The notes under the pieces are model-generated. The model was not told the origin of the DNA. It ran no database searches and saw only the letters and a program-made list of their open reading frames with translations. Below, piece after piece: positions 1 to 64,000 of a stretch of 64,000 bases of DNA. Each line of letters starts with the position of its first letter. The first letter of the stretch is position 1. The DNA comes from Proteus terrae (GTDB lineage: Bacteria > Pseudomonadota > Gammaproteobacteria > Enterobacterales > Enterobacteriaceae). Location: the NCBI RefSeq assembly GCF_003144325.1, contig NZ_PENS01000019.1:1-64000 (forward strand). The letters are read 5' to 3'. Made by a program: the position numbers and the translations under genes.

Positions 1-76
1 AACTCAGAAGTGAAACGTTGTAGCGCCGATGGTAGTGTGGGGCCTCCCCATGTGAGAGTAGGGAACTGCCAGGCAT
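1..76 (+). rRNA. rrf: 5S ribosomal RNA, 3' part
   Basis: The first 76 bases match the 3' two thirds of enterobacterial 5S rRNA, including the CGATGGTAGTGTGGGG segment and the closing GGGAACTGCCAGGCAT. The 5' end is cut by the window edge. A ribosomal operon therefore ends just here, transcribed rightward. In E. coli the rrnE operon lies close to metA, which agrees with the genes that follow. Confidence 0.97.
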
Positions 77-91
77 TAAATAAGACGAGAA

Positions 92-118
92 AGCCAACCC
101 AATGGGTTGGCTTTTTTG
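92..118 (+). terminator. Intrinsic terminator of the rRNA operon
   Basis: AGCCAACCC pairs with GGGTTGGCT around a three-base loop (92-112) and runs directly into a T tract (112-117). It lies 15 bases after 5S, where an rrn terminator is expected. Confidence 0.92.
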
Positions 119-197
119 CATTTGGGGTTTTATATAACTTAAAAGTCTAAAAACACGAGTTGCTTGTTTTATATTGAGGTTGTTAATAAGATAATTG

Positions 198-734
198 CTA
201 AATAATACCTTGGCTCCAACGAGAAAATTGCTCAATCCCCATCCTGTTCAATATATAACGAAACCAAACACTGTAATTTTGTGCATTCTCTTCAATATCT
301 TGATAAAGAGAATCAAGAGAGATCCAGCGATAATTCAGTACTTCATCTGGATTGCTATGTGGTAATTCGTTACTAAATCCAAGAAATAGGTGATCAAATT
401 CATGCTCTATCAGATCATCTGTCACTTTTTCGTTATACAGAATAGTTCCAATAGATTGCATATCACACTTCATACCTAATTCTTCATCTAGACGACGATG
501 AATAGCATCTGAAAGTAATTCGTTTGGAAGCGGGTGACTACAACATGTATTTGCCCATAAACCACCAGAGTGATATTTAGATATCGCACGTTGCTGAATA
601 AGTAACTGCTGTTTTGAATTAAAAATAAATATTGAAAAGGCTCGATGTAAGGCGCCTACAATATGAGCTTCAAGCTTTGGCATTGTTCCCAGCTCATTAT
701 CATTTTTATCTACGAGAATGACAGCGTCTTCCAC
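198..734 (-). CDS. idi: Isopentenyl-diphosphate delta-isomerase, type 1
   Basis: A 178-residue Nudix-fold enzyme that interconverts isopentenyl and dimethylallyl diphosphate, the building blocks for ubiquinone side chains and undecaprenyl phosphate. The catalytic cysteine is in NTCCSHP (Cys65 by alignment with E. coli Cys67). The second active-site acid is in EHEFDH (Glu112). HRAF and the RRLDEELG Nudix helix are present, and length is typical for bacterial type 1 Idi. It is a single gene reading towards the rRNA operon, and no terminator is obvious downstream. It is non-essential in bacteria that use the MEP pathway, where it balances the two isomers. Confidence 0.93.
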   Translation of the reverse strand: MEDAVILVDKNDNELGTMPKLEAHIVGALHRAFSIFIFNSKQQLLIQQRAISKYHSGGLWANTCCSHPLPNELLSDAIHRRLDEELGMKCDMQSIGTILYNEKVTDDLIEHEFDHLFLGFSNELPHSNPDEVLNYRWISLDSLYQDIEENAQNYSVWFRYILNRMGIEQFSRWSQGII

Positions 735-826
735 AAGAAATCACCTTAATAAAATAATATATTGTTATAGCGTGAATATAACATGACTGTATATCAAATA
801 ACGATTTATTGTGTTGTTCTTTTTAT

Positions 827-846
827 GGCATCACAGGAATGATGCC
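827..846. repeat. Small intergenic hairpin between idi and queH
   Basis: GGCATCA and TGATGCC are perfect 7-base inverted repeats around a 6-base loop. There is no T tract on either strand, so terminator function is doubtful. It lies downstream of queH and upstream of idi, both leftward, and could be a weak terminator, an mRNA 3' end or an operator. Confidence 0.35.
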
Positions 847-868
847 TAGAATAAAAGGAAAGGAAGAG

Positions 869-1513
869 CTAAGGAGTATAATATTGAACACCAATCTTAA
901 TAAGTTCTCTGCCTTGTGATTTTCGATGCTTATTTGTATCTCTTAATGAGTAAATACAGCCACAATATTCTTGTTGGTAGAATTGTTCACGTTTACTTAT
1001 TTCGATCATTCTGGCTGAGCCTCCTTTTTTACGCCAATTATAATCCCAATAAACCATATTAGGATAAGGTGCTACTGCTCTTTCACCACAGCCATTTATC
1101 TGTTTCATATCTTTCCAACGTGAGATCCCAAGTGAACTGGAAATAACGGAAAAGCCATTTTCAGAGGCATAAAGGGCTGTTCTTTCAAAGCGCATATCAA
1201 AACACATTGTGCATCGAATACCACGCTCAGGCTCTTTTTCCATTCCTTTAGCTCTTTCAAACCAATTATTTGTATCATAATCAGCATCAACAAAAGGAAT
1301 ATTATGTTTTTTAGCAAAACGAATATTCTCTTCCTTACGAATTAAATACTCTTTTTGGGGATGAATATTGGGATTATAGAAAAAGATAGTGTAATCAATA
1401 CCTGAAGCTTGTAATGCTTCCATGACTTCACCAGAACAAGGAGCACAGCAAGAGTGTAGTAAAAGCTTATTTGCATTTGCAGGTAATGTGAGCTTTTCTC
1501 GTATAAGAGTCAT
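869..1513 (-). CDS. queH: Epoxyqueuosine reductase QueH (DUF208)
   Basis: A 214-residue protein of the QueH family, the non-orthologous replacement of QueG for the last step of queuosine synthesis, reduction of epoxyqueuosine in tRNA. Its cysteine pattern fits the family: an N-terminal SCCAPC (residues 21-26), a central CTMCFDMR, and a C-terminal CGC, which together bind a [4Fe-4S] cluster and an adjacent metal. Length is typical. It is separated by 134 bases from idi and reads the same way, so it could share a transcript, but a hairpin lies between them. The family call rests on motif pattern and is secure. Whether queG also exists elsewhere in the genome cannot be seen. Confidence 0.9.
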
Positions 1514-1723
1514 AGATGATCCTAAATAACATTATTTTAGTTGTAAAATGATGCCTTTATTATAGTGATAAATACGTAGGCAATCTGCTTTTTTAAAATT
1601 ATTTAAAAATAACCACTTGTTTTATATAAATTAAAAATGATGAACGAAAATGATTTAGGTAATGACTATCAGAGAGTTTACTAGATTCATATTATGATGA
1701 GAGGTAAGATGAAATACTAATTC

Positions 1724-1740
1724 TGCTACTGTTTGTAGCA
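1724..1740. promoter_or_regulatory. Palindrome in the gldA leader
   Basis: TGCTAC and GTAGCA form a perfect inverted repeat around TGTTT, 26 bases before the gldA start and just before its AAAGGAAT ribosome-binding site. It could be an operator or a leader hairpin. No regulator is recognised from the sequence. Confidence 0.3.
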
Positions 1741-1765
1741 AAATCTAAAATAAAGGAATTTAGTT

Positions 1766-2869
1766 ATGTCATCTATATTACCTCGCTCTGTAACCTCGCC
1801 AAAAAAATTCTTTATTGGTAGCCAATTACTGTCTTCTGTCGGTAAATATGTAAAAGATTTTGGTGATAATGCATTTATTATTAGTGATGAGTTTTTTTTA
1901 GAAAAAGTAACTAAAGAAGCAGTTCCTTCTCTAAAAGAAAATGGCATTGTTTCACTGGTTGAAAAATTTAATTATGAATGTACTGAGGCAGAAGTTAATC
2001 GCTTAGGTAAAATTGCCGTTGAAAATAAAGCGAACGTTATTATTGGTATTGGGGGTGGTAAGACATTAGATGTGTCTAAAGCAGTTGCTTATTATCAGCA
2101 CATCCCTGTTATTTTATTCCCAACAATCGCTTCAACGGATGCACCTTGTACTGCATTGTCTGTGCTATATAAAGAAAATGGTGAGTTTGATAAATATTTA
2201 TTCTTACCACAAAACCCTGATGTTGTTATCGCAGACACCGCTATTATCGCATCAGCTCCACAACGCTTTTTCTCAGCGGGTGTTGGTGATGCGCTAGCAA
2301 CTTACTTCGAAGCTCGTGCTTGTTATCAAGCTGACGGCTTAAATTTAGTTAATCAACGTCCATCACGTACAGGCCTTGGTTTAGCGCAACTTTGCTTTGA
2401 AATGCTAAGTGAAAATATTGATAAAGCAATGGATGCGATTCGCCATAAAATTACCACTCCTGCATTAGAGCAAACTATTGAAGCAACAATCTACCTTAGT
2501 GGTGTTGGTGCTGAAGCAGGTGGCTTAGCAGCTGCTCACGCAGTAAATAATGGTATGTCTGCAGTTGAGTCTTTACACCGTGTTCAACATGGTGAAAAAG
2601 TAGTATTTGGTTTATTAACTCAACTAGTGTTAGAAAATGCACCACAAGAAGAAATTGATGAAGTGATCCGTATTATCAAAGCGGCGGAATTACCACTGAC
2701 ACTTGAAGATATGGGTATGAAAGAATTCATCGAAAGTGAATGGCGTACTGTTGCTAAAATTGCCTGTGCTGAAGGCGACACAATGGGTAATATGCCAATG
2801 AGAGTGACAGAAGAAGATGTTTATAATGCAATGATTGCAGCTAACGCATTGGCTCATCGCTATAAATAA
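1766..2869 (+). CDS. gldA: Glycerol dehydrogenase (NAD+, zinc-dependent)
   Basis: A 367-residue iron/zinc-type alcohol dehydrogenase, the same length as E. coli GldA. It oxidises glycerol to dihydroxyacetone with NAD+ in the cytoplasm. The nucleotide-binding GIGGGKTLD is at residues 94-102. The expected zinc ligands are Asp175 (GVGDALATYFEAR), His258 (AAAHAVNNG) and His275 (HRVQHGEK). The ATG is preceded by AAAGGAATTTAGTT. It is monocistronic, ending at a bidirectional terminator shared with metA. No dhaKLM genes are next to it, so which dihydroxyacetone kinase is used is not visible here. Confidence 0.93.
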   Translation: MSSILPRSVTSPKKFFIGSQLLSSVGKYVKDFGDNAFIISDEFFLEKVTKEAVPSLKENGIVSLVEKFNYECTEAEVNRLGKIAVENKANVIIGIGGGKTLDVSKAVAYYQHIPVILFPTIASTDAPCTALSVLYKENGEFDKYLFLPQNPDVVIADTAIIASAPQRFFSAGVGDALATYFEARACYQADGLNLVNQRPSRTGLGLAQLCFEMLSENIDKAMDAIRHKITTPALEQTIEATIYLSGVGAEAGGLAAAHAVNNGMSAVESLHRVQHGEKVVFGLLTQLVLENAPQEEIDEVIRIIKAAELPLTLEDMGMKEFIESEWRTVAKIACAEGDTMGNMPMRVTEEDVYNAMIAANALAHRYK

Positions 2870-2897
2870 TTCTTAGCTTGGCAAATGATTATCTTAA

Positions 2898-2928
2898 AAC
2901 CCCAAATTAAGTTTGGGGTTTTTTTTAG
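2898..2928. terminator. Bidirectional terminator between gldA and metA
   Basis: AACCCCAAA and TTTGGGGTT (2898-2906 and 2912-2920) form a 9-bp stem with a 5-base loop followed by eight T on the plus strand. On the minus strand it is followed by TTTTAAG. It therefore serves gldA and probably also metA, whose stop codon lies at 2925-2927 at the edge of the T tract. Confidence 0.88.
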
Positions 2929-3854
2929 TCTAATGTTGGGTTCATTTGGGCAAGATCGAACGGTGTTATCTGATAAACATAGTAGTTCAACCAATTTGCA
3001 AACAATAAATGTCCATGACTACGCCAAGAAGCGATAGGTTTTTTGTTCGGATCATTATTAGGAAAATAGTTTTCTGGTAATTGAGGATCTAACCCTGCTT
3101 TAACATCACGGTGATATTCATCTGCGAGTGTATTAGGATCGTATTCAGGATGCCCTGTTGCAAAAACAACTCGTTTATCTTTTGATGCAAATAAATAAGC
3201 GCCTGCTTCTTCCGAAGTTGCAAGGATCTCCAAATCAGTATTATTTTGAATAAAGTCGATAGGAAAACCTGCATAACGAGAATGGGGAGCAAAGAAAGTC
3301 TCATCAAATCCGCGCGTTAACAGTGCATATGGTGAGCAAGTATTATGGGTATATACGCCTGAAATTTTTTGTTCTAGCGTATATTTAGGAAGGTCATATA
3401 AGATATTCAACCCAGCTTGAGCCGCCCAACAAATAAAGAGTGTAGAAGTAACATGCTCTTTAGCCCATGTAATCACCTCTTTTATTTCATCCCAATAAGC
3501 TACATCTTCAAATTCAACTAACCCTAATGGCGCGCCCGTGACAATAAGGCCATCAAAATTTTGCTCTTTAATTTGGTCAAAATCGCAATAGAAAGTATCG
3601 AGATGCTCTACAGGTGTATTTTTAGGAATACGAGAGTCAATACGCAATAATTGAATATCAATTTGAAGAGGGCTATTAGAAAGCAATCGCAGAAATTGAT
3701 TTTCTGTTTCTATTTTCTTTGGCATTAAATTAAGGATAAGCACTTTTAAAGGGCGAATATCTTGAATACTCGCTCTACTGGATGTCATAACAAAGACATT
3801 CTCTTTTTGTAAACAACTGACTGCGGGTAGCTCATCGGGTACTCTAATTGGCAT
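2925..3854 (-). CDS. metA: Homoserine O-succinyltransferase
   Basis: First committed step of methionine synthesis: transfers succinyl from succinyl-CoA to homoserine. The protein has 309 residues, as in E. coli. The nucleophile is Cys142 in FICWAAQAG, and His235 and Glu237 lie in the ATGHPEYD motif. The N-terminus [11 protein letters not shown] is conserved in the family. Three tandem Met boxes lie just upstream of the start, so MetJ with S-adenosylmethionine probably represses it. MetA and the B12-dependent MetH, 9 kb away, frame this region. Confidence 0.96.
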
Positions 3855-3869
3855 TTCAATAACCTCTAA

Positions 3870-3893
3870 AAACTTCTAGACATCTAGAGGCCT
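3870..3893. promoter_or_regulatory. Tandem Met boxes (MetJ operator) upstream of metA
   Basis: Three consecutive 8-mers resemble the MetJ consensus AGACGTCT: AAACTTCT (6/8), AGACATCT (7/8) and AGAGGCCT (6/8). Contiguous 8-bp repeats are the known architecture of MetJ operators. They start 16 bases upstream of the metA start codon. Confidence 0.72.
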
Positions 3894-4114
3894 AAATTTA
3901 GCTAATAACCTTTTGAATGTCGAGGTCTTCATGTTGTATATGAAGAATATTCATATAAGAAAAAGCTATATAGCTAAAATCATCAAGCATTAACCATTCC
4001 TTTTCTCTGTTTATTATCGATCTCTTCCAGATCCCTCGAGTTATTTTTGAAATTCTGATTTTTGTACAATAAAAAAACACCGATGTAATCACATTGTTAA
4101 AAATTATTTAAATA

Positions 4115-4131
4115 AAAATGGAATTCATTTT
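4115..4131. promoter_or_regulatory. Candidate operator upstream of aceB
   Basis: AAAATG and CATTTT form a perfect 6+6 inverted repeat around GAATT, about 64 bases before the aceB start. iclR is 7 kb away and IclR represses aceBAK in enterics, so this dyad is a candidate IclR site. It matches the E. coli IclR consensus only loosely. Confidence 0.3.
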
Positions 4132-4194
4132 TGATTTTTGTAAAAACTGCATTAGTCTTAATCAGGTGTGCAAAAGCTTTTAGGGGAATGCAGA

Positions 4195-5787
4195 ATGTCA
4201 CAATCATTAACTACAGAAGAATTAAATTTTACGCAATCTTTTGGCGATCAGGAAAAAGAGATATTAAATCATGATGTTAAATTATTTCTGACTGATTTGG
4301 TAAGTCACTTTTCAGATAGACGCCATGCTTTATTAGCTGAAAGGGATAGCTGGAAACATAGAGTTGATAATGGCGAGCTTCCTGATTTTATTTCGGAATC
4401 TGATTCCATTATAAAATCAGAATGGAAAGTTAATCCTATACCAAAAGATCTTCAAGACCGTCGTGTTGAAATAACGGGACCTGTTGATCGCAAAATGGTC
4501 ATTAATGCATTAAATGCTAATGTAAAAGTCTTTATGGCTGATTTTGAAGATTCCTTAGCGCCTACATGGGACAAAGTGATTGATGGTCAAATCAATTTGC
4601 GTGACGCCGTCAAAGGCACCATTTCTTATACCAATGAACAAGGCAAATGTTATCAGCTTAAAGCGTCACCTGCGGTATTGATTGCCAGAGTAAGAGGTCT
4701 TCACCTTCCTGAGAAGCATGTGTTATGGCAAGGCAAGCCTATTGCAGGGGGATTATTTGATTTTGCTCTGTATTTTTACCATAACCACAAAGCCTTATTA
4801 GAAAAAGGGAGTGGCCCTTATTTTTACATTCCTAAATTGCAAACATGGCAAGAGGCTAAATGGTGGAGTGATGTTTTTCATTTCACAGAGAAACGCTTTG
4901 GTTTAGCAACAGGAACCATTAAAGCCACGGTATTAATTGAAACCTTACCTGCTGTTTTCCAAATGGAAGAAATTCTATTCCATATGAAAGAGCATATCGT
5001 TGGGCTTAACTGTGGTCGTTGGGATTATATTTTTAGTTATATCAAGACATTAAAAAATTATCCTGATCGTGTATTGCCCGATAGACAAGGGATCACGATG
5101 ACTCAACCTTTCTTAAGTGCTTATTCGCGTTTACTGATCCAGACTTGCCATAAACGTGGTGCTTTTGCGATGGGTGGAATGTCTGCGTTTATTCCAAGTC
5201 GAGACCCAGAGCAAAACGGCATTATTTTGAAAAAAGTATTTGATGATAAAGAGTTTGAAGCAACAAATGGCCATGATGGTACTTGGATTGCTCATCCAGG
5301 CCTTGCTGAAACAGTATTGTCTGCTTTTGATGCCGTATTAGGGGCTCGCTCAAATCAACTCGATGTGCAACGTAATGAGAAGATAACAGCAGAAATGTTA
5401 TTGGCACCTTGTACAGGTGAGCGTACAGAAAAGGGTATGAGAGCTAATATCCGCGTTGCTGTGCAATATATCGAAGCTTGGATTTCGGGTAATGGTTGCG
5501 TACCTATCTATGGATTAATGGAAGATGCGGCAACAGCAGAAATATCGCGTACCTCTATTTGGCAATGGATCCGCCACCAAAAAACACTGTCTGATGGGCA
5601 AGTCGTGACTAAAGATCTCTTTCGTAAAATGCTGAAAGAAGAGCTTGAAGTCATACACCAAGAAGTCGGTGACACTCGTTTTGAAGAAGGGCGTTTTAAA
5701 GAAGCGGCTTCTTTGATGGATAAGATTACAACCCAAGATGAATTAGTCGATTTTCTGACTTTACCGGGTTACCAACTTTTAAATTAA
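4195..5787 (+). CDS. aceB: Malate synthase A
   Basis: Glyoxylate-shunt enzyme that condenses glyoxylate with acetyl-CoA to give malate. I place the start at the ATG at 4195, giving 530 residues, because TTAGGGGA lies 8 bases upstream and the product then begins MSQSLTTEEL like E. coli AceB (533 residues). A GTG 27 bases further upstream is in frame but has no such site. FMADFEDSLAP, RVRGLHLPEKH, ETLPAVFQM and HDGTWIAHPGL are all conserved. First gene of aceBAK. A small hairpin (ATACGT/ACGTAT, 5793-5807) lies in the 68-base gap before aceA. Confidence 0.96.
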   Translation: MSQSLTTEELNFTQSFGDQEKEILNHDVKLFLTDLVSHFSDRRHALLAERDSWKHRVDNGELPDFISESDSIIKSEWKVNPIPKDLQDRRVEITGPVDRKMVINALNANVKVFMADFEDSLAPTWDKVIDGQINLRDAVKGTISYTNEQGKCYQLKASPAVLIARVRGLHLPEKHVLWQGKPIAGGLFDFALYFYHNHKALLEKGSGPYFYIPKLQTWQEAKWWSDVFHFTEKRFGLATGTIKATVLIETLPAVFQMEEILFHMKEHIVGLNCGRWDYIFSYIKTLKNYPDRVLPDRQGITMTQPFLSAYSRLLIQTCHKRGAFAMGGMSAFIPSRDPEQNGIILKKVFDDKEFEATNGHDGTWIAHPGLAETVLSAFDAVLGARSNQLDVQRNEKITAEMLLAPCTGERTEKGMRANIRVAVQYIEAWISGNGCVPIYGLMEDAATAEISRTSIWQWIRHQKTLSDGQVVTKDLFRKMLKEELEVIHQEVGDTRFEEGRFKEAASLMDKITTQDELVDFLTLPGYQLLN

Positions 5788-5855
5788 AAAAGATACGTCA
5801 AACGTATTTATAAACTGCAAACATCATCACTACCGTATTTATAGGAGCTGTTTTT

Positions 5856-7163
5856 ATGACTATTAGTAGATCAGAGCAAATCGCCCAATTAGAGAAAGAG
5901 TGGGAACAACCTCGCTGGAAAGGCATTACCCGTCCTTATAGCGCTGAAGATGTCATTAAATTAAGAGGTTCGGTTAACCCAGAACATACCTTAGCAAGAC
6001 GCGGCGCTCAAAGGCTTTGGTCATCATTAAATGGAAAATCAAAAAAGGGTTATGTTAATGCACTAGGTGCTTTAACGGGTGGACAAGCATTGCAACAAGC
6101 AAAAGCAGGGTTAGAAGCTGTTTATCTTTCAGGGTGGCAAGTAGCAGCTGATGCTAACACAGCTGGAAGTATGTATCCTGACCAGTCTTTATATCCGGTT
6201 GATTCTGTTCCTAATGTTGTTCAGCGTATCAATAATACGTTTAGACGAGCTGATCAAATTCAGTGGTCAAATGGTATTGGTCCTCAACATAAAGATTATA
6301 TTGATTTTTTCCTTCCCATTGTGGCTGATGCTGAAGCCGGTTTTGGTGGCGTATTAAATGCCTTTGAATTAATGAAAGCGATGATTGAAGCTGGAGCGGC
6401 GGGCGTTCACTTTGAAGATCAGCTAGCTGCGGTAAAAAAATGCGGACATATGGGAGGAAAAGTATTAGTTCCAACTCAAGAAGCGGTACAAAAGCTGGTC
6501 GCTGCGCGTTTAGCTGCGGATGTGTCTGATGTGCCTACATTACTTGTTGCGAGAACAGATGCCGATGCTGCCGATCTTTTAACTTCAGATTGCGATCCTT
6601 ATGATAGCTCGTTCTTAACTGGAGAACGTACGCCTGAAGGTTTCTTCTGTACTCACGCGGGAATTGATCAGGCTATTAGTCGTGGTCTTGCTTATGCGCC
6701 TTATGCCGATCTGGTGTGGTGTGAAACATCACTTCCTGATCTGAAAATGGCTGCTAAATTTGCAGAAGCTATTCATGATAAATATCCCGGAAAAATGCTG
6801 GCTTATAACTGTTCGCCTTCCTTTAACTGGAAAAAGAATCTCGATGATCGCACGATTGCACATTTCCAAGATGAGCTTTCTGCGATGGGCTATAAATTCC
6901 AATTTATTACTTTAGCTGGAATTCACAGCATGTGGTTCAACATGTTCGATCTAGCACATGATTATGCCAAGGGCGAAGGTATGAAACATTATGTTGAGAA
7001 GGTACAAGAAAAAGAGTTTGCGGCACTTAATCAAGGCTATACCTTCTCATCGCATCAACAAGAGGTGGGAACCGGATATTTCGATAAAGTAACGACGATT
7101 ATTCAAGGTGGTATGTCTTCTGTAACAGCATTAACAGGCTCGACAGAAGAGCAACAATTCTAA
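5856..7163 (+). CDS. aceA: Isocitrate lyase
   Basis: Cleaves isocitrate to glyoxylate and succinate, letting cells grow on acetate or fatty acids. It has 435 residues (E. coli 434). The catalytic loop KKCGHMGGK has its cysteine at residue 196. [24 protein letters not shown] and [13 protein letters not shown] are family signatures. The start is supported by TAGGAGCTG 8 bases upstream. It is the middle gene of aceBAK, followed by an attenuator-like hairpin before aceK. Confidence 0.97.
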
Positions 7164-7204
7164 AATCCCAAAATATCATTATCTGTTTTTTGTGGTGATA
7201 ATTC

Positions 7205-7227
7205 AGGAGCAGGATGCTCCTCTTTTT
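7205..7227 (+). terminator. Attenuator-like hairpin between aceA and aceK
   Basis: AGGAGCA and TGCTCCT pair around GGA and are followed by CTTTTT (7223-7227), 14 bases before the aceK start. This is a terminator shape inside an operon. It would lower aceK expression relative to aceA, a known feature of the E. coli operon, where other structured sequence does this. Confidence 0.65.
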
Positions 7228-7240
7228 CGTGAGGTTGTTA

Positions 7241-8944
7241 ATGACGCCAGAAGATTTGATTGCTCAAACAATTTTACAAGGCTTTGATGCACAATATGGC
7301 CGCTTTCTTGAGATAACGTCAGGGGCACAATATCGTTTTGAGCAAGCAGATTGGCATGGTGTCCAAATTGCGATGAAAGAGCGCATCCGTTTATACGACA
7401 ATCATGTTGGATTAGTGGTTGAGCAACTAAAATGTATTCGACATGATATTGACAAAGAAAGTCTTTTTCTACAAAAGGTGAAAGAGAATTATACGCAATT
7501 ATTGCCCAATTACCCTCGATTCGAGATTGCCGAAAGTTTTTTTAATTCTGTTTATTGTCGTCTGTTCTACCATCGTGAATTGAGTAAAAAGAATCTTTTT
7601 GTTTTCTCATCACAACCGGCTTATCGCTTTACACAAGCGCCTCGACCATTATCAAAGCAGTTTGTTATTCAGAGTGATTTACCGACATTAGTGCAAGATA
7701 TTTTATCGCGCTTACCTTTGCGGTTACCGTGGCAAAATAAACAACGCGATATTCACTCTATTTGTAATGTACTTACTGCTCAGTTCTCTTTTGAACAATT
7801 GCACAATGCGGTATTTCATATTGCAAACGAACTCTTTTATCGTAATAAAGCGGCTTGGTTGATAGGAAAAATAGTGATTAATGATCAATATATTCCATTC
7901 TTATTACCCATTCATAATATTGAGCAACAGTTATTGATTGATACTTGCCTTATCTCTGCGGATGAAGCGAGTATTGTCTTTGGTTTTGCTCGTTCTTATT
8001 TTATGGTTTATGCCCCATTTCCTGCGGCATTAGTTGCTTGGCTAAGAGATATATTACCGGGTAAATCTATCGCTGAGCTTTATATGTCTATTGGATGCCA
8101 AAAGCATGGTAAAACAGAATATTACCGCGAATATCTTGCCTTTATGAATTTTTCATCAGAGCAATTTATTGAAGCTCCTGGGGTAAAAGGTATGGTTATG
8201 TTGGTCTTTACATTACCAACGTATGATCGCGTTTTTAAAGTGATTAAAGATAAATTTGCACCACAAAAAACGATCACTGCAGAGCGAGTAAAAGAGTGCT
8301 ATCAATTGGTTAAAGAGCATGATCGTGTTGGACGAATGGCGGATACTCAAGAATTTGAAAATTTTGTGATCGATAAGAAAAGAATTAGCCCTGAATTAAT
8401 GGCGATCCTTGAACAAGAGATCTCCAATAAGTTGGAAGATCTGGGTGATAAAATACTGATCCGCCATCTTTATATGGAACGTAGAATGATACCGCTCAAT
8501 ATCTATATGGAGCAGTGCAATGAAAATCAACTTAAAGCGGTTGTTGAAGATTATGGGCAAGCGTTGAAAGAGCTTATTGCAGCGAATATTTTTCCCGGCG
8601 ACATGCTGTTTAAAAATTTTGGTGTGACTCGCCACCATCGTGTGATTTTCTATGATTACGATGAAATTAGTTATATGACAGATATGAATTTTCGTGCTAT
8701 CCCGCCAGCCCGTTATCCTGAAGATGAATTAGCGAGCGAGCCTTGGTATAGCGTTGCGCTCAATGATGTATTTCCTGAAGAATTTCGCTATTTTTTATGT
8801 AGTGATAAGCAAGTTTGCCACTATTTTGAAGCTCAACATCGTGAGCTTTTATCCCCAGAATATTGGCAACAACAACAGCAAAAAATTAAAGAAGGGTATA
8901 TCGAAGATGTTTATGCCTATTCTCAATCTAAGCGATTTACTTAA
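7241..8944 (+). CDS. aceK: Isocitrate dehydrogenase kinase/phosphatase
   Basis: Bifunctional enzyme that phosphorylates and dephosphorylates isocitrate dehydrogenase, directing carbon into the glyoxylate shunt. I start it at ATG 7241 (567 residues) after TGAGG, matching the E. coli N-terminus at [19 protein letters not shown]. An upstream in-frame start would place the attenuator hairpin inside the gene. The kinase ATP site region ([15 protein letters not shown], then [12 protein letters not shown]), the [16 protein letters not shown] segment and the catalytic [11 protein letters not shown] are conserved. The C-terminus is about 10 residues shorter than in E. coli. Confidence 0.95.
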
Positions 8945-8969
8945 TAAATAGTCCTGAGAAAAGATAAAA

Positions 8970-9003
8970 ATAAAGGTAGATACAAGGGGATACCTACCTT
9001 TAT
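8970..9003 (-). terminator. Terminator downstream of eda
   Basis: ATAAAGGTAG (8970-8979) and CTACCTTTAT (8994-9003) are perfect 10-base inverted repeats. On the minus strand the stem is followed by TTTTATCTTTT, so it ends the edd-eda transcript. It may also stop aceBAK transcription from the other side, but the plus strand lacks a T tract. Confidence 0.7.
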
Positions 9004-9033
9004 TGGATAAAACCTATTTTTATACAGAGATAA

Positions 9034-9675
9034 TTAACGCTGAGTGCCAGCAACGGCTTCTTTAGCTAATTCAGTAATACGTTGGAAATCACCTGCTTTC
9101 ACTGCATCATTAGGCACTAACCAAGAGCCACCAATGCAAAGCACACTCTCAAGTGCAAGGTAATTACGGTAGTTTTCTGGCGAAATACCGCCTGTTGGGC
9201 AGAAGCGGACTTTTGAGAATGGTCCTGCAATTGCTTTTAATGCCTTCACACCACCATTAGCTTCAGCTGGGAAAAATTTAAATTCATTTAACCCGTAGCT
9301 CATTCCCAGCATTAATTCAGACACTGTCGAAATACCCGGAATTAAAGGAATAGTTCCCGCAACGGCTGATTTGAGTAACGCTTCTGTTAATCCTGGGCTG
9401 ATAGCAAATTGAGCACCTGCTTCAGTGACTTGCGCTAATTGTTGAGGATTAATTACTGTGCCTGCGCCCACAATAGCTTCAGGAACTTCTTTGGCAATAC
9501 GGCGGATTGCCTCAATTGCGCATTCTGTACGTAATGTCACTTCTAAAACTTTTACACCACCGGCGACTAAAGCTTTTGCAACAGGGACGGCATCATCAAT
9601 ATGGTTGATAACAATAACAGGAACAACAGGCCCTGATTTTAGTACAGACTCTGCACTTGTATTCCAATGATCCAT
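9034..9675 (-). CDS. eda: 2-keto-3-deoxy-6-phosphogluconate aldolase
   Basis: Last enzyme of the Entner-Doudoroff route: splits KDPG to pyruvate and glyceraldehyde-3-phosphate. It has 213 residues, as in E. coli. The Schiff-base lysine is Lys133 in EFKFFPAEA and the general base is Glu45 in LEVTLRT. The phosphate-binding [12 protein letters not shown] region is intact. AGGAAAT precedes the ATG. It is downstream of edd by 78 bases without an obvious terminator, so the two are probably co-transcribed. Confidence 0.95.
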
Positions 9676-9753
9676 GATTGTATTTCCTAATCAGAAAGTG
9701 GTGAGCAAATGAATTTAATCTGCTCCTCGTTAAGCCTCAAAAACTTGCCTACA

Positions 9754-11610
9754 TTAAAAATCAATGCAACAAGCACCTTGTTCAGCACCTGATAAATGAC
9801 GGCGTAAATTAACGAATAACTCACGACCACAGCCTGTATTATTGGCACTTAAATCAGGAATTTCATCTTGGCGAGCATTTAATGTTTGCTCATCAATAAG
9901 CAACGTTAACTCACCTGTTTTACCATTAACGCGAATGATATCACCATCACGTACTTTGGATAGTAAACCACCATTTACAGCTTCTGGAGTAACATGAATT
10001 GCGGCAGGTACTTTACCTGAAGCCCCTGAAAGTCGACCATCTGTAACTAATGCTACTTTATAGCCTTTATCCATTAATACACCTAAAGGCGGCATAAGTT
10101 TATGTAATTCAGGCATACCATTCGCTTGTGGTCCTTGATAACGTACAACGACCACACAATCTTTATTTAGCTCACCAGCTTCAAACTTAGCAGCAATATC
10201 ATGTTGGCTATTAAACACAACAGCAGGCGCTTCGATGATTTTATTTTCATCAGGTACTGCAGAGGTTTTCATTACGGCTCTACCTAAATTACCTTGCATC
10301 ACTTGTGTGCCACCATGTGATGAGAATGGGGTATTAATATCCGCAATCACATCTTTATCTAAAGAGCTTATAGCGCCTTCACGCCAATCAAGTTTACCGT
10401 TATTTAACCAAGGCTCTAGGGTATAACGCTCAATGCCAAATCCTGCAACAGTGTTCACATCTCGATGGATTAAACCTTTTTTCAGTAGCTCACGAATGAT
10501 CAGTGCAATACCGCCGGCTGCTTGAAATTGGTTAATATCGGCAGGACCATTAGGATAAATGCGTGCAATAAGAGGAACAACTCGTGATAGTTCAGAAAAA
10601 TCATCCCAATTAATAATTATACCCGCCGCGCGTGCCATTGCGACTAAGTGCATGGTTAGATTAGTTGAACCACCTGTTGTTAGTAGCGCAACAATGCCGT
10701 TTACAATGACTTTCTCATCAACTAATTGGCCGATAGGAAGATAATTACCTGAATTTTCGGTTAGTCGTACAATCTGATTTGCCGCCGCATCAGTTAATGC
10801 ATCACGTAGTGGTGTATCTGGATGGACAAAGGAAGCGCCGGGTAAATGTAATCCCATCATTTCCATGACCATTTGATTAGAGTTTGCGGTGCCATAAAAA
10901 GTACAGGTTCCAATGCTATGATAAGACGCTGCTTCGGCTTCTAATAAAGCATTACGATCAACCTTACCTTCAGCATAAAGTTGACGAATACGAACTTTCT
11001 CTTTGTTTGGCAAACCGCTAGTCATAGGGCCTGCTGGAACAAAAATAGCAGGAAGATGACCAAAAGAGAGAGCAGCCATAGTCAGCCCAGGAACAATTTT
11101 ATCGCAGATCCCTAAATAGAGTGCGCCATCAAACATATTATGAGACAAACCAACCGCAGCAGACATTGCGATAATATCACGACTAAGGAGCGATAACTCC
11201 ATGCCATCTTGACCCTGAGTAACACCATCGCACATTGCAGGAACACCGCCGGCTACTTGCCCTACTGCACCAACAGCATGTAATGCTGTTTTAATTTTTT
11301 GAGGATAATCTTCATACGGCTTATGAGCCGATAACATATCATTGTAAGCAGTGATAATGGCAATATCATTATGAACCATATTTTTCAGACGATTTTTATC
11401 TTCTGCCTGACAAGCTGCGAAACCATGAGCCAAATTACCGCAAGCCAATTGAGCACGATGCACGGTTTGGCTTTTTTCTGTTTCAATTTTGTTCAGATAA
11501 GCACGACGAGTCGCTTGTGAACGAGCAATAATACGCTCAGTCACTTGTTTTACTGTCTCGTTAAGGGGGACAAAGTCGTTCTGAATTGGGTCATGATTTT
11601 TAGGGTTCAT
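9754..11610 (-). CDS. edd: 6-phosphogluconate dehydratase
   Basis: [4Fe-4S] dehydratase of the IlvD/Edd family that makes KDPG from 6-phosphogluconate. I start it at the ATG at 11610 (618 residues). The longer alternative begins with a GTG at 11631 whose codons overlap the AAAGGAAG ribosome-binding site that serves the ATG. Cysteines in [22 protein letters not shown] and [10 protein letters not shown] match the cluster ligands of the family. [25 protein letters not shown] and the final cysteine-containing [11 protein letters not shown] are conserved. Two GntR-type operators lie 84-112 bases upstream, so gluconate control is likely. In E. coli this pair is beside zwf, not here. Confidence 0.95.
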
Positions 11611-11693
11611 AATGATGCTTCCTTTATTCACACAAGGGTGATGAGCGTTACTATTAGCTTTAGAAAAAGAATATTTAAATTCGCTATAGTATT

Positions 11694-11722
11694 TGTTACC
11701 GGTAACATTGTTACGGGTAACA
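11694..11722 (-). promoter_or_regulatory. Two tandem GntR-type operators upstream of edd
   Basis: TGTTACCGGTAACA (11694-11707, perfect palindrome) and TGTTACGGGTAACA (11709-11722, one central mismatch) have centres 15 bp apart. The ATGTTACCSGTAACAT type is the known binding site of the gluconate repressor GntR and its paralogue. On the minus strand TACTATAG follows directly, a plausible -10 element, so the sites overlap the edd promoter. No gntR gene is in the window. Confidence 0.85.
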
Positions 11723-11874
11723 AGAAGAGTTGCAATACTCTTAATAGGTCTTAAACAACATCTGTGATCGACATCAATTTTTTAAAGTGATAAGTAACAG
11801 TTTTTTAATATTTGATGGGAATAAAGAGGGAAAAGTCGACTTTTTACCAAGCTGAATCGTTTTATTTTGGAAAA

Positions 11875-11906
11875 TACCTTCCTTGTTGTTGATGACAAGG
11901 AAGGTA
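11875..11906 (-). terminator. Terminator downstream of iclR
   Basis: TACCTTCCTTGT and ACAAGGAAGGTA are perfect 12-base inverted repeats around an 8-base loop. On the minus strand the stem is followed by TTTTCC. It starts 10 bases after the iclR stop codon. Confidence 0.85.
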
Positions 11907-11915
11907 AAAATTGGA

Positions 11916-12752
11916 TTAACTTTTTACGCCACCGTATTCACGGCTAATTTGTTTTGCCGCTTTGATAACCATCGCACCTAATTCAGTAATGCGTGAATCT
12001 GTCATTCTAGAAACTGGACCTGAAAGTGAAATAGCCGCAAAAGGCTGGTGGTGTTCATCATAAATACAAGCACCAATACAGCGAAGACCTAAAGCATGTT
12101 CTTCATCATCGAAAGAAAAACCTTGTTTACGAGCTTGCTCTAAGTTTTCTTTTAGAGATGAAGGGAGTGTTCGGGTGTGAGGTGTATAAGCCATTAAGCC
12201 TTTTTTCTGGAGCAAAGGCAGTAATTTATTTTCTGGCAAAGTAGAAAGGAATGCTTTACCTGCACCAGATGCATGCATTGGTAATTTACCGCCAATAGGG
12301 GCTGACATTCTCATTAGAGCATTACATTGCACTTGATCGACAATCACCGCATCAAATTCAATTTGGTCAAGAATAGCCAGATTAACGGTTTCGCCAGAAT
12401 CTTCCATTAATTGACGCAAAATAGGATGCACCATTACCAAAAGATTACGGGTTTGTAGAAAACTACTACCAACAATAAAGGCGTGTGTTCCCACAACCCA
12501 TAAGCCTAAATCCCCGACTTGGCGGACAAAACCATGCTGTTGAAGTGTAGTGAGTAGGCGGTGTGTTGTGGAATTAGGTAATCCAGCTTGAAAGGCGAGA
12601 TCTGTTAGGGCGATACCACCCGGAGATTCGGAAATATATTCCAATAATGTCAGTCCACGACTTAACGACTGAACAGGGCCTCCTTGTGCGGTGCTTTGAG
12701 TGGCAGTTGTTTTCGTCTTACGCACTTTTTTATTTGTAGGGGAAACTGTCAT
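11916..12752 (-). CDS. iclR: Acetate operon repressor IclR
   Basis: A 278-residue IclR-family regulator (E. coli 274). The N-terminal winged helix spans about residues 28-90 and includes QSLSRGLTLLEYI and the recognition helix region GLPNSTTHRLLTTL. The effector domain carries MSAPIGGKLPMHASGAGKAFLS and FDDEEHALGLRCIGACIYDEH, near-identical to E. coli IclR. It represses aceBAK and senses glyoxylate and pyruvate. The start is supported by CTGGAGTG. It is separated from aceBAK by the divergent edd-eda block, an arrangement different from E. coli, and is divergent from metH. Confidence 0.93.
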   Translation of the reverse strand: MTVSPTNKKVRKTKTTATQSTAQGGPVQSLSRGLTLLEYISESPGGIALTDLAFQAGLPNSTTHRLLTTLQQHGFVRQVGDLGLWVVGTHAFIVGSSFLQTRNLLVMVHPILRQLMEDSGETVNLAILDQIEFDAVIVDQVQCNALMRMSAPIGGKLPMHASGAGKAFLSTLPENKLLPLLQKKGLMAYTPHTRTLPSSLKENLEQARKQGFSFDDEEHALGLRCIGACIYDEHHQPFAAISLSGPVSRMTDSRITELGAMVIKAAKQISREYGGVKS

Positions 12753-12887
12753 GCATACACTCCAGAAATGCTATCCATATTAATATCTATTATGAACTAT
12801 CTGGTGTAATAAAACTCCTCCGATCACTGCATTTTTCAAAACAAAATGTGTGATAAGAAATATTTATTAAAAGCGTTTATCACTGAG

Positions 12888-12900
12888 TGAAAATCTCTCA
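12888..12900. promoter_or_regulatory. Candidate MetR box upstream of metH
   Basis: TGAAAATCTCTCA matches the MetR consensus TGAA-N5-TTCA with one mismatch and lies 108 bases before metH, which MetR activates in enterics. A single 13-mer is weak evidence. Confidence 0.4.
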
Positions 12901-13007
12901 TCTTCGTCTTAGAAATCTTTGCAAAAAGATGTGGTAGGATAAAAAAACAACGAAATAACAATAAAGAAAAACAAGTACAAAAACATTCTCGATTAAGAGG
13001 AAACAAC

Positions 13008-16000
13008 GTGGCAAACATAAAACAACAACTGGTCGAAGCATTAGGAAAACGTATCTTAGTACTAGATGGCGCAATGGGTACGATGATCCAGCAATATCAA
13101 CTTACAGAAGCTGATTATCGAGGTGAGCGTTTTGCTGATTGGGGTTGTGATGTTAAAGGGAATAATGATCTTTTAGTCTTAACACAACCTCAGATTATTG
13201 CAGATATACATGATGCTTATTTTCAAGCAGGTGCTGATATTGTTGAAACTAACACTTTTAACTCAACGTCCATTGCGATGGCTGATTATCAGATGGAGTC
13301 GCTCTGTTTTGAGCTGAACGAAGAGGCGGCAAAATTAGCGAAAGCCTGTGCAGATAAATGGAGTGCCTTAACACCGGATAAACCTCGCTATGTAGCGGGC
13401 GTTTTGGGGCCAACAAATAGAACAGCATCCATATCTCCTGACGTTAATGACCCCGCTTTTCGTAATATTTCATTTGATAAGCTGGTGGAAGCTTATCGAG
13501 AAGCAACGCGCGGATTAATTAAAGGCGGTGCTGATTTAATTATGGTCGAAACTATTTTCGACACACTAAATGCGAAAGCAGCTATTTTTGCGATTAAATG
13601 TGAATTTGAAGCGCTGAATATTGAATTACCTGTGATGATCTCTGGCACCATTACAGATGCTTCAGGAAGAACTTTAACGGGTCAAACAACAGAAGCGTTT
13701 TACCACTCTTTACGTCATGCAGATGCGCTCTCATTTGGTTTAAACTGCGCGTTAGGCCCTAAAGAATTACGCCAATATATTCAAACACTCTCACAAATTT
13801 CTGAAACTTATGTCAGTGCTCACCCTAATGCGGGTTTGCCTAACGCATTTGGAGGCTATGATTTAGATGCCCAAGAAATGGCAGAGCAAATTAGAGAGTG
13901 GGCACAAGCGGGTTTTCTCAATATTGTCGGTGGATGCTGTGGAACAACCCCTGCGCATATTCTCGCTATTTCACAAGCAGTAGAAGGTATTGCACCAAGA
14001 GTATTACCTTCCTTGAAAAAAGCATGTCGTCTTTCAGGTCTTGAACCATTAATCATTGATGAGAATTCACTGTTTGTGAATGTGGGAGAACGTACTAATG
14101 TTACTGGCTCTGCTAAGTTTAAGCGCTTGATAAAAGAAGGTAATTATCAAGAAGCGTTAGATGTTGCGCGCCAGCAAGTTGAAAATGGCGCTCAAATCAT
14201 CGATATCAACATGGACGAAGGCATGTTAGATGCTGTTGAAGCCATGACGCGTTTTCTTAACCTTATTGCTGGTGAGCCTGATATTGCTAAAGTTCCGGTG
14301 ATGATTGACTCCTCTAAATGGGAAGTGATTGAAGAAGGCTTAAAATGCATTCAAGGCAAAGGAATTGTTAACTCCATTTCGATGAAAGAAGGCGAAATAC
14401 CGTTTCTTGAACATGCTAAATTGGTACGTAAATACGGTGCTGCTGTTGTCGTTATGGCGTTTGATGAAGTCGGACAAGCTGATACTCGAGAGCGTAAAAT
14501 TGAAATTTGTCGTCGAGCTTATCAATTATTAACAGAGCAAGCGGGTTTTCCACCTGAAGATATTATTTTTGATCCTAATATATTTGCTGTCGCAACAGGA
14601 ATTGCAGAGCATAACAATTATGCTGTTGATTTTATTGAAGTCTGTGCAGATATTAAATCTCAACTACCTTATGCCTTAATTTCTGGTGGGGTATCTAACG
14701 TTTCCTTCTCATTTCGGGGTAATGATCCTGTTCGTGAAGCAATTCACTCTGTTTTTCTTTATTACGCTGTAAAAAATGGCATGGATATGGGGATTGTAAA
14801 TGCAGGGCAACTTGCTATTTACGATTCATTACCAGATGAACTGCGTAATGCGGTTGAGGACGTTATTTTAAATCGTCATGAAGAAAGTACAGACAATTTA
14901 CTCGCGTTGGCAGAGCGTTATCGCGGAACAAAAAGTGATGAACAAAACCATCAATTGGCTGAATGGCGACAATGGGATGTAGAGAAACGTCTAGAGTATG
15001 CTTTAGTTAAAGGGATCACCGAATTTATTGTTGAAGATACAGAAGCTTGTCGCCAACAAGCATCAAGCCCCATTGAAGTGATTGAAGGGCCATTGATGAA
15101 TGGCATGAATATTGTGGGTGATTTATTTGGCGAAGGTAAAATGTTTTTGCCTCAAGTTGTGAAATCAGCAAGAGTGATGAAACAAGCCGTAGCTTACCTT
15201 GAACCTTATATTCAAGCGACAAAACAAACAGGCACTTCTGCAGGTAAAATTTTACTGGCTACCGTAAAAGGGGATGTTCACGATATTGGTAAAAATATTG
15301 TGGGTGTTGTTTTGCAGTGTAATAACTATGAGATTATCGATCTTGGCGTAATGGTGCCTTGCGATAAGATCCTACAAACAGCGATTGATGAAAAAGTCGA
15401 TATTATTGGTCTTTCAGGATTGATCACGCCATCACTTGATGAGATGGTGAATGTTGCCAAAGAGATGGAAAGGCGCGGTTTTTCTTTACCCTTAATGATT
15501 GGTGGAGCAACAACCTCTAAAGCGCATACCGCAGTAAAAATAGAGCCAAATTACAGCCATCCTACCGTTTATGTACAAAATGCATCGAGAACTGTAGGTG
15601 TTGTTGCGGCACTATTATCTGAAACACAAAAAGCCGATTTTGTTGCTAAAACACGTCGTGAATATGAAGTCGTACGCCAGCAATACGCCAGAAAAAAACC
15701 TCGTACACCGCCTGTTTCTTTAGAGGTTGCGCGAAAAAATGCGCTACACATTGATTGGCAAAATTATACCCCCCCAAAACCCAATCAATTAGGCGTGCAG
15801 GAGATCACTGCAAGTATTGAAAGCTTGCGTGAATATATCGACTGGACGCCTTTCTTTATGACGTGGTCTTTAGCAGGTAAATATCCTCGAATTTTAGAAG
15901 ATGACGTGGTCGGTGAAGAAGCGAAACGGGTATTCGCTGATGCGAACACGATGCTGGATAAGCTAAGTCGTGAAAAATTATTAACACCTAAAGGAATAAT

Positions 16001-16685
16001 GGGGATCTTCCCTGCTAATCGTTTGGGTGATGATATTATTATTTATCAAGATGAAAGCCGACAGCATGAGTTATTGCACAGCTGCCATTTGCGCCAGCAA
16101 ACAGAGAAAAAAGAGTTTCCTAACTACTGTTTAGCTGATTTTATTGCGCCAGTGGAAAGTGGTATCCCTGACTATTTTGGTGCTTTTGCAGTCACAGGCG
16201 GATTAGAAGAAGATGCCCTCGCGAATGCTTATGATCGTGCTCATGATGATTACAATAAAATTATGGTAAAAGCGTTATCAGATAGATTAGCAGAGGCCTT
16301 TGCGGAATATCTTCACCAATTGGTCAGAACAAAGATTTGGGGTTATAGCCCTGATGAGAACCTCTCTAATGACGAACTGATTCGAGAAAAATATCAAGGA
16401 ACGCGACCTGCGCCGGGATATCCGGCCTGTCCTGAACATACAGAAAAAGCAAAAATTTGGCAATTACTTGATGTTGAAAATCGCATTGGCATGAAACTGA
16501 CAGATGCTTATGCCATGTGGCCCGGCGCTTCGGTATCGGGTTGGTATTTTAGTCATCCTGAAAGTAAATATTTCGCTGTTGCTCAAATTCAAAAAGATCA
16601 GGTTGAAGATTACGCAAAACGCAGAGAAATGAGCGTAAGTGAAGTTGAACGTTGGTTAGCGCCTAATTTAGGATATGAGTCTTAG
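13008..16685 (+). CDS. metH: Cobalamin-dependent methionine synthase
   Basis: A 1225-residue modular enzyme (E. coli 1227) that transfers methyl from methyltetrahydrofolate to homocysteine via methylcobalamin. In order: the homocysteine domain (about 1-330, zinc cysteines in GLNCALGP and VGGCCGTTP), the folate domain (about 340-640, [20 protein letters not shown]), the cobalamin domain (about 650-900, with the cobalt-ligand His758 in GDVHDIGKN), and the AdoMet reactivation domain (about 905-1225, [15 protein letters not shown]). It starts with GTG after AAGAGGAA. It depends on cobalamin or a precursor. No B12 riboswitch is apparent in the 255-base upstream gap. Confidence 0.97.
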
Positions 16686-16726
16686 TTTATTTTTATTTTC
16701 AGATCTCAATAATGTAATAAATAGTG

Positions 16727-16755
16727 AGGGGATAGTAATATCCCCTTGTTATTTT
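16727..16755 (+). terminator. Terminator downstream of metH
   Basis: AGGGGATA and TATCCCCT (16727-16734 and 16739-16746) are perfect 8-base inverted repeats with a GTAA tetraloop, followed by TGTTATTTT. Confidence 0.75.
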
Positions 16756-16818
16756 CACTGGTCGATCCCATTAAAGATGTTTAAGCTGTGAACCTGTATC
16801 AGAAAAAAGGACATTACA

Positions 16819-17397
16819 ATGAACTATACTTTGTACCTTCAGAAAACCCCACCTGCTGGCGCTGAGGTGCCGTTTCCTTCTTTAGCAAAAGGAAATTATC
16901 CATTAAGTGAAGTTTTAATTAATGCTTTTTTAAATCTGATGCAATTAACAGGAAGCTTAGATACTGATGTTATTTTAGATGAAAAAGCCTTTGATAAAAT
17001 TTGGCTGAAAGCCGAAATGACCCCTGCCCGCATTGAAGAAGTGGGAGACTATATTTATCATAAAATTCCTACCTCTCCAGAACCTGTTGAAGAAGAAATA
17101 GAATTATTTAAACAGGCAATGAAAGAAGAAGAAGCGTTATTAGCCAAAGAGAGTGGAAAAGAAGGAAATCTTCCTATCCATAAATTTGCTACTAATGATG
17201 GTTGGATTGTCACGCCGAAAGAGTGTGAGATTATTGCTTCTACACTTACCGCTAAACTGCTAGAAGATAACCGCGTTTTTGTCGAAAAAATTGCGAAGAT
17301 GTCTCATTTATCGCATAAGACTTTAGAGATTGCCTTAATTGATTTCGGTAAATTTAATCAATTTGCGAAAAAATATAACGGTTATCGGGTGTATTAA
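16819..17397 (+). CDS. Hypothetical protein, 192 residues
   Basis: Not recognised. AAAAAGGAC lies 8 bases before the ATG, and the gene is enclosed by terminators on both sides, so it is a monocistronic unit. There is no signal peptide or membrane segment. A highly acidic stretch (about residues 90-118, with EEEIELF and KEEEALLAKE) probably forms a charged helix between an N-terminal part with LYLQKTPPAGAEVPFPSL and a C-terminal part with WIVTPKECEIIASTL. The soluble, charged composition fits a cytoplasmic protein. It sits between metH and lysC where E. coli has unrelated genes. Confidence 0.72.
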   Translation: MNYTLYLQKTPPAGAEVPFPSLAKGNYPLSEVLINAFLNLMQLTGSLDTDVILDEKAFDKIWLKAEMTPARIEEVGDYIYHKIPTSPEPVEEEIELFKQAMKEEEALLAKESGKEGNLPIHKFATNDGWIVTPKECEIIASTLTAKLLEDNRVFVEKIAKMSHLSHKTLEIALIDFGKFNQFAKKYNGYRVY

Positions 17398-17407
17398 ATT
17401 ATTAAGA

Positions 17408-17440
17408 AATAGGCTTCTTATTAGAAGAAGCCTATTAGAA
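17408..17440. terminator. Strong bidirectional terminator
   Basis: AATAGGCTTCTT (17408-17419) and AAGAAGCCTATT (17425-17436) are perfect 12-base inverted repeats with a 5-base loop. The flanks are AT-rich on both sides, so it can end both the rightward 192-residue gene and the leftward 271-residue gene. Confidence 0.85.
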
Positions 17441-17473
17441 AATTTTAATTTTGTTTTATTTAAAATTAAAGGG

Positions 17474-18289
17474 TTAATTAATTTGTAAATTCATTTCTTT
17501 TAATTTACCTACATGATAATCTACCATTTTTAAAATTTTATCATCAGATAATTTAAAATGTTTGTCGCTAAGTATATCTAATTCATTTTTATATCTGTGA
17601 GTGATGTTTTTTGCGCTTTCAATAAATTTATCTAGATTATTATCATATTGTTGAAGTTCTTTTATATACTGTCTAAGTTCAGTTGAATCCATTTCTTTTT
17701 CATTTTTAATTTCATGGCCATTTATTTTATCAAGAATTTGGTATTTGTATTTGTTATATTCATTTATTTTTTCAGGGATGTTTTTATCATCAATGTTTTC
17801 AATTTTTTTTGTTATTTTCTGAAAGTATTGATAATGTATATCAATGAGTTCTTTTATTTTCTCGTTGGGTTCTTTTATTCTATTAAATAGATCTTCTTTA
17901 ATTTTTAAAAGCGTTTCTTTTTTACTTGTTTCACTTTCTTGACTTATTTTTTTTATATTTTCTTTTTCAAGTTTATTTATTATTTTGTTGTATTGCCATA
18001 TTGCAAAAATATCTTTATTTTTACACATGTTATTTATTTTCATTATTGATTCAAAACATTGTTTATCTAATGAAGCATTATCTTTTATATCATTAGAATA
18101 AATCTTATTTAGCTCAACGTTTTTTAATATAGAGAGTGTATTTTTCTCTGCTGCTGTATAACTTTGATTTGAGTTTTCGATCGAGAAAAGTAGATTTTTT
18201 ATTTTTTTTAAAACAGCATCCGCGTTAGAATATGTTACTTTTTCTGCATTGTTTTTTATATAATTGCAAAGATTATCATAAACTTTCAT
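17474..18289 (-). CDS. AT-rich orphan protein with predicted coiled coils, 271 residues
   Basis: Not recognised. The coding sequence is far richer in A and T than its neighbours, and the protein is dominated by Lys, Asn, Ile, Glu and Asp with very few Gly, Ala or Arg. It is largely helical with heptad-like patterns such as IKELIDIHYQYFQKITKK and LRQYIKELQQYDNNLDKF. There is no signal peptide or membrane segment. GGAG lies 9 bases before the ATG, so it is probably expressed. Composition unlike the host backbone suggests horizontal acquisition. A toxin, effector or phage-derived origin is possible but not shown. Confidence 0.65.
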   Translation of the reverse strand: MKVYDNLCNYIKNNAEKVTYSNADAVLKKIKNLLFSIENSNQSYTAAEKNTLSILKNVELNKIYSNDIKDNASLDKQCFESIMKINNMCKNKDIFAIWQYNKIINKLEKENIKKISQESETSKKETLLKIKEDLFNRIKEPNEKIKELIDIHYQYFQKITKKIENIDDKNIPEKINEYNKYKYQILDKINGHEIKNEKEMDSTELRQYIKELQQYDNNLDKFIESAKNITHRYKNELDILSDKHFKLSDDKILKMVDYHVGKLKEMNLQIN

Positions 18290-18389
18290 TTTTTATTACT
18301 CCATTAATAAAGTTAGATTTTGATTCTAATTATTATTAAATGAAGTTCTTTAAAGCTTACACCCTTTCAGCAATAAAGGTTGAATTTTG

Positions 18390-18413
18390 AGAGAGATAAA
18401 ATTTTATCTCTCT
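18390..18413. terminator. Long palindrome downstream of lysC
   Basis: AGAGAGATAAAA is followed immediately by its reverse complement TTTTATCTCTCT, a 24-bp perfect palindrome 26 bases after the lysC stop. It probably ends lysC transcription. It also lies about 100 bases upstream of the leftward orphan gene. Confidence 0.6.
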
Positions 18414-18438
18414 TTTATATATTGGAATTTGTTATTAA

Positions 18439-19818
18439 TTAAAACAGAGTATCATGTAATTTACGCACAATATCATCCGCATCTTTACCATCAACTAATA
18501 AACATAAATTATGAGTACTTGCACCGTGGCTAATCATACGAATATTGTAATCTTCTAATGTGCCAAAAATTTTAATACCTAAACCATTTACCTGTGAAAG
18601 TGAGTTACCAATCACGGCAACTAATGCCAGATCTTCTTCTACTTCAACACGGCATAATGCAGAAAGCTCGGTTAATAAGGCATTGGTTAATAAACTACCC
18701 GATGAATTTGTTGTGCCCGTAGTATCAAGGGTTAGAGCAATACTGACTTCAGATGTTGTTATCACATCAACTGAAATATGGTGGCGCGATAAAATAGTAA
18801 AAATTTCAGCCAAGAAGCCACGCGCATGAAGCATTTTCAAGCTATGTAATGTGAGCAATGTTTGTTTTCTTCGTAGTGCAATTGCGCGAAATACAGGTGG
18901 GTTTTCTGTTTGCGCACACACTAAAGTACCACCTTCTTCGGGAGATTTGCTTGAGCCAACAAACACTGGAATACCGCTACGAACAGCAGGTAATAATGTC
19001 GCAGGGTGTAATATTTTAGCGCCAAAGGTTGCCATTTCTGCCGCTTCATCAAAGGCGATTTGATCGATACGATGTGCCTCTGACACTATTCTTGGATCGG
19101 TACTGTAAATACCGGGTACATCTGTCCAGATATCTACACGAGACATTCCTAGAGCTTCACCAATTAGTGCTGCAGTATAGTCACTTCCACCACGACCTAG
19201 TGTTGTCGTTCTCCCTTTTGGCTCTTGGCCAATAAAGCCTTGCGTGACAATAACCGTTTCTTCTAGACGAGGTTGCATAAGGCTTTGTGTGAGTTCAGTA
19301 AGCTGCGCCATATCGGGTTCAGCGTGACAAAATAGATCATTCGTTTTCATCACTTTTCTGACATCAAACCAATCTGCCTGTATGCCTTTTTCACGCAATA
19401 ATTCAACAAAAAGCAGGGTTGACATTAATTCGCCATGACTGACTAATTCGTCTGTCAATGCATCCGACGTGGCAAGTGAAGCAGCTTCAGAAAGCATCTC
19501 AATATTTTCAAGCAGGCGGTTTATTTCTTGAGAAATAATTTCTGGTTGAGAAAGCTGGTTGATAATAGCGTATTCAATATCACGTACTTGTGACAGTAAA
19601 GCGTCTCGTTGTGAAGCGTCTACACCTGTGGCAAGTTCGATCAGTAGATTCGTGATCCCGGAAGATGCCGAAAGAACGACGACACGAACTGACTTTTGTT
19701 TCAGGATAATATCTGCACATTTTTCCATTGCTGAATAGTTAGCAACACTGGTGCCACCAAATTTAGCGATAGTGTATGGTGATGATGCAGTTGAAGGCGT
19801 AGCAGTATTATCAGTCAT
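18439..19818 (-). CDS. lysC: Aspartokinase III
   Basis: Lysine-sensitive aspartate kinase, first step of the aspartate family pathway. It has 459 residues, about 10 longer at the N-terminus than E. coli LysC. The kinase domain has AKFGGTSVAN (18-27), FVELLREKG and TTTLGRGGSDYTAAL. The two ACT domains in the C-terminal third carry the lysine site (ISVDVITTSEVSIALTLD). AAAGGAAT precedes the ATG. In E. coli lysC is controlled by a lysine riboswitch, but the 265-base gap to the divergent pgi shows no recognisable L-box. Confidence 0.95.
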   Translation of the reverse strand: MTDNTATPSTASSPYTIAKFGGTSVANYSAMEKCADIILKQKSVRVVVLSASSGITNLLIELATGVDASQRDALLSQVRDIEYAIINQLSQPEIISQEINRLLENIEMLSEAASLATSDALTDELVSHGELMSTLLFVELLREKGIQADWFDVRKVMKTNDLFCHAEPDMAQLTELTQSLMQPRLEETVIVTQGFIGQEPKGRTTTLGRGGSDYTAALIGEALGMSRVDIWTDVPGIYSTDPRIVSEAHRIDQIAFDEAAEMATFGAKILHPATLLPAVRSGIPVFVGSSKSPEEGGTLVCAQTENPPVFRAIALRRKQTLLTLHSLKMLHARGFLAEIFTILSRHHISVDVITTSEVSIALTLDTTGTTNSSGSLLTNALLTELSALCRVEVEEDLALVAVIGNSLSQVNGLGIKIFGTLEDYNIRMISHGASTHNLCLLVDGKDADDIVRKLHDTLF

Positions 19819-20038
19819 TGTCGTATTCCTTTAGGCAAAAATGAGATGTTGGACACACTTAGGAATATCGGTTATTAAGTAGAGAGTCAATGCAGAGTGA
19901 AGAATAATCAATTTAATTAATAATCAGCTCCGCATTATCGGTTTTACCTATGTAAGTAATTAGTACTAGATTTGTTGAATGGTTTTGACCAATATCATTA
20001 AATGAGAAAGAATTGACTGTAACTATTAAATGTCAGGC

Positions 20039-20063
20039 TACAATCTGAGAATATTAGATTGTA
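20039..20063. repeat. Inverted repeat in the lysC-pgi intergenic region
   Basis: TACAATCT and AGATTGTA form a perfect 8-bp stem with a 9-base loop, 20 bases before the pgi start. It could be a leader hairpin or an operator. The rest of 19819-20083 shows no other clear site. Confidence 0.4.
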
Positions 20064-20083
20064 ATCTTAAGAGAGTATTGTGA

Positions 20084-21730
<1,647 letters not shown>

Positions 21731-21765
21731 GCGAATAAACTGAATATAAGTAGTTGGTTAGATAA

Positions 21766-21797
21766 AAAGGAGGTTTTTATAACCTCCTTTGCTTTTT
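21766..21797 (+). terminator. Terminator downstream of pgi
   Basis: AAAGGAGGTT (21766-21775) and AACCTCCTTT (21781-21790) are perfect 10-base inverted repeats around TTTAT, followed by GCTTTTT. Confidence 0.85.
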
Positions 21798-21951
21798 GAT
21801 GGTTTAGTGCTCAATCTGATTTTCTTTTAACGCTTTTTTAGATTATTTATGCGAAATGTTATCAGCTTTTAACTTCCATTAGTCACATCATGATATCCTT
21901 ATGCATCATGACTCACACAAGCTAGGATCATCAAAGCGTGATGATGAATAA

Positions 21952-22461
21952 ATGTTCAAAAAATCAATAATTACCTCTGCACCTATCCATTGGCTACCCA
22001 GTGAGGAACATGCAACTATTCAAGAAAGTACATTAAGTTGGTTAATGGAATTAGGCTCAATGACACGGCGATTTGAACAATATTGCCAGAAAGTTACTGT
22101 AATGCCTTATCAAGAAGGATTTATTGAGGTTATTGAATCAACTGACGAAAGCGCGTGTTTACCCAAAAGTCAGCGTTATTGGTTAAGAGAAGTGGTATTG
22201 TGTGGTGACGATATTCCTTGGTTATTAGGGCGGACGTTAGTACCAGAAGAGACATTGACAGGCGAAGATAGAAAACTAGTCAATCTAAGAACCGTTCCAC
22301 TTGGGCGTTATCTGTTTCAGGAAACAACCTTAAGTCGCGATTTTATTCATATCGGGCAACAAAATGGGTATTGGCTACGCCGTTCTCGTTTCCAGCTTTC
22401 AGATAAACCTTTATTATTAACCGAGATGTTTCTACCTGCATCACCAGTGTATAAGAAGTAA
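21952..22461 (+). CDS. ubiC: Chorismate pyruvate-lyase
   Basis: Converts chorismate to 4-hydroxybenzoate and pyruvate, the entry to ubiquinone synthesis. 169 residues (E. coli 165). Conserved segments include SMTRRFEQ, the ligand-binding [28 protein letters not shown] and the C-terminal [14 protein letters not shown]. The ATG at 21952 has only a weak ribosome-binding sequence and is the only start that fits the family N-terminus. It lies 28 bases before ubiA in the same operon. Confidence 0.93.
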
Positions 22462-22489
22462 TTAGGGGGAGCTAAAATTGGAGGGAAGT

Positions 22490-23344
22490 ATGACGCAAAG
22501 TAAATGGCAAGCATATAGCCGTTTAATGCGTATAGATAAACCTATCGGAGCGCTATTATTACTTTGGCCAACTTATTGGGCTTTATGGATTGCTGCTAAA
22601 GGCTTTCCAGATTGGCATATTCTGATTGTCTTTACTATTGGCGTGTTCTCTATGCGTGCCGCTGGGTGTGTAATAAACGACTTTGCTGACCGAAAAATTG
22701 ATGGCAGTGTTGAACGAACTAAAAATCGACCATTACCTAGTGGGGCTGTGACAGAAAAAGAGAGCAAAATTTTATTTATCGTATTGGTGCTCTTGTCCTT
22801 TGCATTAGTCCTAACACTTAATACCATGACTATTTGGCTTTCTGTTGCAGGGCTTGCGCTGGCATGGTTTTATCCTTTCGTTAAACGGTTTAGTAATTTA
22901 CCTCAGCTTATTTTAGGTATGGCTTTTGGCTGGTCAATCCCTATGGGATTTGCTGCCGTTTCTGAAAGCTTGCCGTTAGTGTGTTGGCTATTATTCCTTG
23001 TGAATATTGTCTGGTCTGTTGTTTACGATACGCAATATGCAATGGTTGATCGCAATGATGATATAAAAATTGGGGTTAAATCTACCGCTATTCTATTTGG
23101 TCGTTATGACAAAATTATTATCGGTATTTTACAACTGGTGATGTTGGCTTTATTAGTGGGTATCGGTATTTTGCTGAATCTGAAAGGTATCTACTACTGG
23201 TCGCTATTGTTAGTAACAGCACTGTTTATTTATCAACAGAAGCTTATTGCAGAGCGTGAAAGAGCACCGTGTTTCCAAGCTTTTATGAACAATAACTATG
23301 TTGGCTTTGTTTTATTTGCGGGTATTTTATTTAGTTATTTTTAA
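22490..23344 (+). CDS. ubiA: 4-hydroxybenzoate octaprenyltransferase
   Basis: Membrane prenyltransferase that attaches the polyprenyl tail to 4-hydroxybenzoate. I choose the ATG at 22490 (284 residues) because GGAGGGA lies directly upstream. An in-frame TTG at 22478 precedes that site. The two Mg-diphosphate motifs are NDFADRKID (63-71) and [12 protein letters not shown]. About eight to nine hydrophobic segments span the sequence, the first around [13 protein letters not shown]. It follows ubiC in a two-gene operon that ends at a strong bidirectional terminator. Confidence 0.95.
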
Positions 23345-23388
23345 GATAAGTAAGCGCTGAAGTATTCTCTATTACTGAGTAGAAACAA

Positions 23389-23420
23389 AAAGGGATAAGC
23401 AATGAGCTTATCCCTTTTCT
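23389..23420. terminator. Bidirectional terminator between ubiA and plsB
   Basis: AAAGGGATAAGC (23389-23400) and GCTTATCCCTTT (23406-23417) are perfect 12-base inverted repeats with a 5-base loop. T tracts follow on both strands, serving the convergent ubiCA and plsB. Confidence 0.9.
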
Positions 23421-23446
23421 ATTTAGGTCATTACACTATTTACTGA

Positions 23447-25930
23447 TTACTCATCAGATTCAGACTCACTTTTTTCATCAGTAGCTTGTACTGAATTGTT
23501 ATCTTCAGTGATCCCCACGCTTTCAATGGTCAAGCGAATTTCTGGTGACATTAATTTTGCAATCACTTGGTAAAGGGCAGATGCATCTGCTTTTAGGATA
23601 TCTTCATTATCATTGAGATAGCCTTCTTCACGTAGCGTTGAAACTAAGGTAGAGAATACCGCTTTATCAAAGAATTCAGGTGCGTTGATACCATGTAAGA
23701 CAGAAAGACGTTGTGCCAAGATACGGCTCTCTTTTTCCAATAATGCACGGCTAATTTCAGGAGCAAAATTGAGTAAGGAAAGCGTAATCCCATAGCGTTG
23801 CAATGTTTCTCTGACGCTGGCGGCTAAAAGTTGTAATGGACGAATACGCGCTGGATTAATACGTAGTAAGCCATCACTATCACAACAAATCAGGCGCTGA
23901 CGGCACAGTTCTGTAATCAAAGTATTAATGACTTCAGGGAGCTCTTCTTTCTCATAACGAATAAATAGTTCCGCTTTAATAAGAGGGAAGATTAGCTCAA
24001 CTTGTTTCATTAAATCATCACGATGAATTTTTTCATGATGTAAGACGATGCTTGCAATTAATGATGGAGTGATCATTAAGTGGATTGTGTTGTTGCGGTA
24101 GTAAGTCATTAATACCGCACTTTCACGAGGGAGCACCACAATATCGCCTAGACTGTCTTTTTCGACTTGGAATTTATCTGATTGCAACGCGTGTTCTAAT
24201 AAGGCTTCAGCATTTTTATCAGACACAATCATGTCTGTCGAATAAGGCACATTGCGTAATAATTGCAGATAACAATCGACTTGCTCTAACAGTTGCTCTC
24301 TAGTGAGAGCTCGTTGACGTGATGCCAACAAGGCTGTTGAAACAAGGTTGATTGCATTAATAGACGCCGCATTATTGATATGAACCATAATGTTATCAGC
24401 CAGTGTGCTTACTGTTGGGTTTAACCAACTTGGGCGTTGTGGTTCAATTGGGTCAATATCATCACGCCATTGTGGAACAGCCTGATTTAAGTATTGGACA
24501 ACAGAAATCGGCTCACCAAAGTTCACATAGCCTTGGCCAAGATTACGTAATTTACGTAATCCTCGGACCATCTGCATAAAGCCTTCTTTCTCTTTTGTTG
24601 CGCCACGTAACTCTTTGGCATAGGTTGCCACTTCCATAACGTGTTCATATCCAATGTAAATTGGAACAACAGAGATAGGGCGTGTTTCACCGCGTAACAT
24701 GGCTTGTACTGTCATTGAAAGTGTTCCTGTTTTAGGATCTAACAATCGACCTGTACGAGAACGTCCACCTTCAACGAAATATTCAATCGAGTAACCGCGT
24801 GTAAATAGCTCACCTAAATATTCGCGGAAAATGGTGGAGTAAAGCTTGTTACCTTTAAAGGTTCTTCGGATAAAGAAAGCCCCTAAACGGCGGAAAATAG
24901 GCCCTGCTGGCCAGAAATTAAGGTTAATACCTGCCGCAATATGTGGCGGTACTAAACCTTGGTGATAAAGCACATAAGAAAGTAGTAAGTAGTCCATGTG
25001 GCTACGGTGACAAGGAACATAAACGATTTCATGCCCATCTTGTGCGAGTTTACGTACTCGCTCGGCATTATAAACGTTGATACCTTGGTAGAGCTTATTC
25101 CATGTCCAGCTTAATACGCGATCACTAATACGCACCGCTTCATATGAGAAATTAGCTGCAATTTCTTCCATGATATCTGTGGCATTTTTACGCGCTTTAT
25201 CGAGCGAAATTTTCTTCGCTTTTGATTCATCTTCAATCGCTTTTTCGATGGCTTTCGAGGAAAGCAATTTATTGAAGAGATCTTGGCGTGCTGGCAATTT
25301 CGGGCCAACAGCCGCTAAACGCTGACGTGAAAAGTGGATACGGGCAACACGCGCGAGTTTACGGGCTATACTGGTGTCAGTACCGTGTTCGTTCGCCATT
25401 TCTCGCATTGAAACCGTAGGTGAAAAGCGAACAAAGCTATCACGACCTAGCCAGAGGATAGCGATAAATTTTTGGATACCGTTAAGCACACGTAAATGTG
25501 GAACGCCATTATGGCCTTCACGACCAGGAGAGCGTCCAAACATCACGGAAACCGGCAACATCTCGATATCAAGATGTGGGTTATTACGATGTGCATCAAG
25601 ATAAGCGTGGAATGTCTTCACGGAATCTTTACGAGGATCGGGCGAGTAGTAACGGAATACTCTTGGGCCGTCATCAATAAAGACATATGCAGGAAGCTTA
25701 GTTCCACCGATCTCAATAGGTTGCAGCGGATCAGGCAATCCTAAAGAGAGACACTGCTGTCGTAATGTCAGTAAGTCCGCCTTTGAATGATAGGGCAGAA
25801 CATAAAGGAAGGATCGCGACGTATCTAACCCTAATTCAGCGATAGGATCAGTCGGAACTCGTTTGCTTTTTACCAATAATTTTAGTGGTAAATTCAATGT
25901 GTTATAATATAGTTTACGCCAAGCTGACAT
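23447..25930 (-). CDS. plsB: Glycerol-3-phosphate acyltransferase
   Basis: Inner-membrane enzyme that acylates glycerol-3-phosphate, the first step of phospholipid synthesis. I start it at the ATG at 25930 (827 residues) because the product then begins [16 protein letters not shown] like E. coli PlsB (807), with AAGAGG upstream. A further 26 residues could be read in frame but have no family support. The acyltransferase block I (HRSHMD), the [21 protein letters not shown] region, EGGRSRTGR and [10 protein letters not shown] are conserved. The C-terminus is longer than in E. coli and ends in a Ser/Asp/Glu-rich tail. Divergent from dgkA by 130 bases. Confidence 0.95.
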
Positions 25931-26060
25931 AAATAGTTGTAGCCTCTTATTAGCAATACTTCGAAAGCATAACAGAAAGTCTTTCGTAGATCTGTGGTGC
26001 TGTGACAATATTAATAGAGAAAAGTGGCAAAATAATCGTTTGTTTTCGATAGAGTTTATT

Positions 26061-26432
26061 ATGGCTAATCAAAATAAAGGTCTTACCCGAATCATCAAAG
26101 CTGGTGGCTATTCATACAAAGGCATTCGTGCCGCTTGGATTAATGAAGCCGCTTTTAGACAAGAAGCAATTGTGACCTTGGTTGCAATTATCCTTTCATT
26201 TTTCATCGATGTCAGTGGTCTAGAGCGCATTTTACTCATTGGTTCCGTTGTATTGGTTGTGATCTTGGAACTAGTAAATAGTGCAATAGAAGCCGTTGTC
26301 GATCGAATTGGATCTGAATACCACGAATTATCCGGACGTGCAAAAGATATGGGTTCTGCCGCCGTTCTGATCGCTATTATATTGGGATTATTTACTTGGG
26401 TAACCATTCTTTGGGGGCATTTCTTCGCATAA
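26061..26432 (+). CDS. dgkA: Diacylglycerol kinase
   Basis: Small integral membrane kinase that recycles diacylglycerol to phosphatidic acid. Starting at ATG 26061 gives 123 residues beginning [18 protein letters not shown], as in E. coli (122). The upstream in-frame extension lacks support. Three transmembrane helices lie at about 32-50, 55-72 and 97-118. The active-site segment [33 protein letters not shown] is split only by conservative changes from E. coli. It is followed after 127 bases by lexA with its own promoter. Confidence 0.95.
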
Positions 26433-26514
26433 AGTTAAAAAATTCTATTTTTGTCGAAAAATAATCCAAAGATGCGTGTTTTATATTCATTTAAGGTTTC
26501 AAATCGTCATATAC

Positions 26515-26530
26515 CTGTATATACTCACAG
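26515..26530. promoter_or_regulatory. LexA box 1 of lexA
   Basis: CTGTATATACTCACAG fits CTGT-N8-ACAG exactly and lies 30 bases before the lexA start codon. Confidence 0.92.
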
Positions 26531-26535
26531 TCTGA

Positions 26536-26551
26536 CTGTATAAACAAACAG
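26536..26551. promoter_or_regulatory. LexA box 2 of lexA
   Basis: CTGTATAAACAAACAG fits CTGT-N8-ACAG exactly. It is centred 21 bp from the first box and 9 bases before the start codon. The tandem pair reproduces the E. coli lexA operator. Confidence 0.93.
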
Positions 26552-26559
26552 GGGGCGGA

Positions 26560-27171
26560 ATGAAAGCATTAACTGCAAGGCAGCAGCAGGTTTACGATTT
26601 GGTTCGTGATCACATTTCGCAAACGGGTATGCCACCAACACGGGCTGAAATAGCTTCCCAACTTGGGTTTCGCTCACCAAATGCGGCAGAAGAGCACTTA
26701 AAAGCTCTTGCTCGTAAAGGCGTGATAGAAATTGTCTCTGGTGCATCCAGAGGTATCCGTTTGCTAATGGAAGAAGAGCCAGAAGGACTGCCATTAATTG
26801 GGCGAGTCGCTGCTGGTGAACCACTTTTAGCGCAAGAGCATATTGAAAGCCACTATCAAGTTGACCCAATGCTATTTAAACCAAGTGCAGATTTTTTATT
26901 GCGCGTTAATGGCATGTCAATGAAAGATATTGGTATTATGGATGGTGATTTGCTTGCTGTGCATAAAACGCAAGATGTTCACAATGGGCAAGTTATTGTG
27001 GCTCGCATCGAAGATGAAGTGACAGTAAAGCGCTTTAAGAAAAGCGGTAATAAAATTGAACTTCATGCAGAAAACCCAGAATTTTCACCTATTATCGTCG
27101 ATTTACGCGAACAAAACTTTACTGTGGAAGGTTTAGCAGTAGGGGTTATTCGTAACGGCGAATGGCTGTAA
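26560..27171 (+). CDS. lexA: SOS repressor LexA
   Basis: A 203-residue repressor (E. coli 202, one residue longer at EEEPEG). The winged-helix DNA-binding domain is at 1-70 with the recognition helix around [23 protein letters not shown]. The self-cleavage bond is Ala85-Gly86 in VAAGEPL. The catalytic dyad is Ser120 (NGMSMKD) and Lys157 (TVKRFKK). Two LexA boxes precede it. In E. coli dinF follows in the operon, but here a terminator and zur follow. It should control uvrA, ssb and the prophage dinI-like gene in this same window. Confidence 0.97.
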
Positions 27172-27210
27172 TTTGTACCAAAGTAAGTCAATACAACTTA
27201 TTTTATAAAG

Positions 27211-27252
27211 ATGCAGATGATGTGTAAGACCACAAAATCATCTGCATTTTTT
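27211..27252 (+). terminator. Terminator downstream of lexA
   Basis: ATGCAGATGAT (27211-27221) and ATCATCTGCAT (27237-27247) pair perfectly over 11 bp and run into TTTTTT. Confidence 0.88.
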
Positions 27253-27373
27253 ATTTCTAATTTGTATAAAAAACACCGTCGCACTACAAATGTAATTACA
27301 ATATGATGTGTTTTAATTGCGGAAGTGCTTATGACAACGATACAAGTCACCTGGCTTTTTGTATTTTATAAGC

Positions 27374-27904
27374 TTAACGAGGCTTATAGTCGCCGGTTTT
27401 TTTCTGCTTAAGGTTATCATCCATGCTGTGATCATGATGACAACCTTCAGGATGTGTACATTCTTGTGCTTCGTGGCACTGTGAACATAATCCATGAATT
27501 TCGATGACGCTATGTCGTAAATGAAATCCACTCTCTTTTGCTAGTAATGAAATTGCATCTTCAATTTTATGGCTATTCTTTTCAGTGACAGATAAACAAC
27601 GGTCACAAATTAGCATTACTGACGTATGTTCAACATCATCAAAATGATGACAAAGCACATAGCTGTTGGTGGATTCTATTTTGTGGATAAATCCTTGCTC
27701 AAGTAAAAACTCTAACCCGCGATAGACAGTAGGAGGTTTTGCTTGTGGCTCAATTTGGCGTAATAAATCCAATAAATCATAAGCACTGATAGCAGAAGGT
27801 TGCTGCATTATCAGACGTAATACTGCCAGACGTTGTGAAGTCAGGCGAACACCTCGTTTCTGGCAGATCTTTTCTGCCTGAGCGAGCAATTTCTCTTCAT
27901 TCAT
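27374..27904 (-). CDS. zur: Zinc uptake regulator Zur
   Basis: A 176-residue Fur-family zinc sensor that represses zinc uptake genes. The winged helix (about 10-85) has LTSQRLAVLRLI and KPPTVYRGLEFLLEQGFIHKIES. Metal-site residues include the CDRC pair and the C-terminal CSQCHEAQEC. A His/Cys-rich tail (HPEGCHHDHSMDD) follows. Identity with E. coli Zur is high, which separates it from Fur. Its start has a weak ribosome-binding site. It is convergent with lexA. Confidence 0.92.
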   Translation of the reverse strand: MNEEKLLAQAEKICQKRGVRLTSQRLAVLRLIMQQPSAISAYDLLDLLRQIEPQAKPPTVYRGLEFLLEQGFIHKIESTNSYVLCHHFDDVEHTSVMLICDRCLSVTEKNSHKIEDAISLLAKESGFHLRHSVIEIHGLCSQCHEAQECTHPEGCHHDHSMDDNLKQKKTGDYKPR

Positions 27905-28201
27905 GGGGATAAGATGCTCTCAGACGTTGTTAATGACACAGATCCTATCATATTTTTCAAGAGTAAACCTTTGTGTAAAGTGGGGTTTTGTGAAAATAAC
28001 TGTGGTATTACGTCCTTTTTTAAAAGTATCTGTTATTAGATAAAAGAACATGTTTTCTTTCAATATAAATAATGAGTCTTTAGAAAGAGAGATAAACATA
28101 TGAAAAGTTTATTGTGTAGAGCGAATTTATTCTATGTAAACCAGATTGGTTTATATGGAGAAAATGGTTTTTCATGATGATAAGCACTGATAATTAGCAA
28201 C
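27905..28201. other. Intergenic gap between zur and ssb
   Basis: No convincing gene. A possible 25-codon reading frame (28100-28177, rightward, beginning MKSLLCRAN) has GAGAGA upstream but no other support. The rest is AT-rich and holds the zur promoter region. Confidence 0.5.
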
Positions 28202-28225
28202 AAAAAACCCAGCCTGAACTGGGTT
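28202..28225 (-). terminator. Terminator downstream of ssb
   Basis: AACCCAG (28206-28212) and CTGGGTT (28219-28225) flank a 6-base loop. On the minus strand the stem is followed by TTTTT, and on the plus strand by AGTTTTTT, so it is bidirectional. Confidence 0.8.
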
Positions 28226-28262
28226 AGTTTTTTAAGTGATTTTAGATAAACTGTTCTGAAAT

Positions 28263-28790
28263 TTAGAACGGAATATCGTCATCAAAATCCATTGGTGGTT
28301 CATTGTTTGGCGCTGGTGTGGCAGCTGGTTGTTGTGCTGGGCGAGATTGTGCACCACCGCTAAATTGTTGTGATGCTTGTGGCTGTTGTGGTTGACCCCA
28401 ACCGCCTTGACCACCTTGAGAAGGTGCGCCATCTTGGCCACCACGGCCGCCTAACATCTGCATTGAGCCACCAATATTAACAACAACTTCAGTGCTATAT
28501 CTGTCTTGACCGCTTTGGTCTTGCCATTTACGTGTTTGTAACTGACCTTCGATATACACTTGTGAACCTTTACGCAGATATTCGCCTGCAATTTCCGCTA
28601 ATTTGCCGAAAATTACCACACGGTGCCACTCGGTTTTTTCTTTCATTTCACCGGTTTGTTTATCGCGCCAGCTTTCTGATGTTGCCAGTGTTAAATTGGC
28701 AACTGCACCGCCACTTGGCATATAACGGATTTCTGGATCCTGCCCTAAATTACCGATAAGAATAACTTTGTTTACGCCTCTGCTCGCCAT
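28263..28790 (-). CDS. ssb: Single-stranded DNA-binding protein
   Basis: Chromosomal SSB, 175 residues starting at the ATG at 28790 (AGGAGTACCTCAC upstream). A 36-residue in-frame extension further upstream crosses the promoter region and is rejected. The OB fold is at 1-112 ([40 protein letters not shown]), then a Gly/Gln/Pro-rich linker. The acidic tip MDFDDDIPF is at the very C-terminus, as needed for partner binding. It is divergent from uvrA across a LexA box, as in E. coli. Confidence 0.97.
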
Positions 28791-28960
28791 GTGAGGTACT
28801 CCTGCGAAAGTAAATTTTTTGAAATCATAAGCGAATAAGTTTATCACGTACGCTAAAATTTGAATATGACGTGTGATGAATTTCTCAATTGTGAACATTG
28901 TCGAAATTTTTCTGTCTCAAAATGACAGAGTTACATCACCATTCAATTTCACTATATATA

Positions 28961-28976
28961 CTGTATATCCATTCAG
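28961..28976. promoter_or_regulatory. LexA box between ssb and uvrA
   Basis: CTGTATATCCATTCAG differs from the known E. coli uvrA box by one base. It is placed in the divergent ssb-uvrA promoter region, 67 bases before uvrA. Confidence 0.9.
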
Positions 28977-29042
28977 TTAACTTTGTGTCATAATTATCCG
29001 ATTCTTTCTTTTTCGGCGACTCTCTCAATCCGGGATATATTC

Positions 29043-31877
29043 ATGGATAAAATCGAAGTACGGGGCGCTCGCACCCATAATCTAAAAAATATCAACTTGA
29101 TCATTCCTCGCGATAAACTGATTGTTATTACGGGGCTTTCTGGCTCAGGTAAATCTTCTTTAGCCTTTGATACGCTTTATGCAGAAGGGCAGCGACGCTA
29201 TGTGGAATCGCTTTCTGCTTATGCTCGTCAGTTTCTTTCGTTGATGGAAAAACCTGATGTTGACCATATTGAAGGCTTATCTCCCGCTATTTCGATTGAG
29301 CAGAAATCTACGTCGCACAACCCACGTTCGACAGTGGGAACGATTACAGAAATTCACGACTACCTACGTCTCTTATTTGCGCGTGTTGGTGAGCCTCGTT
29401 GTCCTGATCACGATATTCCGCTCGCCGCTCAGACGGTCAGCCAAATGGTTGATAATGTGCTTGAACAACCTGAAGGCAAGCGCTTAATGCTTTTAGCGCC
29501 TGTGGTTAAAGAGCGTAAAGGTGAGCATATTAAGTTACTCAATAATCTTGCTGCTCAAGGTTATATTCGTGCGCGTATTGATGGTGAAGTGTGTGATCTC
29601 TCCGATCCACCAACATTAGAGTTACAGAAGAAACATACCATTGAAGTGGTTATTGACCGTTTTAAGGTTCGTGACGATCTGACTCAACGTTTAGCTGAAT
29701 CTTTTGAAACCGCATTAGAGCTTTCTGGTGGTACCGCTGTTATCTCTGATATGGATGATAGCAATGCAGACGATATTGTTTTTTCTGCCAACTTTGCTTG
29801 CCCTGTTTGTGGTTACAGCATGAGCGAATTAGAGCCTCGTTTATTCTCCTTTAATAACCCTGCTGGTGCTTGCCCAACGTGTGATGGTTTAGGTGTTCAG
29901 CAATTTTTTGATCCTGAATTAGTGATCCAAAATAGAGAAATCTCTCTTGCCGGTGGTGCAATTAAAGGGTGGGATCGCCGTAACTTCTACTATTTCCAGA
30001 TGCTTCGCTCATTGGGTGAACACTATCATTTTGATGTTGAAGCGCCATTTGATTCGTTACCAGATAATATCCAGAAAGTTATTTTAACGGGGTCAGGCAA
30101 AGAGAATATTGAATTTAAATACACAAACGATCGTGGCGATGTTGTTGTTCGTCATCATCCTTTTGAAGGTGTATTAAATAATATGGAACGCCGTTACCGC
30201 GAGACAGAATCTAGTGCGGTACGTGAAGAGCTTTCTAAATATATTAGTAATCGCTCATGTGCTTCTTGTGGTGGTACGCGTTTACGCCGAGAAGCGCGTC
30301 ATGTGTATGTTGAAAATACAACATTGCCAGAAATAGCCGATTACAGCATTGGTCATGCAATGACCTTTTTCCAAAATCTGAAATTGAGCGGCCAACGCGC
30401 GAAGATTGCAGAAAAAGTCTTAAAAGAGATTGGTGACCGACTAAAATTCTTGGTAAATGTAGGATTAAATTACCTCACACTTTCTCGTTCAGCTGAAACA
30501 TTATCAGGTGGTGAAGCACAACGTATTCGTTTAGCAAGCCAGATTGGTGCGGGATTAGTTGGCGTTATGTATGTGTTGGATGAGCCTTCAATTGGTTTAC
30601 ATCAACGAGATAATGATCGCTTACTTGAAACGCTGATCCACTTACGTAATTTGGGTAACACAGTGATCGTTGTTGAGCATGACGAAGATGCTATCCGTGC
30701 AGCTGATCATGTTATTGATATTGGACCTGGTGCGGGTGTTCATGGTGGTGAAATTGTCGCTCAAGGAACTCTTGAAGATATCATTAATAACCCGAATTCA
30801 TTAACGGGGAAATTTTTAAGTGGTGAGCGCCGTATCGCAATTCCAGAGCAACGTGTACCAGTTGATCGCGAAAAAATGCTGACCATTCTTGGCGCAAAAG
30901 GCAATAACTTAAAAAATGTCAATCTGAAATTACCAGTAGGTTTATTTACCTGCATTACAGGCGTTTCAGGATCAGGTAAATCAACGCTTATCAACGATAC
31001 TTTATTCCCTATTGCCCAACGCCAATTAAATGGGGCTACAAATAGTGTACCAGCGCCTTATTTAGATGTTGAAGGGTTAGAGTATTTCGATAAAGTTATT
31101 GATATCAACCAAAGCCCAATCGGTCGTACTCCTCGTTCAAATCCTGCAACTTATACGGGGGTCTTTACACCTATTCGTGAGTTATTTGCGGGTGTACCTG
31201 AATCTCGTACTCGTGGTTATACGCCGGGTCGTTTCAGTTTCAATGTCAAAGGCGGACGTTGTGAAGCTTGCCAAGGCGACGGCGTCTTAAAAGTTGAAAT
31301 GCATTTCTTACCTGATGTGTATGTACCTTGTGATCAATGTAAAGGTCAGCGTTATAACCGTGAAACCCTTGAAGTCAAATACAAAGGAAAAAATATTCAC
31401 GAAGCGTTGGATATGACCATTGAAGAGGCGAGAGAATTCTTTGATGCAGTGCCGGCATTAGCTCGTAAACTACAAACATTGATTGATGTTGGTCTTTCTT
31501 ATATTCGTTTAGGGCAATCAGCTACGACTTTATCGGGCGGTGAAGCGCAGCGGGTTAAGTTAGCAAAAGAGTTGTCAAAACGTGGAACAGGACAGACACT
31601 CTATATTCTCGATGAGCCGACAACCGGGCTTCACTTTGCTGATATTGAGTTGTTGCTTGAAGTTCTTCATCAGTTACGTAACCAAGGTAATACTATTGTT
31701 GTCATTGAGCACAATCTTGATGTGATCAAAACAGCAGACTGGATTGTAGATCTTGGCCCTGAAGGCGGAAGTGGTGGTGGTCAAATTTTAGTGTCAGGCA
31801 CACCAGAGCAAGTTGCAGAGTTTGAAGGCTCACATACTGCAAGATTCTTAAAACCAATCTTAGACCGTGGTTATTAA
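29043..31877 (+). CDS. uvrA: Excinuclease ABC subunit A
   Basis: Damage-sensing ATPase of nucleotide excision repair. I start it at ATG 29043 (944 residues, E. coli 940) with [15 protein letters not shown]. The in-frame extension upstream reaches into the LexA box region. There are two ABC modules: the first Walker [12 protein letters not shown], the second [10 protein letters not shown], signature [12 protein letters not shown] and [12 protein letters not shown], and Walker [10 protein letters not shown] and TLYILDEPT. Zinc sites are CPVCGYS...CPTCDG, CASCGG and CEACQGDG...CDQCKG. Confidence 0.97.
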
Positions 31878-31907
31878 TATCACTCCACTTATTCCCTTAT
31901 GATCTAA

Positions 31908-31952
31908 GCGCTACAGACAATAAACGCTTTACTGTTTGTAGCGCGCTTTCTT
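31908..31952 (+). terminator. Probable terminator downstream of uvrA
   Basis: GCGCTACAGACA (31908-31919) and TGTTTGTAGCGC (31933-31944) pair with one mismatch. The following GCTTTCTTC is only weakly T-rich. Confidence 0.55.
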
Positions 31953-32545
31953 CAAACAAAGTAAATTCGTGGAGCATGATAGAATTTAATTCTATTGAAA
32001 AAAGTATTCTCTGTTGGTTATACACTTACTTATTTATTTTTATCTTATTAACTGCCTATTTTTATAAAAAGCAGATTAAATGGTTAATTATGCTATTTTG
32101 TAACAGTATTTTAACCAAATACGAGATAACAAAGCTAAATAGAAAGGATTATCATAGTATATCGTGATGGACAGCACAGTTTATTTGGTGATTTGTTTCA
32201 ATTGTTATACTTGACTATTATTGTATAACAATGGGTGTTTTCTATTATTAATCAATCAGTTATTTATTTTTGAGGGGTGCAGTAGAGGGAAGGTTATTAT
32301 TTACTATGCTCTTTGAACAGATAATCCTACTTTTCTCCTTACGATAGAATTTTTTTCCAAATCATTTCAGGCTATCACGATTTATAACAACTTTTTTCTC
32401 CGTAATATTCCCTATCATTTACCCATAATAAATAATACCTGCAAAGAGTAAGGCTATTTCGACATCGCAATGTTAGATAGACTTTTTTTACCCCCAAAAA
32501 TTCGTTTTGCTATTAACAATTACAATATAAAAAGTGAGTACTAAA
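31953..32545. other. Long AT-rich intergenic region upstream of cyuP
   Basis: No confident gene in nearly 600 bases. A 63-codon frame (31976-32167) begins at an ATG, encodes one hydrophobic segment (about residues 10-30) and lacks a good ribosome-binding site. I regard it as doubtful. A 10-bp inverted repeat (see 32201-32232) is the clearest signal. The length suggests substantial regulation of cyuPA. Confidence 0.5.
32201..32232. promoter_or_regulatory. Perfect 10-bp inverted repeat upstream of cyuPA
   Basis: ATTGTTATAC (32201-32210) and GTATAACAAT (32223-32232) are exact inverted repeats with a 12-base spacer, so their centres are two helical turns apart. This spacing suits a dimeric or tetrameric regulator. 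There is no T tract, so a terminator is unlikely. The regulator is unknown from this window. Confidence 0.5.
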
Positions 32546-33877
32546 ATGGAAACGGCTTCCTCAAAAACAGAGACAACAAGCTATCCCGCAACTAGTGCTG
32601 GCGCTCGCCGCGCAGGTATGACTGAACAAGAATGGCGTGCAGCAATTAAATTCGACGGCAATGATGTGGGCTGGGTTATCATGAGTATCGGTATGGCTAT
32701 CGGTGCAGGCATTGTGTTTTTACCTGTACAGGTAGGCCTGATGGGATTATGGGTTTTCCTACTATCCTCAATCATTGGTTATCCAGCGATGTATCTTTTC
32801 CAACGTCTATTTATTAATACGTTGGCTGAATCTCCGGAGTGTAAAGACTACCCAAGCGTTATCACTGGTTATCTCGGTAAAAACTGGGGTATTTTATTAG
32901 GTGCACTCTACTTTGTGATGTTAGTCATTTGGATGTTTGTTTACTCAACAGCTATCACCAATGACAGTGCTTCTTACTTACAAACATTTGGTGTTACTGA
33001 AGGTTTACTGTCAGAAAACCCATTCTATGGTTTGATCCTGATTTGTGCGTTAGTGGCTATCTCTTCTCGTGGTGAACAATTACTGTTTAAAGTATCAAGC
33101 TTTATGGTACTGACTAAACTGTTTGTTGTTGCAGCGTTAGGGCTCTCCATGATTGGTATGTGGCATCTTTATAACGTAGGTGCATTACCACCGGCTGGAC
33201 GCTTAATCAAAGAAGCAATCATTACATTACCTTTTACACTGACTTCAATTCTGTTTATCCAAACATTAAGCCCAATGGTTATCTCTTACCGTGGTCGTAA
33301 TAAAAACCGTGAAGTTGCTCGTCACAAAGCATTACGTGCAATGAATATCGCGTTCGGTGTGTTGTTCTGTACTGTTTTCTTCTATGCAATCTCATTCACA
33401 TTGGCAATGGGTCACGATGAAGCAGTTAAAGCGTATGAGCAAAATATCTCTGCATTAGCGATTGCTGCGAAATTCTTCCCTGGTGGTTGGGTAACCGTTG
33501 TAAGCGTAATGCTGAACATCTTTGCCGTAATGACTGCATTCTTTGGTGTTTACTTAGGTTTCCGTGAAGCGACACAAGGGATCGTGATGAACATCCTGCA
33601 ACGTTATCTTCCAACAGAGAAAATCAACCAAAAATGGGTACAAAACGGCATCATGATTTTCGCTGTGTTACTGGCATGGGGCGCAATCATCCTTAATGCA
33701 CCAGTATTGAGCTTCACTTCAATTTGTAGCCCAATCTTCGGTATGGTGGGTTGTCTTATCCCTGCATACTTAGTGTACAAAGTGCCAATGTTACATAAAT
33801 ACAAAGGTGCATCACTTTACCTGATTATCTTTACCGGTTTACTGCTCGTTATCTCTCCGTTCTTGGCATTCTCATAG
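32546..33877 (+). CDS. cyuP: Cysteine/serine permease of the HAAAP family
   Basis: A 443-residue inner-membrane amino acid carrier, closely similar to E. coli CyuP (formerly YhaO), with about 11 hydrophobic helices. I start at ATG 32546, giving METASSK as in E. coli, with AGTGAG upstream; a GTG four codons earlier is in frame. Long segments such as GWVIMSIGMAIGAGIVFLP and ESPECKDYPSVITGYLGKN match the family. The next gene is the cysteine desulfidase cyuA, so cysteine is the likely substrate, imported for anaerobic use as sulfur or energy source. Confidence 0.9.
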   Translation: METASSKTETTSYPATSAGARRAGMTEQEWRAAIKFDGNDVGWVIMSIGMAIGAGIVFLPVQVGLMGLWVFLLSSIIGYPAMYLFQRLFINTLAESPECKDYPSVITGYLGKNWGILLGALYFVMLVIWMFVYSTAITNDSASYLQTFGVTEGLLSENPFYGLILICALVAISSRGEQLLFKVSSFMVLTKLFVVAALGLSMIGMWHLYNVGALPPAGRLIKEAIITLPFTLTSILFIQTLSPMVISYRGRNKNREVARHKALRAMNIAFGVLFCTVFFYAISFTLAMGHDEAVKAYEQNISALAIAAKFFPGGWVTVVSVMLNIFAVMTAFFGVYLGFREATQGIVMNILQRYLPTEKINQKWVQNGIMIFAVLLAWGAIILNAPVLSFTSICSPIFGMVGCLIPAYLVYKVPMLHKYKGASLYLIIFTGLLLVISPFLAFS

Positions 33878-33941
33878 TCGCCAACTTCGGTTCTAGTTAG
33901 GAGTTGTTTTTAAAAACTAAATTAATCCAAGGTGTTAGATT

Positions 33942-35291
33942 ATGAGCCAGAACAAAAATTCTCATTTATGGTCACAGTTTGTTCGTCAGTTACGTGAAGG
34001 TGTTAAGCCCGCAGTCGGTTGTACTGAGCCAATTTCATTAGCATTGGCAGCAGCGAAAGCAACTGCACTTTTAGGCGAGCCTGTTGTTCGTGTCGAAGCT
34101 TGGGTTTCACCAAACTTGATGAAAAACGGAATGGGCGTAACAGTGCCGGGAACGGGAATGGCTGGGCTACCTATTGCAGCAGCATTAGGTGCAACAGGAG
34201 GAGATCCTGATGCAGGGTTGGAGGTCTTGTTAAAAGCATCCACTGATGCAGTTGCTCAAGCAAAAACACTGGTTGCTGAAGGTAAAGTCACAGTAGGTGT
34301 AAAAGCACCCTGTGAAGATGTTCTTTACTCTGAAGCGAAAGTGTATAGCCAATCTGGTTATGCCATCGTCAGTATTGCAAGAGAGCATACACACGTTGTT
34401 CGTTGTGAATGTAACGGTAACGTTGTTTTTGAGGAAGATAAATCAGCGCTTACCAATAATTGCGAATGTACTGATGAAAAACCTTTTACTGATGTTTGTG
34501 CTGAAGATATTTATAACTTTGCACTTAATGTGCCAGTGAGTGAAATTGAATTTATGCTCAATGCCGCTCGTTTAAATGGCGCTTTATCGGAAGAGGGGCT
34601 ACAAAACACCTATGGATTAGCCATTGGTCGTACCTTAATTCTGCAACAAGAGAAAGGTTTGTTAGGTAAAGACTTACTTAATGAAATCATGATCAGAGCA
34701 TCAGCCGCATCTGATGCTCGCATGGGGGGAGCAGTATTACCCGCAATGAGTAATTCAGGCTCAGGCAATCAGGGAATTGCTGCAACATTGCCTGTGATGG
34801 TTGTTGCTGAATTTATCAAAGCAGATGATGAAACCTTACTGCGTGCGTTGGTTTTATCTCACTTAATGGCAATTTATGTTCATAGCCATTTTCCACCCCT
34901 TTCCGCTCTTTGTGCTGCAACAACCGCTTCAATGGGAGCAGCTGCAGGAATGGCATGGTTACTCACAAAAGATTTCACCACTGTCAGTATGTCTATTAAC
35001 AGTATGATTGGTGATATCAGTGGCATTATCTGTGATGGCGCATCGAATAGCTGTGCAATGAAAGTATCAAGTAGTGCAGCGAGTGCTTATAAAGCCGTAT
35101 TAATGGCGATGCAAAATCAAAGCGTTGCAGGAACTGATGGTATTGTCAGTGACGATGTCGATAGCTCAATAGCGAATCTCTGTGCATTAGCCAGTCGTGC
35201 AATGCAACATACAGATATTCAAATCATTGAGATTATGGAAGAAAAAGCGCGTCGTAATGCTGGGGAAAAGAAGCAAGCTGTCAATATATAA
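33942..35291 (+). CDS. cyuA: L-cysteine desulfidase
   Basis: A 449-residue iron-sulfur enzyme of the CyuA (YhaM, DUF1063-type) family that degrades cysteine to pyruvate, ammonia and sulfide. [14 protein letters not shown] (24-37), [45 protein letters not shown] and [14 protein letters not shown] are conserved; several of the cysteines in these should bind the [4Fe-4S] cluster. It lies 64 bases after cyuP and probably in the same operon, ending at a strong terminator. It is often mis-annotated as a serine dehydratase subunit. Confidence 0.9.
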
Positions 35292-35338
35292 AAGGCGAAA
35301 ACCTAAAGTGATAGTGATGTTGTGATGCAGTAAAAAGA

Positions 35339-35372
35339 AATACCTGCTTATGAGAATAGGCAGGTATTTTTT
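35339..35372 (+). terminator. Terminator downstream of cyuA
   Basis: AATACCTGC (35339-35347) and GCAGGTATT (35360-35368) are perfect 9-base inverted repeats followed by a T run. It also faces the convergent tyrB. Confidence 0.88.
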
Positions 35373-35395
35373 ATTATGAAATCACGTTGATTGCC

Positions 35396-36592
35396 TTAGA
35401 TACTCACAGCAGCAAAGGCTTGGGCAATGCGTTGAACATTACCTGTATTAACACCTGCCATACAAACACGACCCGTACCGACAAGATAAATGCCAAATTC
35501 GTCACGTAATCTATCAACTTGTGCTTGTGTAAAGCCGGTGTAGCTAAACATACCGCGTTGAGTTAATAGATGATCAAAATTCTTTTCAGGCAGAGCAACT
35601 TTTAAAGCTTCGACTAAAGTCACGCGCATTTCTTTAATACGGTCACGCATATGCGCGACTTCTTTTTGCCATTGTGCAGTTAAAACTTGGTCTGATAGCA
35701 CTTTATTGACAATTTGCGCACCATAGTTTGCAGGGCTTGAATAGATACGGCGTACACCTGCTTTTAGCTGACCTAATACGTGTTCGCACTCAGTGGCATT
35801 ATCACAAACAATGGATAATCCGCCTGCACGTTCACCGTAGATCCCAAATATTTTTGAAAAAGAGTTACTGATAAGTATCGGTAATCCTGCTTTTGCCATA
35901 GTGCGAATAGCATAAGCGTCGTCATCTAAGTTTTCGGCAAAGCCTTGATAAGCAATATCTAAGAATGGGATGGCTTGGCGAGCTTTCAATACTTCAGTGA
36001 CTTGATCCCATTGATCTTTAGTTAGATCGGAACCTGTTGGGTTATGGCAGCAAGGGTGCATCAATACAATGCTTTTTTCAGGCAGTTTTTTAAAGCAATC
36101 TAACAGAGCTTCAAATTTTACGCCTTTGGTTTCAGGATCAAAGTAAGGGTAGTGATTCACTTTGAAGCCTGAGCCTGCAAAAATAGAACCATGATTATCC
36201 CAAGTTGGATCACTTATCCACACTTCTGAACCTGGGAAATAACGATGCAGAAAATCAGCACCCACTTTTAATGCACCTGATCCACCTAATGTTTGGATCG
36301 TGGCAATTTTCTTTTCTGCAATTAGAGGATTATCTGCACCGAAAAGGAGATCTTGAATTTCGCTACGATAAGGTGCCAGCCCTTCCATTGGTAAATAAAG
36401 TGTTGCGGTGGGGGTCATGGCATTGAGTTGCTGACGTGCAACTGAAACTGTTCCTAAAATAGGGGTCTTGCCTTCTTCGTCATAATAAAGACCAATGCTT
36501 AAATTAATTTTATCCTGACGTGGGTCTTTGTTATAAACATCCATCAATGAGAGAATCGGATCTCCCGGAAACGCTTCAACCTGTTGAAACAC
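35396..36592 (-). CDS. tyrB: Aromatic amino acid aminotransferase
   Basis: Class I PLP aminotransferase of 398 residues that makes tyrosine, phenylalanine and leucine from their keto acids. The PLP lysine is Lys247 in [14 protein letters not shown]. Other conserved blocks are [27 protein letters not shown] and the substrate-carboxylate arginine near the C-terminus ([14 protein letters not shown]). The sequence is nearer to E. coli TyrB than AspC, and its neighbours alr and dnaB match the tyrB locus in E. coli. It lies 52 bases after alr, reading the same way. Confidence 0.9.
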
Positions 36593-36644
36593 GGCTCTTC
36601 TCCAATCACTTTTAGTGTGTCATAGGGATACAATATCGTGTGTA

Positions 36645-37736
36645 TTATTGTTCGTCTAGGTATTCCATGATGACGCGCGAGGTTAATTTGGTAATCAACT
36701 CATAGGCGCTAATACCACTATATTTGGCAATTTCTTCTACCGGCAACACATCTCCCCATAAAATAGCTTCATCACCAACACTATCAATCAGTTCAGTCCC
36801 CAAATCGACGCTGATCATATCCATCGAAACACGACCAACAATGGGTACTTTTCGACCATTTATCCACACAGGAGTACCTGAAGGTGCGCTGCGAGGATAA
36901 CCATCGCCGTAGCCAATTGCGATCACACCAAGATAAGTGTCTTTTTCACTTACCCATGTGCCACCATAACCAACAGGCTCATCGGCTTTATGCTTACGAA
37001 CAGCAATCAGGCTTGTTTTTAGCGTCATTGCAGGGGTTAAGCCAAAGTCTTTTCCCGTTCTTTCATCACCAGTAGGAGAGATACCATAAGTGATAATGCC
37101 GGGGCGAACCCACTGATAATGGACTTGAGGCCAAAATAAAATACCAGCAGAAGCTGCGATAGACTTATCACCGGCTTTATTTTGAATAAAATCTTGAAAT
37201 AGCGAGATTTGTTTTTGTGTCGCCTCAGGAACATCGGGTTCATCAGCACGACTAAAATGGCTCACAATATTGACAGGTTGTTGTACATTTTTGCAGGCGG
37301 AAAGACGTAAATAGAAGGCTTGTGCGTCTTCAGGACGTACCCCTAAGCGGTGCATACCCGTATCGATTTTCATCCATACTTTGACGGGTTCATCTAAGTC
37401 AGCCTGTTCTAATGCTTCTAATTGTTCTTGGCTATGAACAACGGTTTCAATGTGGTTGACGACTAAAATAGGCAGGTCAACGACATCAAAAAAGCCTTCT
37501 AACAGGAGAATGGGTTTTACAATACCCCCACTTCGTAAGGTTAATGCTTCACCAATACGTGCAACACCAAAACAATCGGCATTATCCATTAGGGTATATG
37601 CTGTTTCTAATAACCCATGACCATAAGCGTTTGCTTTCACGACAGCTATCAGGTGGCTATGTGGGGCATAGTCTCTCACATGCTGAAAATTGTGACGCAG
37701 AGCGCGGCGATCTATCACTGCGGTTGCCGCTTTCAT
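36645..37736 (-). CDS. alr: Alanine racemase, biosynthetic
   Basis: PLP enzyme that supplies D-alanine for peptidoglycan; 363 residues. The PLP lysine is Lys34 in [10 protein letters not shown]. The second catalytic base tyrosine lies in the [16 protein letters not shown] to [13 protein letters not shown] region typical of the family. It is located 40 bases downstream of dnaB and upstream of tyrB, all leftward, the same dnaB-alr-tyrB order as E. coli. Confidence 0.94.
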
Positions 37737-37776
37737 ATTATTCCAATACTTCCTTTAATTAAGTCAAGGTTAGTGA

Positions 37777-39186
37777 TTATTCATCGTCGTAAGCAGGGCC
37801 AGCATAGTTATCAAAGCGTGACCATTGGCCGTTAAAGGTCAGTCTTACTGTACCAATTGGGCCGTTACGTTGTTTACCAATGATGATTTCTGCAACACCT
37901 TTTAAATCGCTACTTTCGTGGTAAACCTCGTCACGGTAAATAAACATGATAAGGTCAGCATCTTGCTCAATAGAGCCTGATTCACGTAAGTCGGAGTTAA
38001 CAGGACGTTTATCAGCACGTTGTTCCAAACTACGGTTTAACTGTGATAGTGCAACCACAGGAACTTGTAATTCTTTAGCTAATGCTTTTAAAGAACGAGA
38101 AATTTCAGCAATTTCTAGTGTTCTGTTTTCAGATAATGAAGGTACTCTCATTAGCTGCAAGTAGTCAATCATGATAAGGCTTAAACCGCCATGTTCACGA
38201 TAAATTCGACGAGCACGAGAGCGTACTTCTGTTGGGGTTAAACCTGATGAGTCATCGATATACATATTGCGTTTTTCAAGCAAAATGCCCATGGTGCTTG
38301 AAATACGAGCCCAATCCTCATCATCAAGCTGGCCTGTACGAATTCTTGTCTGATCGACACGAGATAATGATGCCAACATACGCATCATGATTTGGTTACC
38401 GGGCATCTCTAAACTGAAGATAAGTACAGGTTTTTCTTCGGTCATTGCCGCATTTTCACATAAGTTCATGGCAAATGTGGTTTTACCCATAGAAGGACGT
38501 GCTGCGACAATAATTAAATCTGACTTTTGTAATCCTGCAGTTTTTTTATCAAGATCTTGATAACCACTCGAAACCCCAGTGACACCATCATGAGGTTTTT
38601 GATAGAGCTGTTCTATTTTTTCAACAGTTTCTTCTAAAATTGCATCTATTGCTTTAGGGCCTTCGTCTTTATTGGCTCGGGTTTCAGCGATTTGGAATAC
38701 TCTAGATTCGGCAAAATCGAGTAGATCTTCACTGGTGCGTCCCTGGGGATCAAAACCTGCATCTGCAATTTCGTTGGCAACTTTTATCATATCGCGAACA
38801 ACCGCACGTTCTCGGACGATATCCGCATAAGCGTTAATGTTCGCTGCGCTTGGGGTATTTTTTGAAAGCTCAGCTAAATAAGCAAAACCCCCCACGCTGT
38901 CTAATTCGGCATTTTGTTCTAATGCTTCTGATAGCGTAATAAGATCGATAGGTTTACCTAATTCCAGCAAGCGTTGCATTTGCGAGAAAATAGTACGATG
39001 AGGTCGGCTATAAAAGTCTTCCGCGGTGACTCGTTCAGAAACATTATCCCAACGTTCATTATCTATCATCAGACCGCCTAACACGGACTGCTCTGCTTCC
39101 AGCGAATGGGGAGGTAGCTTTAATCCCTCCATTTGTCGGTCTTTGATATCAGACATCAGCTTGTCAGTGGTCTTATTTCTGGCCAT
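37777..39186 (-). CDS. dnaB: Replicative DNA helicase DnaB
   Basis: Hexameric 5'-3' helicase of the replisome, 469 residues (E. coli 471). The N-terminal domain begins after a short basic leader at LPPHSLEAEQSVLGGLM. The RecA-like domain has Walker A ARPSMGKTTFAMN, Walker B LIMIDYLQLM, and the arginine-finger region SDLRESGSIEQDADLIMF. It ends with FDNYAGPAYDDE as in E. coli. Divergent from qor. Confidence 0.97.
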   Translation of the reverse strand: MARNKTTDKLMSDIKDRQMEGLKLPPHSLEAEQSVLGGLMIDNERWDNVSERVTAEDFYSRPHRTIFSQMQRLLELGKPIDLITLSEALEQNAELDSVGGFAYLAELSKNTPSAANINAYADIVRERAVVRDMIKVANEIADAGFDPQGRTSEDLLDFAESRVFQIAETRANKDEGPKAIDAILEETVEKIEQLYQKPHDGVTGVSSGYQDLDKKTAGLQKSDLIIVAARPSMGKTTFAMNLCENAAMTEEKPVLIFSLEMPGNQIMMRMLASLSRVDQTRIRTGQLDDEDWARISSTMGILLEKRNMYIDDSSGLTPTEVRSRARRIYREHGGLSLIMIDYLQLMRVPSLSENRTLEIAEISRSLKALAKELQVPVVALSQLNRSLEQRADKRPVNSDLRESGSIEQDADLIMFIYRDEVYHESSDLKGVAEIIIGKQRNGPIGTVRLTFNGQWSRFDNYAGPAYDDE

Positions 39187-39339
39187 AAATCCTGCATAAA
39201 AATCGAAAAAGTGTCATTACGCTCTAGTATACGCTAACCCAATTATCTGTGCCTTGTAGAAATAGCTATCCTTTGTCATTATCACTAAAGGTCTTTAGAG
39301 CTTGCTTATTTAACCCCTCATCCTATAAAGGAGAAAGTA

Positions 39340-40323
39340 ATGGCTAAACGTATTCAATTTGCAACTCATGGCGATGCAGATGTTCTTGAGTTAGTAACAT
39401 TTACACCTGCTCCTCTTGGCGATCATGAAGTTCAGGTTGTGAATAAGGCAATTGGTATTAACTATATTGATACTTATGTACGTAGTGGGTTATATCCTGT
39501 AAGCCAATTCCCTAGTGGATTAGGCACTGAAGCTGCGGGTATTATTATCAAAACAGGCGCTAAAGTGACTTCACTAAAAGAAGGGGACAGAGTTGTGTAT
39601 GCGCAATCTTCGCTAGGGGCTTATAGCGATACGCATAATGTACCAGAAAATAAAGTGGCACGTCTGCCTGATAATATCTCTTTTGAACAAGCAGCAGCCT
39701 CTTTCTTAAAAGGATTAACGGTTTATTATCTTTTCAATGAAACCTATAAATTACAAGCAGGTGAAACTTTCTTATTCCACGCAGCCGCTGGTGGCGTTGG
39801 TTTAATTGCAAGCCAATGGGCGAAAGCAATTGATGCAAAAATGATTGGTACAGCAGGTAGTGATGAAAAGGTTGCTAAAGCAAAAGCCGCAGGCGCATGG
39901 GAAGCGATTAATTACCAGACTGAGTCGATTGTAGAACGTGTCTTGGCGCTGACTCATAACCAAAAAGTACCCGTTGTTTATGACTCTGTTGGTAAAGCAA
40001 CTTGGTTAGATTCATTAGATTGTTTACAACGTCGTGGCTTAATGGTGAGTTTTGGTAACGCATCAGGTGCAGTAACTGGCGTTGATTTAGGTATTCTCAA
40101 TAAAAAAGGTTCTTTGTATGTCACGCGCCCATCTATTTCAGGTTATATCACAACGCGTGAAGAGCTAGATGCTGCAAGTGAAGCGTTATTTGCATTAATT
40201 GGTAGCGGTAAAATTAATGTAAGTGTACCTGATAATCAGAAATTTGCTTTAGCAGATGCGAAAGATGCACACCGTTATCTTGAAAGTAGACAATCCCAAG
40301 GATCAAGCTTACTTATTCCTTAA
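39340..40323 (+). CDS. qor: NADPH:quinone oxidoreductase
   Basis: Zinc-independent medium-chain dehydrogenase of 327 residues that reduces quinones one electron at a time with NADPH. Conserved features include GTEAAGII, AAASFLKGLTVYYLF and the nucleotide-binding HAAAGGVGLIASQWAK. AAAGGAG lies just before the ATG. Divergent from dnaB, as in E. coli. Confidence 0.93.
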   Translation: MAKRIQFATHGDADVLELVTFTPAPLGDHEVQVVNKAIGINYIDTYVRSGLYPVSQFPSGLGTEAAGIIIKTGAKVTSLKEGDRVVYAQSSLGAYSDTHNVPENKVARLPDNISFEQAAASFLKGLTVYYLFNETYKLQAGETFLFHAAAGGVGLIASQWAKAIDAKMIGTAGSDEKVAKAKAAGAWEAINYQTESIVERVLALTHNQKVPVVYDSVGKATWLDSLDCLQRRGLMVSFGNASGAVTGVDLGILNKKGSLYVTRPSISGYITTREELDAASEALFALIGSGKINVSVPDNQKFALADAKDAHRYLESRQSQGSSLLIP

Positions 40324-40341
40324 TTATTATTTGTAAGATTT

Positions 40342-40373
40342 AAAACCTGTTTGAAATAAAGTAGACAGGTTTT
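40342..40373. terminator. Terminator between convergent qor and dusA
   Basis: AAAACCTGT (40342-40350) and ACAGGTTTT (40365-40373) are perfect 9-base inverted repeats. The T tract is short on the plus strand but TTTAAA-rich on both sides. Confidence 0.65.
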
Positions 40374-40390
40374 AAATACTTATTCTTCAA

Positions 40391-41425
40391 TTATTTTTCA
40401 GTGACAAATTTAAGAGCATTTTCTAAAACAGATAAATCAGCACCTTGTTTATGGGCATTTTCACTTAAATGACGACGCCATTGTCTAGCACCTGGAATAC
40501 CTTGGAAAATTCCCAACATATGACGAGTTACATGACCTAAATAAGTGCCTTGTGAAAGCTCTTTTTCAATATAAGGATACATTGCTCTTACTGCCGCGAC
40601 GGCATCAGCAATAGGCAACTGATTATCAAAAAGCTCATGATCAACATGCGCTAGAATAGATGGGTTTTGATAAGCTTCACGACCAACCATAACACCATCC
40701 ATATATTTTAAATGTTCCTTCGCTTCTTCTAGTGACTTAATACCACCATTAATCGCCATAGTGAGATGCGAGAAATCACGCTTTAACTGATAAACACGAG
40801 GATAATCTAAAGGTGGAACCTCACGATTCTCTTTCGGACTTAAGCCTGATAGCCATGCTTTACGTGCATGAATAATAAAGGTATCACAGTTATTATCACG
40901 GCTAACCGTATCAATAAAATCACATAGAAATTCATAGCTATCTTGATCATCAATACCAATACGTGTTTTTACTGTGACAGGAATATCAACGACATCGCGC
41001 ATCGCTTTCACACAATCCGCGACGAGTTGTGCATCTCCCATTAAACAAGCACCAAAGCGCCCATTTTGTACGCGATCTGAAGGGCAACCCACATTTAAAT
41101 TAATTTCATCATAGCCACGCTCTTGTGCCAATTTTGCACATTGCGCCAAAGCTTGGGGATCGCTTCCACCTAGCTGTAAAGAAACTGGGTGTTCTTCTTC
41201 ACTGTATTTTAGATAGTCACCTTTACCGTGAATAATGGCACCTGTTGTGACCATTTCAGTATAAAGCAACGTATTTTTACTTAATTGACGAAAGAAATAA
41301 CGACAATGACGATCAGTCCAGTCTAGCATCGGCGCAACAGAGAACCTATTAAGTGGGTAATTGCCTTGAATGCCTTGCGTTTGCTTATTTTCTAATGTTT
41401 TACTGGTTGGTGTGTTTTCGTGCAT
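40391..41425 (-). CDS. dusA: tRNA-dihydrouridine synthase A
   Basis: FMN enzyme that reduces uridines 20 and 20a in tRNA D-loops. 344 residues. The family blocks [17 protein letters not shown] (29-45), [21 protein letters not shown] with the catalytic cysteine, [17 protein letters not shown] and [10 protein letters not shown] are present. The 5' end faces the integrase and the first ~28 codons ([14 protein letters not shown]) diverge from other DusA proteins. This fits a gene whose 5' end was used as a phage attachment site and restored by phage sequence. The ribosome-binding site is weak. Confidence 0.95.
41310..41345. other. Probable attachment site region within dusA
   Basis: The codons for APMLDWTD near the dusA 5' end are where dusA-specific integrases are known to recombine. 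The integrase is next door and faces away. The core repeat cannot be verified because the right end of the prophage, with its second copy, is beyond the window. Confidence 0.45.
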
Positions 41426-41458
41426 TATAACCCATTTTAGTGTATTTTCTCTTTATCA

Positions 41459-41491
41459 GGACACCAGTGAGGACGCCAAAATTTGGTGTCC
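41459..41491. repeat. Repeats and palindrome between dusA and the integrase
   Basis: GGACACCA (41459-41466) is inverted at TGGTGTCC (41484-41491). A related copy GGACGCCAAA (41471-41480) forms a near-perfect palindrome with TTTGGTGTCC (41482-41491). Three copies of one motif in two orientations beside an integrase gene suggest integrase or excisionase arm sites, or the int operator. Confidence 0.5.
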
Positions 41492-41521
41492 CGCTGAGAG
41501 TGAGAGAGGATTTATATAGAG

Positions 41522-42604
41522 ATGGCTTACTATACCATATCAAAACGCGATAGAGCAGACGGCACTGCTCGATACAGATGTTCCGTTTCTGTGAAAGCTG
41601 GTGGAAAGAGAATTTATAATGAAAGCAGAACGTTCACCAAACAGGCTCATGCAAAAACATGGGGAACTAAACGTGTTTTAGAGTTAGAGCAAAACGGCAT
41701 ACCAGATCCAACTGATGCAACAAAAATAACAGTCAGGGATTTACTGTTTAAATATTTAAATGATCCAGATCTTGGCGGGAAAGCAGGAAGAACAAAACGG
41801 TATGTTTTAGAAATGCTGTTTGATTCTGATTTGTCTAAATATGGGCTAACAGAGCTTACCGTTTCACATATTGTTGATCATTGCAGACATAGACACGCAT
41901 CAGGTGCATCACCCTCAACCATTAACCATGATGTTAGTTATTTGACCTCGGTATTAAAATCGGCAAAACCTATCTATGGTATAGAATATACGGCTAATCC
42001 AGCGTATGAGGCACGCCCGTTACTCATTCAAATGGGATTGATTGGTAAATCACAACGGCGTAGTCGTAGACCTCAAAAAGAAGAATTAAAACAACTAAGA
42101 GAAGCGCTTAAAAAACGAAGCGAACACAGAGAGTGCATTATCCCTTATGTTGATATTTTAGATTTTTCTATTCTTAGTTGCATGCGAATTGGTGAAGTGT
42201 GCAAAATTCTATGGGCAGACGTTGACGAGAAAAACAGATCAGTAATTGTTAGAGATAGAAAAGATCCGCGTAAAAAATCAGGTAACCACATGTCAGTGCC
42301 TTTACTGGGGGATGCATGGGCAATACTGAGTCGCCAACCAAAAACAAGTGATAGAATTTTCCCTTATAACCCTAAATCAGTTACTGCAGGTTTTCAGCGC
42401 ACCAGGAACGCATTAGGGATTGAAGATCTTAGATATCATGACTTAAGAAGAGAAGGGGCAAGTCGTTTATTTGAAGCTGGCTTTAGTATTGAAGAGGTGG
42501 CTCAAGTGACAGGGCACAGATCTTTAAATGTTCTTTGGCAGGTATATACAGAGTTATACCCCAAATCATTGCATGATAAATTTGATAAATTGAATAAAAG
42601 TTGA
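41522..42604 (+). CDS. int: Tyrosine-recombinase integrase
   Basis: A 360-residue phage integrase. The catalytic set is visible: Arg222 (SCMRIGEV), a lysine in the beta-hairpin (RDRKDPRKK, about 247), His306 and Arg309 (YHDLRREG), His332 (TGHRSLN) and the nucleophile Tyr342 (WQVYTELYP). An N-terminal arm-binding region and SAM-like core-binding domain precede them. Position beside dusA suggests it belongs to the dusA-associated integrases. Its start overlaps no other gene; GAGAGGA lies 14 bases upstream. Confidence 0.95.
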   Translation: MAYYTISKRDRADGTARYRCSVSVKAGGKRIYNESRTFTKQAHAKTWGTKRVLELEQNGIPDPTDATKITVRDLLFKYLNDPDLGGKAGRTKRYVLEMLFDSDLSKYGLTELTVSHIVDHCRHRHASGASPSTINHDVSYLTSVLKSAKPIYGIEYTANPAYEARPLLIQMGLIGKSQRRSRRPQKEELKQLREALKKRSEHRECIIPYVDILDFSILSCMRIGEVCKILWADVDEKNRSVIVRDRKDPRKKSGNHMSVPLLGDAWAILSRQPKTSDRIFPYNPKSVTAGFQRTRNALGIEDLRYHDLRREGASRLFEAGFSIEEVAQVTGHRSLNVLWQVYTELYPKSLHDKFDKLNKS

Positions 42605-42626
42605 TCTTTTTCACCTCTAAATTATA

Positions 42627-42642
42627 CTGTATAAATAAACAG
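42627..42642. promoter_or_regulatory. LexA box upstream of the prophage dinI-like gene
   Basis: CTGTATAAATAAACAG is an exact CTGT-N8-ACAG match with an AT-rich centre, 16 bases before the start codon. It differs from the second lexA box in only one base. Confidence 0.9.
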
Positions 42643-42657
42643 TAAATGGAGGTGTTC

Positions 42658-42945
42658 ATGATTCATATAAAATTATTTTTTGATAAAGCAATTCAAAAAA
42701 ATACCCATCCTGATATGTTTAACGCGCTGAAAAAAGAAGTAAAAAAGAAACTTTCCCCTTCTTACTCTGAGTTGGAGGTTAGTGCTTTGTGGGGGTCACA
42801 AACAAAGTTAATCATTGATGGACTAAAGAAAAATGAAAAAAAAGACAAAATAACCGATGCATTAGAAGAAATATGGAGCGATACAAGCTGGATGCCTGAG
42901 GTTGAGTCGTCTAACTCTGATGAGCTTGAATATTTTGATAAGTAA
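42658..42945 (+). CDS. DinI-family SOS modulator
   Basis: A 95-residue protein starting at ATG 42658; the ATG four codons earlier overlaps the TGGAGGTG ribosome-binding site. It follows the DinI pattern: a beta strand (MIHIKLFFDKA), a helix (PDMFNALKKEVKKKL), beta strands (SELEVSALWG, KLIIDGL) and the C-terminal helix DKITDALEEIWSDTSWMPE. DinI binds RecA filaments and modulates LexA and repressor cleavage. It has an acidic extension beyond the E. coli length. It stands directly behind a LexA box, so it is SOS-induced. Confidence 0.85.
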   Translation: MIHIKLFFDKAIQKNTHPDMFNALKKEVKKKLSPSYSELEVSALWGSQTKLIIDGLKKNEKKDKITDALEEIWSDTSWMPEVESSNSDELEYFDK

Positions 42946-42988
42946 AAGATAACAAGCTGGATTATATCTATTTTCCAGCTTGTTTTTC

Positions 42989-43234
42989 TCATTGAAGGTG
43001 TTCAAATTCTTGTTTTGCTGTTTCTCTTTTTTTATCTATCCATTCCGCTAAATCTACAATATGCACCAATCTTCCTGATTTTTGATTATCCCTGTATGTT
43101 GGAAATGGTAACTCGCCAAGGTTAGCTTTTTTATCAGCCCAAGAAGGCGATATGCTAAGGAATTTCTCAGCAACAACAGATAGAGGAATTTGAGACGTTT
43201 CATATTCAGCTAACAATAAAAATACTGTATTCAT
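42989..43234 (-). CDS. Pyocin-activator PrtN-like regulator
   Basis: An 81-residue protein starting at ATG 43234 (GGAGAG upstream). NTVFLLLAEYETSQIPLSVVAEKFLSISP, ELPFPTYRDNQKSGRLVHIVDLAEWIDKKR fits the PrtN family pattern: an N-terminal helix, a (LPxPTxR) strand and DLAxxID. PrtN activates pyocin genes in Pseudomonas after DNA damage; in temperate phages family members are often encoded near integrase. Here the last gene of the leftward arm, probably acting as an excision or transcription regulator. Confidence 0.75.
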   Translation of the reverse strand: MNTVFLLLAEYETSQIPLSVVAEKFLSISPSWADKKANLGELPFPTYRDNQKSGRLVHIVDLAEWIDKKRETAKQEFEHLQ

Positions 43235-43247
43235 ATTTTCTCTCCAC

Positions 43248-43263
43248 ACTGTCCGTACACAGT
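43248..43263. promoter_or_regulatory. Palindrome ACTGT-N6-ACAGT before the prtN-like gene
   Basis: ACTGT and ACAGT flank CCGTAC and abut the ribosome-binding site of the prtN-like gene. The spacing is 2 bp short for a LexA box, so a different regulator, perhaps PrtN-like itself, is more likely. Confidence 0.4.
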
Positions 43264-43298
43264 TTAAATAGATATTAGTTAATGATGGTGGTAATTAT

Positions 43299-43772
43299 TT
43301 ACTGATTTTTTTTATAGAACGCCATCCAATGTGTTTTATCGTTTTTCCCTACACGCTGAACGGCAGTTGGTTTTTCATTGGTTAAAGCTAATATTTGTTT
43401 AACGGATATTTGAGTTTCATTCCACTTAAACAATAAGGTTCCATTTGGCTTTAACACACGAAATGCTTCAGTAAATCCTTTTTTTAAATCTTCTTTCCAT
43501 GAATCTTTATTTAACGAACCATATTTTTTAAACATCCAACTATTTTTACCAACTCTAATTAAATGAGGTGGGTCAAATAGCACTTGATAAAATGAATTAT
43601 CTTGGAAAGGAAGATTTTTAAAATCAGAAATAATATCTGGTGTTATATTTAAAATTCTCCCGTCACATAAAATATGTTCTTCTGATCTAATATCATTAAA
43701 TAAAACACGGTCATCTTGTTTATCAAAATAAAACATGCGAGAACCACAACACATATCAAGTATTGGTTTCAT
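43299..43772 (-). CDS. SAM-dependent methyltransferase, phage
   Basis: A 157-residue class I methyltransferase. The SAM-binding motif is DMCCGSRMF (6-14) and the catalytic DPPY-like motif is FDPPHLI (66-72). EAFRVLKPNGTLLFKW is a typical post-catalytic strand. The DPP motif suggests an adenine or cytosine amino-methylase acting on DNA. No cognate restriction gene is nearby, so it is probably an orphan used against host restriction. The next gene, leftward, is the prtN-like regulator. Confidence 0.82.
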   Translation of the reverse strand: MKPILDMCCGSRMFYFDKQDDRVLFNDIRSEEHILCDGRILNITPDIISDFKNLPFQDNSFYQVLFDPPHLIRVGKNSWMFKKYGSLNKDSWKEDLKKGFTEAFRVLKPNGTLLFKWNETQISVKQILALTNEKPTAVQRVGKNDKTHWMAFYKKNQ

Positions 43773-43806
43773 CTTATCTCCAATAATTTATTCATAAAAA
43801 ATAGTA

Positions 43807-44337
43807 TTAGTGTAGAGAGTTATTAATTATATGTATTTTATTTTTGATGTAATTACATGTTAGCTCAATTTCTAATTTTTTTTCTGATAAGAATAAGTTT
43901 GAGTCTAAACTATTATTTTCTTTAATGTCGATTATTATTGAGTTATATTCACTTGTAGCATCAATTAAATCACTTATATTTCTTGTTAAGAGCAAATCAT
44001 GTGACGTTAACTTTTCATAATAAAACTTAAGGGTTGTTATATTTATTTTGAAAAATAAAAGATTGTTTGTTTTATCGTATTTTTCGATTAGAGTATTATT
44101 ATTTTCTGTATTTTTTGTTTTTTCCTCTCTAATTTTGTCTTTAATGATATCAAGCGCATTATTTACGTTATCTTTTATATTGATTAGCTCTATAGCTAAA
44201 TTTTTTTTAATTATTTTTATTTTTTTTCTTTCTCTCCTACATTGGTCAAAATAAATACAGATAGCTATAAATACACCCATTCCAGAAACCACGTTAGAAA
44301 TAATAACTACACAATCAATCCAATCTCTATTGTTCAT
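43807..44337 (-). CDS. AT-rich membrane-anchored protein, unknown
   Basis: A 176-residue protein not recognised. The N-terminus has one strong transmembrane segment (about residues 8-30, CVVIISNVVSGMGVFIAICIYF) followed by a basic patch (CRRERKKIKIIKK), so the N-terminus should be out and the rest cytoplasmic. The remainder is helical and rich in Asn, Lys and Ile. The coding sequence is much richer in A and T than neighbouring prophage genes, suggesting separate acquisition. GGAGGG precedes the ATG. Its place in the leftward arm fits lysogenic conversion or superinfection exclusion, but this is inference. Confidence 0.65.
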   Translation of the reverse strand: MNNRDWIDCVVIISNVVSGMGVFIAICIYFDQCRRERKKIKIIKKNLAIELINIKDNVNNALDIIKDKIREEKTKNTENNNTLIEKYDKTNNLLFFKINITTLKFYYEKLTSHDLLLTRNISDLIDATSEYNSIIIDIKENNSLDSNLFLSEKKLEIELTCNYIKNKIHIINNSLH

Positions 44338-44405
44338 AATCCCTCCTTAATTAAAATGGGAATCATACTCACATCTATGTGACTAATCTATTGTTACATG
44401 AGTAC

Positions 44406-44902
44406 CTAAATCACATTAATAAAATGGCGTGGATACATAAGCCCAATCGGTGCGAAAGGGATGTCATCTTCAAAATCCATTGGTGGCTGATTATTTTGGG
44501 CTTGAGGTTGAGCTGGTGGTTGGTTTTGCTGTGCCGGTTGTGAACCTACTGATTTATTAGCACCACCTAGCATCTGCATCGAACCACCAACTTTTACAAC
44601 AATTTCTGCTGTATAGCGTTTAACACCGTTATCATCCCATTCGCGTGTTTGTAGTTGGCCCTCAATATAAATTTGAGAGCCCTTACATAAATAGCCACTG
44701 GCGATATCAGCGAGTTTTCCGAATAGAACGACACGGTGCCATTCTGTTTTTCACGGTTTTCACCCGTTTGTTTATCACGCCACTTTTCTGATGTGGCCAC
44801 AGCTAAATTGGCAACAGCACCGCCAGAGGGTAGATAACGAATTTCAGGATCACGCCCTAAATTTCCAATGAGGATTACTTTGTTTACTGATCCGTTAGCC
44901 AT
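44406..44902 (-). pseudogene. ssb: Phage single-stranded DNA-binding protein, frameshifted
   Basis: Reading starts at ATG 44902 with [16 protein letters not shown] and follows SSB to about residue 53 (QTGENREK). A run of only five A (five T on the plus strand, 44747-44751) then breaks the frame; six would restore [19 protein letters not shown]. The second frame continues through a Gln/Pro linker to MDFEDDIPF and 15 more residues (to FINVI) before a stop at 44406. In frame 0 translation ends at 44594 with unrelated sequence. This is a mutation, a sequencing error or a rare slip. The start overlaps the end of the HD-hydrolase gene by 8 bases. Confidence 0.82.
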
Positions 44903-45428
44903 TTTCAGACCCCTTATAAAGCTCATTAAAGCGGAGCAGGAATACGGCTTTTGCTTGTGGTGGTGTTAGTGGGTTAACAACAAAATCACCAGTTGGGATG
45001 CCCTCAAGCATTAGCCAATTACTACCAACATCGATTTCTAAATCACGTTTTTCAGTTGCTAACATCATCACGTCAGCAAAATGAACTTCATCGGACATGC
45101 TTTCTGGTAACCCAAACTTTTTGCGGATCATCTTTTCCACGCGCAATTCAATTAATTTATATTCAGGTAATAGATTTTTAAGTGGTGACGGTAGGTCTTT
45201 GACATAAGCTTCGCTAGCATCATGAAGTAGGGCTTCCAATGCAAATTCAGGTGCAACTAAATAACTCGCATATACAGAGTGTTGAGCAACAGAATAAAAA
45301 TTATCAAGCTGCCCATTAAAACGACATTCATTAGCAAGTCCACTTGCAATATCTTGAATATCAATATCCTCGATCCGTACATCGAGGTAATTGAAGTGCT
45401 TATTTGTTGCTGTTGCAATATAAGTCAT
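44895..45428 (-). CDS. HD-domain nucleotidase, YfdR-like
   Basis: A 177-residue HD-superfamily phosphohydrolase starting at ATG 45428 with GTGTGGAGAG upstream. Metal ligands are His50 (SVAQHSVYA), His69-Asp70 ([11 protein letters not shown]) and a C-terminal Asp in [15 protein letters not shown]. It resembles YfdR of the E. coli CPS-53 prophage, a predicted 5'-nucleotidase. It may adjust nucleotide pools for phage replication. The next upstream genes are YfdQ- and YfdP-like, the same set as in CPS-53. Its end overlaps the ssb start, so translation is coupled. Confidence 0.85.
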
Positions 45429-45452
45429 TATTCTCTCCACACAATTCTATAA

Positions 45453-45473
45453 ATGCCACCAGATCAGTGGCAT
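45453..45473. repeat. Intercistronic hairpin between yfdQ- and yfdR-like genes
   Basis: ATGCCAC and GTGGCAT are perfect 7-base inverted repeats around a 7-base loop, in the 57-base gap upstream of the yfdR-like start. No T tract follows. Confidence 0.45.
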
Positions 45474-45485
45474 CTGTACTATTAT

Positions 45486-46313
45486 TTACGCTGAAAATTT
45501 ACCAATGAATGTTTCGATTTCACTTTCATCAAATTCATCACAAAGTAGATTGCGAAACTCTTGAGCGATTTGTTCTTCAAGGTTTTCAAGTTGAACAATA
45601 CGAAGCACTAAAACGGGAACATCACCGCCAGTAAGCACGCTATAACGCAATTTAATACTACGTTCTTTTAACTCGTCATACGGAGTGCAGGTGAACTGGA
45701 ATGCTGTTGGCATAACATCTTTGCTTCTTGCTTCAACATTTTCTAATACTGAACGTTTGGCGCTAAAATCGTGATCTTCATGTTCAGCAGAGCGTGTTGA
45801 TTCAATCGTAATACGGCGAACAGCAGAAATAGCTTGTTTGATATCTAGAACATTACCGTCAGCATCGAACGCCATTAAATAATCACGCCAGTCTTCTAAC
45901 CATTCCGCTAATTCTTTTTGACGATGTTTAACACCATCAATTTTTAATAGTGCTGCGAATGGGGCTGTTTGTTTTAATTTCACAAGAGCCGTATTATCAG
46001 CATGACCAGGCTCACCAATTGTGCCGATATTGAAAATAGTTTTGGCACTCATTTCATTGGCATCAATAAAGCAACTAACACCTTCATCAATTGCATTCTT
46101 GATTGAGTATTTAACAAAATCACTGATGCTTGTTGTTTTCATTTCACCACGGAAACGGAAGCGACCTTCTTGTAAGTTTTCTAAACTACTTACTTTAAAG
46201 TCATTAGGAAGGACAATGGCAGGGCAAAGAGACTTCTCTATTGCATCGAGACTTAATGAAGCCACCGCCATATTTTGAATTTGCGAAATAGCATTACCGT
46301 CTAATTGAGACAT
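45486..46313 (-). CDS. DUF2303 family protein, YfdQ-like
   Basis: A 275-residue protein with the DUF2303 pattern: N-terminal DGNAISQIQNMAVAS, then PNDFKVSSLENLQEGRFRFRG, and FIDANEMSAKTIFNIGTIGEPGHADNTALVKLKQTAPF. It resembles YfdQ of CPS-53. Function unknown. Always phage-borne in my experience of the family, typically beside SSB or recombination genes. AGGAGTTTATTC lies before the ATG. Confidence 0.85.
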   Translation of the reverse strand: MSQLDGNAISQIQNMAVASLSLDAIEKSLCPAIVLPNDFKVSSLENLQEGRFRFRGEMKTTSISDFVKYSIKNAIDEGVSCFIDANEMSAKTIFNIGTIGEPGHADNTALVKLKQTAPFAALLKIDGVKHRQKELAEWLEDWRDYLMAFDADGNVLDIKQAISAVRRITIESTRSAEHEDHDFSAKRSVLENVEARSKDVMPTAFQFTCTPYDELKERSIKLRYSVLTGGDVPVLVLRIVQLENLEEQIAQEFRNLLCDEFDESEIETFIGKFSA

Positions 46314-46378
46314 GAATAAACTCCTACTTATTTAAAAGCATTAAATTAAATGGATAGGTTTAATTAAAAATAAGGAAA

Positions 46379-46753
46379 CTAATTAACGGATTTTAATTTC
46401 CCGTCGGGCTGACCTTGCAAAGAAAATAATTGACCTTGATCTTCTTGCATAATTGTCAACTTACCACCTTTACCCACGTACATTGGTGTTTTGGTGGTGT
46501 CTTCTTCAGCCCGTTTTCCGCGTGGTGTTGGTGCAGAGAATTTAAGTTTATGAGTTATTTCAACTCGTTTTTCTTCCATTGAATTACTAAGGCGAGCAAT
46601 ATCTAATTCAATAGTGACCTTGCCTTTTCCACCATTATTTAAAACGCCTAAAGCCACATCATTTAAAACAGCAGAGACTTTATTTTCAAAAACGCCAGCG
46701 TCCAATTCGGAAAGAAAGTCGGGAACATTTGTCTTACGATCTTCTTGGCTCAT
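46379..46753 (-). CDS. YfdP-like phage protein, unknown
   Basis: A 124-residue protein with VPDFLSELDAGVFENKVSAVLNDVALGVLNNG, a central strand-rich part (GKVTIELDIARL, VEITHKLKFSAPTPRGKR) and MYVGKGGKLTIMQEDQGQLFSL. Fits the YfdP position and size, upstream of YfdQ and YfdR. GTGAGG precedes the ATG. Function unknown. First clear coding gene after the structured region at 46859-47150. Confidence 0.78.
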   Translation of the reverse strand: MSQEDRKTNVPDFLSELDAGVFENKVSAVLNDVALGVLNNGGKGKVTIELDIARLSNSMEEKRVEITHKLKFSAPTPRGKRAEEDTTKTPMYVGKGGKLTIMQEDQGQLFSLQGQPDGKLKSVN

Positions 46754-46858
46754 TTCTATAACCTCACGTTATCACTTCACACAATAAGAAAGGGCACTAG
46801 CGAGTTGACATAATCCTGATAAGACATTTCACAAATAATGCCAGTACCCTTGCTTATT

Positions 46859-46989
46859 GAGTTAGTTTTAGTGATTGGTGGTAGGTGCTTATCTCCTACT
46901 TACGTGACGGGATTCGAACCCACAACCCCAGCTTTATGGCCTCGCTCTACCGTTGAGCTACACGCATTCACCAATCCTAAAACTAACTC
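46859..46989 (-). ncRNA. Three-way-junction RNA element with a tRNA-like arm
   Basis: Outer stem: 46859-46880 pairs with 46969-46989 over 13 and 8 bp with one bulged base. Inside it, a hairpin GTAGG/CCTAC (46881-46885 and 46895-46899) and a tRNA-like cloverleaf (46900-46967) tile the rest with almost no unpaired linker. Orientation is inferred from the tRNA consensus, which is on the minus strand. Transcription on that strand would come from the leftward arm, placing the element in the leader of the yfdP-like gene. Either strand can form the outer stem. Not recognised as a described RNA family. Confidence 0.65.
46899..46967 (-). other. Degenerate tRNA-like cloverleaf
   Basis: Read on the minus strand: acceptor TGCGTG/CACGTA (one G-U pair), linker TA, D-stem GCTC/GAGC with loop AACGGTA, and T-arm GTGGG-TTCGAAT-CCCGT with the invariant TTCGAA loop. 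Twenty bases between D- and T-arm cannot form a 5-bp anticodon stem; at best CCA/TGG or GGC/GCT pair. The variable region is too short, and no CCA follows. It is therefore not a decoding tRNA but retains the recognition elements of one. Confidence 0.7.
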
Positions 46990-46995
46990 TATAAA

Positions 46996-47061
46996 AATGG
47001 CTGACTGAGCAGAACATTATCACCACACCCCCGTTAATGGTTTAAGACTCAGCCAGCCATT
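46996..47061 (-). terminator. Terminator-like hairpin containing a minigene
   Basis: AATGGCTGACTGAG (46996-47009) and CTCAGCCAGCCATT (47048-47061) pair over 14 bp with one G-U pair. On the minus strand the stem is followed by TTTTTATAG, giving a leftward terminator or attenuator ahead of the tRNA-like element. The large loop (38 bases) is unusual for a simple terminator. Confidence 0.6.
47049..47060 (-). other. Three-codon minigene ATG-GCT-GGC-TGA
   Basis: On the minus strand the repeated phage leader GTGTGAAGAGAAAC is followed by ATG GCT GGC TGA (Met-Ala-Gly-stop). The leader elsewhere in this prophage always precedes a real start codon. The minigene lies in the 5' arm of the terminator-like hairpin, so ribosome occupancy could decide folding. 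Lambda bar minigenes are a known precedent for translated two-codon phage minigenes. Confidence 0.45.
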
Positions 47062-47159
47062 GTTTCTCTTCACACTTCAAATATTGTGCCTGATTATTTT
47101 CCCACCTCAGGCGGTGGTGGTATTCTTGGAAGATCCGACACAACCAAGAGAATGTTAAA
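47062..47159. repeat. Two further hairpins upstream of the 164-residue gene
   Basis: GCCTGA (47088-47093) pairs with TCAGGC (47107-47112), and TCTTGG (47123-47128) pairs with CCAAGA (47144-47149). With the elements at 46859-47061 they make a continuous structured stretch of about 290 bases with no long gene. Confidence 0.5.
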
Positions 47160-47654
47160 ATGTCAGGTTTCAGCAGAGCATTACAATTAAAAATTCTGGA
47201 AATTGCAGTACAGGATTACCCTAATGCTATTCAACCCCAAAATATACCGTCAGATTTTTCTGACATTGATGATGATATTTTATTAAAAAACATTGCATAT
47301 CTTAGTGAAGAGGAAATGATAACCGGTGGAGTAATCCATGTAATGGCTGGTACATTTCCTGAACTTACACTAATAAAAGCAACTAGACATGCTATAAATC
47401 TACTTACTGAGGAAGGCAGTATATCCACCTCTCTTAAAGTAATTACAGTCAGACTACATGATGAAACATTAAATGAAATTCGTGATTTCATTACTTTAAA
47501 CGTCCCTGACCCAGAAGAAAGGAAAGGGTATTTGCAGCGCTTAAAAGAGCTTCCCGTTGACGCCACAAAACACATTGTGCTTCAACTACTGGGTAAGGGG
47601 CTGAATCAGATACCGGACGCAGTTCAGTGGCTACAAACAGTGCTCCGTTCTTAA
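47160..47654 (+). CDS. Hypothetical phage protein with winged-helix-like N-terminus
   Basis: A 164-residue protein not assigned to a named family. The N-terminal half (LQLKILEIAVQDYP, ILLKNIAYLSEEEMITGG, LIKATRHAINLLTEEG) has the helix-helix-wing look of small winged-helix phage proteins. The C-terminal half is helical (VRLHDETLNEIRDFI, KHIVLQLLGKGLNQIPDAVQWLQTVL). Weak AAGAGAA ribosome-binding site. It reads against the surrounding leftward genes, directly behind the structured region, and its 3' end overlaps the convergent 110-residue frame by 164 bases. Confidence 0.7.
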   Translation: MSGFSRALQLKILEIAVQDYPNAIQPQNIPSDFSDIDDDILLKNIAYLSEEEMITGGVIHVMAGTFPELTLIKATRHAINLLTEEGSISTSLKVITVRLHDETLNEIRDFITLNVPDPEERKGYLQRLKELPVDATKHIVLQLLGKGLNQIPDAVQWLQTVLRS

Positions 47655-47823
47655 CAAATTCAGATTCTTCACTATGTTTTACAAACTTAAGCCAACCGAC
47701 GGTTTTATGTAGTTCTAACCAAAAATCTTCATAAATATTGTCGGTTGACAGAGTTAGCGCGTTCTTATGAAAGACTAAGGCATAGATCCTGATGTTTTGT
47801 TTTTTATTAGTAGCATTACTCAC
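47491..47823 (-). CDS. Possible small phage gene, GTG start, 110 residues
   Basis: Starts at GTG 47823 after GTGTGGAGGGAAATTGGC, one of the strongest ribosome-binding sites in the prophage. The product begins MSNATNKKQNIRIYALVFHK and is not recognised. The second half of the gene is antisense to the 164-residue rightward gene. The good start argues it is real, at least in its first half; the overlap argues for caution. Confidence 0.42.
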   Translation of the reverse strand: MSNATNKKQNIRIYALVFHKNALTLSTDNIYEDFWLELHKTVGWLKFVKHSEESEFVKNGALFVATELRPVSDSAPYPVVEAQCVLWRQREALLSAANTLSFLLGQGRLK

Positions 47824-47828
47824 GCCAA

Positions 47829-47872
47829 TTTCCCTCCACACAGTTGTTTCTCTTCACACGTTCTCTTCACAC
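47829..47872 (-). repeat. Three tandem copies of the phage RBS leader
   Basis: On the minus strand GTGTGAAGAGAAC (47872-47860), GTGTGAAGAGAAA (47859-47847) and GTGTGGAGGGAAA (47841-47829) follow each other, ending at the GTG start at 47823. Single copies of the same leader precede several other genes of this prophage. Confidence 0.75.
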
Positions 47873-47879
47873 ATAAAAA

Positions 47880-48083
47880 TCATTTTCTTTGGGTCTGAAT
47901 AGCACTTTTGATTCTGTACTCGTCTATTTCATCATCCAGTTTTGATAAGTCAGCCACCAGCTCCCCACGTTTAGCATAAAGCTCAAGCAGATGATCAACA
48001 GAAGATAATTTATCTTTCATCCAAGCAACGATATCTTCATCAGTGAAATTGGCTGGCGGTATGATTACTGGTTCAGTTGTCAT
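47880..48083 (-). CDS. Small acidic phage protein with coiled coil, unknown
   Basis: 67 residues from ATG 48083 (TAGGTGA upstream); a GTG three codons earlier is also in frame. The product TTEPVIIPPANFTDEDIV continues into a helix with heptad pattern (LLELYAKRGELVADLSKLDDEIDEYRI). First gene of the leftward operon from PL, the slot where lambdoid phages often carry N-like antiterminators or small regulators. It lacks the Arg-rich motif of N proteins. Confidence 0.6.
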   Translation of the reverse strand: MTTEPVIIPPANFTDEDIVAWMKDKLSSVDHLLELYAKRGELVADLSKLDDEIDEYRIKSAIQTQRK

Positions 48084-48127
48084 TTGCTTCACCTAAGTTG
48101 TAATTAGCGCCTCATTTAAAACACCTT

Positions 48128-48180
48128 TTGGTTGTTATATTAGTTGTAAAAATGCAAAAGTCAACAACTTTATGTTGTTT
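48128..48180 (-). promoter_or_regulatory. Left operator region and PL promoter
   Basis: On the minus strand TTGACT (48164-48159), 16 bases, TAATAT (48142-48137) make a good promoter firing leftward. The region shares TTTGGTTGTTAT (48128-48139) and CTTTATGTTGTT (48168-48179) with the right operator region at 49806-49892, so both probably bind the same repressor. Confidence 0.75.
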
Positions 48181-48225
48181 GATTTGTCTTAAATAAAATT
48201 TAACTATAAGTTCAAAGGAGGATAT

Positions 48226-49113
48226 ATGAACGCTAACCCTGCATTTAACTACAAAAGAAATCGCGACAAGTTATTCGCTAATTTAATATCAATCATTGAT
48301 GGTGTTCTTTCCGACGGAGAGCTATCTGATACTGAAATTTTATATATAACTACATGGCTTAATGAGGCTCATCAAATATCCGATAACTCATTTATTCAAC
48401 TACTTAAGGATAGAATTACTCGAATTTTAGATGATGGAGTTGTAACCAAAGAAGAAAGATTAGATCTAGTTCAAACCTTAAAAAGCGTACAACAGTCAAT
48501 CATGGATATGCCTAGTGTTGACTTGTATTCAAAAGAATCAGATGTAAATTTATTAATTGGGCTTTGCAAGGGGATAATCGCAGATAAAAAGCTCAAAGTT
48601 GATGAGATAAGCTATCTCGATTGGTGGTTATCTAAGAATGGCCAGTTAAAAAAAGATTATCCTGGGAAATATCTTTATGAACTTATTCAGAGAATAAAAA
48701 AAGACGGGGTGATCAATAAAGACGAAAGTCAGCTTTTATATCAAGCTTTAGTTGATTTCTCCGGTACAGATCTTGAATACGGTGTTGTGGACGGCATGTC
48801 CTCTATATTACCCTGCGACCAATTAGATGCAGTGGAGGTCAAAAATTCATCTTTCTGTTTAACTGGTAGTTTTATATCAGGAAAAAGAGCTACTGTAGCT
48901 GAAAGAGTTAACAGCGCTGGTGGCTCAATTGTTGATAGAGTGACACAGAATACTCATTTTCTTGTAATTGGAGCTATGTCTTCTCGAGATTGGAGGTTTT
49001 CAAGTTACGGTAGAAAAATAGAAAAAGCCATCCTTGATCGTGATAGCGGAAAATCTAATGTAAAGATAATAACAGAAGAGTTGTTAATTAAATCACTACC
49101 AGCTTCTCGATGA
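48226..49113 (+). CDS. BRCT-domain protein with duplicated TerB-like repeats, in the immunity region
   Basis: 295 residues. Residues 17-88 and 107-178 are an internal duplication: each has a helix, an acidic turn (LSDGELSDTE; ADKKLKVDE), WL, then LLKDRITRILDDGVVTKEE or LIQRIKKDGVINKDE, resembling TerB-like helical domains. Residues 206-292 form a BRCT domain of the DNA-ligase type (SFCLTGSFISGKRATVAERVNSAGGSIVDRVTQNTHFLVIGA). AAAGGAGG precedes the ATG. It lies between OL and the repressor, reading rightward against the repressor and overlapping its 3' end by 18 bases. This is the slot of rex in lambda, so a role in lysogeny or exclusion is plausible but unproven. Confidence 0.85.
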   Translation: MNANPAFNYKRNRDKLFANLISIIDGVLSDGELSDTEILYITTWLNEAHQISDNSFIQLLKDRITRILDDGVVTKEERLDLVQTLKSVQQSIMDMPSVDLYSKESDVNLLIGLCKGIIADKKLKVDEISYLDWWLSKNGQLKKDYPGKYLYELIQRIKKDGVINKDESQLLYQALVDFSGTDLEYGVVDGMSSILPCDQLDAVEVKNSSFCLTGSFISGKRATVAERVNSAGGSIVDRVTQNTHFLVIGAMSSRDWRFSSYGRKIEKAILDRDSGKSNVKIITEELLIKSLPASR

Positions 49114-49779
49114 CCAAAAAACCCTTCCAATAATATGTACTCGAGCAGCCATCTCGTTTTTACTGAGCTGCTCATCTGGGTACTCATCTTTATTAAAGCT
49201 TTTAATAATTATTCCGCCATCTGGCTGATAAACTAATATTTTCACCCTCAACAAAACTCCATCACGTATTGCGTAAAGATCACCATCTCGTATATCTCTC
49301 TTACTAACATCTACCGCTACTAAATCACCGCTATTTAATACGGGGTATAGACTATTTCCAATGATTTTTACTATACGAGCATCATTTGCACTAACGTTAT
49401 GCTTCCTCAACTCATCTCTGCGAAACGGATAAGTGTACTCTTCCAGTTCAATTAACTCTGCATTAGCTCCAGAACCTGCAGATAACTCTATGTCCAACAC
49501 AGGGATACCAACAAAATCATCGTTATGATACCTAATATCTTCCCATTCTTTGACTTCAAAGTTTGTTTTAGAACCGTTTTCATCTGGTGCACCAAACTGT
49601 AACCAGTGAGCAGAGACACCGACTGCGTGTGCAATATCTTCAATTCTGCGAGGAAATGTTGTCTGGCCTGATTCAATTTTTTGAATAGACTGCTGACTAA
49701 CTCCTACTTTATCCGCTAAATCCGCTTGACTTAACCCCGCCTTTAATCTGGCAGATAACAGTCTTTCTGCAATCGACAT
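49096..49779 (-). CDS. CI-type phage repressor, XRE plus S24 peptidase
   Basis: 227 residues. The helix-turn-helix is at 17-36 (LSQADLADKVGVSQQSIQKIES). A linker leads to the cleavage site Ala101-Gly102 (ELSAGSGAN) and the S24 LexA-like domain with Ser143 (GNSLYPVLNSGDLV) and Lys180 (LLRVKILV). RecA-stimulated self-cleavage would induce the prophage. GCGGAGG precedes the ATG. It is the master regulator of this element, divergent from cro. Confidence 0.93.
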   Translation of the reverse strand: MSIAERLLSARLKAGLSQADLADKVGVSQQSIQKIESGQTTFPRRIEDIAHAVGVSAHWLQFGAPDENGSKTNFEVKEWEDIRYHNDDFVGIPVLDIELSAGSGANAELIELEEYTYPFRRDELRKHNVSANDARIVKIIGNSLYPVLNSGDLVAVDVSKRDIRDGDLYAIRDGVLLRVKILVYQPDGGIIIKSFNKDEYPDEQLSKNEMAARVHIIGRVFWSSRSW

Positions 49780-49805
49780 AACAACCTCCGCTTGTTTGTG
49801 AATGT

Positions 49806-49892
49806 ATTTTACAACTTTAAGTGTTCATTCATCCAACACCTTTATGTTGTTAATTTGGTTGTTATGCATTATCATTAAGTTGTATTAACAAC
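49806..49892. promoter_or_regulatory. Right operator region with PRM and PR
   Basis: PR: TTGTTA (49847-49852), 17 bases, TATCAT (49870-49875), firing right into cro. PRM on the minus strand: TTGGAT, 17 bases, TGTAAA, firing into the repressor. Repeated half-sites of the ACAAC/GTTGT type occur: a perfect GTTGT-ATTA-ACAAC palindrome (49879-49892), CCTTTATGTTGTT, and TTTGGTTGTTAT, the last two shared with the left operator. Confidence 0.8.
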
Positions 49893-49903
49893 TAGGGGGT
49901 GTT

Positions 49904-50167
49904 ATGAATAAAACAATCAGTACCGATTGCGTGATCGGTTTAAAAAAGGCAATCGATAAGTCAGGTGGGCAGACTCACCTAGCGAAGCTAATAACAGGCA
50001 TATCAGGTAAGACCGTAAAGCAACAGCAAGTATGGAATTGGCTAAACAGAAATAAACGAATTCCTTCAGATAAAGTTTTACTAGTTGAACTAGCAACAGG
50101 CATACCAAGGGATCAACTGCGTCCTGATCTCTATCCAAATAAAACCGATGGCTTACCAAAAGAATAG
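49904..50167 (+). CDS. Cro/YdaS-type transcriptional regulator
   Basis: 87 residues. The helix-turn-helix (GLKKAIDKSGGQTHLAKLI...VKQQQVWNWLNRNKRIPSDKVLLVELATG) is the Cro/YdaS type found opposite phage repressors. AGGGGGTG lies before the ATG. Divergent from the repressor across the PRM/PR region, so it is the lytic-side switch protein. Confidence 0.87.
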   Translation: MNKTISTDCVIGLKKAIDKSGGQTHLAKLITGISGKTVKQQQVWNWLNRNKRIPSDKVLLVELATGIPRDQLRPDLYPNKTDGLPKE

Positions 50168-50218
50168 CAAAACCTTTTAAAACAGTTAACTACAAGAAAT
50201 CACCAAGGGTGGTAGGAA

Positions 50219-50677
50219 ATGAGTAACCAATCAATAAAACAGGTAGTGAAAGAAATGTGTGAGGCAACAGCTGGTGGGCGTGAGGCAATGGCTGGTGCGC
50301 TTGGTCTGTCTTTAACATCGTTCAACAACAAGCTTTATGAGAAAAACGGTTGTCGTTCGTTTGATTTAAACGAGCTGTTAGCAATGCAGGATATCTCTAA
50401 AACCGTTTTGTTTGCTGAGTTTGTTGCTCGTGAATCAAATCGCTTGTTGGTGGATAGAGTCAATCCAGCTGAACTAGATACAACCGAGTTATTCACATTA
50501 CGAAGCAATGTTGACGAAATGCAAGGGCGTTTAGCCTTATTGATGAAAGATAGTTTAGCTGATGGCGTTATTGATGGTGATGAAGAGCAAAAGATAAAAA
50601 TGATGTTGGATGGATTAATTTCACAGACCCGCACATTTATGAATGCGTTTGTTTCGTTACATCAAAAGAGAAATTAA
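50219..50677 (+). CDS. YmfL/CII-like regulatory protein
   Basis: 152 residues. SIKQVVKEMCEATAGGREAMAGALGLSLTSFNNKLYEKNGCRSFDLNELLAMQ matches the YmfL/phage CII (Pfam-type phage_CII) helix-turn-helix family. The C-terminal half is helical. By position, right after cro, it should activate lysogeny promoters as CII does. Confidence 0.85.
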   Translation: MSNQSIKQVVKEMCEATAGGREAMAGALGLSLTSFNNKLYEKNGCRSFDLNELLAMQDISKTVLFAEFVARESNRLLVDRVNPAELDTTELFTLRSNVDEMQGRLALLMKDSLADGVIDGDEEQKIKMMLDGLISQTRTFMNAFVSLHQKRN

Positions 50678-50679
50678 AG

Positions 50680-50769
50680 ATGGCTATATCCAGAAAGGGT
50701 GAAGCCAAAGGTGTACGGCCTCTGGCTTCGGTTTGCAAATTTCAATTGTGTGAAGAGAAATTAGCATGA
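50680..50769 (+). CDS. Possible 29-residue leader peptide coupled to the next gene
   Basis: ATG 50680 has GAGAAATTAAAG upstream. The frame (MAISRKGEAKGVRPLASV and on) ends in an ATGA overlap with the next start at 50766. The middle contains a hairpin, GAAGCCA/TGGCTTC with an inner AGG/CCT (50702-50730). Could be a translated leader or merely part of the structured spacer. Confidence 0.4.
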   Translation: MAISRKGEAKGVRPLASVCKFQLCEEKLA

Positions 50770-50975
50770 GTAGATTAGCGCATTTAATACCTAAAAAGCA
50801 ATTCCGTTGTTTACCTGTCTCGGGTAGTCAGTCATTTCGCTATGTAGAAATCATAGCCTCTGACGAACAACCAGACAACTACAAGAAACCTGCATATTTG
50901 GTAGATAGACAGTCTCTTAAAAAGTCATGGGCTGATTTCTATTTCTTGAGTGGAGAGCGAGGCAATGAGCAATGA
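50766..50975 (+). CDS. Small phage protein, unknown, 69 residues
   Basis: Starts after the leader TGTGTGAAGAGAAATTAGC. The product RLAHLIPKKQFRCLPVSGSQSFRYVEIIASDEQ is basic and strand-rich, with no membrane segment. Overlaps the next start by 11 bases. Not recognised. Confidence 0.65.
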   Translation: MSRLAHLIPKKQFRCLPVSGSQSFRYVEIIASDEQPDNYKKPAYLVDRQSLKKSWADFYFLSGERGNEQ

Positions 50976-51144
50976 GAACCCAAATCAACTCGATCGCTAC
51001 TACAAAAATCACCGAGGTATCGTTGTTCATGTTGTTCGTTATGACAGAGAAAAACAGCGCGTTATTTTTATGCTGGATGGATGTGACGACCCGCAATGTG
51101 AACCATTACAACGATTTAAAGAGAAATACACCAGAGTTAAGTGA
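50965..51144 (+). CDS. DUF4222 family phage protein
   Basis: 59 residues from ATG 50965 (GGAGAGCGAGGC upstream). QLDRYYKNHRGIVVHVVRYDREKQRVIFMLDG and PLQRFKEKYTRV match the small DUF4222 proteins of lambdoid phages. Function unknown. Confidence 0.72.
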   Translation: MSNENPNQLDRYYKNHRGIVVHVVRYDREKQRVIFMLDGCDDPQCEPLQRFKEKYTRVK

Positions 51145-51153
51145 GGCGTTGCT

Positions 51154-52275
51154 ATGACGACTATTTTTGATGTTGTACAAGCTATGTCAGGGCAGAAAAA
51201 CGTCATTGTTATTCCTGTTCCCTATTTAGATTTTTTCAAAGGTGATCAGCAAGCTCACGCCTTGTCTGCAATTTTAAATCAACTTGTCTTCTGGTCTGGT
51301 GTTTCATCAAGTGCTGATGATGGTTGGTTTTATAAAAGCCATGAAGAGCTGGCAGAAGAAATTCACGGGCTTTCTGGTGAAGAGCAAGCTCGACGCCTCG
51401 TCGATAAATTACGCAAGAAGTATTTTCCCGGTGTCATTGAAACTAAGACAAAAAAGGTTAATGGCACGCCTGTTACTCATTACAAAATAGATGGTAATAA
51501 ACTTATCTCTATGATTTTCCCGTCTATTTCTGAAACGTCGAAAGTGAGGAATGGAAACGTCGAAAGTGAGGAATCGGAACGTCGAAACTGCGGAATGGAA
51601 ACCGCAGAAATGCAGAATCATGGAAACGTCGAAAGTGAGGAATCCTATCTTTATACAGATCTTAACTCAGATAAAAACTTACAGATCACTAAAGACCTTT
51701 CGTCGCAGAATTCTAACGAATCCAGCGACCAGCCGAAAAATGATTTTTTAACTCGTTATCCAGAAGCGGTGATTTACAGCGCTAACTTCCAAAAATGGGG
51801 CGATGAAGGTGATTTGAAAACGGCAAAATGGATGTTTGGTCGTGTTAAAAAACTGAATCCATCTGCGTTAGAGCCTACTTGGTATGACTGGGCGAACGAT
51901 ATTCGTTTGATGCGTCAAATCGATGGGCGGACTCATGAGCAAATTTGTGCGTTGTTCGACTGGGCCAACAAAGATTCATTCTGGCACCAAAACATTTTAA
52001 GCCCTCGTAAATTACGTAAACACTTTGATGAGCTGATCGTTCGTAGCCAAAAGCCAAAGGATGAGCCAAAGGTTCAAGTTGATACCGTTGAACGTGACAG
52101 CGCTTTCTCACGCTTGATTGGTTCTCGTTCTAAACCTCAAAACCGTATTGAAGAGATCGCACTTGAATTAGCTGGTAAGACAGGCATTCGTCGTATGAGT
52201 GAGTTTTCTGGTCGTCAAGCATGGAACAGCATTTGGAAACAAGCGACTGAAATGTCACAGGAGGTTCAGCAATGA
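51154..52275 (+). CDS. Phage replication initiator (O-like)
   Basis: 373 residues. N-terminal winged-helix domain (about 1-125: VIVIPVPYLDFFKGDQQAHALSAILNQLVFWS, DGWFYKSHEELAEEIHGLS). A low-complexity linker follows (about 126-185) whose DNA carries five iterons, then a C-terminal domain (about 195-370) with WMFGRVKKLNPSALEPTWYDWANDIRLM. Origin repeats inside the initiator gene are the known lambda O arrangement. No helicase or helicase loader is next to it; it must recruit the host DnaB. Confidence 0.85.
   Translation: MTTIFDVVQAMSGQKNVIVIPVPYLDFFKGDQQAHALSAILNQLVFWSGVSSSADDGWFYKSHEELAEEIHGLSGEEQARRLVDKLRKKYFPGVIETKTKKVNGTPVTHYKIDGNKLISMIFPSISETSKVRNGNVESEESERRNCGMETAEMQNHGNVESEESYLYTDLNSDKNLQITKDLSSQNSNESSDQPKNDFLTRYPEAVIYSANFQKWGDEGDLKTAKWMFGRVKKLNPSALEPTWYDWANDIRLMRQIDGRTHEQICALFDWANKDSFWHQNILSPRKLRKHFDELIVRSQKPKDEPKVQVDTVERDSAFSRLIGSRSKPQNRIEEIALELAGKTGIRRMSEFSGRQAWNSIWKQATEMSQEVQQ
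51532..51643 (+). repeat. Phage replication origin: five 21-22 bp iterons
   Basis: Copies at 51532-51552, 51554-51574 and 51623-51643 are identical over GAAACGTCGAAAGTGAG plus GAAT. Degenerate copies at 51577-51596 and 51598-51618 keep the pattern. Phase is 22-25 bp, about two helical turns. An AT-rich stretch follows (51644-51700), the likely unwinding element. Confidence 0.88.
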
Positions 52276-52910
52276 TTGATTACGCACTGAAATTACAGGC
52301 ATTAAAAAGTCAACCTGCTCATAAATTAAAAGAAATTGGCGATCAGTGGAAATCACCAGATAACCTTTATTACGGTATCAACTCTAAATATGGGCCATTC
52401 AGTTTAGATTTATTTACTGATGGTCAAAATAGCAAATGCCCTCACTTCTACACCGTTGAAGATAACGCGCTTACTCAAGACTGGTCGGAAAAACTCAAGG
52501 AAATCGGTGGTTCAGCATTCGGAAATCCCCCTTATTCCCGTAATTCATATCATGAGGGGCAGCCATTAACAGGGGTTGGTCACATCATGAGTCATGCGTC
52601 AGCTATGCGCGAAAAATCCGGACGATATGTTTTTTTATTAAAGGTAGCTACGTCAGAAACATGGTGGCCAGAAGATGCAGATCATGTGTGCTTTATTCGT
52701 GGGCGTGTTGGATTTGACGTTCCTGATTGGTTTGTTCCAGCCGATGAAAAACAGAAACCAACAGGTGCATTTTTTGCTGGTGCGATTGTTTTATTTGATA
52801 AGACATGGACGGGTAAAAAATTCGATTACATTCATCGTGATGAATTAGAGCAAATCGGTAAAACATTTGTTGAGCAAGCGAAGTGGCTTGTATCGAGAGG
52901 TGTTGCATGA
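52272..52910 (+). CDS. Phage N6-adenine DNA methyltransferase (Dam-type)
   Basis: 212 residues. The catalytic NPPY is at 85-88 in GSAFGNPPYSRNS. N-terminal WKSPDNLYYGINSKYGPFSLDLFTD is typical of the phage DNA_N6 adenine methylase family. ATGA overlap with the initiator gene. Probably methylates GATC to protect phage DNA or time replication. Confidence 0.85.
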   Translation: MIDYALKLQALKSQPAHKLKEIGDQWKSPDNLYYGINSKYGPFSLDLFTDGQNSKCPHFYTVEDNALTQDWSEKLKEIGGSAFGNPPYSRNSYHEGQPLTGVGHIMSHASAMREKSGRYVFLLKVATSETWWPEDADHVCFIRGRVGFDVPDWFVPADEKQKPTGAFFAGAIVLFDKTWTGKKFDYIHRDELEQIGKTFVEQAKWLVSRGVA

Positions 52911-53302
52911 AAATCACAGAGCAAATACTAGCATTATACAAAACAGGCGAAGAAGTTAATCGCGACATTGTTATTCGTGATTTAGACACTAATTTAGCCG
53001 GAGCGTCAAGAGCATTAGCACACCTTTGGACTTTAGGCGCATTAGTCAGAATTAGCGAAGAGCGTCCATTACGTTACAGAGTAACTAAAGATGCTGAAAG
53101 AGTTTATTCAGCAATAACAGAGTCACGTAAATCAGGTGAGTCAGTCTACATTGAAAAGCTGAATACTCAGAAGGCTAAAAAACACGAGCTACCTACAATC
53201 AAATGGGTAAAACGCGCCACTTCTAATTTTTCTTTGATGGGTAAATTACCAACTGAGCCCTACGATTCATTAGTGAGGGCAGTAAGAGGTAATCACCTAT
53301 GA
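52907..53302 (+). CDS. Phage winged-helix-like protein, 131 residues
   Basis: Starts at ATG 52907 in an ATGA overlap. ITEQILALYKTGEEVNRDIVIRDLDTNLAGASRALAHLWTLGALVRISEERPLRYRVT looks like a winged helix with a wing after ALVRI. C-terminal basic tail with KWVKRATSNFSLMGKL. Function unknown; possibly a replication accessory. Confidence 0.7.
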   Translation: MKITEQILALYKTGEEVNRDIVIRDLDTNLAGASRALAHLWTLGALVRISEERPLRYRVTKDAERVYSAITESRKSGESVYIEKLNTQKAKKHELPTIKWVKRATSNFSLMGKLPTEPYDSLVRAVRGNHL

Positions 53303-53679
53303 GTAGAAAGTGCATGTTTTGTGGAGGTGAAGCTGAATTATTGTGTGATGGAGTCATTTGTTACATAGGTGAGAGAGATGATAAGGGGTTATTGTCTAAG
53401 TTTTCGTCTGCTTACACATGTGACGCTCCTATGTGTGTTAATTGCTCAACTTTTCACGGCAATATTCATTGGCACAAAGGAAGTAGAGGTGGTTTTGATT
53501 CTGTTGATTATTGCCCCATTTGTGAGCATCAGGAAGCATGGTTTGGGCGTAATTATATTTTTCACGAAGTTGAGCAGGTCAAAATATATCGCCAAGCACA
53601 TTATGCGAAGTTTAGATCTAAAAAAGGAAATCATTTAATAGCTCTCAATGGAGGCGGGCAGATTAGCCTAGATATTTGA
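53299..53679 (+). CDS. Cysteine-rich phage protein, probable zinc binding
   Basis: 126 residues, ATGA overlap and AGAGGT upstream. Pairs of cysteines (CMFCGG, C-x5-CVNCS, CPIC) and histidines (FHGNIHWHKG) suggest two zinc sites. Not assigned to a family. Confidence 0.68.
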   Translation: MSRKCMFCGGEAELLCDGVICYIGERDDKGLLSKFSSAYTCDAPMCVNCSTFHGNIHWHKGSRGGFDSVDYCPICEHQEAWFGRNYIFHEVEQVKIYRQAHYAKFRSKKGNHLIALNGGGQISLDI

Positions 53680-53681
53680 TT

Positions 53682-53858
53682 ATGAAAAATAGCAATAAAC
53701 ACTGCCCGTTTTGTAACTCTAATAAATTAGAAGTCATGCAGGTGATGATCAATACATTCACTCGCTGTCAGAAATGTGGAGCAAGAGGCCCTATTGCTAA
53801 TGACGCTGATGGTGCATTGAAGGCTTGGGATAAAAGGAGTGTAAACGATGCTAACTAA
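53682..53858 (+). CDS. Lar-family restriction alleviation protein
   Basis: 58 residues from ATG 53682. HCPFCNSNKLEVMQV and TRCQKCGARGPIANDADGALKAWDKRS follow the Lar pattern CPFC-x(n)-CxxCGA...A...WN.R. Rac Lar modulates type I restriction in favour of incoming DNA. Dense cluster of short overlapping genes. Confidence 0.75.
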   Translation: MKNSNKHCPFCNSNKLEVMQVMINTFTRCQKCGARGPIANDADGALKAWDKRSVNDAN

Positions 53859-53928
53859 ATACATGTTGTTCGTTGGTTTTTGGTTCGTTGTGACATTACT
53901 GATTGGGCTGTGGGGTACTTATGCCTGA
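53848..53928 (+). CDS. Small single-span membrane protein, 26 residues
   Basis: ATG 53848 follows AAAAGGAGTGTAAACG, a strong site. It overlaps the lar-like 3' end and the rusA start (ATGCCTGA). The product is almost one hydrophobic helix (MLFVGFWFVVTLLIGLWG). Such small membrane proteins are common but rarely annotated in phages. Function unknown. Confidence 0.65.
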   Translation: MLTKYMLFVGFWFVVTLLIGLWGTYA

Positions 53929-54304
53929 ATTAATGCTCACTTTGCCATTTCCACCCAGCGTGAACTCATATTGGAGAAACATTAAAGGCAGAACGCTGAT
54001 CAGTGAAAAAGGGCGTAAGTTTCGAATTAACACAATTGCGTCTGTGTATGAGCAGTTAAAACGAAAACCCAAAGCGATTAAAGAAAATGTCTCTGTCCTG
54101 GTTCGCTTATACCCGCCCACAAAACAGCGCAGAGATATTGATAACTTTTTAAAAGCCCCGTTTGATGCATTAACACATGCGGGTGTTTGGGAAGATGATC
54201 AGCAAGTGAAGCACATGGATGTGATGCTAATGGAAGTCGTAAAGGGTGGAAAGTTAGAAATCACTATCCGCTCATTTAATAACGTGATGTACGGTCACGA
54301 GTAA
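53921..54304 (+). CDS. rusA: Holliday-junction resolvase RusA
   Basis: 127 residues. LTLPFPPSVNSYWRNIKGRTLIS and RRDIDNFLKAPFDALTHAGVWEDDQQVK are RusA signatures. The catalytic acids are Asp72, Asp74 and Asp93, with Lys78. Starts at ATG 53921, in an 8-base overlap with the small membrane gene. It resolves recombination intermediates of the phage. Confidence 0.9.
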   Translation: MPELMLTLPFPPSVNSYWRNIKGRTLISEKGRKFRINTIASVYEQLKRKPKAIKENVSVLVRLYPPTKQRRDIDNFLKAPFDALTHAGVWEDDQQVKHMDVMLMEVVKGGKLEITIRSFNNVMYGHE

Positions 54305-54322
54305 AACGTGGAGAGAAATAGC

Positions 54323-55126
54323 ATGAATGGATTAATTGTTATTGATGGTTTTCAGGTTCGTAGAGATGTAGCCGGTCGTTATTGTTTAAATGATTTACAT
54401 CGAGTATCGGGTGGTGAAAAACGACACCAACCATCAAATTGGAGTTCACTGGCCCAAACTAAAGAGTTAATTGATGAAATTTCGACCGCTCCTGAGATCA
54501 CAGGAGCGCCTATTGTCACTGTGGCTGGTGGATATAATCAAGGCACCTATGTTTGCAAAGAATTAGTGTATGCCTACGCAATGTGGATCAGTGCTTCTTT
54601 TCATTTAAAAGTGATCCGCACATTTGATGCCTTAGTGACACAACAGCACCAAGAGAAACTCAGTGATAAAGTGCAGGCGGGTGTGATACTACTGGAATCG
54701 ATGTCTAAAAGTTTAAACTTCTCGAATTCATCAAAGTTAGGTGCTTATCAAAAATTACAAGCAATGGCGGGCTTACCTGAGTTAGCGCCTGTTTATGCGA
54801 TTGATGCGCCAAGTGGCTCTATGGATGGTTCCAGTCGTCCAACAGTTGCATTATCAACGCTGATCAACAAACACAACTTACCTATTTCAGCACGACAGGC
54901 CTATAAACGATTAGCCGATCTTGGCATTGTTGAACGCTTATCACGTCCAAGCACGAAAACTGCTAACAAAACTAAAGAATTTTGGTCTGTTACGGCAAGA
55001 GGTTGTCAGTTTGGGAAAAACATGACCAGCCCTAATAATCCTCGTGAAACCCAACCGCACTTCTTTGAGAGTAAAACGGATGAGTTGATCCGTATGGTGA
55101 TGTTGAATAAACAGGTGAGCGCATGA
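54323..55126 (+). CDS. KilA-N domain protein
   Basis: 267 residues from ATG 54323 (ACGTGGAGAGAAATAGC upstream). KilA-N DNA-binding domain at about 1-105 (GRYCLNDLHRVSGGEKRHQPSNW, PIVTVAGGYNQGTYVCKELVYAYAMWISASFHLKVIRTFDAL). C-terminal part has an HTH-like ARQAYKRLADLGIVERL. Such proteins act as antirepressors or regulators in phages; the target here is not known. Confidence 0.85.
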   Translation: MNGLIVIDGFQVRRDVAGRYCLNDLHRVSGGEKRHQPSNWSSLAQTKELIDEISTAPEITGAPIVTVAGGYNQGTYVCKELVYAYAMWISASFHLKVIRTFDALVTQQHQEKLSDKVQAGVILLESMSKSLNFSNSSKLGAYQKLQAMAGLPELAPVYAIDAPSGSMDGSSRPTVALSTLINKHNLPISARQAYKRLADLGIVERLSRPSTKTANKTKEFWSVTARGCQFGKNMTSPNNPRETQPHFFESKTDELIRMVMLNKQVSA

Positions 55127-56148
55127 AATTATTATTAACGCCTTATATTCAGCCAGAACTTGGTGTTGTGTTGCTTAAGCCTGGCGCTGAATTACTCGCA
55201 CAATTTAAAAAGCATCACCGCGTGATTATTAGTGATGTGCCTAAAAGTTTAGATGTTCTTCCGTCGGGAGCATTAACTGGCGATGAACAGCCAATTTTAA
55301 GCAATAAGCACATCGTCCAATTTCTCAATAGCAAAAAAGTGATCCACGCCATTGATAAAGTGGCACCGATGGATTCGTGGGTTATTAGTAATATCAAATA
55401 CTGTCAGATTGATAACGATGAAGATAATTATCATCACCATGAGTTAGTGACGACCTTTCACGAGGCTGGCGTGATCCGCACTTGCTGGCATCATGATAAC
55501 CATATTCGGCATTCATCGGCGGGTTGGATTGCTGAGATGGCTCATGAAAACCGTATCAATTGGATGTTAGATACTATTCGTAGTCGTTTGAGATTAGATA
55601 GTGACCACCAGCTGACAGTACCTGATTTTTTCTCATTCGCAGTGATGCATAACTTGGTTGATGAATTGCCAGAAGCGATATTGCGTCAGATTTTAAATTG
55701 GTCAGATAAACAAGAGGAACGCAAAGTTCATGGTGGTTTTCCTGAAGCTGACATTATCCCAAGCAACGTAACAGCATTATCAGCAATGAATGAGCGTTTA
55801 GATGCGATAAAGCCGGTTATTAAAGTTGATATTGAACCAGAGCCACCAGCGTCATTTCTACTGAAACCTAAAATGCAACGTTGGGAAAATACCCAATGGT
55901 TGCAATGGGTAAAAACTCAACCGTGTTTCGTGTGTGGGCAACAGGCTGATGATCCGCATCACATCATAGGTCATGGTATGGGAGGCATGGGAACGAAAGC
56001 TCATGACTTATTTACTATTCCATTATGTCGCATTCATCATAACGAGTTACATCGAGACCCAAAACAATGGGAAGCCACTCACGGCAATCAAATCGAATTG
56101 TTATTTCATTTTTTAAACCGTTCATTGGGCATCGGTGCATTTATTTAA
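55123..56148 (+). CDS. DUF968 family phage protein with HNH-like C-terminus
   Basis: 341 residues. N-terminus LLLTPYIQPELGVVLLKPGAELL is typical of DUF968. C-terminal CFVCGQQADDPHHIIGHGMGGMGTKAHDLFTIPLCRIHHNELHRDP is a Cys-His zinc/HNH-like fold. ATGA overlap with the KilA-N gene. Family often sits before Q in lambdoid phages; biochemical role not established. Confidence 0.83.
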   Translation: MKLLLTPYIQPELGVVLLKPGAELLAQFKKHHRVIISDVPKSLDVLPSGALTGDEQPILSNKHIVQFLNSKKVIHAIDKVAPMDSWVISNIKYCQIDNDEDNYHHHELVTTFHEAGVIRTCWHHDNHIRHSSAGWIAEMAHENRINWMLDTIRSRLRLDSDHQLTVPDFFSFAVMHNLVDELPEAILRQILNWSDKQEERKVHGGFPEADIIPSNVTALSAMNERLDAIKPVIKVDIEPEPPASFLLKPKMQRWENTQWLQWVKTQPCFVCGQQADDPHHIIGHGMGGMGTKAHDLFTIPLCRIHHNELHRDPKQWEATHGNQIELLFHFLNRSLGIGAFI

Positions 56149-56175
56149 CGTGTGTACGGCACGAGGAGTATTAGC

Positions 56176-56955
56176 ATGAAATTAGAGTCAGCATTAAAAC
56201 AATTTTATCCAAAGTCACCGATGATCACCGATACACCAAACTGCACAGATCCCAATAGAATGAAAGGAATGGATACTGCAGGTGCGCTTTGTATGACAGA
56301 ACAGCGTGCTAAGTTTGGTGTGTCTGCTTTTTTTGCTAAGAATGACGTGAGTGAAAAAGATAAGTTCAGCACCGTAGAGCAGTTAACGCAATATGCACTT
56401 AAAGTAACCCCCAAATTGGTGGCCAAATCGGCGGGCAATAAACTGGGTTACTGTTTGGTCATATTATCGAAAATGGCGTTTGAAGATTACTCTCGTTCAG
56501 CAGGTTCAGTGTGTGAATGCCCTAACTGCAAAGGCAGAAAGCTTATTTATAACCACAAAGACGTTATTAAATATCCCGGTATTACAAAATCGAATGGCGA
56601 AGTGATTACAGAGCCAGTGATTAAAAATGAATTGGTTGGTGATAAATGCCAAACATGTGGAGGAAAAGGAATTATTACACATCGGTGCCGTTGTAATGGG
56701 CGTGGCCAAGTCTTGGATGAGGTGCAAACAGAATTACAGGGAGTGCCTGTATTTAAAGAATGCCATCGTTGTGCTGGTCGCGGATATAAAAGGATGCCTT
56801 CGTCAGTAGCATATCAAGCGATAAAACATATAGTGCCTGAATTAACACAATCTACATGGTCTCGTAACTGGAAACCGTTCTATGAGAAGTTAATTAGCAA
56901 ATGTTTTACTGAAGAGAATGTTGCAGAAAAAATATTTAGTAAAGTTACAAAGTAA
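56176..56955 (+). CDS. Antitermination protein Q
   Basis: 259 residues from ATG 56176 (CGAGGAG upstream). Four Cys clusters (CECPNCKG, CQTCGGKG, CRCNGRGQ, CHRCAGRG) form DnaJ-like zinc fingers, the hallmark of the 82-type Q antiterminators. C-terminal WSRNWKPFYEKLI. It allows RNA polymerase to read through terminators into the late genes. Position at the end of the early right operon agrees. Confidence 0.85.
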   Translation: MKLESALKQFYPKSPMITDTPNCTDPNRMKGMDTAGALCMTEQRAKFGVSAFFAKNDVSEKDKFSTVEQLTQYALKVTPKLVAKSAGNKLGYCLVILSKMAFEDYSRSAGSVCECPNCKGRKLIYNHKDVIKYPGITKSNGEVITEPVIKNELVGDKCQTCGGKGIITHRCRCNGRGQVLDEVQTELQGVPVFKECHRCAGRGYKRMPSSVAYQAIKHIVPELTQSTWSRNWKPFYEKLISKCFTEENVAEKIFSKVTK

Positions 56956-57129
56956 ATATGATAAAAGGTGATGGCTTAGGTTTATTAAATTTTAATGTAA
57001 CTATTTGTTATGTTTTTGTATAAAAAATAAGCATTGCCTTTAATCTGTCAAGCATATTTTTAAAGTGTAGCAATTTGATTTATATGAGGCTATATTGATT
57101 TTTTATTACTAACAAACTGAAGGGTTTTT
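56956..57129. other. Late promoter (pR') region, probable
   Basis: AT-rich spacer directly downstream of Q, where the late promoter and Q-binding site lie in lambdoid phages. Candidate elements can be read, but no pair with good spacing stands out. Confidence 0.4.
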
Positions 57130-57462
57130 ATGAAAAATTCTTATGCAAAAGATCTTGAAAGATTATGGAATATTTATAGCCCAATAGATCTGTTTACTGA
57201 TTTTGAGTCATTAGTTGTTGATATTCAAAAGAGAGAGGAATTAATAGAACCTTGTAGAAAATTAATAGCTAGTAGGAATAAATTAAAAAACTACAACAAA
57301 AAAAATTCATATGATTTAAAGTCAGAATTTGAACGAATACTTAATCTAGGCTGGCTTCCTCACTCTATCTTTATTTTTTCCGCATTTTTAGAGGGTGTAA
57401 AAATTAAAGCAATAGGGGAAATTAATGGTGCATGGGTATTTGAAACCAATATTGGAAAGTAA
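57130..57462 (+). CDS. Hypothetical phage protein, 110 residues
   Basis: GAAGGG lies before the ATG. The product begins KNSYAKDLERLWNIYSPIDLF and is helical with mixed charge; WLPHSIFIFSAFLEGVKIKAI near the C-terminus is hydrophobic but short for a membrane helix. AT-rich and located downstream of Q, a common place for phage cargo. Not recognised. Confidence 0.6.
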   Translation: MKNSYAKDLERLWNIYSPIDLFTDFESLVVDIQKREELIEPCRKLIASRNKLKNYNKKNSYDLKSEFERILNLGWLPHSIFIFSAFLEGVKIKAIGEINGAWVFETNIGK

Positions 57463-57553
57463 TGGATAAAGGTAATTTGCTTTTTGCATAGAATTGTCTT
57501 ATCGTTCATAAATAGTGGGGTTTTTATAAACATTCACACTAAATGAATTCAAG

Positions 57554-57576
57554 ACCTCGCTTCGGCGGGGTTTTTT
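57554..57576 (+). terminator. Terminator after the 110-residue gene
   Basis: ACCTCGC-TTCG-GCGGGGT followed by six T. The UUCG tetraloop makes it a stable intrinsic terminator; Q antitermination would be needed to pass it. Confidence 0.85.
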
Positions 57577-57589
57577 GTTATCTACAACC

Positions 57590-57657
57590 TGTAAGGATTA
57601 CTTACAAGTTCAACCATCCGGAATTACCGGATAGTTCACATATTCGGTTATTCCGAA
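57590..57657. repeat. Three small tandem hairpins with 5-base loops
   Basis: TGTAAG-GATTA-CTTACA (57590-57606), ATCCGG-AATTA-CCGGAT (57616-57632) and TTCGG-TTATT-CCGAA (57643-57657) occur at near-regular spacing of 26 bases. All have 5-base AT-rich loops and unrelated stem sequence, suggesting selection for shape. Confidence 0.7.
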
Positions 57658-57670
57658 CAACTCGTTTTGA

Positions 57671-57693
57671 AGATCGCTTAGGCGGTCTTTTTT
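57671..57693 (+). terminator. Second terminator before the late genes
   Basis: AGATCGC and GCGGTCT pair around TTAG (one G-U pair) and run into a T tract. It closes the hairpin cluster 57554-57693 and precedes the next gene by 16 bases. Confidence 0.75.
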
Positions 57694-57708
57694 CGTTTTG
57701 AGGCTGAT

Positions 57709-58053
57709 ATGACGATTAATAATTTAAAGGCAATCAATGATCGGTATATAGCCGAGGAGCGAAGAAAAGCGATTATTGAAAGAGCTGGTAAAAAAGCCAG
57801 TACATATAAAGCGGCTAAAAAAATATTTCAAATGGCAGGATCTGGTGAATGCGTTAAACACGGGAATGGTTATATTGATGTGATCCTCCATGGCTACAAT
57901 ATTAATTATTTTCTCTCTATTTTGAGAAACACTAAATTATTTAAAAAATACGATAACAAAGTCTACCAGCACAGAACGTGCAAGAAGCTATTTCTCTATG
58001 AACAACTAAATGAGCTCGGTGGAGTCAATTTCGCCAGGATTATCCTTTCCTAA
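57709..58053 (+). CDS. Hypothetical phage protein, 114 residues
   Basis: TGAGG lies before the ATG. A basic, helical product (MTINNLKAINDRYIAEERRKAIIERAG, split here) with KVYQHRTCKKLFLYEQLNEL. No known motif. Lies between the terminator cluster and the lysis genes. Confidence 0.62.
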   Translation: MTINNLKAINDRYIAEERRKAIIERAGKKASTYKAAKKIFQMAGSGECVKHGNGYIDVILHGYNINYFLSILRNTKLFKKYDNKVYQHRTCKKLFLYEQLNELGGVNFARIILS

Positions 58054-58143
58054 TACGCAGACCACAGTATCAATCACACACTAATCATTTCACACAAGAG
58101 CTGTGTGTCTGCACCTTTTTAACTAAATAACAGGACTACACAC

Positions 58144-58533
58144 ATGAATGAGCCGTTAACGGGCACTACAACAGCATCGCTAGCGGGCGTTTCAATTGTG
58201 GGCCTGTTTGCTGGTATGGATGCTGGCGTTGTTATTGGGGCGTTTGCAGGAGCAGTTATTTTTGTTTTATCTGCTCATGATATTCGTCTATTAAAGCGTT
58301 GGACTTATTTTGCTGTTGCTTTTCTTATTGGTATTTATGGTGCTGATTTTATGTCAGGTATTCTTAGCGATATAACCGGTGGTCGTGATGTCGATAAGTC
58401 AGTAGGAGCAATGTTTTCGTCAGCGGGGCTGGTGGGTGTTTTGGTCTCAATATCAAAACCTGGTGCAATGACTGACGGAATAAATAAGTTTATTAATAAT
58501 CTGATAGATAAATTCAGAGGAGGTGGCAGATGA
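58144..58533 (+). CDS. Putative phage holin
   Basis: 129 residues with three hydrophobic segments (about 12-30, 32-50, 55-75) and a glycine/alanine-rich character; the C-terminus is charged (INKFINNLIDKFRGGGR). First gene of the lysis cassette, overlapping the next by 4 bases. Confidence 0.75.
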   Translation: MNEPLTGTTTASLAGVSIVGLFAGMDAGVVIGAFAGAVIFVLSAHDIRLLKRWTYFAVAFLIGIYGADFMSGILSDITGGRDVDKSVGAMFSSAGLVGVLVSISKPGAMTDGINKFINNLIDKFRGGGR

Positions 58534-58829
58534 CCATCTCAATGTTTTGGATTTACATCAATTTCTTTTCTTGTTTACTCGCAGTCATTCGACTCATTAA
58601 TTATCGACGTAATGGCGCTCAATATAAATTTGGGGCGTCACTCATTGCGTGGGTATTAATCATCTTATTGGGTTCGGTACCATTGCGGATCTTAACAGAT
58701 GATTATTCTCATGCTGACCCATTTGAGGTCGGTATCAATTTATCGTTATGCATACTCATTTTATTGAGTCGCGGAAACATAATGCAAATATTCAGAGGTG
58801 TTAGACATGGCAAAGATGGCTCGCGGTGA
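58530..58829 (+). CDS. Second putative holin or antiholin
   Basis: 99 residues, three hydrophobic segments (IYINFFSCLLAVIRLI, ASLIAWVLIILLGSVPL, VGINLSLCILILLS) and a basic C-terminus. Fits holin family 3-type proteins. ATGA overlap with the first holin and a 23-base overlap with the endolysin-like gene. Confidence 0.75.
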   Translation: MTISMFWIYINFFSCLLAVIRLINYRRNGAQYKFGASLIAWVLIILLGSVPLRILTDDYSHADPFEVGINLSLCILILLSRGNIMQIFRGVRHGKDGSR

Positions 58830-59226
58830 ACGTAATAATAACCCCGGCAACATTGACTATAACCCACGTAATAAATGGAAAGGTTTGGTCGGTATTGAAA
58901 CTGGAGTGCCTAACCCTCGATTCTGTGTCTTTGAGTCGCCTGAGTATGGCATCAGAGCAATTTATAAACTAACTCAAACATATCAACGTAAATATGGTTT
59001 GAACTCAGTATCAGCAATTATTAATAAGTATGCACCGCCAGTTGAAAATAATACTAATGGTTATATCACTCGCACATCAAAAGAGATTGGTGTTGGTATT
59101 AATGACAAGATAGATACTGAATCAAAACAGGTTGCTATCTCTTTAGCAAAAGCAATCGTGGGTGTTGAGTTAGGCTATCAGCCTTACGCAGATAAAGTCT
59201 TTGACGATGCTTGGTTATTGCTATGA
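58807..59226 (+). CDS. Probable endolysin (P5-like structural/lytic protein)
   Basis: 139 residues from ATG 58807 (CAGAGGTG upstream). RGERNNNPGNIDYNPRNKWKGLVGIE, FESPEYGIRAIYKLTQTYQRKYG, and INKYAPPVENNTNGYITRTSKE belong to a family usually annotated 'structural protein', related to lytic transglycosylases. Its place between holins and Rz makes it the only candidate for muralytic enzyme. No signal peptide. Confidence 0.72.
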   Translation: MAKMARGERNNNPGNIDYNPRNKWKGLVGIETGVPNPRFCVFESPEYGIRAIYKLTQTYQRKYGLNSVSAIINKYAPPVENNTNGYITRTSKEIGVGINDKIDTESKQVAISLAKAIVGVELGYQPYADKVFDDAWLLL

Positions 59227-59678
59227 GCAAATATATCCCATGGTTTTTTCTCATATTTTTAAGTGCTTTATTAATGGCATTAAGTTTATCGAATGCAAAA
59301 ATAAAAACGCTAAGTAACGAGAATGAATCACTCAGTAAGGATTTGTCAGAGCAAATTAATATTAATAGTAATTATAAAGAGCGCATTGATAAGTTAAATA
59401 AACTCGATAGTGTTCATCAGCAGGAGCTTTCTAATGCAAAAAAAGAAATTGATCAGTTGCGTGATATTAGCGAGCGTAATCCTGAGCGGGTGTACATCAA
59501 AGCCGAGTGTCCAAAGAGCGCCAGCAATCCCGCCACCAGTATGGATGATGCAACCACCGCCCGACCTACTGACACCGCTATCAGAAATTATTGGTTACTC
59601 AGAGAGCGAATTACAGAATCAGAGCAAATAATCTTAGGGCTACAAGATTACATTAACACTGAATGCCTCGCTCAATAG
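59223..59678 (+). CDS. Rz-like inner-membrane spanin
   Basis: 151 residues from ATG 59223 in an ATGA overlap. N-terminal signal anchor (PWFFLIFLSALLMALSLS), then a long periplasmic coiled coil (LSKDLSEQININSNYKERIDKL and on). It pairs with the Rz1 gene embedded in another frame. Together they fuse inner and outer membranes at lysis. Confidence 0.85.
   Translation: MSKYIPWFFLIFLSALLMALSLSNAKIKTLSNENESLSKDLSEQININSNYKERIDKLNKLDSVHQQELSNAKKEIDQLRDISERNPERVYIKAECPKSASNPATSMDDATTARPTDTAIRNYWLLRERITESEQIILGLQDYINTECLAQ
59434..59631 (+). CDS. Rz1-like outer-membrane lipoprotein spanin, nested in Rz
   Basis: 65 residues in the +1 frame inside Rz, from ATG 59434 (AGCAGGAGCT upstream). Signal sequence QKKKLISCVILASVILSGC ends in a lipobox with Cys20. 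The mature part is proline-rich (APAIPPPVWMMQPPPD), as in other Rz1 proteins. Fully nested Rz/Rz1 gene pairs are known in lambdoid phages. Confidence 0.87.
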   Translation: MQKKKLISCVILASVILSGCTSKPSVQRAPAIPPPVWMMQPPPDLLTPLSEIIGYSESELQNQSK

Positions 59679-59690
59679 CGGGGCTTTTTT
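59665..59690 (+). terminator. Terminator at the end of the lysis cassette
   Basis: GCCTCGCT-CAAT-AGCGGGGC pairs over 8 bp and is followed by six T. It overlaps the last Rz codons, so late transcription must read through it to reach the terminase. Confidence 0.87.
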
Positions 59691-59703
59691 GTTGGAGATA
59701 GAT

Positions 59704-60069
59704 ATGTCAGATAACACTATTCAATTAAAAGTCTCAGTAGATACAAGTGACTTAGATAAGTTAGAAGAGCAACTCACTCGCATCAAGCAACTGATGCAAG
59801 ATGTAGGCGTGAAGCCTAAATCAATCCCACCATTCTTCTTTCAGTCTTCTGGTGAATTCTTTATTAAAGATGCCTTTATTAATTCTGCTGAATTCAAAGG
59901 TGTGCTTGTCAGTAATAAGTCAGAACTAGACATCAATGCTCAACTAGCAGATTTACGTATGCGAGCGGATCGACAAGATAATGATATAGCTGAACTCATT
60001 AGATTAAGACAGGCAGATCAACAGGCATGGTCTGACGCTATTAATCGAACATGGTGCAGTCAGAAGTAA
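59704..60069 (+). CDS. Small protein resembling a tail-tip/fibre segment
   Basis: 121 residues from ATG 59704 (TTGGAGATAG upstream). An N-terminal helix (LDKLEEQLTRIKQLMQDVG), then FFFQSSGEFFIKDAFINSAEFKGVLVSNKSELDINAQ, which recalls the repeat strands in the C-terminal part of lambda J-type tail proteins, and a helix to the end. Unusual place between lysis and packaging genes. Function unknown. Confidence 0.6.
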   Translation: MSDNTIQLKVSVDTSDLDKLEEQLTRIKQLMQDVGVKPKSIPPFFFQSSGEFFIKDAFINSAEFKGVLVSNKSELDINAQLADLRMRADRQDNDIAELIRLRQADQQAWSDAINRTWCSQK

Positions 60070-60134
60070 AGGGGAGAAATCCCGTCTTTAAAATCAATGA
60101 GGGTCATTCGCCTCTTTAGATTACAGGAGATCAC

Positions 60135-60482
60135 ATGCCACCTCGCATACCTCGCGCATGTCGTAAACAGGGATGCGCCAAGACAACAACAGAACGTAAC
60201 GGTTACTGTGAAGACCATCAAAACCTAGGATGGGAAACCCACCAGCGTGGTAAGTCTCGTCATCAACGTGGTTATGGTACCCAATGGGATAAACTACGAG
60301 CTCGTATACTCAAGCGGGATAAGTATCTGTGTCAAGAGTGCTTAAGAGCAGGACGAGCCACTGAAGCCAAAACAGTTGACCATATCATTGCTAAAGCACA
60401 TGGGGGTACCGATGCAGAGGAGAGCCTGCAGTCGTTATGTATTTCATGCCACAGAACTAAGACCGCAAAAGAAAGAATCTAA
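60135..60482 (+). CDS. HNH endonuclease of the packaging module
   Basis: 115 residues. Zinc cysteines (CRKQGCAK, CQEC, CISCH) frame the HNH core (VDHIIAKAHGGTDAEESLQSLCISCHRTKT). CAGGAGATC precedes the ATG. HNH nucleases beside terminase in HK97-type phages (HK97 gp74) are needed for cos cleavage with the terminase. Confidence 0.9.
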   Translation: MPPRIPRACRKQGCAKTTTERNGYCEDHQNLGWETHQRGKSRHQRGYGTQWDKLRARILKRDKYLCQECLRAGRATEAKTVDHIIAKAHGGTDAEESLQSLCISCHRTKTAKERI

Positions 60483-60688
60483 TATTAAAACTAATGTGTT
60501 GATATATAACAATTAAATAAAGTTATAAAAATATTTAATTTCACATTGAAATTATAATGCACAGGGAGGAGGGGTGGGTAAAATCCCTACCACCTTCGCC
60601 ACCTAGGACCGCCCCCTTAAGTCAATTTTTACAGACGCGAAATAAGGATTATTTTTTTCGAAACTTTTTAACATTTTTAGGAGGATAA
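60483..60688. other. Probable cos region between HNH and terminase
   Basis: A 206-base non-coding gap holds an unusual GC-rich core in an AT-rich context (about 60560-60620, including GGGAGGAGGGG and ACCGCCCCC). HK97-like phages have cos here. The exact cut and overhang cannot be read from sequence alone. Confidence 0.5.
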
Positions 60689-61147
60689 ATGGCAGCCGGT
60701 ATCCGTGCATCTGGTGGTGGCCGGAATAAAAATTTACCGGCTAAAAATTCTAAGAGTAGTATGACAAGGATTGCCCCACCTGCAGAATTGATGGGTGAGT
60801 CAGCAATAAAACTCTGGAAGACACAAAGTAAAATTTTGATTGAACGTGGAACATTTGAACTTGAAGATGCTCCTCTTCTAGTTGCGTATTGCAACGCTTT
60901 CGAACTCATGCTTACAGCAGAGAAGGTTATTTTAAAACAAGCTAAATTAGATTTGGAAAGTGGTGGTATTACTGAAATGAGTGGCTCTGGTGGATTAAAA
61001 AAACACCCTGCTGTCGCCGTTCGTAATGACAGTGTTTCACAAATCGCTCGTTTAGGTTCATTGCTTGGGTTGGATCCACTTAGCCGAATGAGAATGACAG
61101 GGCCTAGTGAACAGAATAATGATGAGAACGAATTTGATGAGTTTTAA
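60689..61147 (+). CDS. Terminase small subunit, P27 family
   Basis: 152 residues; AGGAGG lies before the ATG. A basic N-terminus (GGGRNKNLPAKNSKSS), then helices LMGESAIKLWKTQSKIL and DAPLLVAYCNAFELML, and SQIARLGSLLGLDPLSRMRM, the P27-type pattern. It recognises cos DNA for packaging. Acidic C-terminus. Confidence 0.9.
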   Translation: MAAGIRASGGGRNKNLPAKNSKSSMTRIAPPAELMGESAIKLWKTQSKILIERGTFELEDAPLLVAYCNAFELMLTAEKVILKQAKLDLESGGITEMSGSGGLKKHPAVAVRNDSVSQIARLGSLLGLDPLSRMRMTGPSEQNNDENEFDEF

Positions 61148-61149
61148 TT

Positions 61150-62880
61150 ATGGCTACTTATCCGAGCGTCAATGCTGCAAACCAATACGCTAGAGATATT
61201 GTTAGCGGAAAAATTTCATCATGTATTTATGTTAAACAATCCTGCCAACGTCACTTAGATGATCTCCAAAAAGCGAAAGAAAAAGATTGGCCATATCGTT
61301 TTGATAAAGATAAGGCAGAGCGCTTTTGTCGATTTGCTCAACTTATGCCCCACACTAAGGGAGAGTGGGCAAAGCGTAAATTACGGATCACACTAGAACC
61401 GTGGCAACTTTTTATTTTCTGCGTAGTTTTTGGGTGGGTAAAAAAGAAATGTGGCAACCGTCGCTTCACTGAAATGTATGTTGAGGTACCGCGTAAAAAT
61501 GGTAAATCATTGATTGCTGCAGCCGTTGGAAATTACATGTTTTGTGCTGATGGTGAATATGGTGCAGAAGTGTACTGTGGTGCCACAACAGAAAAGCAAG
61601 CGTGGAAGGTATTTGAGCCAGCTTTAGCCATGGTTAAGAAATTACCCTCACTGAGGAAACGATTTCAAATCAAACCATGGGCAGAGAAAATGACCCGCCA
61701 CGATGGTTCTTTATTTGCTCCTTTAATCGGAGACCCCGGCGATGGTGACAACCCAACCTGTGCGATTATTGACGAATATCATGAGCACCCAACGGATGCT
61801 TTATATACAACAATGACCACAGGGATGGGGGCGCGAGAACAGCCATTAACGCTCATTATCACAACGGCAGGATTTGATATTCAAAGTCCTTGTTACGATA
61901 AGCGAGTTCAGGTCACTGAAATTCTTGAAGGTATTCGTACTGGCGGGGCAAATGAGCAGATTTTTGGCATTATTTATACCATAGATAAAGACGATGATTG
62001 GAAATTACCAGAAGCCATTATTAAGTCTAACCCAAATTGCGATGTGTCGGTAAAGTACGATTACCTTTTAGCAAAACAAGAACTTGGTATAACAACACCA
62101 AGGCAAACAAACCAGATAAAGACTAAACATTTCAATATTTGGGTTTCTGCAAAATCAGCGTTCTACAACATGGAGCATTGGCGTAAAGCTGAAAATAAGA
62201 GTCTAAAACTCGAGGATTTCTATGGTGAAGATGTTTATTTGGGGATTGACCTAGCAACAAAGTTGGATTTGAACTGCGTAGCGCCTATTTTTATGCGAGA
62301 GATTGGCGGTAAAAAACATTACTTTTCCGTATCTCCATTATTTTTTGCACCAGAAGATACAATTTATTCAACCGATAGTGACAAGCTGAGGACCGCAGAA
62401 CGGTATCAAAGTTTTGTGAATCAAAAAGCATTAATTCCAAGTGATGGTGCAGAGGTTGACTACCGTTTGATTGAAGAATCTATCTTAAAATTAAGAGAGC
62501 ATTTTAGTATTGTTTCCAGCCCAATTGACCCATCTGGTGCGGTGGCATTATCTCACCGACTGCAAGATGAAGGATTGGAGCCTATTTCTATTACTCAAAA
62601 TTATACAAATATGAGTGATCCCATGAAGGAAATAGAAGCTGCTTTAGCTTCAGGTCGCTTTCATCATGATGGTAATCCTATTATGACATGGTGTTTTCAG
62701 AATGTGGTCGGTAAATATTTACCAGGTAGTGATGATGTTGTTAGACCAATAAAAGATGGCAATGAAAACAAAATTGACGGTGCTGTTTCAATCATGATGG
62801 CAGTTGGTCGTGCGATGCTTAATGAACCAAGTGACTTCCTTTCCTCCTTAGATCCTAACGAAGACCTTTTATTCCTATGA
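61150..62880 (+). CDS. Terminase large subunit
   Basis: 576 residues. ATPase: Walker A-like VPRKNGKS (113-120), Walker B CAIIDE (204-209), coupling motif region LIITTAGFD (235-243). Nuclease: LGIDLATKLDL (Asp367) in the RNase H-like domain. HK97-type TerL family. It cuts and pumps DNA into the prohead. Next genes overlap by four bases. Confidence 0.95.
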   Translation: MATYPSVNAANQYARDIVSGKISSCIYVKQSCQRHLDDLQKAKEKDWPYRFDKDKAERFCRFAQLMPHTKGEWAKRKLRITLEPWQLFIFCVVFGWVKKKCGNRRFTEMYVEVPRKNGKSLIAAAVGNYMFCADGEYGAEVYCGATTEKQAWKVFEPALAMVKKLPSLRKRFQIKPWAEKMTRHDGSLFAPLIGDPGDGDNPTCAIIDEYHEHPTDALYTTMTTGMGAREQPLTLIITTAGFDIQSPCYDKRVQVTEILEGIRTGGANEQIFGIIYTIDKDDDWKLPEAIIKSNPNCDVSVKYDYLLAKQELGITTPRQTNQIKTKHFNIWVSAKSAFYNMEHWRKAENKSLKLEDFYGEDVYLGIDLATKLDLNCVAPIFMREIGGKKHYFSVSPLFFAPEDTIYSTDSDKLRTAERYQSFVNQKALIPSDGAEVDYRLIEESILKLREHFSIVSSPIDPSGAVALSHRLQDEGLEPISITQNYTNMSDPMKEIEAALASGRFHHDGNPIMTWCFQNVVGKYLPGSDDVVRPIKDGNENKIDGAVSIMMAVGRAMLNEPSDFLSSLDPNEDLLFL

Positions 62881-63038
62881 AAAACTTATTTCTCGATATC
62901 ACTGCATTAGTTGGTTTCAGTGCGGTGATGGCAGGCTGTTATCTAAATTATGGGCTCCCCAATACATTAATGATTGGCGGTTCAGTGCTGGTAGTTTATG
63001 CATTAGTGGTAGCAATGAGGGGGAAGCGTGCTAATTGA
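62877..63038 (+). CDS. Small membrane protein between terminase and portal, 53 residues
   Basis: ATGA overlap with the terminase. MKNLFLDITALVGFSAVMAGCYLN has one hydrophobic segment and LMIGGSVLVVYALVVAM a second. Ends 11 bases into the portal gene. Small membrane proteins occur at this place in several HK97-like phages; function unknown. Confidence 0.7.
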   Translation: MKNLFLDITALVGFSAVMAGCYLNYGLPNTLMIGGSVLVVYALVVAMRGKRAN

Positions 63039-64000
63039 TGCTTTATTTCGCAATGAATCACCCAGTTTAGAGAACCCTAACACACCGATTACGGCTGACT
63101 CTATTGATAATGACGGATTATTTACGGCTGATGTATATGTTAGCCCTGAAACATCCATGAAATTAGCAGCAGTCTATGCCTGTATTTATGTGCTTTCATC
63201 GTCTATTGCCCAGATGCCACTGCATGTAATGCGAAAGTCGGGTAATAGGGTAGAAACTGCGCGTGATCATCCTTTGTTTTATTTAGTTCATGATGAACCT
63301 AACGAGTGGCAAACCAGCTATAAATGGCGTGAAACAAAAGAGCGTCATGTGTTGGGTTGGGGAAATGGTTATACGCAAGTTATTCGTAACCGAAAAGGCG
63401 AGGTGACAAATTTAGAAGCTTGTATGCCGTGGGAAACGACACTGCTTAATACTGGTGGTCGATATACGTATGGCGTTTATAACGAATTGGGTAATTTTGC
63501 CATTAGTCCCGATGACATGATCCATATTCGGGCGTTAGGGAATAATCAAAGAATGGGGATCAGCCCAATCATTCAACATGCGGAAACCATCGGCATGGGT
63601 ATGTCCGGGCAGAAATACACAAGTTCGTTTTTCGGTGGTAATGCTCGTCCGGCAGGTATCGTCTCAGTGAAGGGTGATTTACAGAAAGACGGCTGGGCCA
63701 GACTGAAAGACATGTGGCAACAAGCCTCTCGTATGTTACGAAGCCAAGAAAATAAGACCATGTTGTTACCTGCTGATTTGGATTACAAGGCACTGACGGT
63801 TTCTCCTGTCGATGCTCAATTGATTGATATGTTAAAACTTAACCGTTCAATGATTGCAGGGATCTTCAATGTGCCAGCTCACATGATTAACGACCTCGAA
63901 AAAGCCACTTACTCAAACATTTCAGAACAATCCATCCAATTTGTACGGCATACCATCATGCCGTGGGTAGTGAACTGGGAGCAGGAATTAAATCGACGCT
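63028..64000 (+). CDS. Phage portal protein, HK97 family (5' part)
   Basis: Starts at GTG 63028 with GAGGGGGAA upstream and is open to the window end (324 codons). MKLAAVYACIYVLSSSIAQMPLHVM, DHPLFYLVHDEPNEWQTSYKWRE, GWGNGYTQVIRNRKGEV and FNVPAHMINDLEKATYSNISEQ are HK97-type portal signatures. The rest, including the C-terminus, is beyond 64000. Confidence 0.93.
   Translation, partial: MLIDALFRNESPSLENPNTPITADSIDNDGLFTADVYVSPETSMKLAAVYACIYVLSSSIAQMPLHVMRKSGNRVETARDHPLFYLVHDEPNEWQTSYKWRETKERHVLGWGNGYTQVIRNRKGEVTNLEACMPWETTLLNTGGRYTYGVYNELGNFAISPDDMIHIRALGNNQRMGISPIIQHAETIGMGMSGQKYTSSFFGGNARPAGIVSVKGDLQKDGWARLKDMWQQASRMLRSQENKTMLLPADLDYKALTVSPVDAQLIDMLKLNRSMIAGIFNVPAHMINDLEKATYSNISEQSIQFVRHTIMPWVVNWEQELNRR

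Follow-up and report, generated by a model that had tools for sequence, protein, structure and literature searches.

A closed-stem RNA resembling lambdoid N leaders holds a tRNA-like insert in Proteus terrae

The minus strand of the window, by which we mean the whole 64,000-nucleotide stretch of P. terrae contig NZ_PENS01000019.1 that was analysed, carried a closed stem enclosing a tRNA-like arm and a 3′ hairpin. This element is probably a variant form of the closed N-leader stem found in lambdoid phages, and holds an exchangeable domain, here a decayed tRNA(CAU), in a leftward leader, where RNase III would cut the stem and the insert would be released. Sequence alignments showed that inserts of this kind recurred in phages and leaders with unrelated flanks, and that the shell around them was common to lambda, P22 and other lambdoid phages. 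The swapping of many unrelated RNA inserts within one stem suggests a platform for exchanging small structured RNAs that has so far gone unrecognised.

Structure and setting of the element

The element was divided into the following parts.
46859–46989 (minus): whole element, closed stem with tRNA-like arm and 3′ hairpin; fold, Rfam match and shell model
46969–46989 (minus): outer stem, 5′ strand, partner of 46859–46880 minus the bulged A; covarying helix in relatives
46859–46880 (minus): outer stem, 3′ strand, with a conserved bulged A at 46872; seen in relatives and lambdoid N leaders
46881–46899 (minus): 3′ hairpin (HpB) with loop AGATAAGCA; stem covaries in relatives, identical loop in E. 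coli N leader L366
46901–46966 (minus): tRNA-like arm; RF00005 match, covariation in 16 sequences, nearest tRNA is tRNA-Met(CAU)
46961–46966/46901–46906 (minus): acceptor of the tRNA-like arm; tRNA-model match and covariation
46944–46958 (minus): D arm; tRNA-model match and covariation
46907–46923 (minus): T arm; tRNA-model match and covariation

The outer stem comprised 21 bp (13 + 1 + 7) interrupted only by the bulged A, HpB had a 5-bp stem (GTAGG-AGATAAGCA-CCTAC), and the tRNA-like arm was preceded by 2 nt and followed by 1 nt. An earlier note on this DNA had proposed these coordinates, the one-bulge outer stem, the short hairpin and the tRNA-like arm, all of which were borne out, reading on the minus strand. 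This strand had a minimum free energy (MFE) of −53.8 kcal/mol compared to a shuffled mean of −31.2 (z −5.85; none of 200 shuffles was as low). As the plus strand also folded well (−46.6, z −5.39, 0/200 shuffles), the strand could not be chosen from folding energy alone; the minus strand was assigned because the tRNA-model match and the genes of the leader were both located on it. The window element scored 70.5 bits with shell model R1, which was built from sequences excluding the window, and was present as a single copy in its own genome.

The surrounding leader and the genes following it were organised as follows.
47102–47150 (minus): two tandem hairpins, put-like in shape; 79–83% identity to Edwardsiella, Providencia and Ewingella phage/plasmid stretches
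46995–47061 (minus): closed-stem module upstream of the element; from folding, core similar in Ewingella L136 by eye
46783–46859 (minus): closed-stem module downstream of the element; from folding, outer stem similar in Providencia phage L135 and L275 by eye
46379–46753 (minus): first gene after the leader, in yfdP-like position; PHROG match (phrog_204)
45486–46313 (minus): yfdQ-like gene; domain match (DUF2303)
44895–45440 (minus): yfdR-like nucleotidase gene; PHROG match (phrog_318), Pfam YfbR-like match below its cut-off

We take the genes after the leader to correspond to yfdP, yfdQ and yfdR. An ssb-like gene was found further along the same minus-strand operon, and a CI-like repressor and a CII-like activator were encoded to the right of the leader. 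The earlier note's placement of a structured RNA within the leader of a yfdPQR-ssb-like operon agreed with the comparison to shuffles, the gene neighbourhood and the covariation described below. A promoter scan of the leader returned 7 candidates against 6.3 expected, which is chance level. The ssb-like gene (44594–44926 and 44406–44579, minus strand) seemed to be broken, its SSB match stopping at residue 59–70 of 110; an acidic tail of SSB-like type was encoded in a separate ORF.

The hairpin block (47150–47102) upstream of the element had similar stretches in Edwardsiella phage EPP-1, Providencia phage PSTCR8lys and an Ewingella plasmid. Like the put RNA of HK022 it comprised two tandem hairpins, and its size was near the ~70 nt given for put in PMC9378689. 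Alignment of the block with HK022 (between 26500 and 31000) was weak and unconvincing; put is unannotated in that stretch of the HK022 record. The sequence GTGTGAAG was found at 47075 and 46782, near the two neighbouring modules (47061–46995 and 46859–46783). Comparison by eye with Ewingella L136 and Providencia L135 revealed similar modules in which the outer stems had changed; the leader of the window may therefore consist of several exchangeable modules in a row. After the same upstream block, phage EPP-1 (L134, ~3365–3500) and Ewingella (L136, ~3060–3150) carried another closed shell, differing in sequence, and the interior of the L134 shell contained two T-arm-like hairpins. In PSTCR8lys (L135, 3108–3293) an annotated carbon storage regulator was located directly after the block, in the place where the window has RNA modules.

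The tRNA-like arm

The arm matched the Rfam tRNA model RF00005 on the minus strand with 35.9 bits, passing the curated cut-off of 29. The region between its D and T arms was degenerate. Reading of the sequence confirmed the earlier note's claim that a canonical 5-bp anticodon stem and CCA are absent, and ARAGORN reported no tRNA in the window. The arm further differs from a tRNA in that both of its ends are bound into the junction. Energy folding did not return the cloverleaf, the MFE structure within the arm consisting of the acceptor stem and an alternative pairing elsewhere; support for the cloverleaf comes from the Rfam match and from covariation in relatives. The arm was identical at 54 of 64 aligned positions to a prophage-borne tRNA-Met(CAU) in L279, beside an ORF that we take to be lysozyme-like, and at 53 of 64 to the elongator tRNA-Met of L007. 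Other matches in its own genome, at E up to 10, were two tRNA-Met genes. The insert thus looks like a decayed tRNA(CAU) in which the acceptor, D and T arms were kept and the anticodon stem and CCA were lost.

An alignment of 16 tRNA-like inserts representing three sequence types (alignment A3) had 95.3% of its cells paired, with L163 and L177 offset by one in the D stem and scored as unpaired there. Seven of its 15 pairs changed on both sides, a number reached by 3 of 500 shuffles, and the covariation score was 0.377 compared to 0.176 when shuffled (0/500). Further pair types were not above shuffles in this alignment (130/500).

These alignments bear on the possibility that a phage tRNA simply landed in the leader stem and has been degenerating there without function. 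The resemblance to the two tRNA-Met genes and the broken anticodon arm would be expected of such a relic. However, the broken anticodon region was nearly invariant among eight aligned type-A copies, the remaining arms changed in pairs, and tRNA-like inserts of other sequence occupied the same shell. We therefore regard a functionless relic as improbable.

The Rfam tRNA cut-off was passed by the window, L281, L148, L205, L272 and L143, and was missed by the T-arm-bearing elements of L163, L268, L193, L264 and L151. ARAGORN called the inserts of L143 and L164 as tRNA-Leu and reported no tRNA in L148, L170, L205, L163, L193, L264, L027, L151, L272 and L281. As a consequence of the two tRNA-Leu calls, some members may be less decayed than that of the window and not all are clearly decoding-incompetent. 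Motifs resembling T arms were also present in insert classes 9 and 14. Within the elements, an Rfam search of 13 loci (E to 1) gave tRNA matches only, and at the gathering cut-off, in 12 loci, the sole match inside an element was the arm of L143, that of L247 lying elsewhere. A CRISPR-repeat match in L189 was below its cut-off and outside the element, and was rejected. A match to sRNA-Xcc1 (81.4 bits, cut-off 53) was found in L172 (5631–5719, plus strand), a viral contig with a shell element.

The type-B inserts contained a candidate pseudoknot. Its helix 2 covaried, both sides having changed in 3 of 4 pairs; in helix 1 this was the case for 0 of 4, and two pairs were broken in some rows. In 40-nt stretches of L143, L148, L164, L170, L205, L163 and L268, all type B, a covarying 4-bp helix was seen just before the tRNA-like arm, and would complete the pseudoknot.

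YrlA (RF02553), a bacterial RNA already described, combines a terminal stem with a domain resembling the D, T and acceptor arms of tRNA (PMC8394870). Rsr and PNPase are binding partners of YrlA, which illustrates that such a tRNA-like domain can allow PNPase binding and modification by DusA and TruB (PMC8394870). The earlier note's statement that it knew of no described phage RNA with the present architecture is countered in part by YrlA. No match to RF02553 was listed to E 1 between 40000 and 54000 of the window, and no rsr or rtc gene was among the ten neighbours examined. The model did match L006, where YrlA copies aligned with the window arm at 43/50 and 57/66 positions when long gaps were introduced; a YrlA-like origin of the arm is thus still conceivable. 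L006, a related genome, contained three tandem YrlA matches (1340–1716, minus strand), two at or above the Rfam cut-off and one just below, and 22 bases of the D-arm region of the window matched this tract exactly.

Recurrence of inserts within a shared shell

The outer stem and the 3′ hairpin were present with a different interior in Proteus myxofaciens and Moellerella wisconsensis. A search with the 3′ core identified 19 viral loci and a relaxed search 37, those 19 included. The outer-stem shell was found at 90 places, a majority of them on IMG/VR contigs and some being the same DNA fetched twice, which represented 66 distinct elements, 62 distinct inserts and 23 insert classes; the classes are the result of clustering, and class 0 merges two insert types that were 0.42–0.49 identical. 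The elements ranged from 69 to 239 nt and the outer helix from 15 to 27 bp (median 20 for the 66 elements), the collection script having demanded a helix of at least 14 bp. Named carriers were Enterobacter phage EcP1 (Schitoviridae; a lytic phage), Proteus phage Brookers and Providencia phage PSTRCR_117lys. Two shell elements with differing insert classes were encoded per contig stretch in L163, L177, L202, L264, L265 and L268.

With the inserts removed, an alignment of 32 shell sequences had 96.5% of cells paired, and both sides had changed in 15 of its 36 pairs. The covariation score was 0.263 compared to 0.104 when shuffled (0/500) and 0.013–0.060 in slid controls, and further pair types were not above shuffles (107/500). 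This alignment (A2) comprised only elements bearing HpA, a hairpin on the 5′ side, so that the window's own shell type is excluded. It used 32 of 45 rows: rows of other length (L162, L176, L205, L268, L193 and L247) and that of L163 were left out, as were L153, L168, L172, L173, L242 and L280, to which near rows were already included. The invariant letters near the junction are partly an artefact of the search, as the sequences were found by those letters. A check independent of pairing was made on the 37 loci chosen by the 3′ core only, 36 of which had one 5′ core within 330 nt upstream; the exception, L156, had none within its stretch. Of these 36, 33 paired at no fewer than 10 of the 13 outer positions, compared to 0.65% of random placements. 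Compensatory changes across relatives, which the earlier note had named as support for its structure, were present in both the outer stem and the acceptor stem, and at the level of sequence they show that the fold is maintained.

The loops of HpA and HpB were complementary (GCTGA with TCAGC) and form a candidate kissing helix. Among the 60 elements with inserts of at least 60 nt, 40 of the 50 that bear HpA had a complementary HpB loop, allowing G-U pairs, and loop variants were still complementary (GCCGA/TCGGC and GATGA/TCATT); none of the 10 lacking HpA, the window's included, retained TCAGC. One pair of the helix changed on both sides, so the candidate rests on few events.

A shell-model search of the order gave matches in 2 of 394 genomes; its filters lose long inserts, and this host range is therefore a lower bound. 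A pattern search allowing up to 3 mismatches returned 44 of the 394 genomes, but the listed places other than that of the window had 3 mismatches, with many repeats among them; they were treated as chance and give no measure of host range.

The same inserts were found in different surroundings. Window-type inserts were 0.88–1.00 identical across contexts, with flanks (0.43–0.55) at chance. The insert of the window itself had an identity of 0.92 to the L027 and L096 inserts, compared to 0.46–0.55 for the flanks and a between-class baseline of 0.55. Inserts of one class held in differing outer stems were 0.81–1.00 identical (0.78 for class 9 and 0.80 for class 14); type-B inserts were 0.74–0.96 identical among themselves and type A against type B 0.42–0.49. 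The 80-nt flanks were mostly 0.37–0.61 identical, near the between-class 0.55, with higher identity where contexts were related (L003/L166, L140/L142, L140/L209, L175/L167 and a few others). The inserts of EcP1 and PSTRCR_117lys were 0.94 identical between flanks of 0.46 and 0.37.

Recurrence of inserts between contexts with sharp boundaries could also be produced at the DNA level, if a recombination site able to form a hairpin carried the inserts from place to place as cassettes. The complementarity of the loops, the G-U changes and the location shortly before start codons fit an RNA instead, and the conserved letters at the boundaries would permit ordinary homologous recombination; we consider such a DNA site very improbable.

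Relationship to lambda N leaders and possible role of the insert

The N leader of lambda is a classic regulatory RNA. According to Steege (1987) it is reportedly processed, and RNase III is said to modulate the translational repression of N (Wilson 2002). The same helix with a bulged A and CCAAA was located 18–24 nt before N in lambda, 434, HK446, mEp043, Sf6, HK544, mEp213, P22, 1H12 and PSTNGR2lys. The stem of phage N7 had a bulged G instead, L288 and L348 also fitted, and the script did not obtain the stem in phage 21, IME1369, L345 and L346. The elements were 122–123 nt in lambda and 434, 233 nt in the HK446 type, 71 nt in 1H12 and 82 nt in N7. In many shell carriers the next ORF was N-like by eye, and that of L138 was PF25694 by domain match. 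The kinship in E. coli emerged only when the leader of lambda was the query, which matched 846 of 5426 E. coli genomes; the window leader, its HpB side, a small element and a type-B insert had no match in E. coli genomes.

Seven leaders (HK446, 434 and L364–L368) were compared with that of lambda, and five could be delimited. These five (HK446, 434, L364, L365 and L367) were identical to lambda outside the stem, at 45/45 and 30/30 positions, and four of them had interiors that differed from that of lambda and were of three types. L365, an E. coli leader with lambda-identical flanks, contained HpA, HpB and a class-12 insert (100 of 131 columns matched); its score against class 12, which here consists of the two contigs L162 and L176, was 66, compared to at most 10.5 in 500 shuffles. 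In the E. coli N leader L366, the HpB loop was seen by eye to be AGATAAGCA, as in the window. Through the shared stem and bulged A, the class-12 insert of L365 and the loop of L366, these comparisons place shell elements and lambda-type leaders in one family.

The window conforms to the shape of this family, a closed helix measuring some 20 bp in which one A of the 3′ strand stays unpaired and is followed by CCAAA or CTAAA. With the RNase III site in the nutL-N leader stem of lambda it shares the closed helix with TTTGG, bulged A and CCAAA, the early left leader and a branched interior. This closed stem with a bulged A is a second respect in which the claimed lack of described phage counterparts did not hold. 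The window element differs from the lambda leader in that it precedes yfdP/Q/R-like genes and has a tRNA-like interior. No N gene was among the neighbours examined, and a position between an antitermination site and N was not found, so the element was classed as a variant rather than a plain member of the family; in relatives, the same shell is found ahead of N. In the titles and abstract beginnings that were searched, which mostly fall outside subscription papers, no exchangeable or tRNA-like inserts in N leaders were described. The nutL-N interval of lambda is described as rich in structure, with translation of N being repressed by N itself together with Nus factors at nutL (PMC5725501), and RNase III as having several targets in lambda (PMC5371410).

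Most probably the element is a leader cassette which RNase III can cleave and from which the insert is released. Close to the beginning of the early left operon, a closed helix of ~20 bp containing a bulged A would enclose an exchangeable RNA domain in a leader probably transcribed leftward. Homology to the lambda N leader makes an RNase III site the most likely identity of the outer stem, and a cut as in lambda would separate the downstream mRNA from the leader and free the insert as a compact RNA. In the window, where N is absent, the cut would act on leader processing. Beyond this, the released insert might act in trans through its elbow instead of being a mere spacer, for example on PNPase or on enzymes that modify tRNA, in the manner of YrlA. 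This trans-acting tRNA mimic is the boldest reading of the insert, and is modelled on YrlA because the tRNA-like domain of that RNA binds PNPase and becomes modified.

It is quite possible, however, that the insert is a spacer only, any compact RNA sufficing to join the outer-stem strands into an RNase III substrate, or to fix the spacing from antitermination site to ribosome-binding site, with pieces of tRNA as available filler. Many unrelated inserts of very different lengths occupied the same place, short N leaders such as those of 1H12 and N7 exist, and the folding energy of most inserts was unremarkable, being no better than shuffled (z below −2 in 3 of 23 class representatives). Against a spacer, and suggestive of a function of the insert, little-changed inserts recurred amid unrelated flanks, including in EcP1, which has no annotated N gene nearby. 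In the tRNA-like inserts, the helices of the acceptor, D and T arms covaried, and the type-B inserts kept the covarying helix of their possible pseudoknot.

If the insert of the released cassette does act in trans, a wider reading can be offered, although we think it rather unlikely: phages of Enterobacterales may share a platform in which the N-leader stem docks and excises interchangeable trans-acting RNA effectors (23 classes) that would be among the first RNAs of infection. The tRNA-like ones would act as mimics, occupying tRNA-handling machines or defence factors, and the remaining inserts would be directed at different RNA machines of the host. Were this true, these phages would have a standard excisable stem for delivering small RNAs at the start of infection, which is directly testable. 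The shell inserts supply natural tRNA-like RNAs with altered anticodon arms for the study of elbow-binding enzymes. In the comparisons made here, the interior of the N-leader stem varied within a common shell and was swapped between phages of several genera, in some cases probably as a tRNA mimic.
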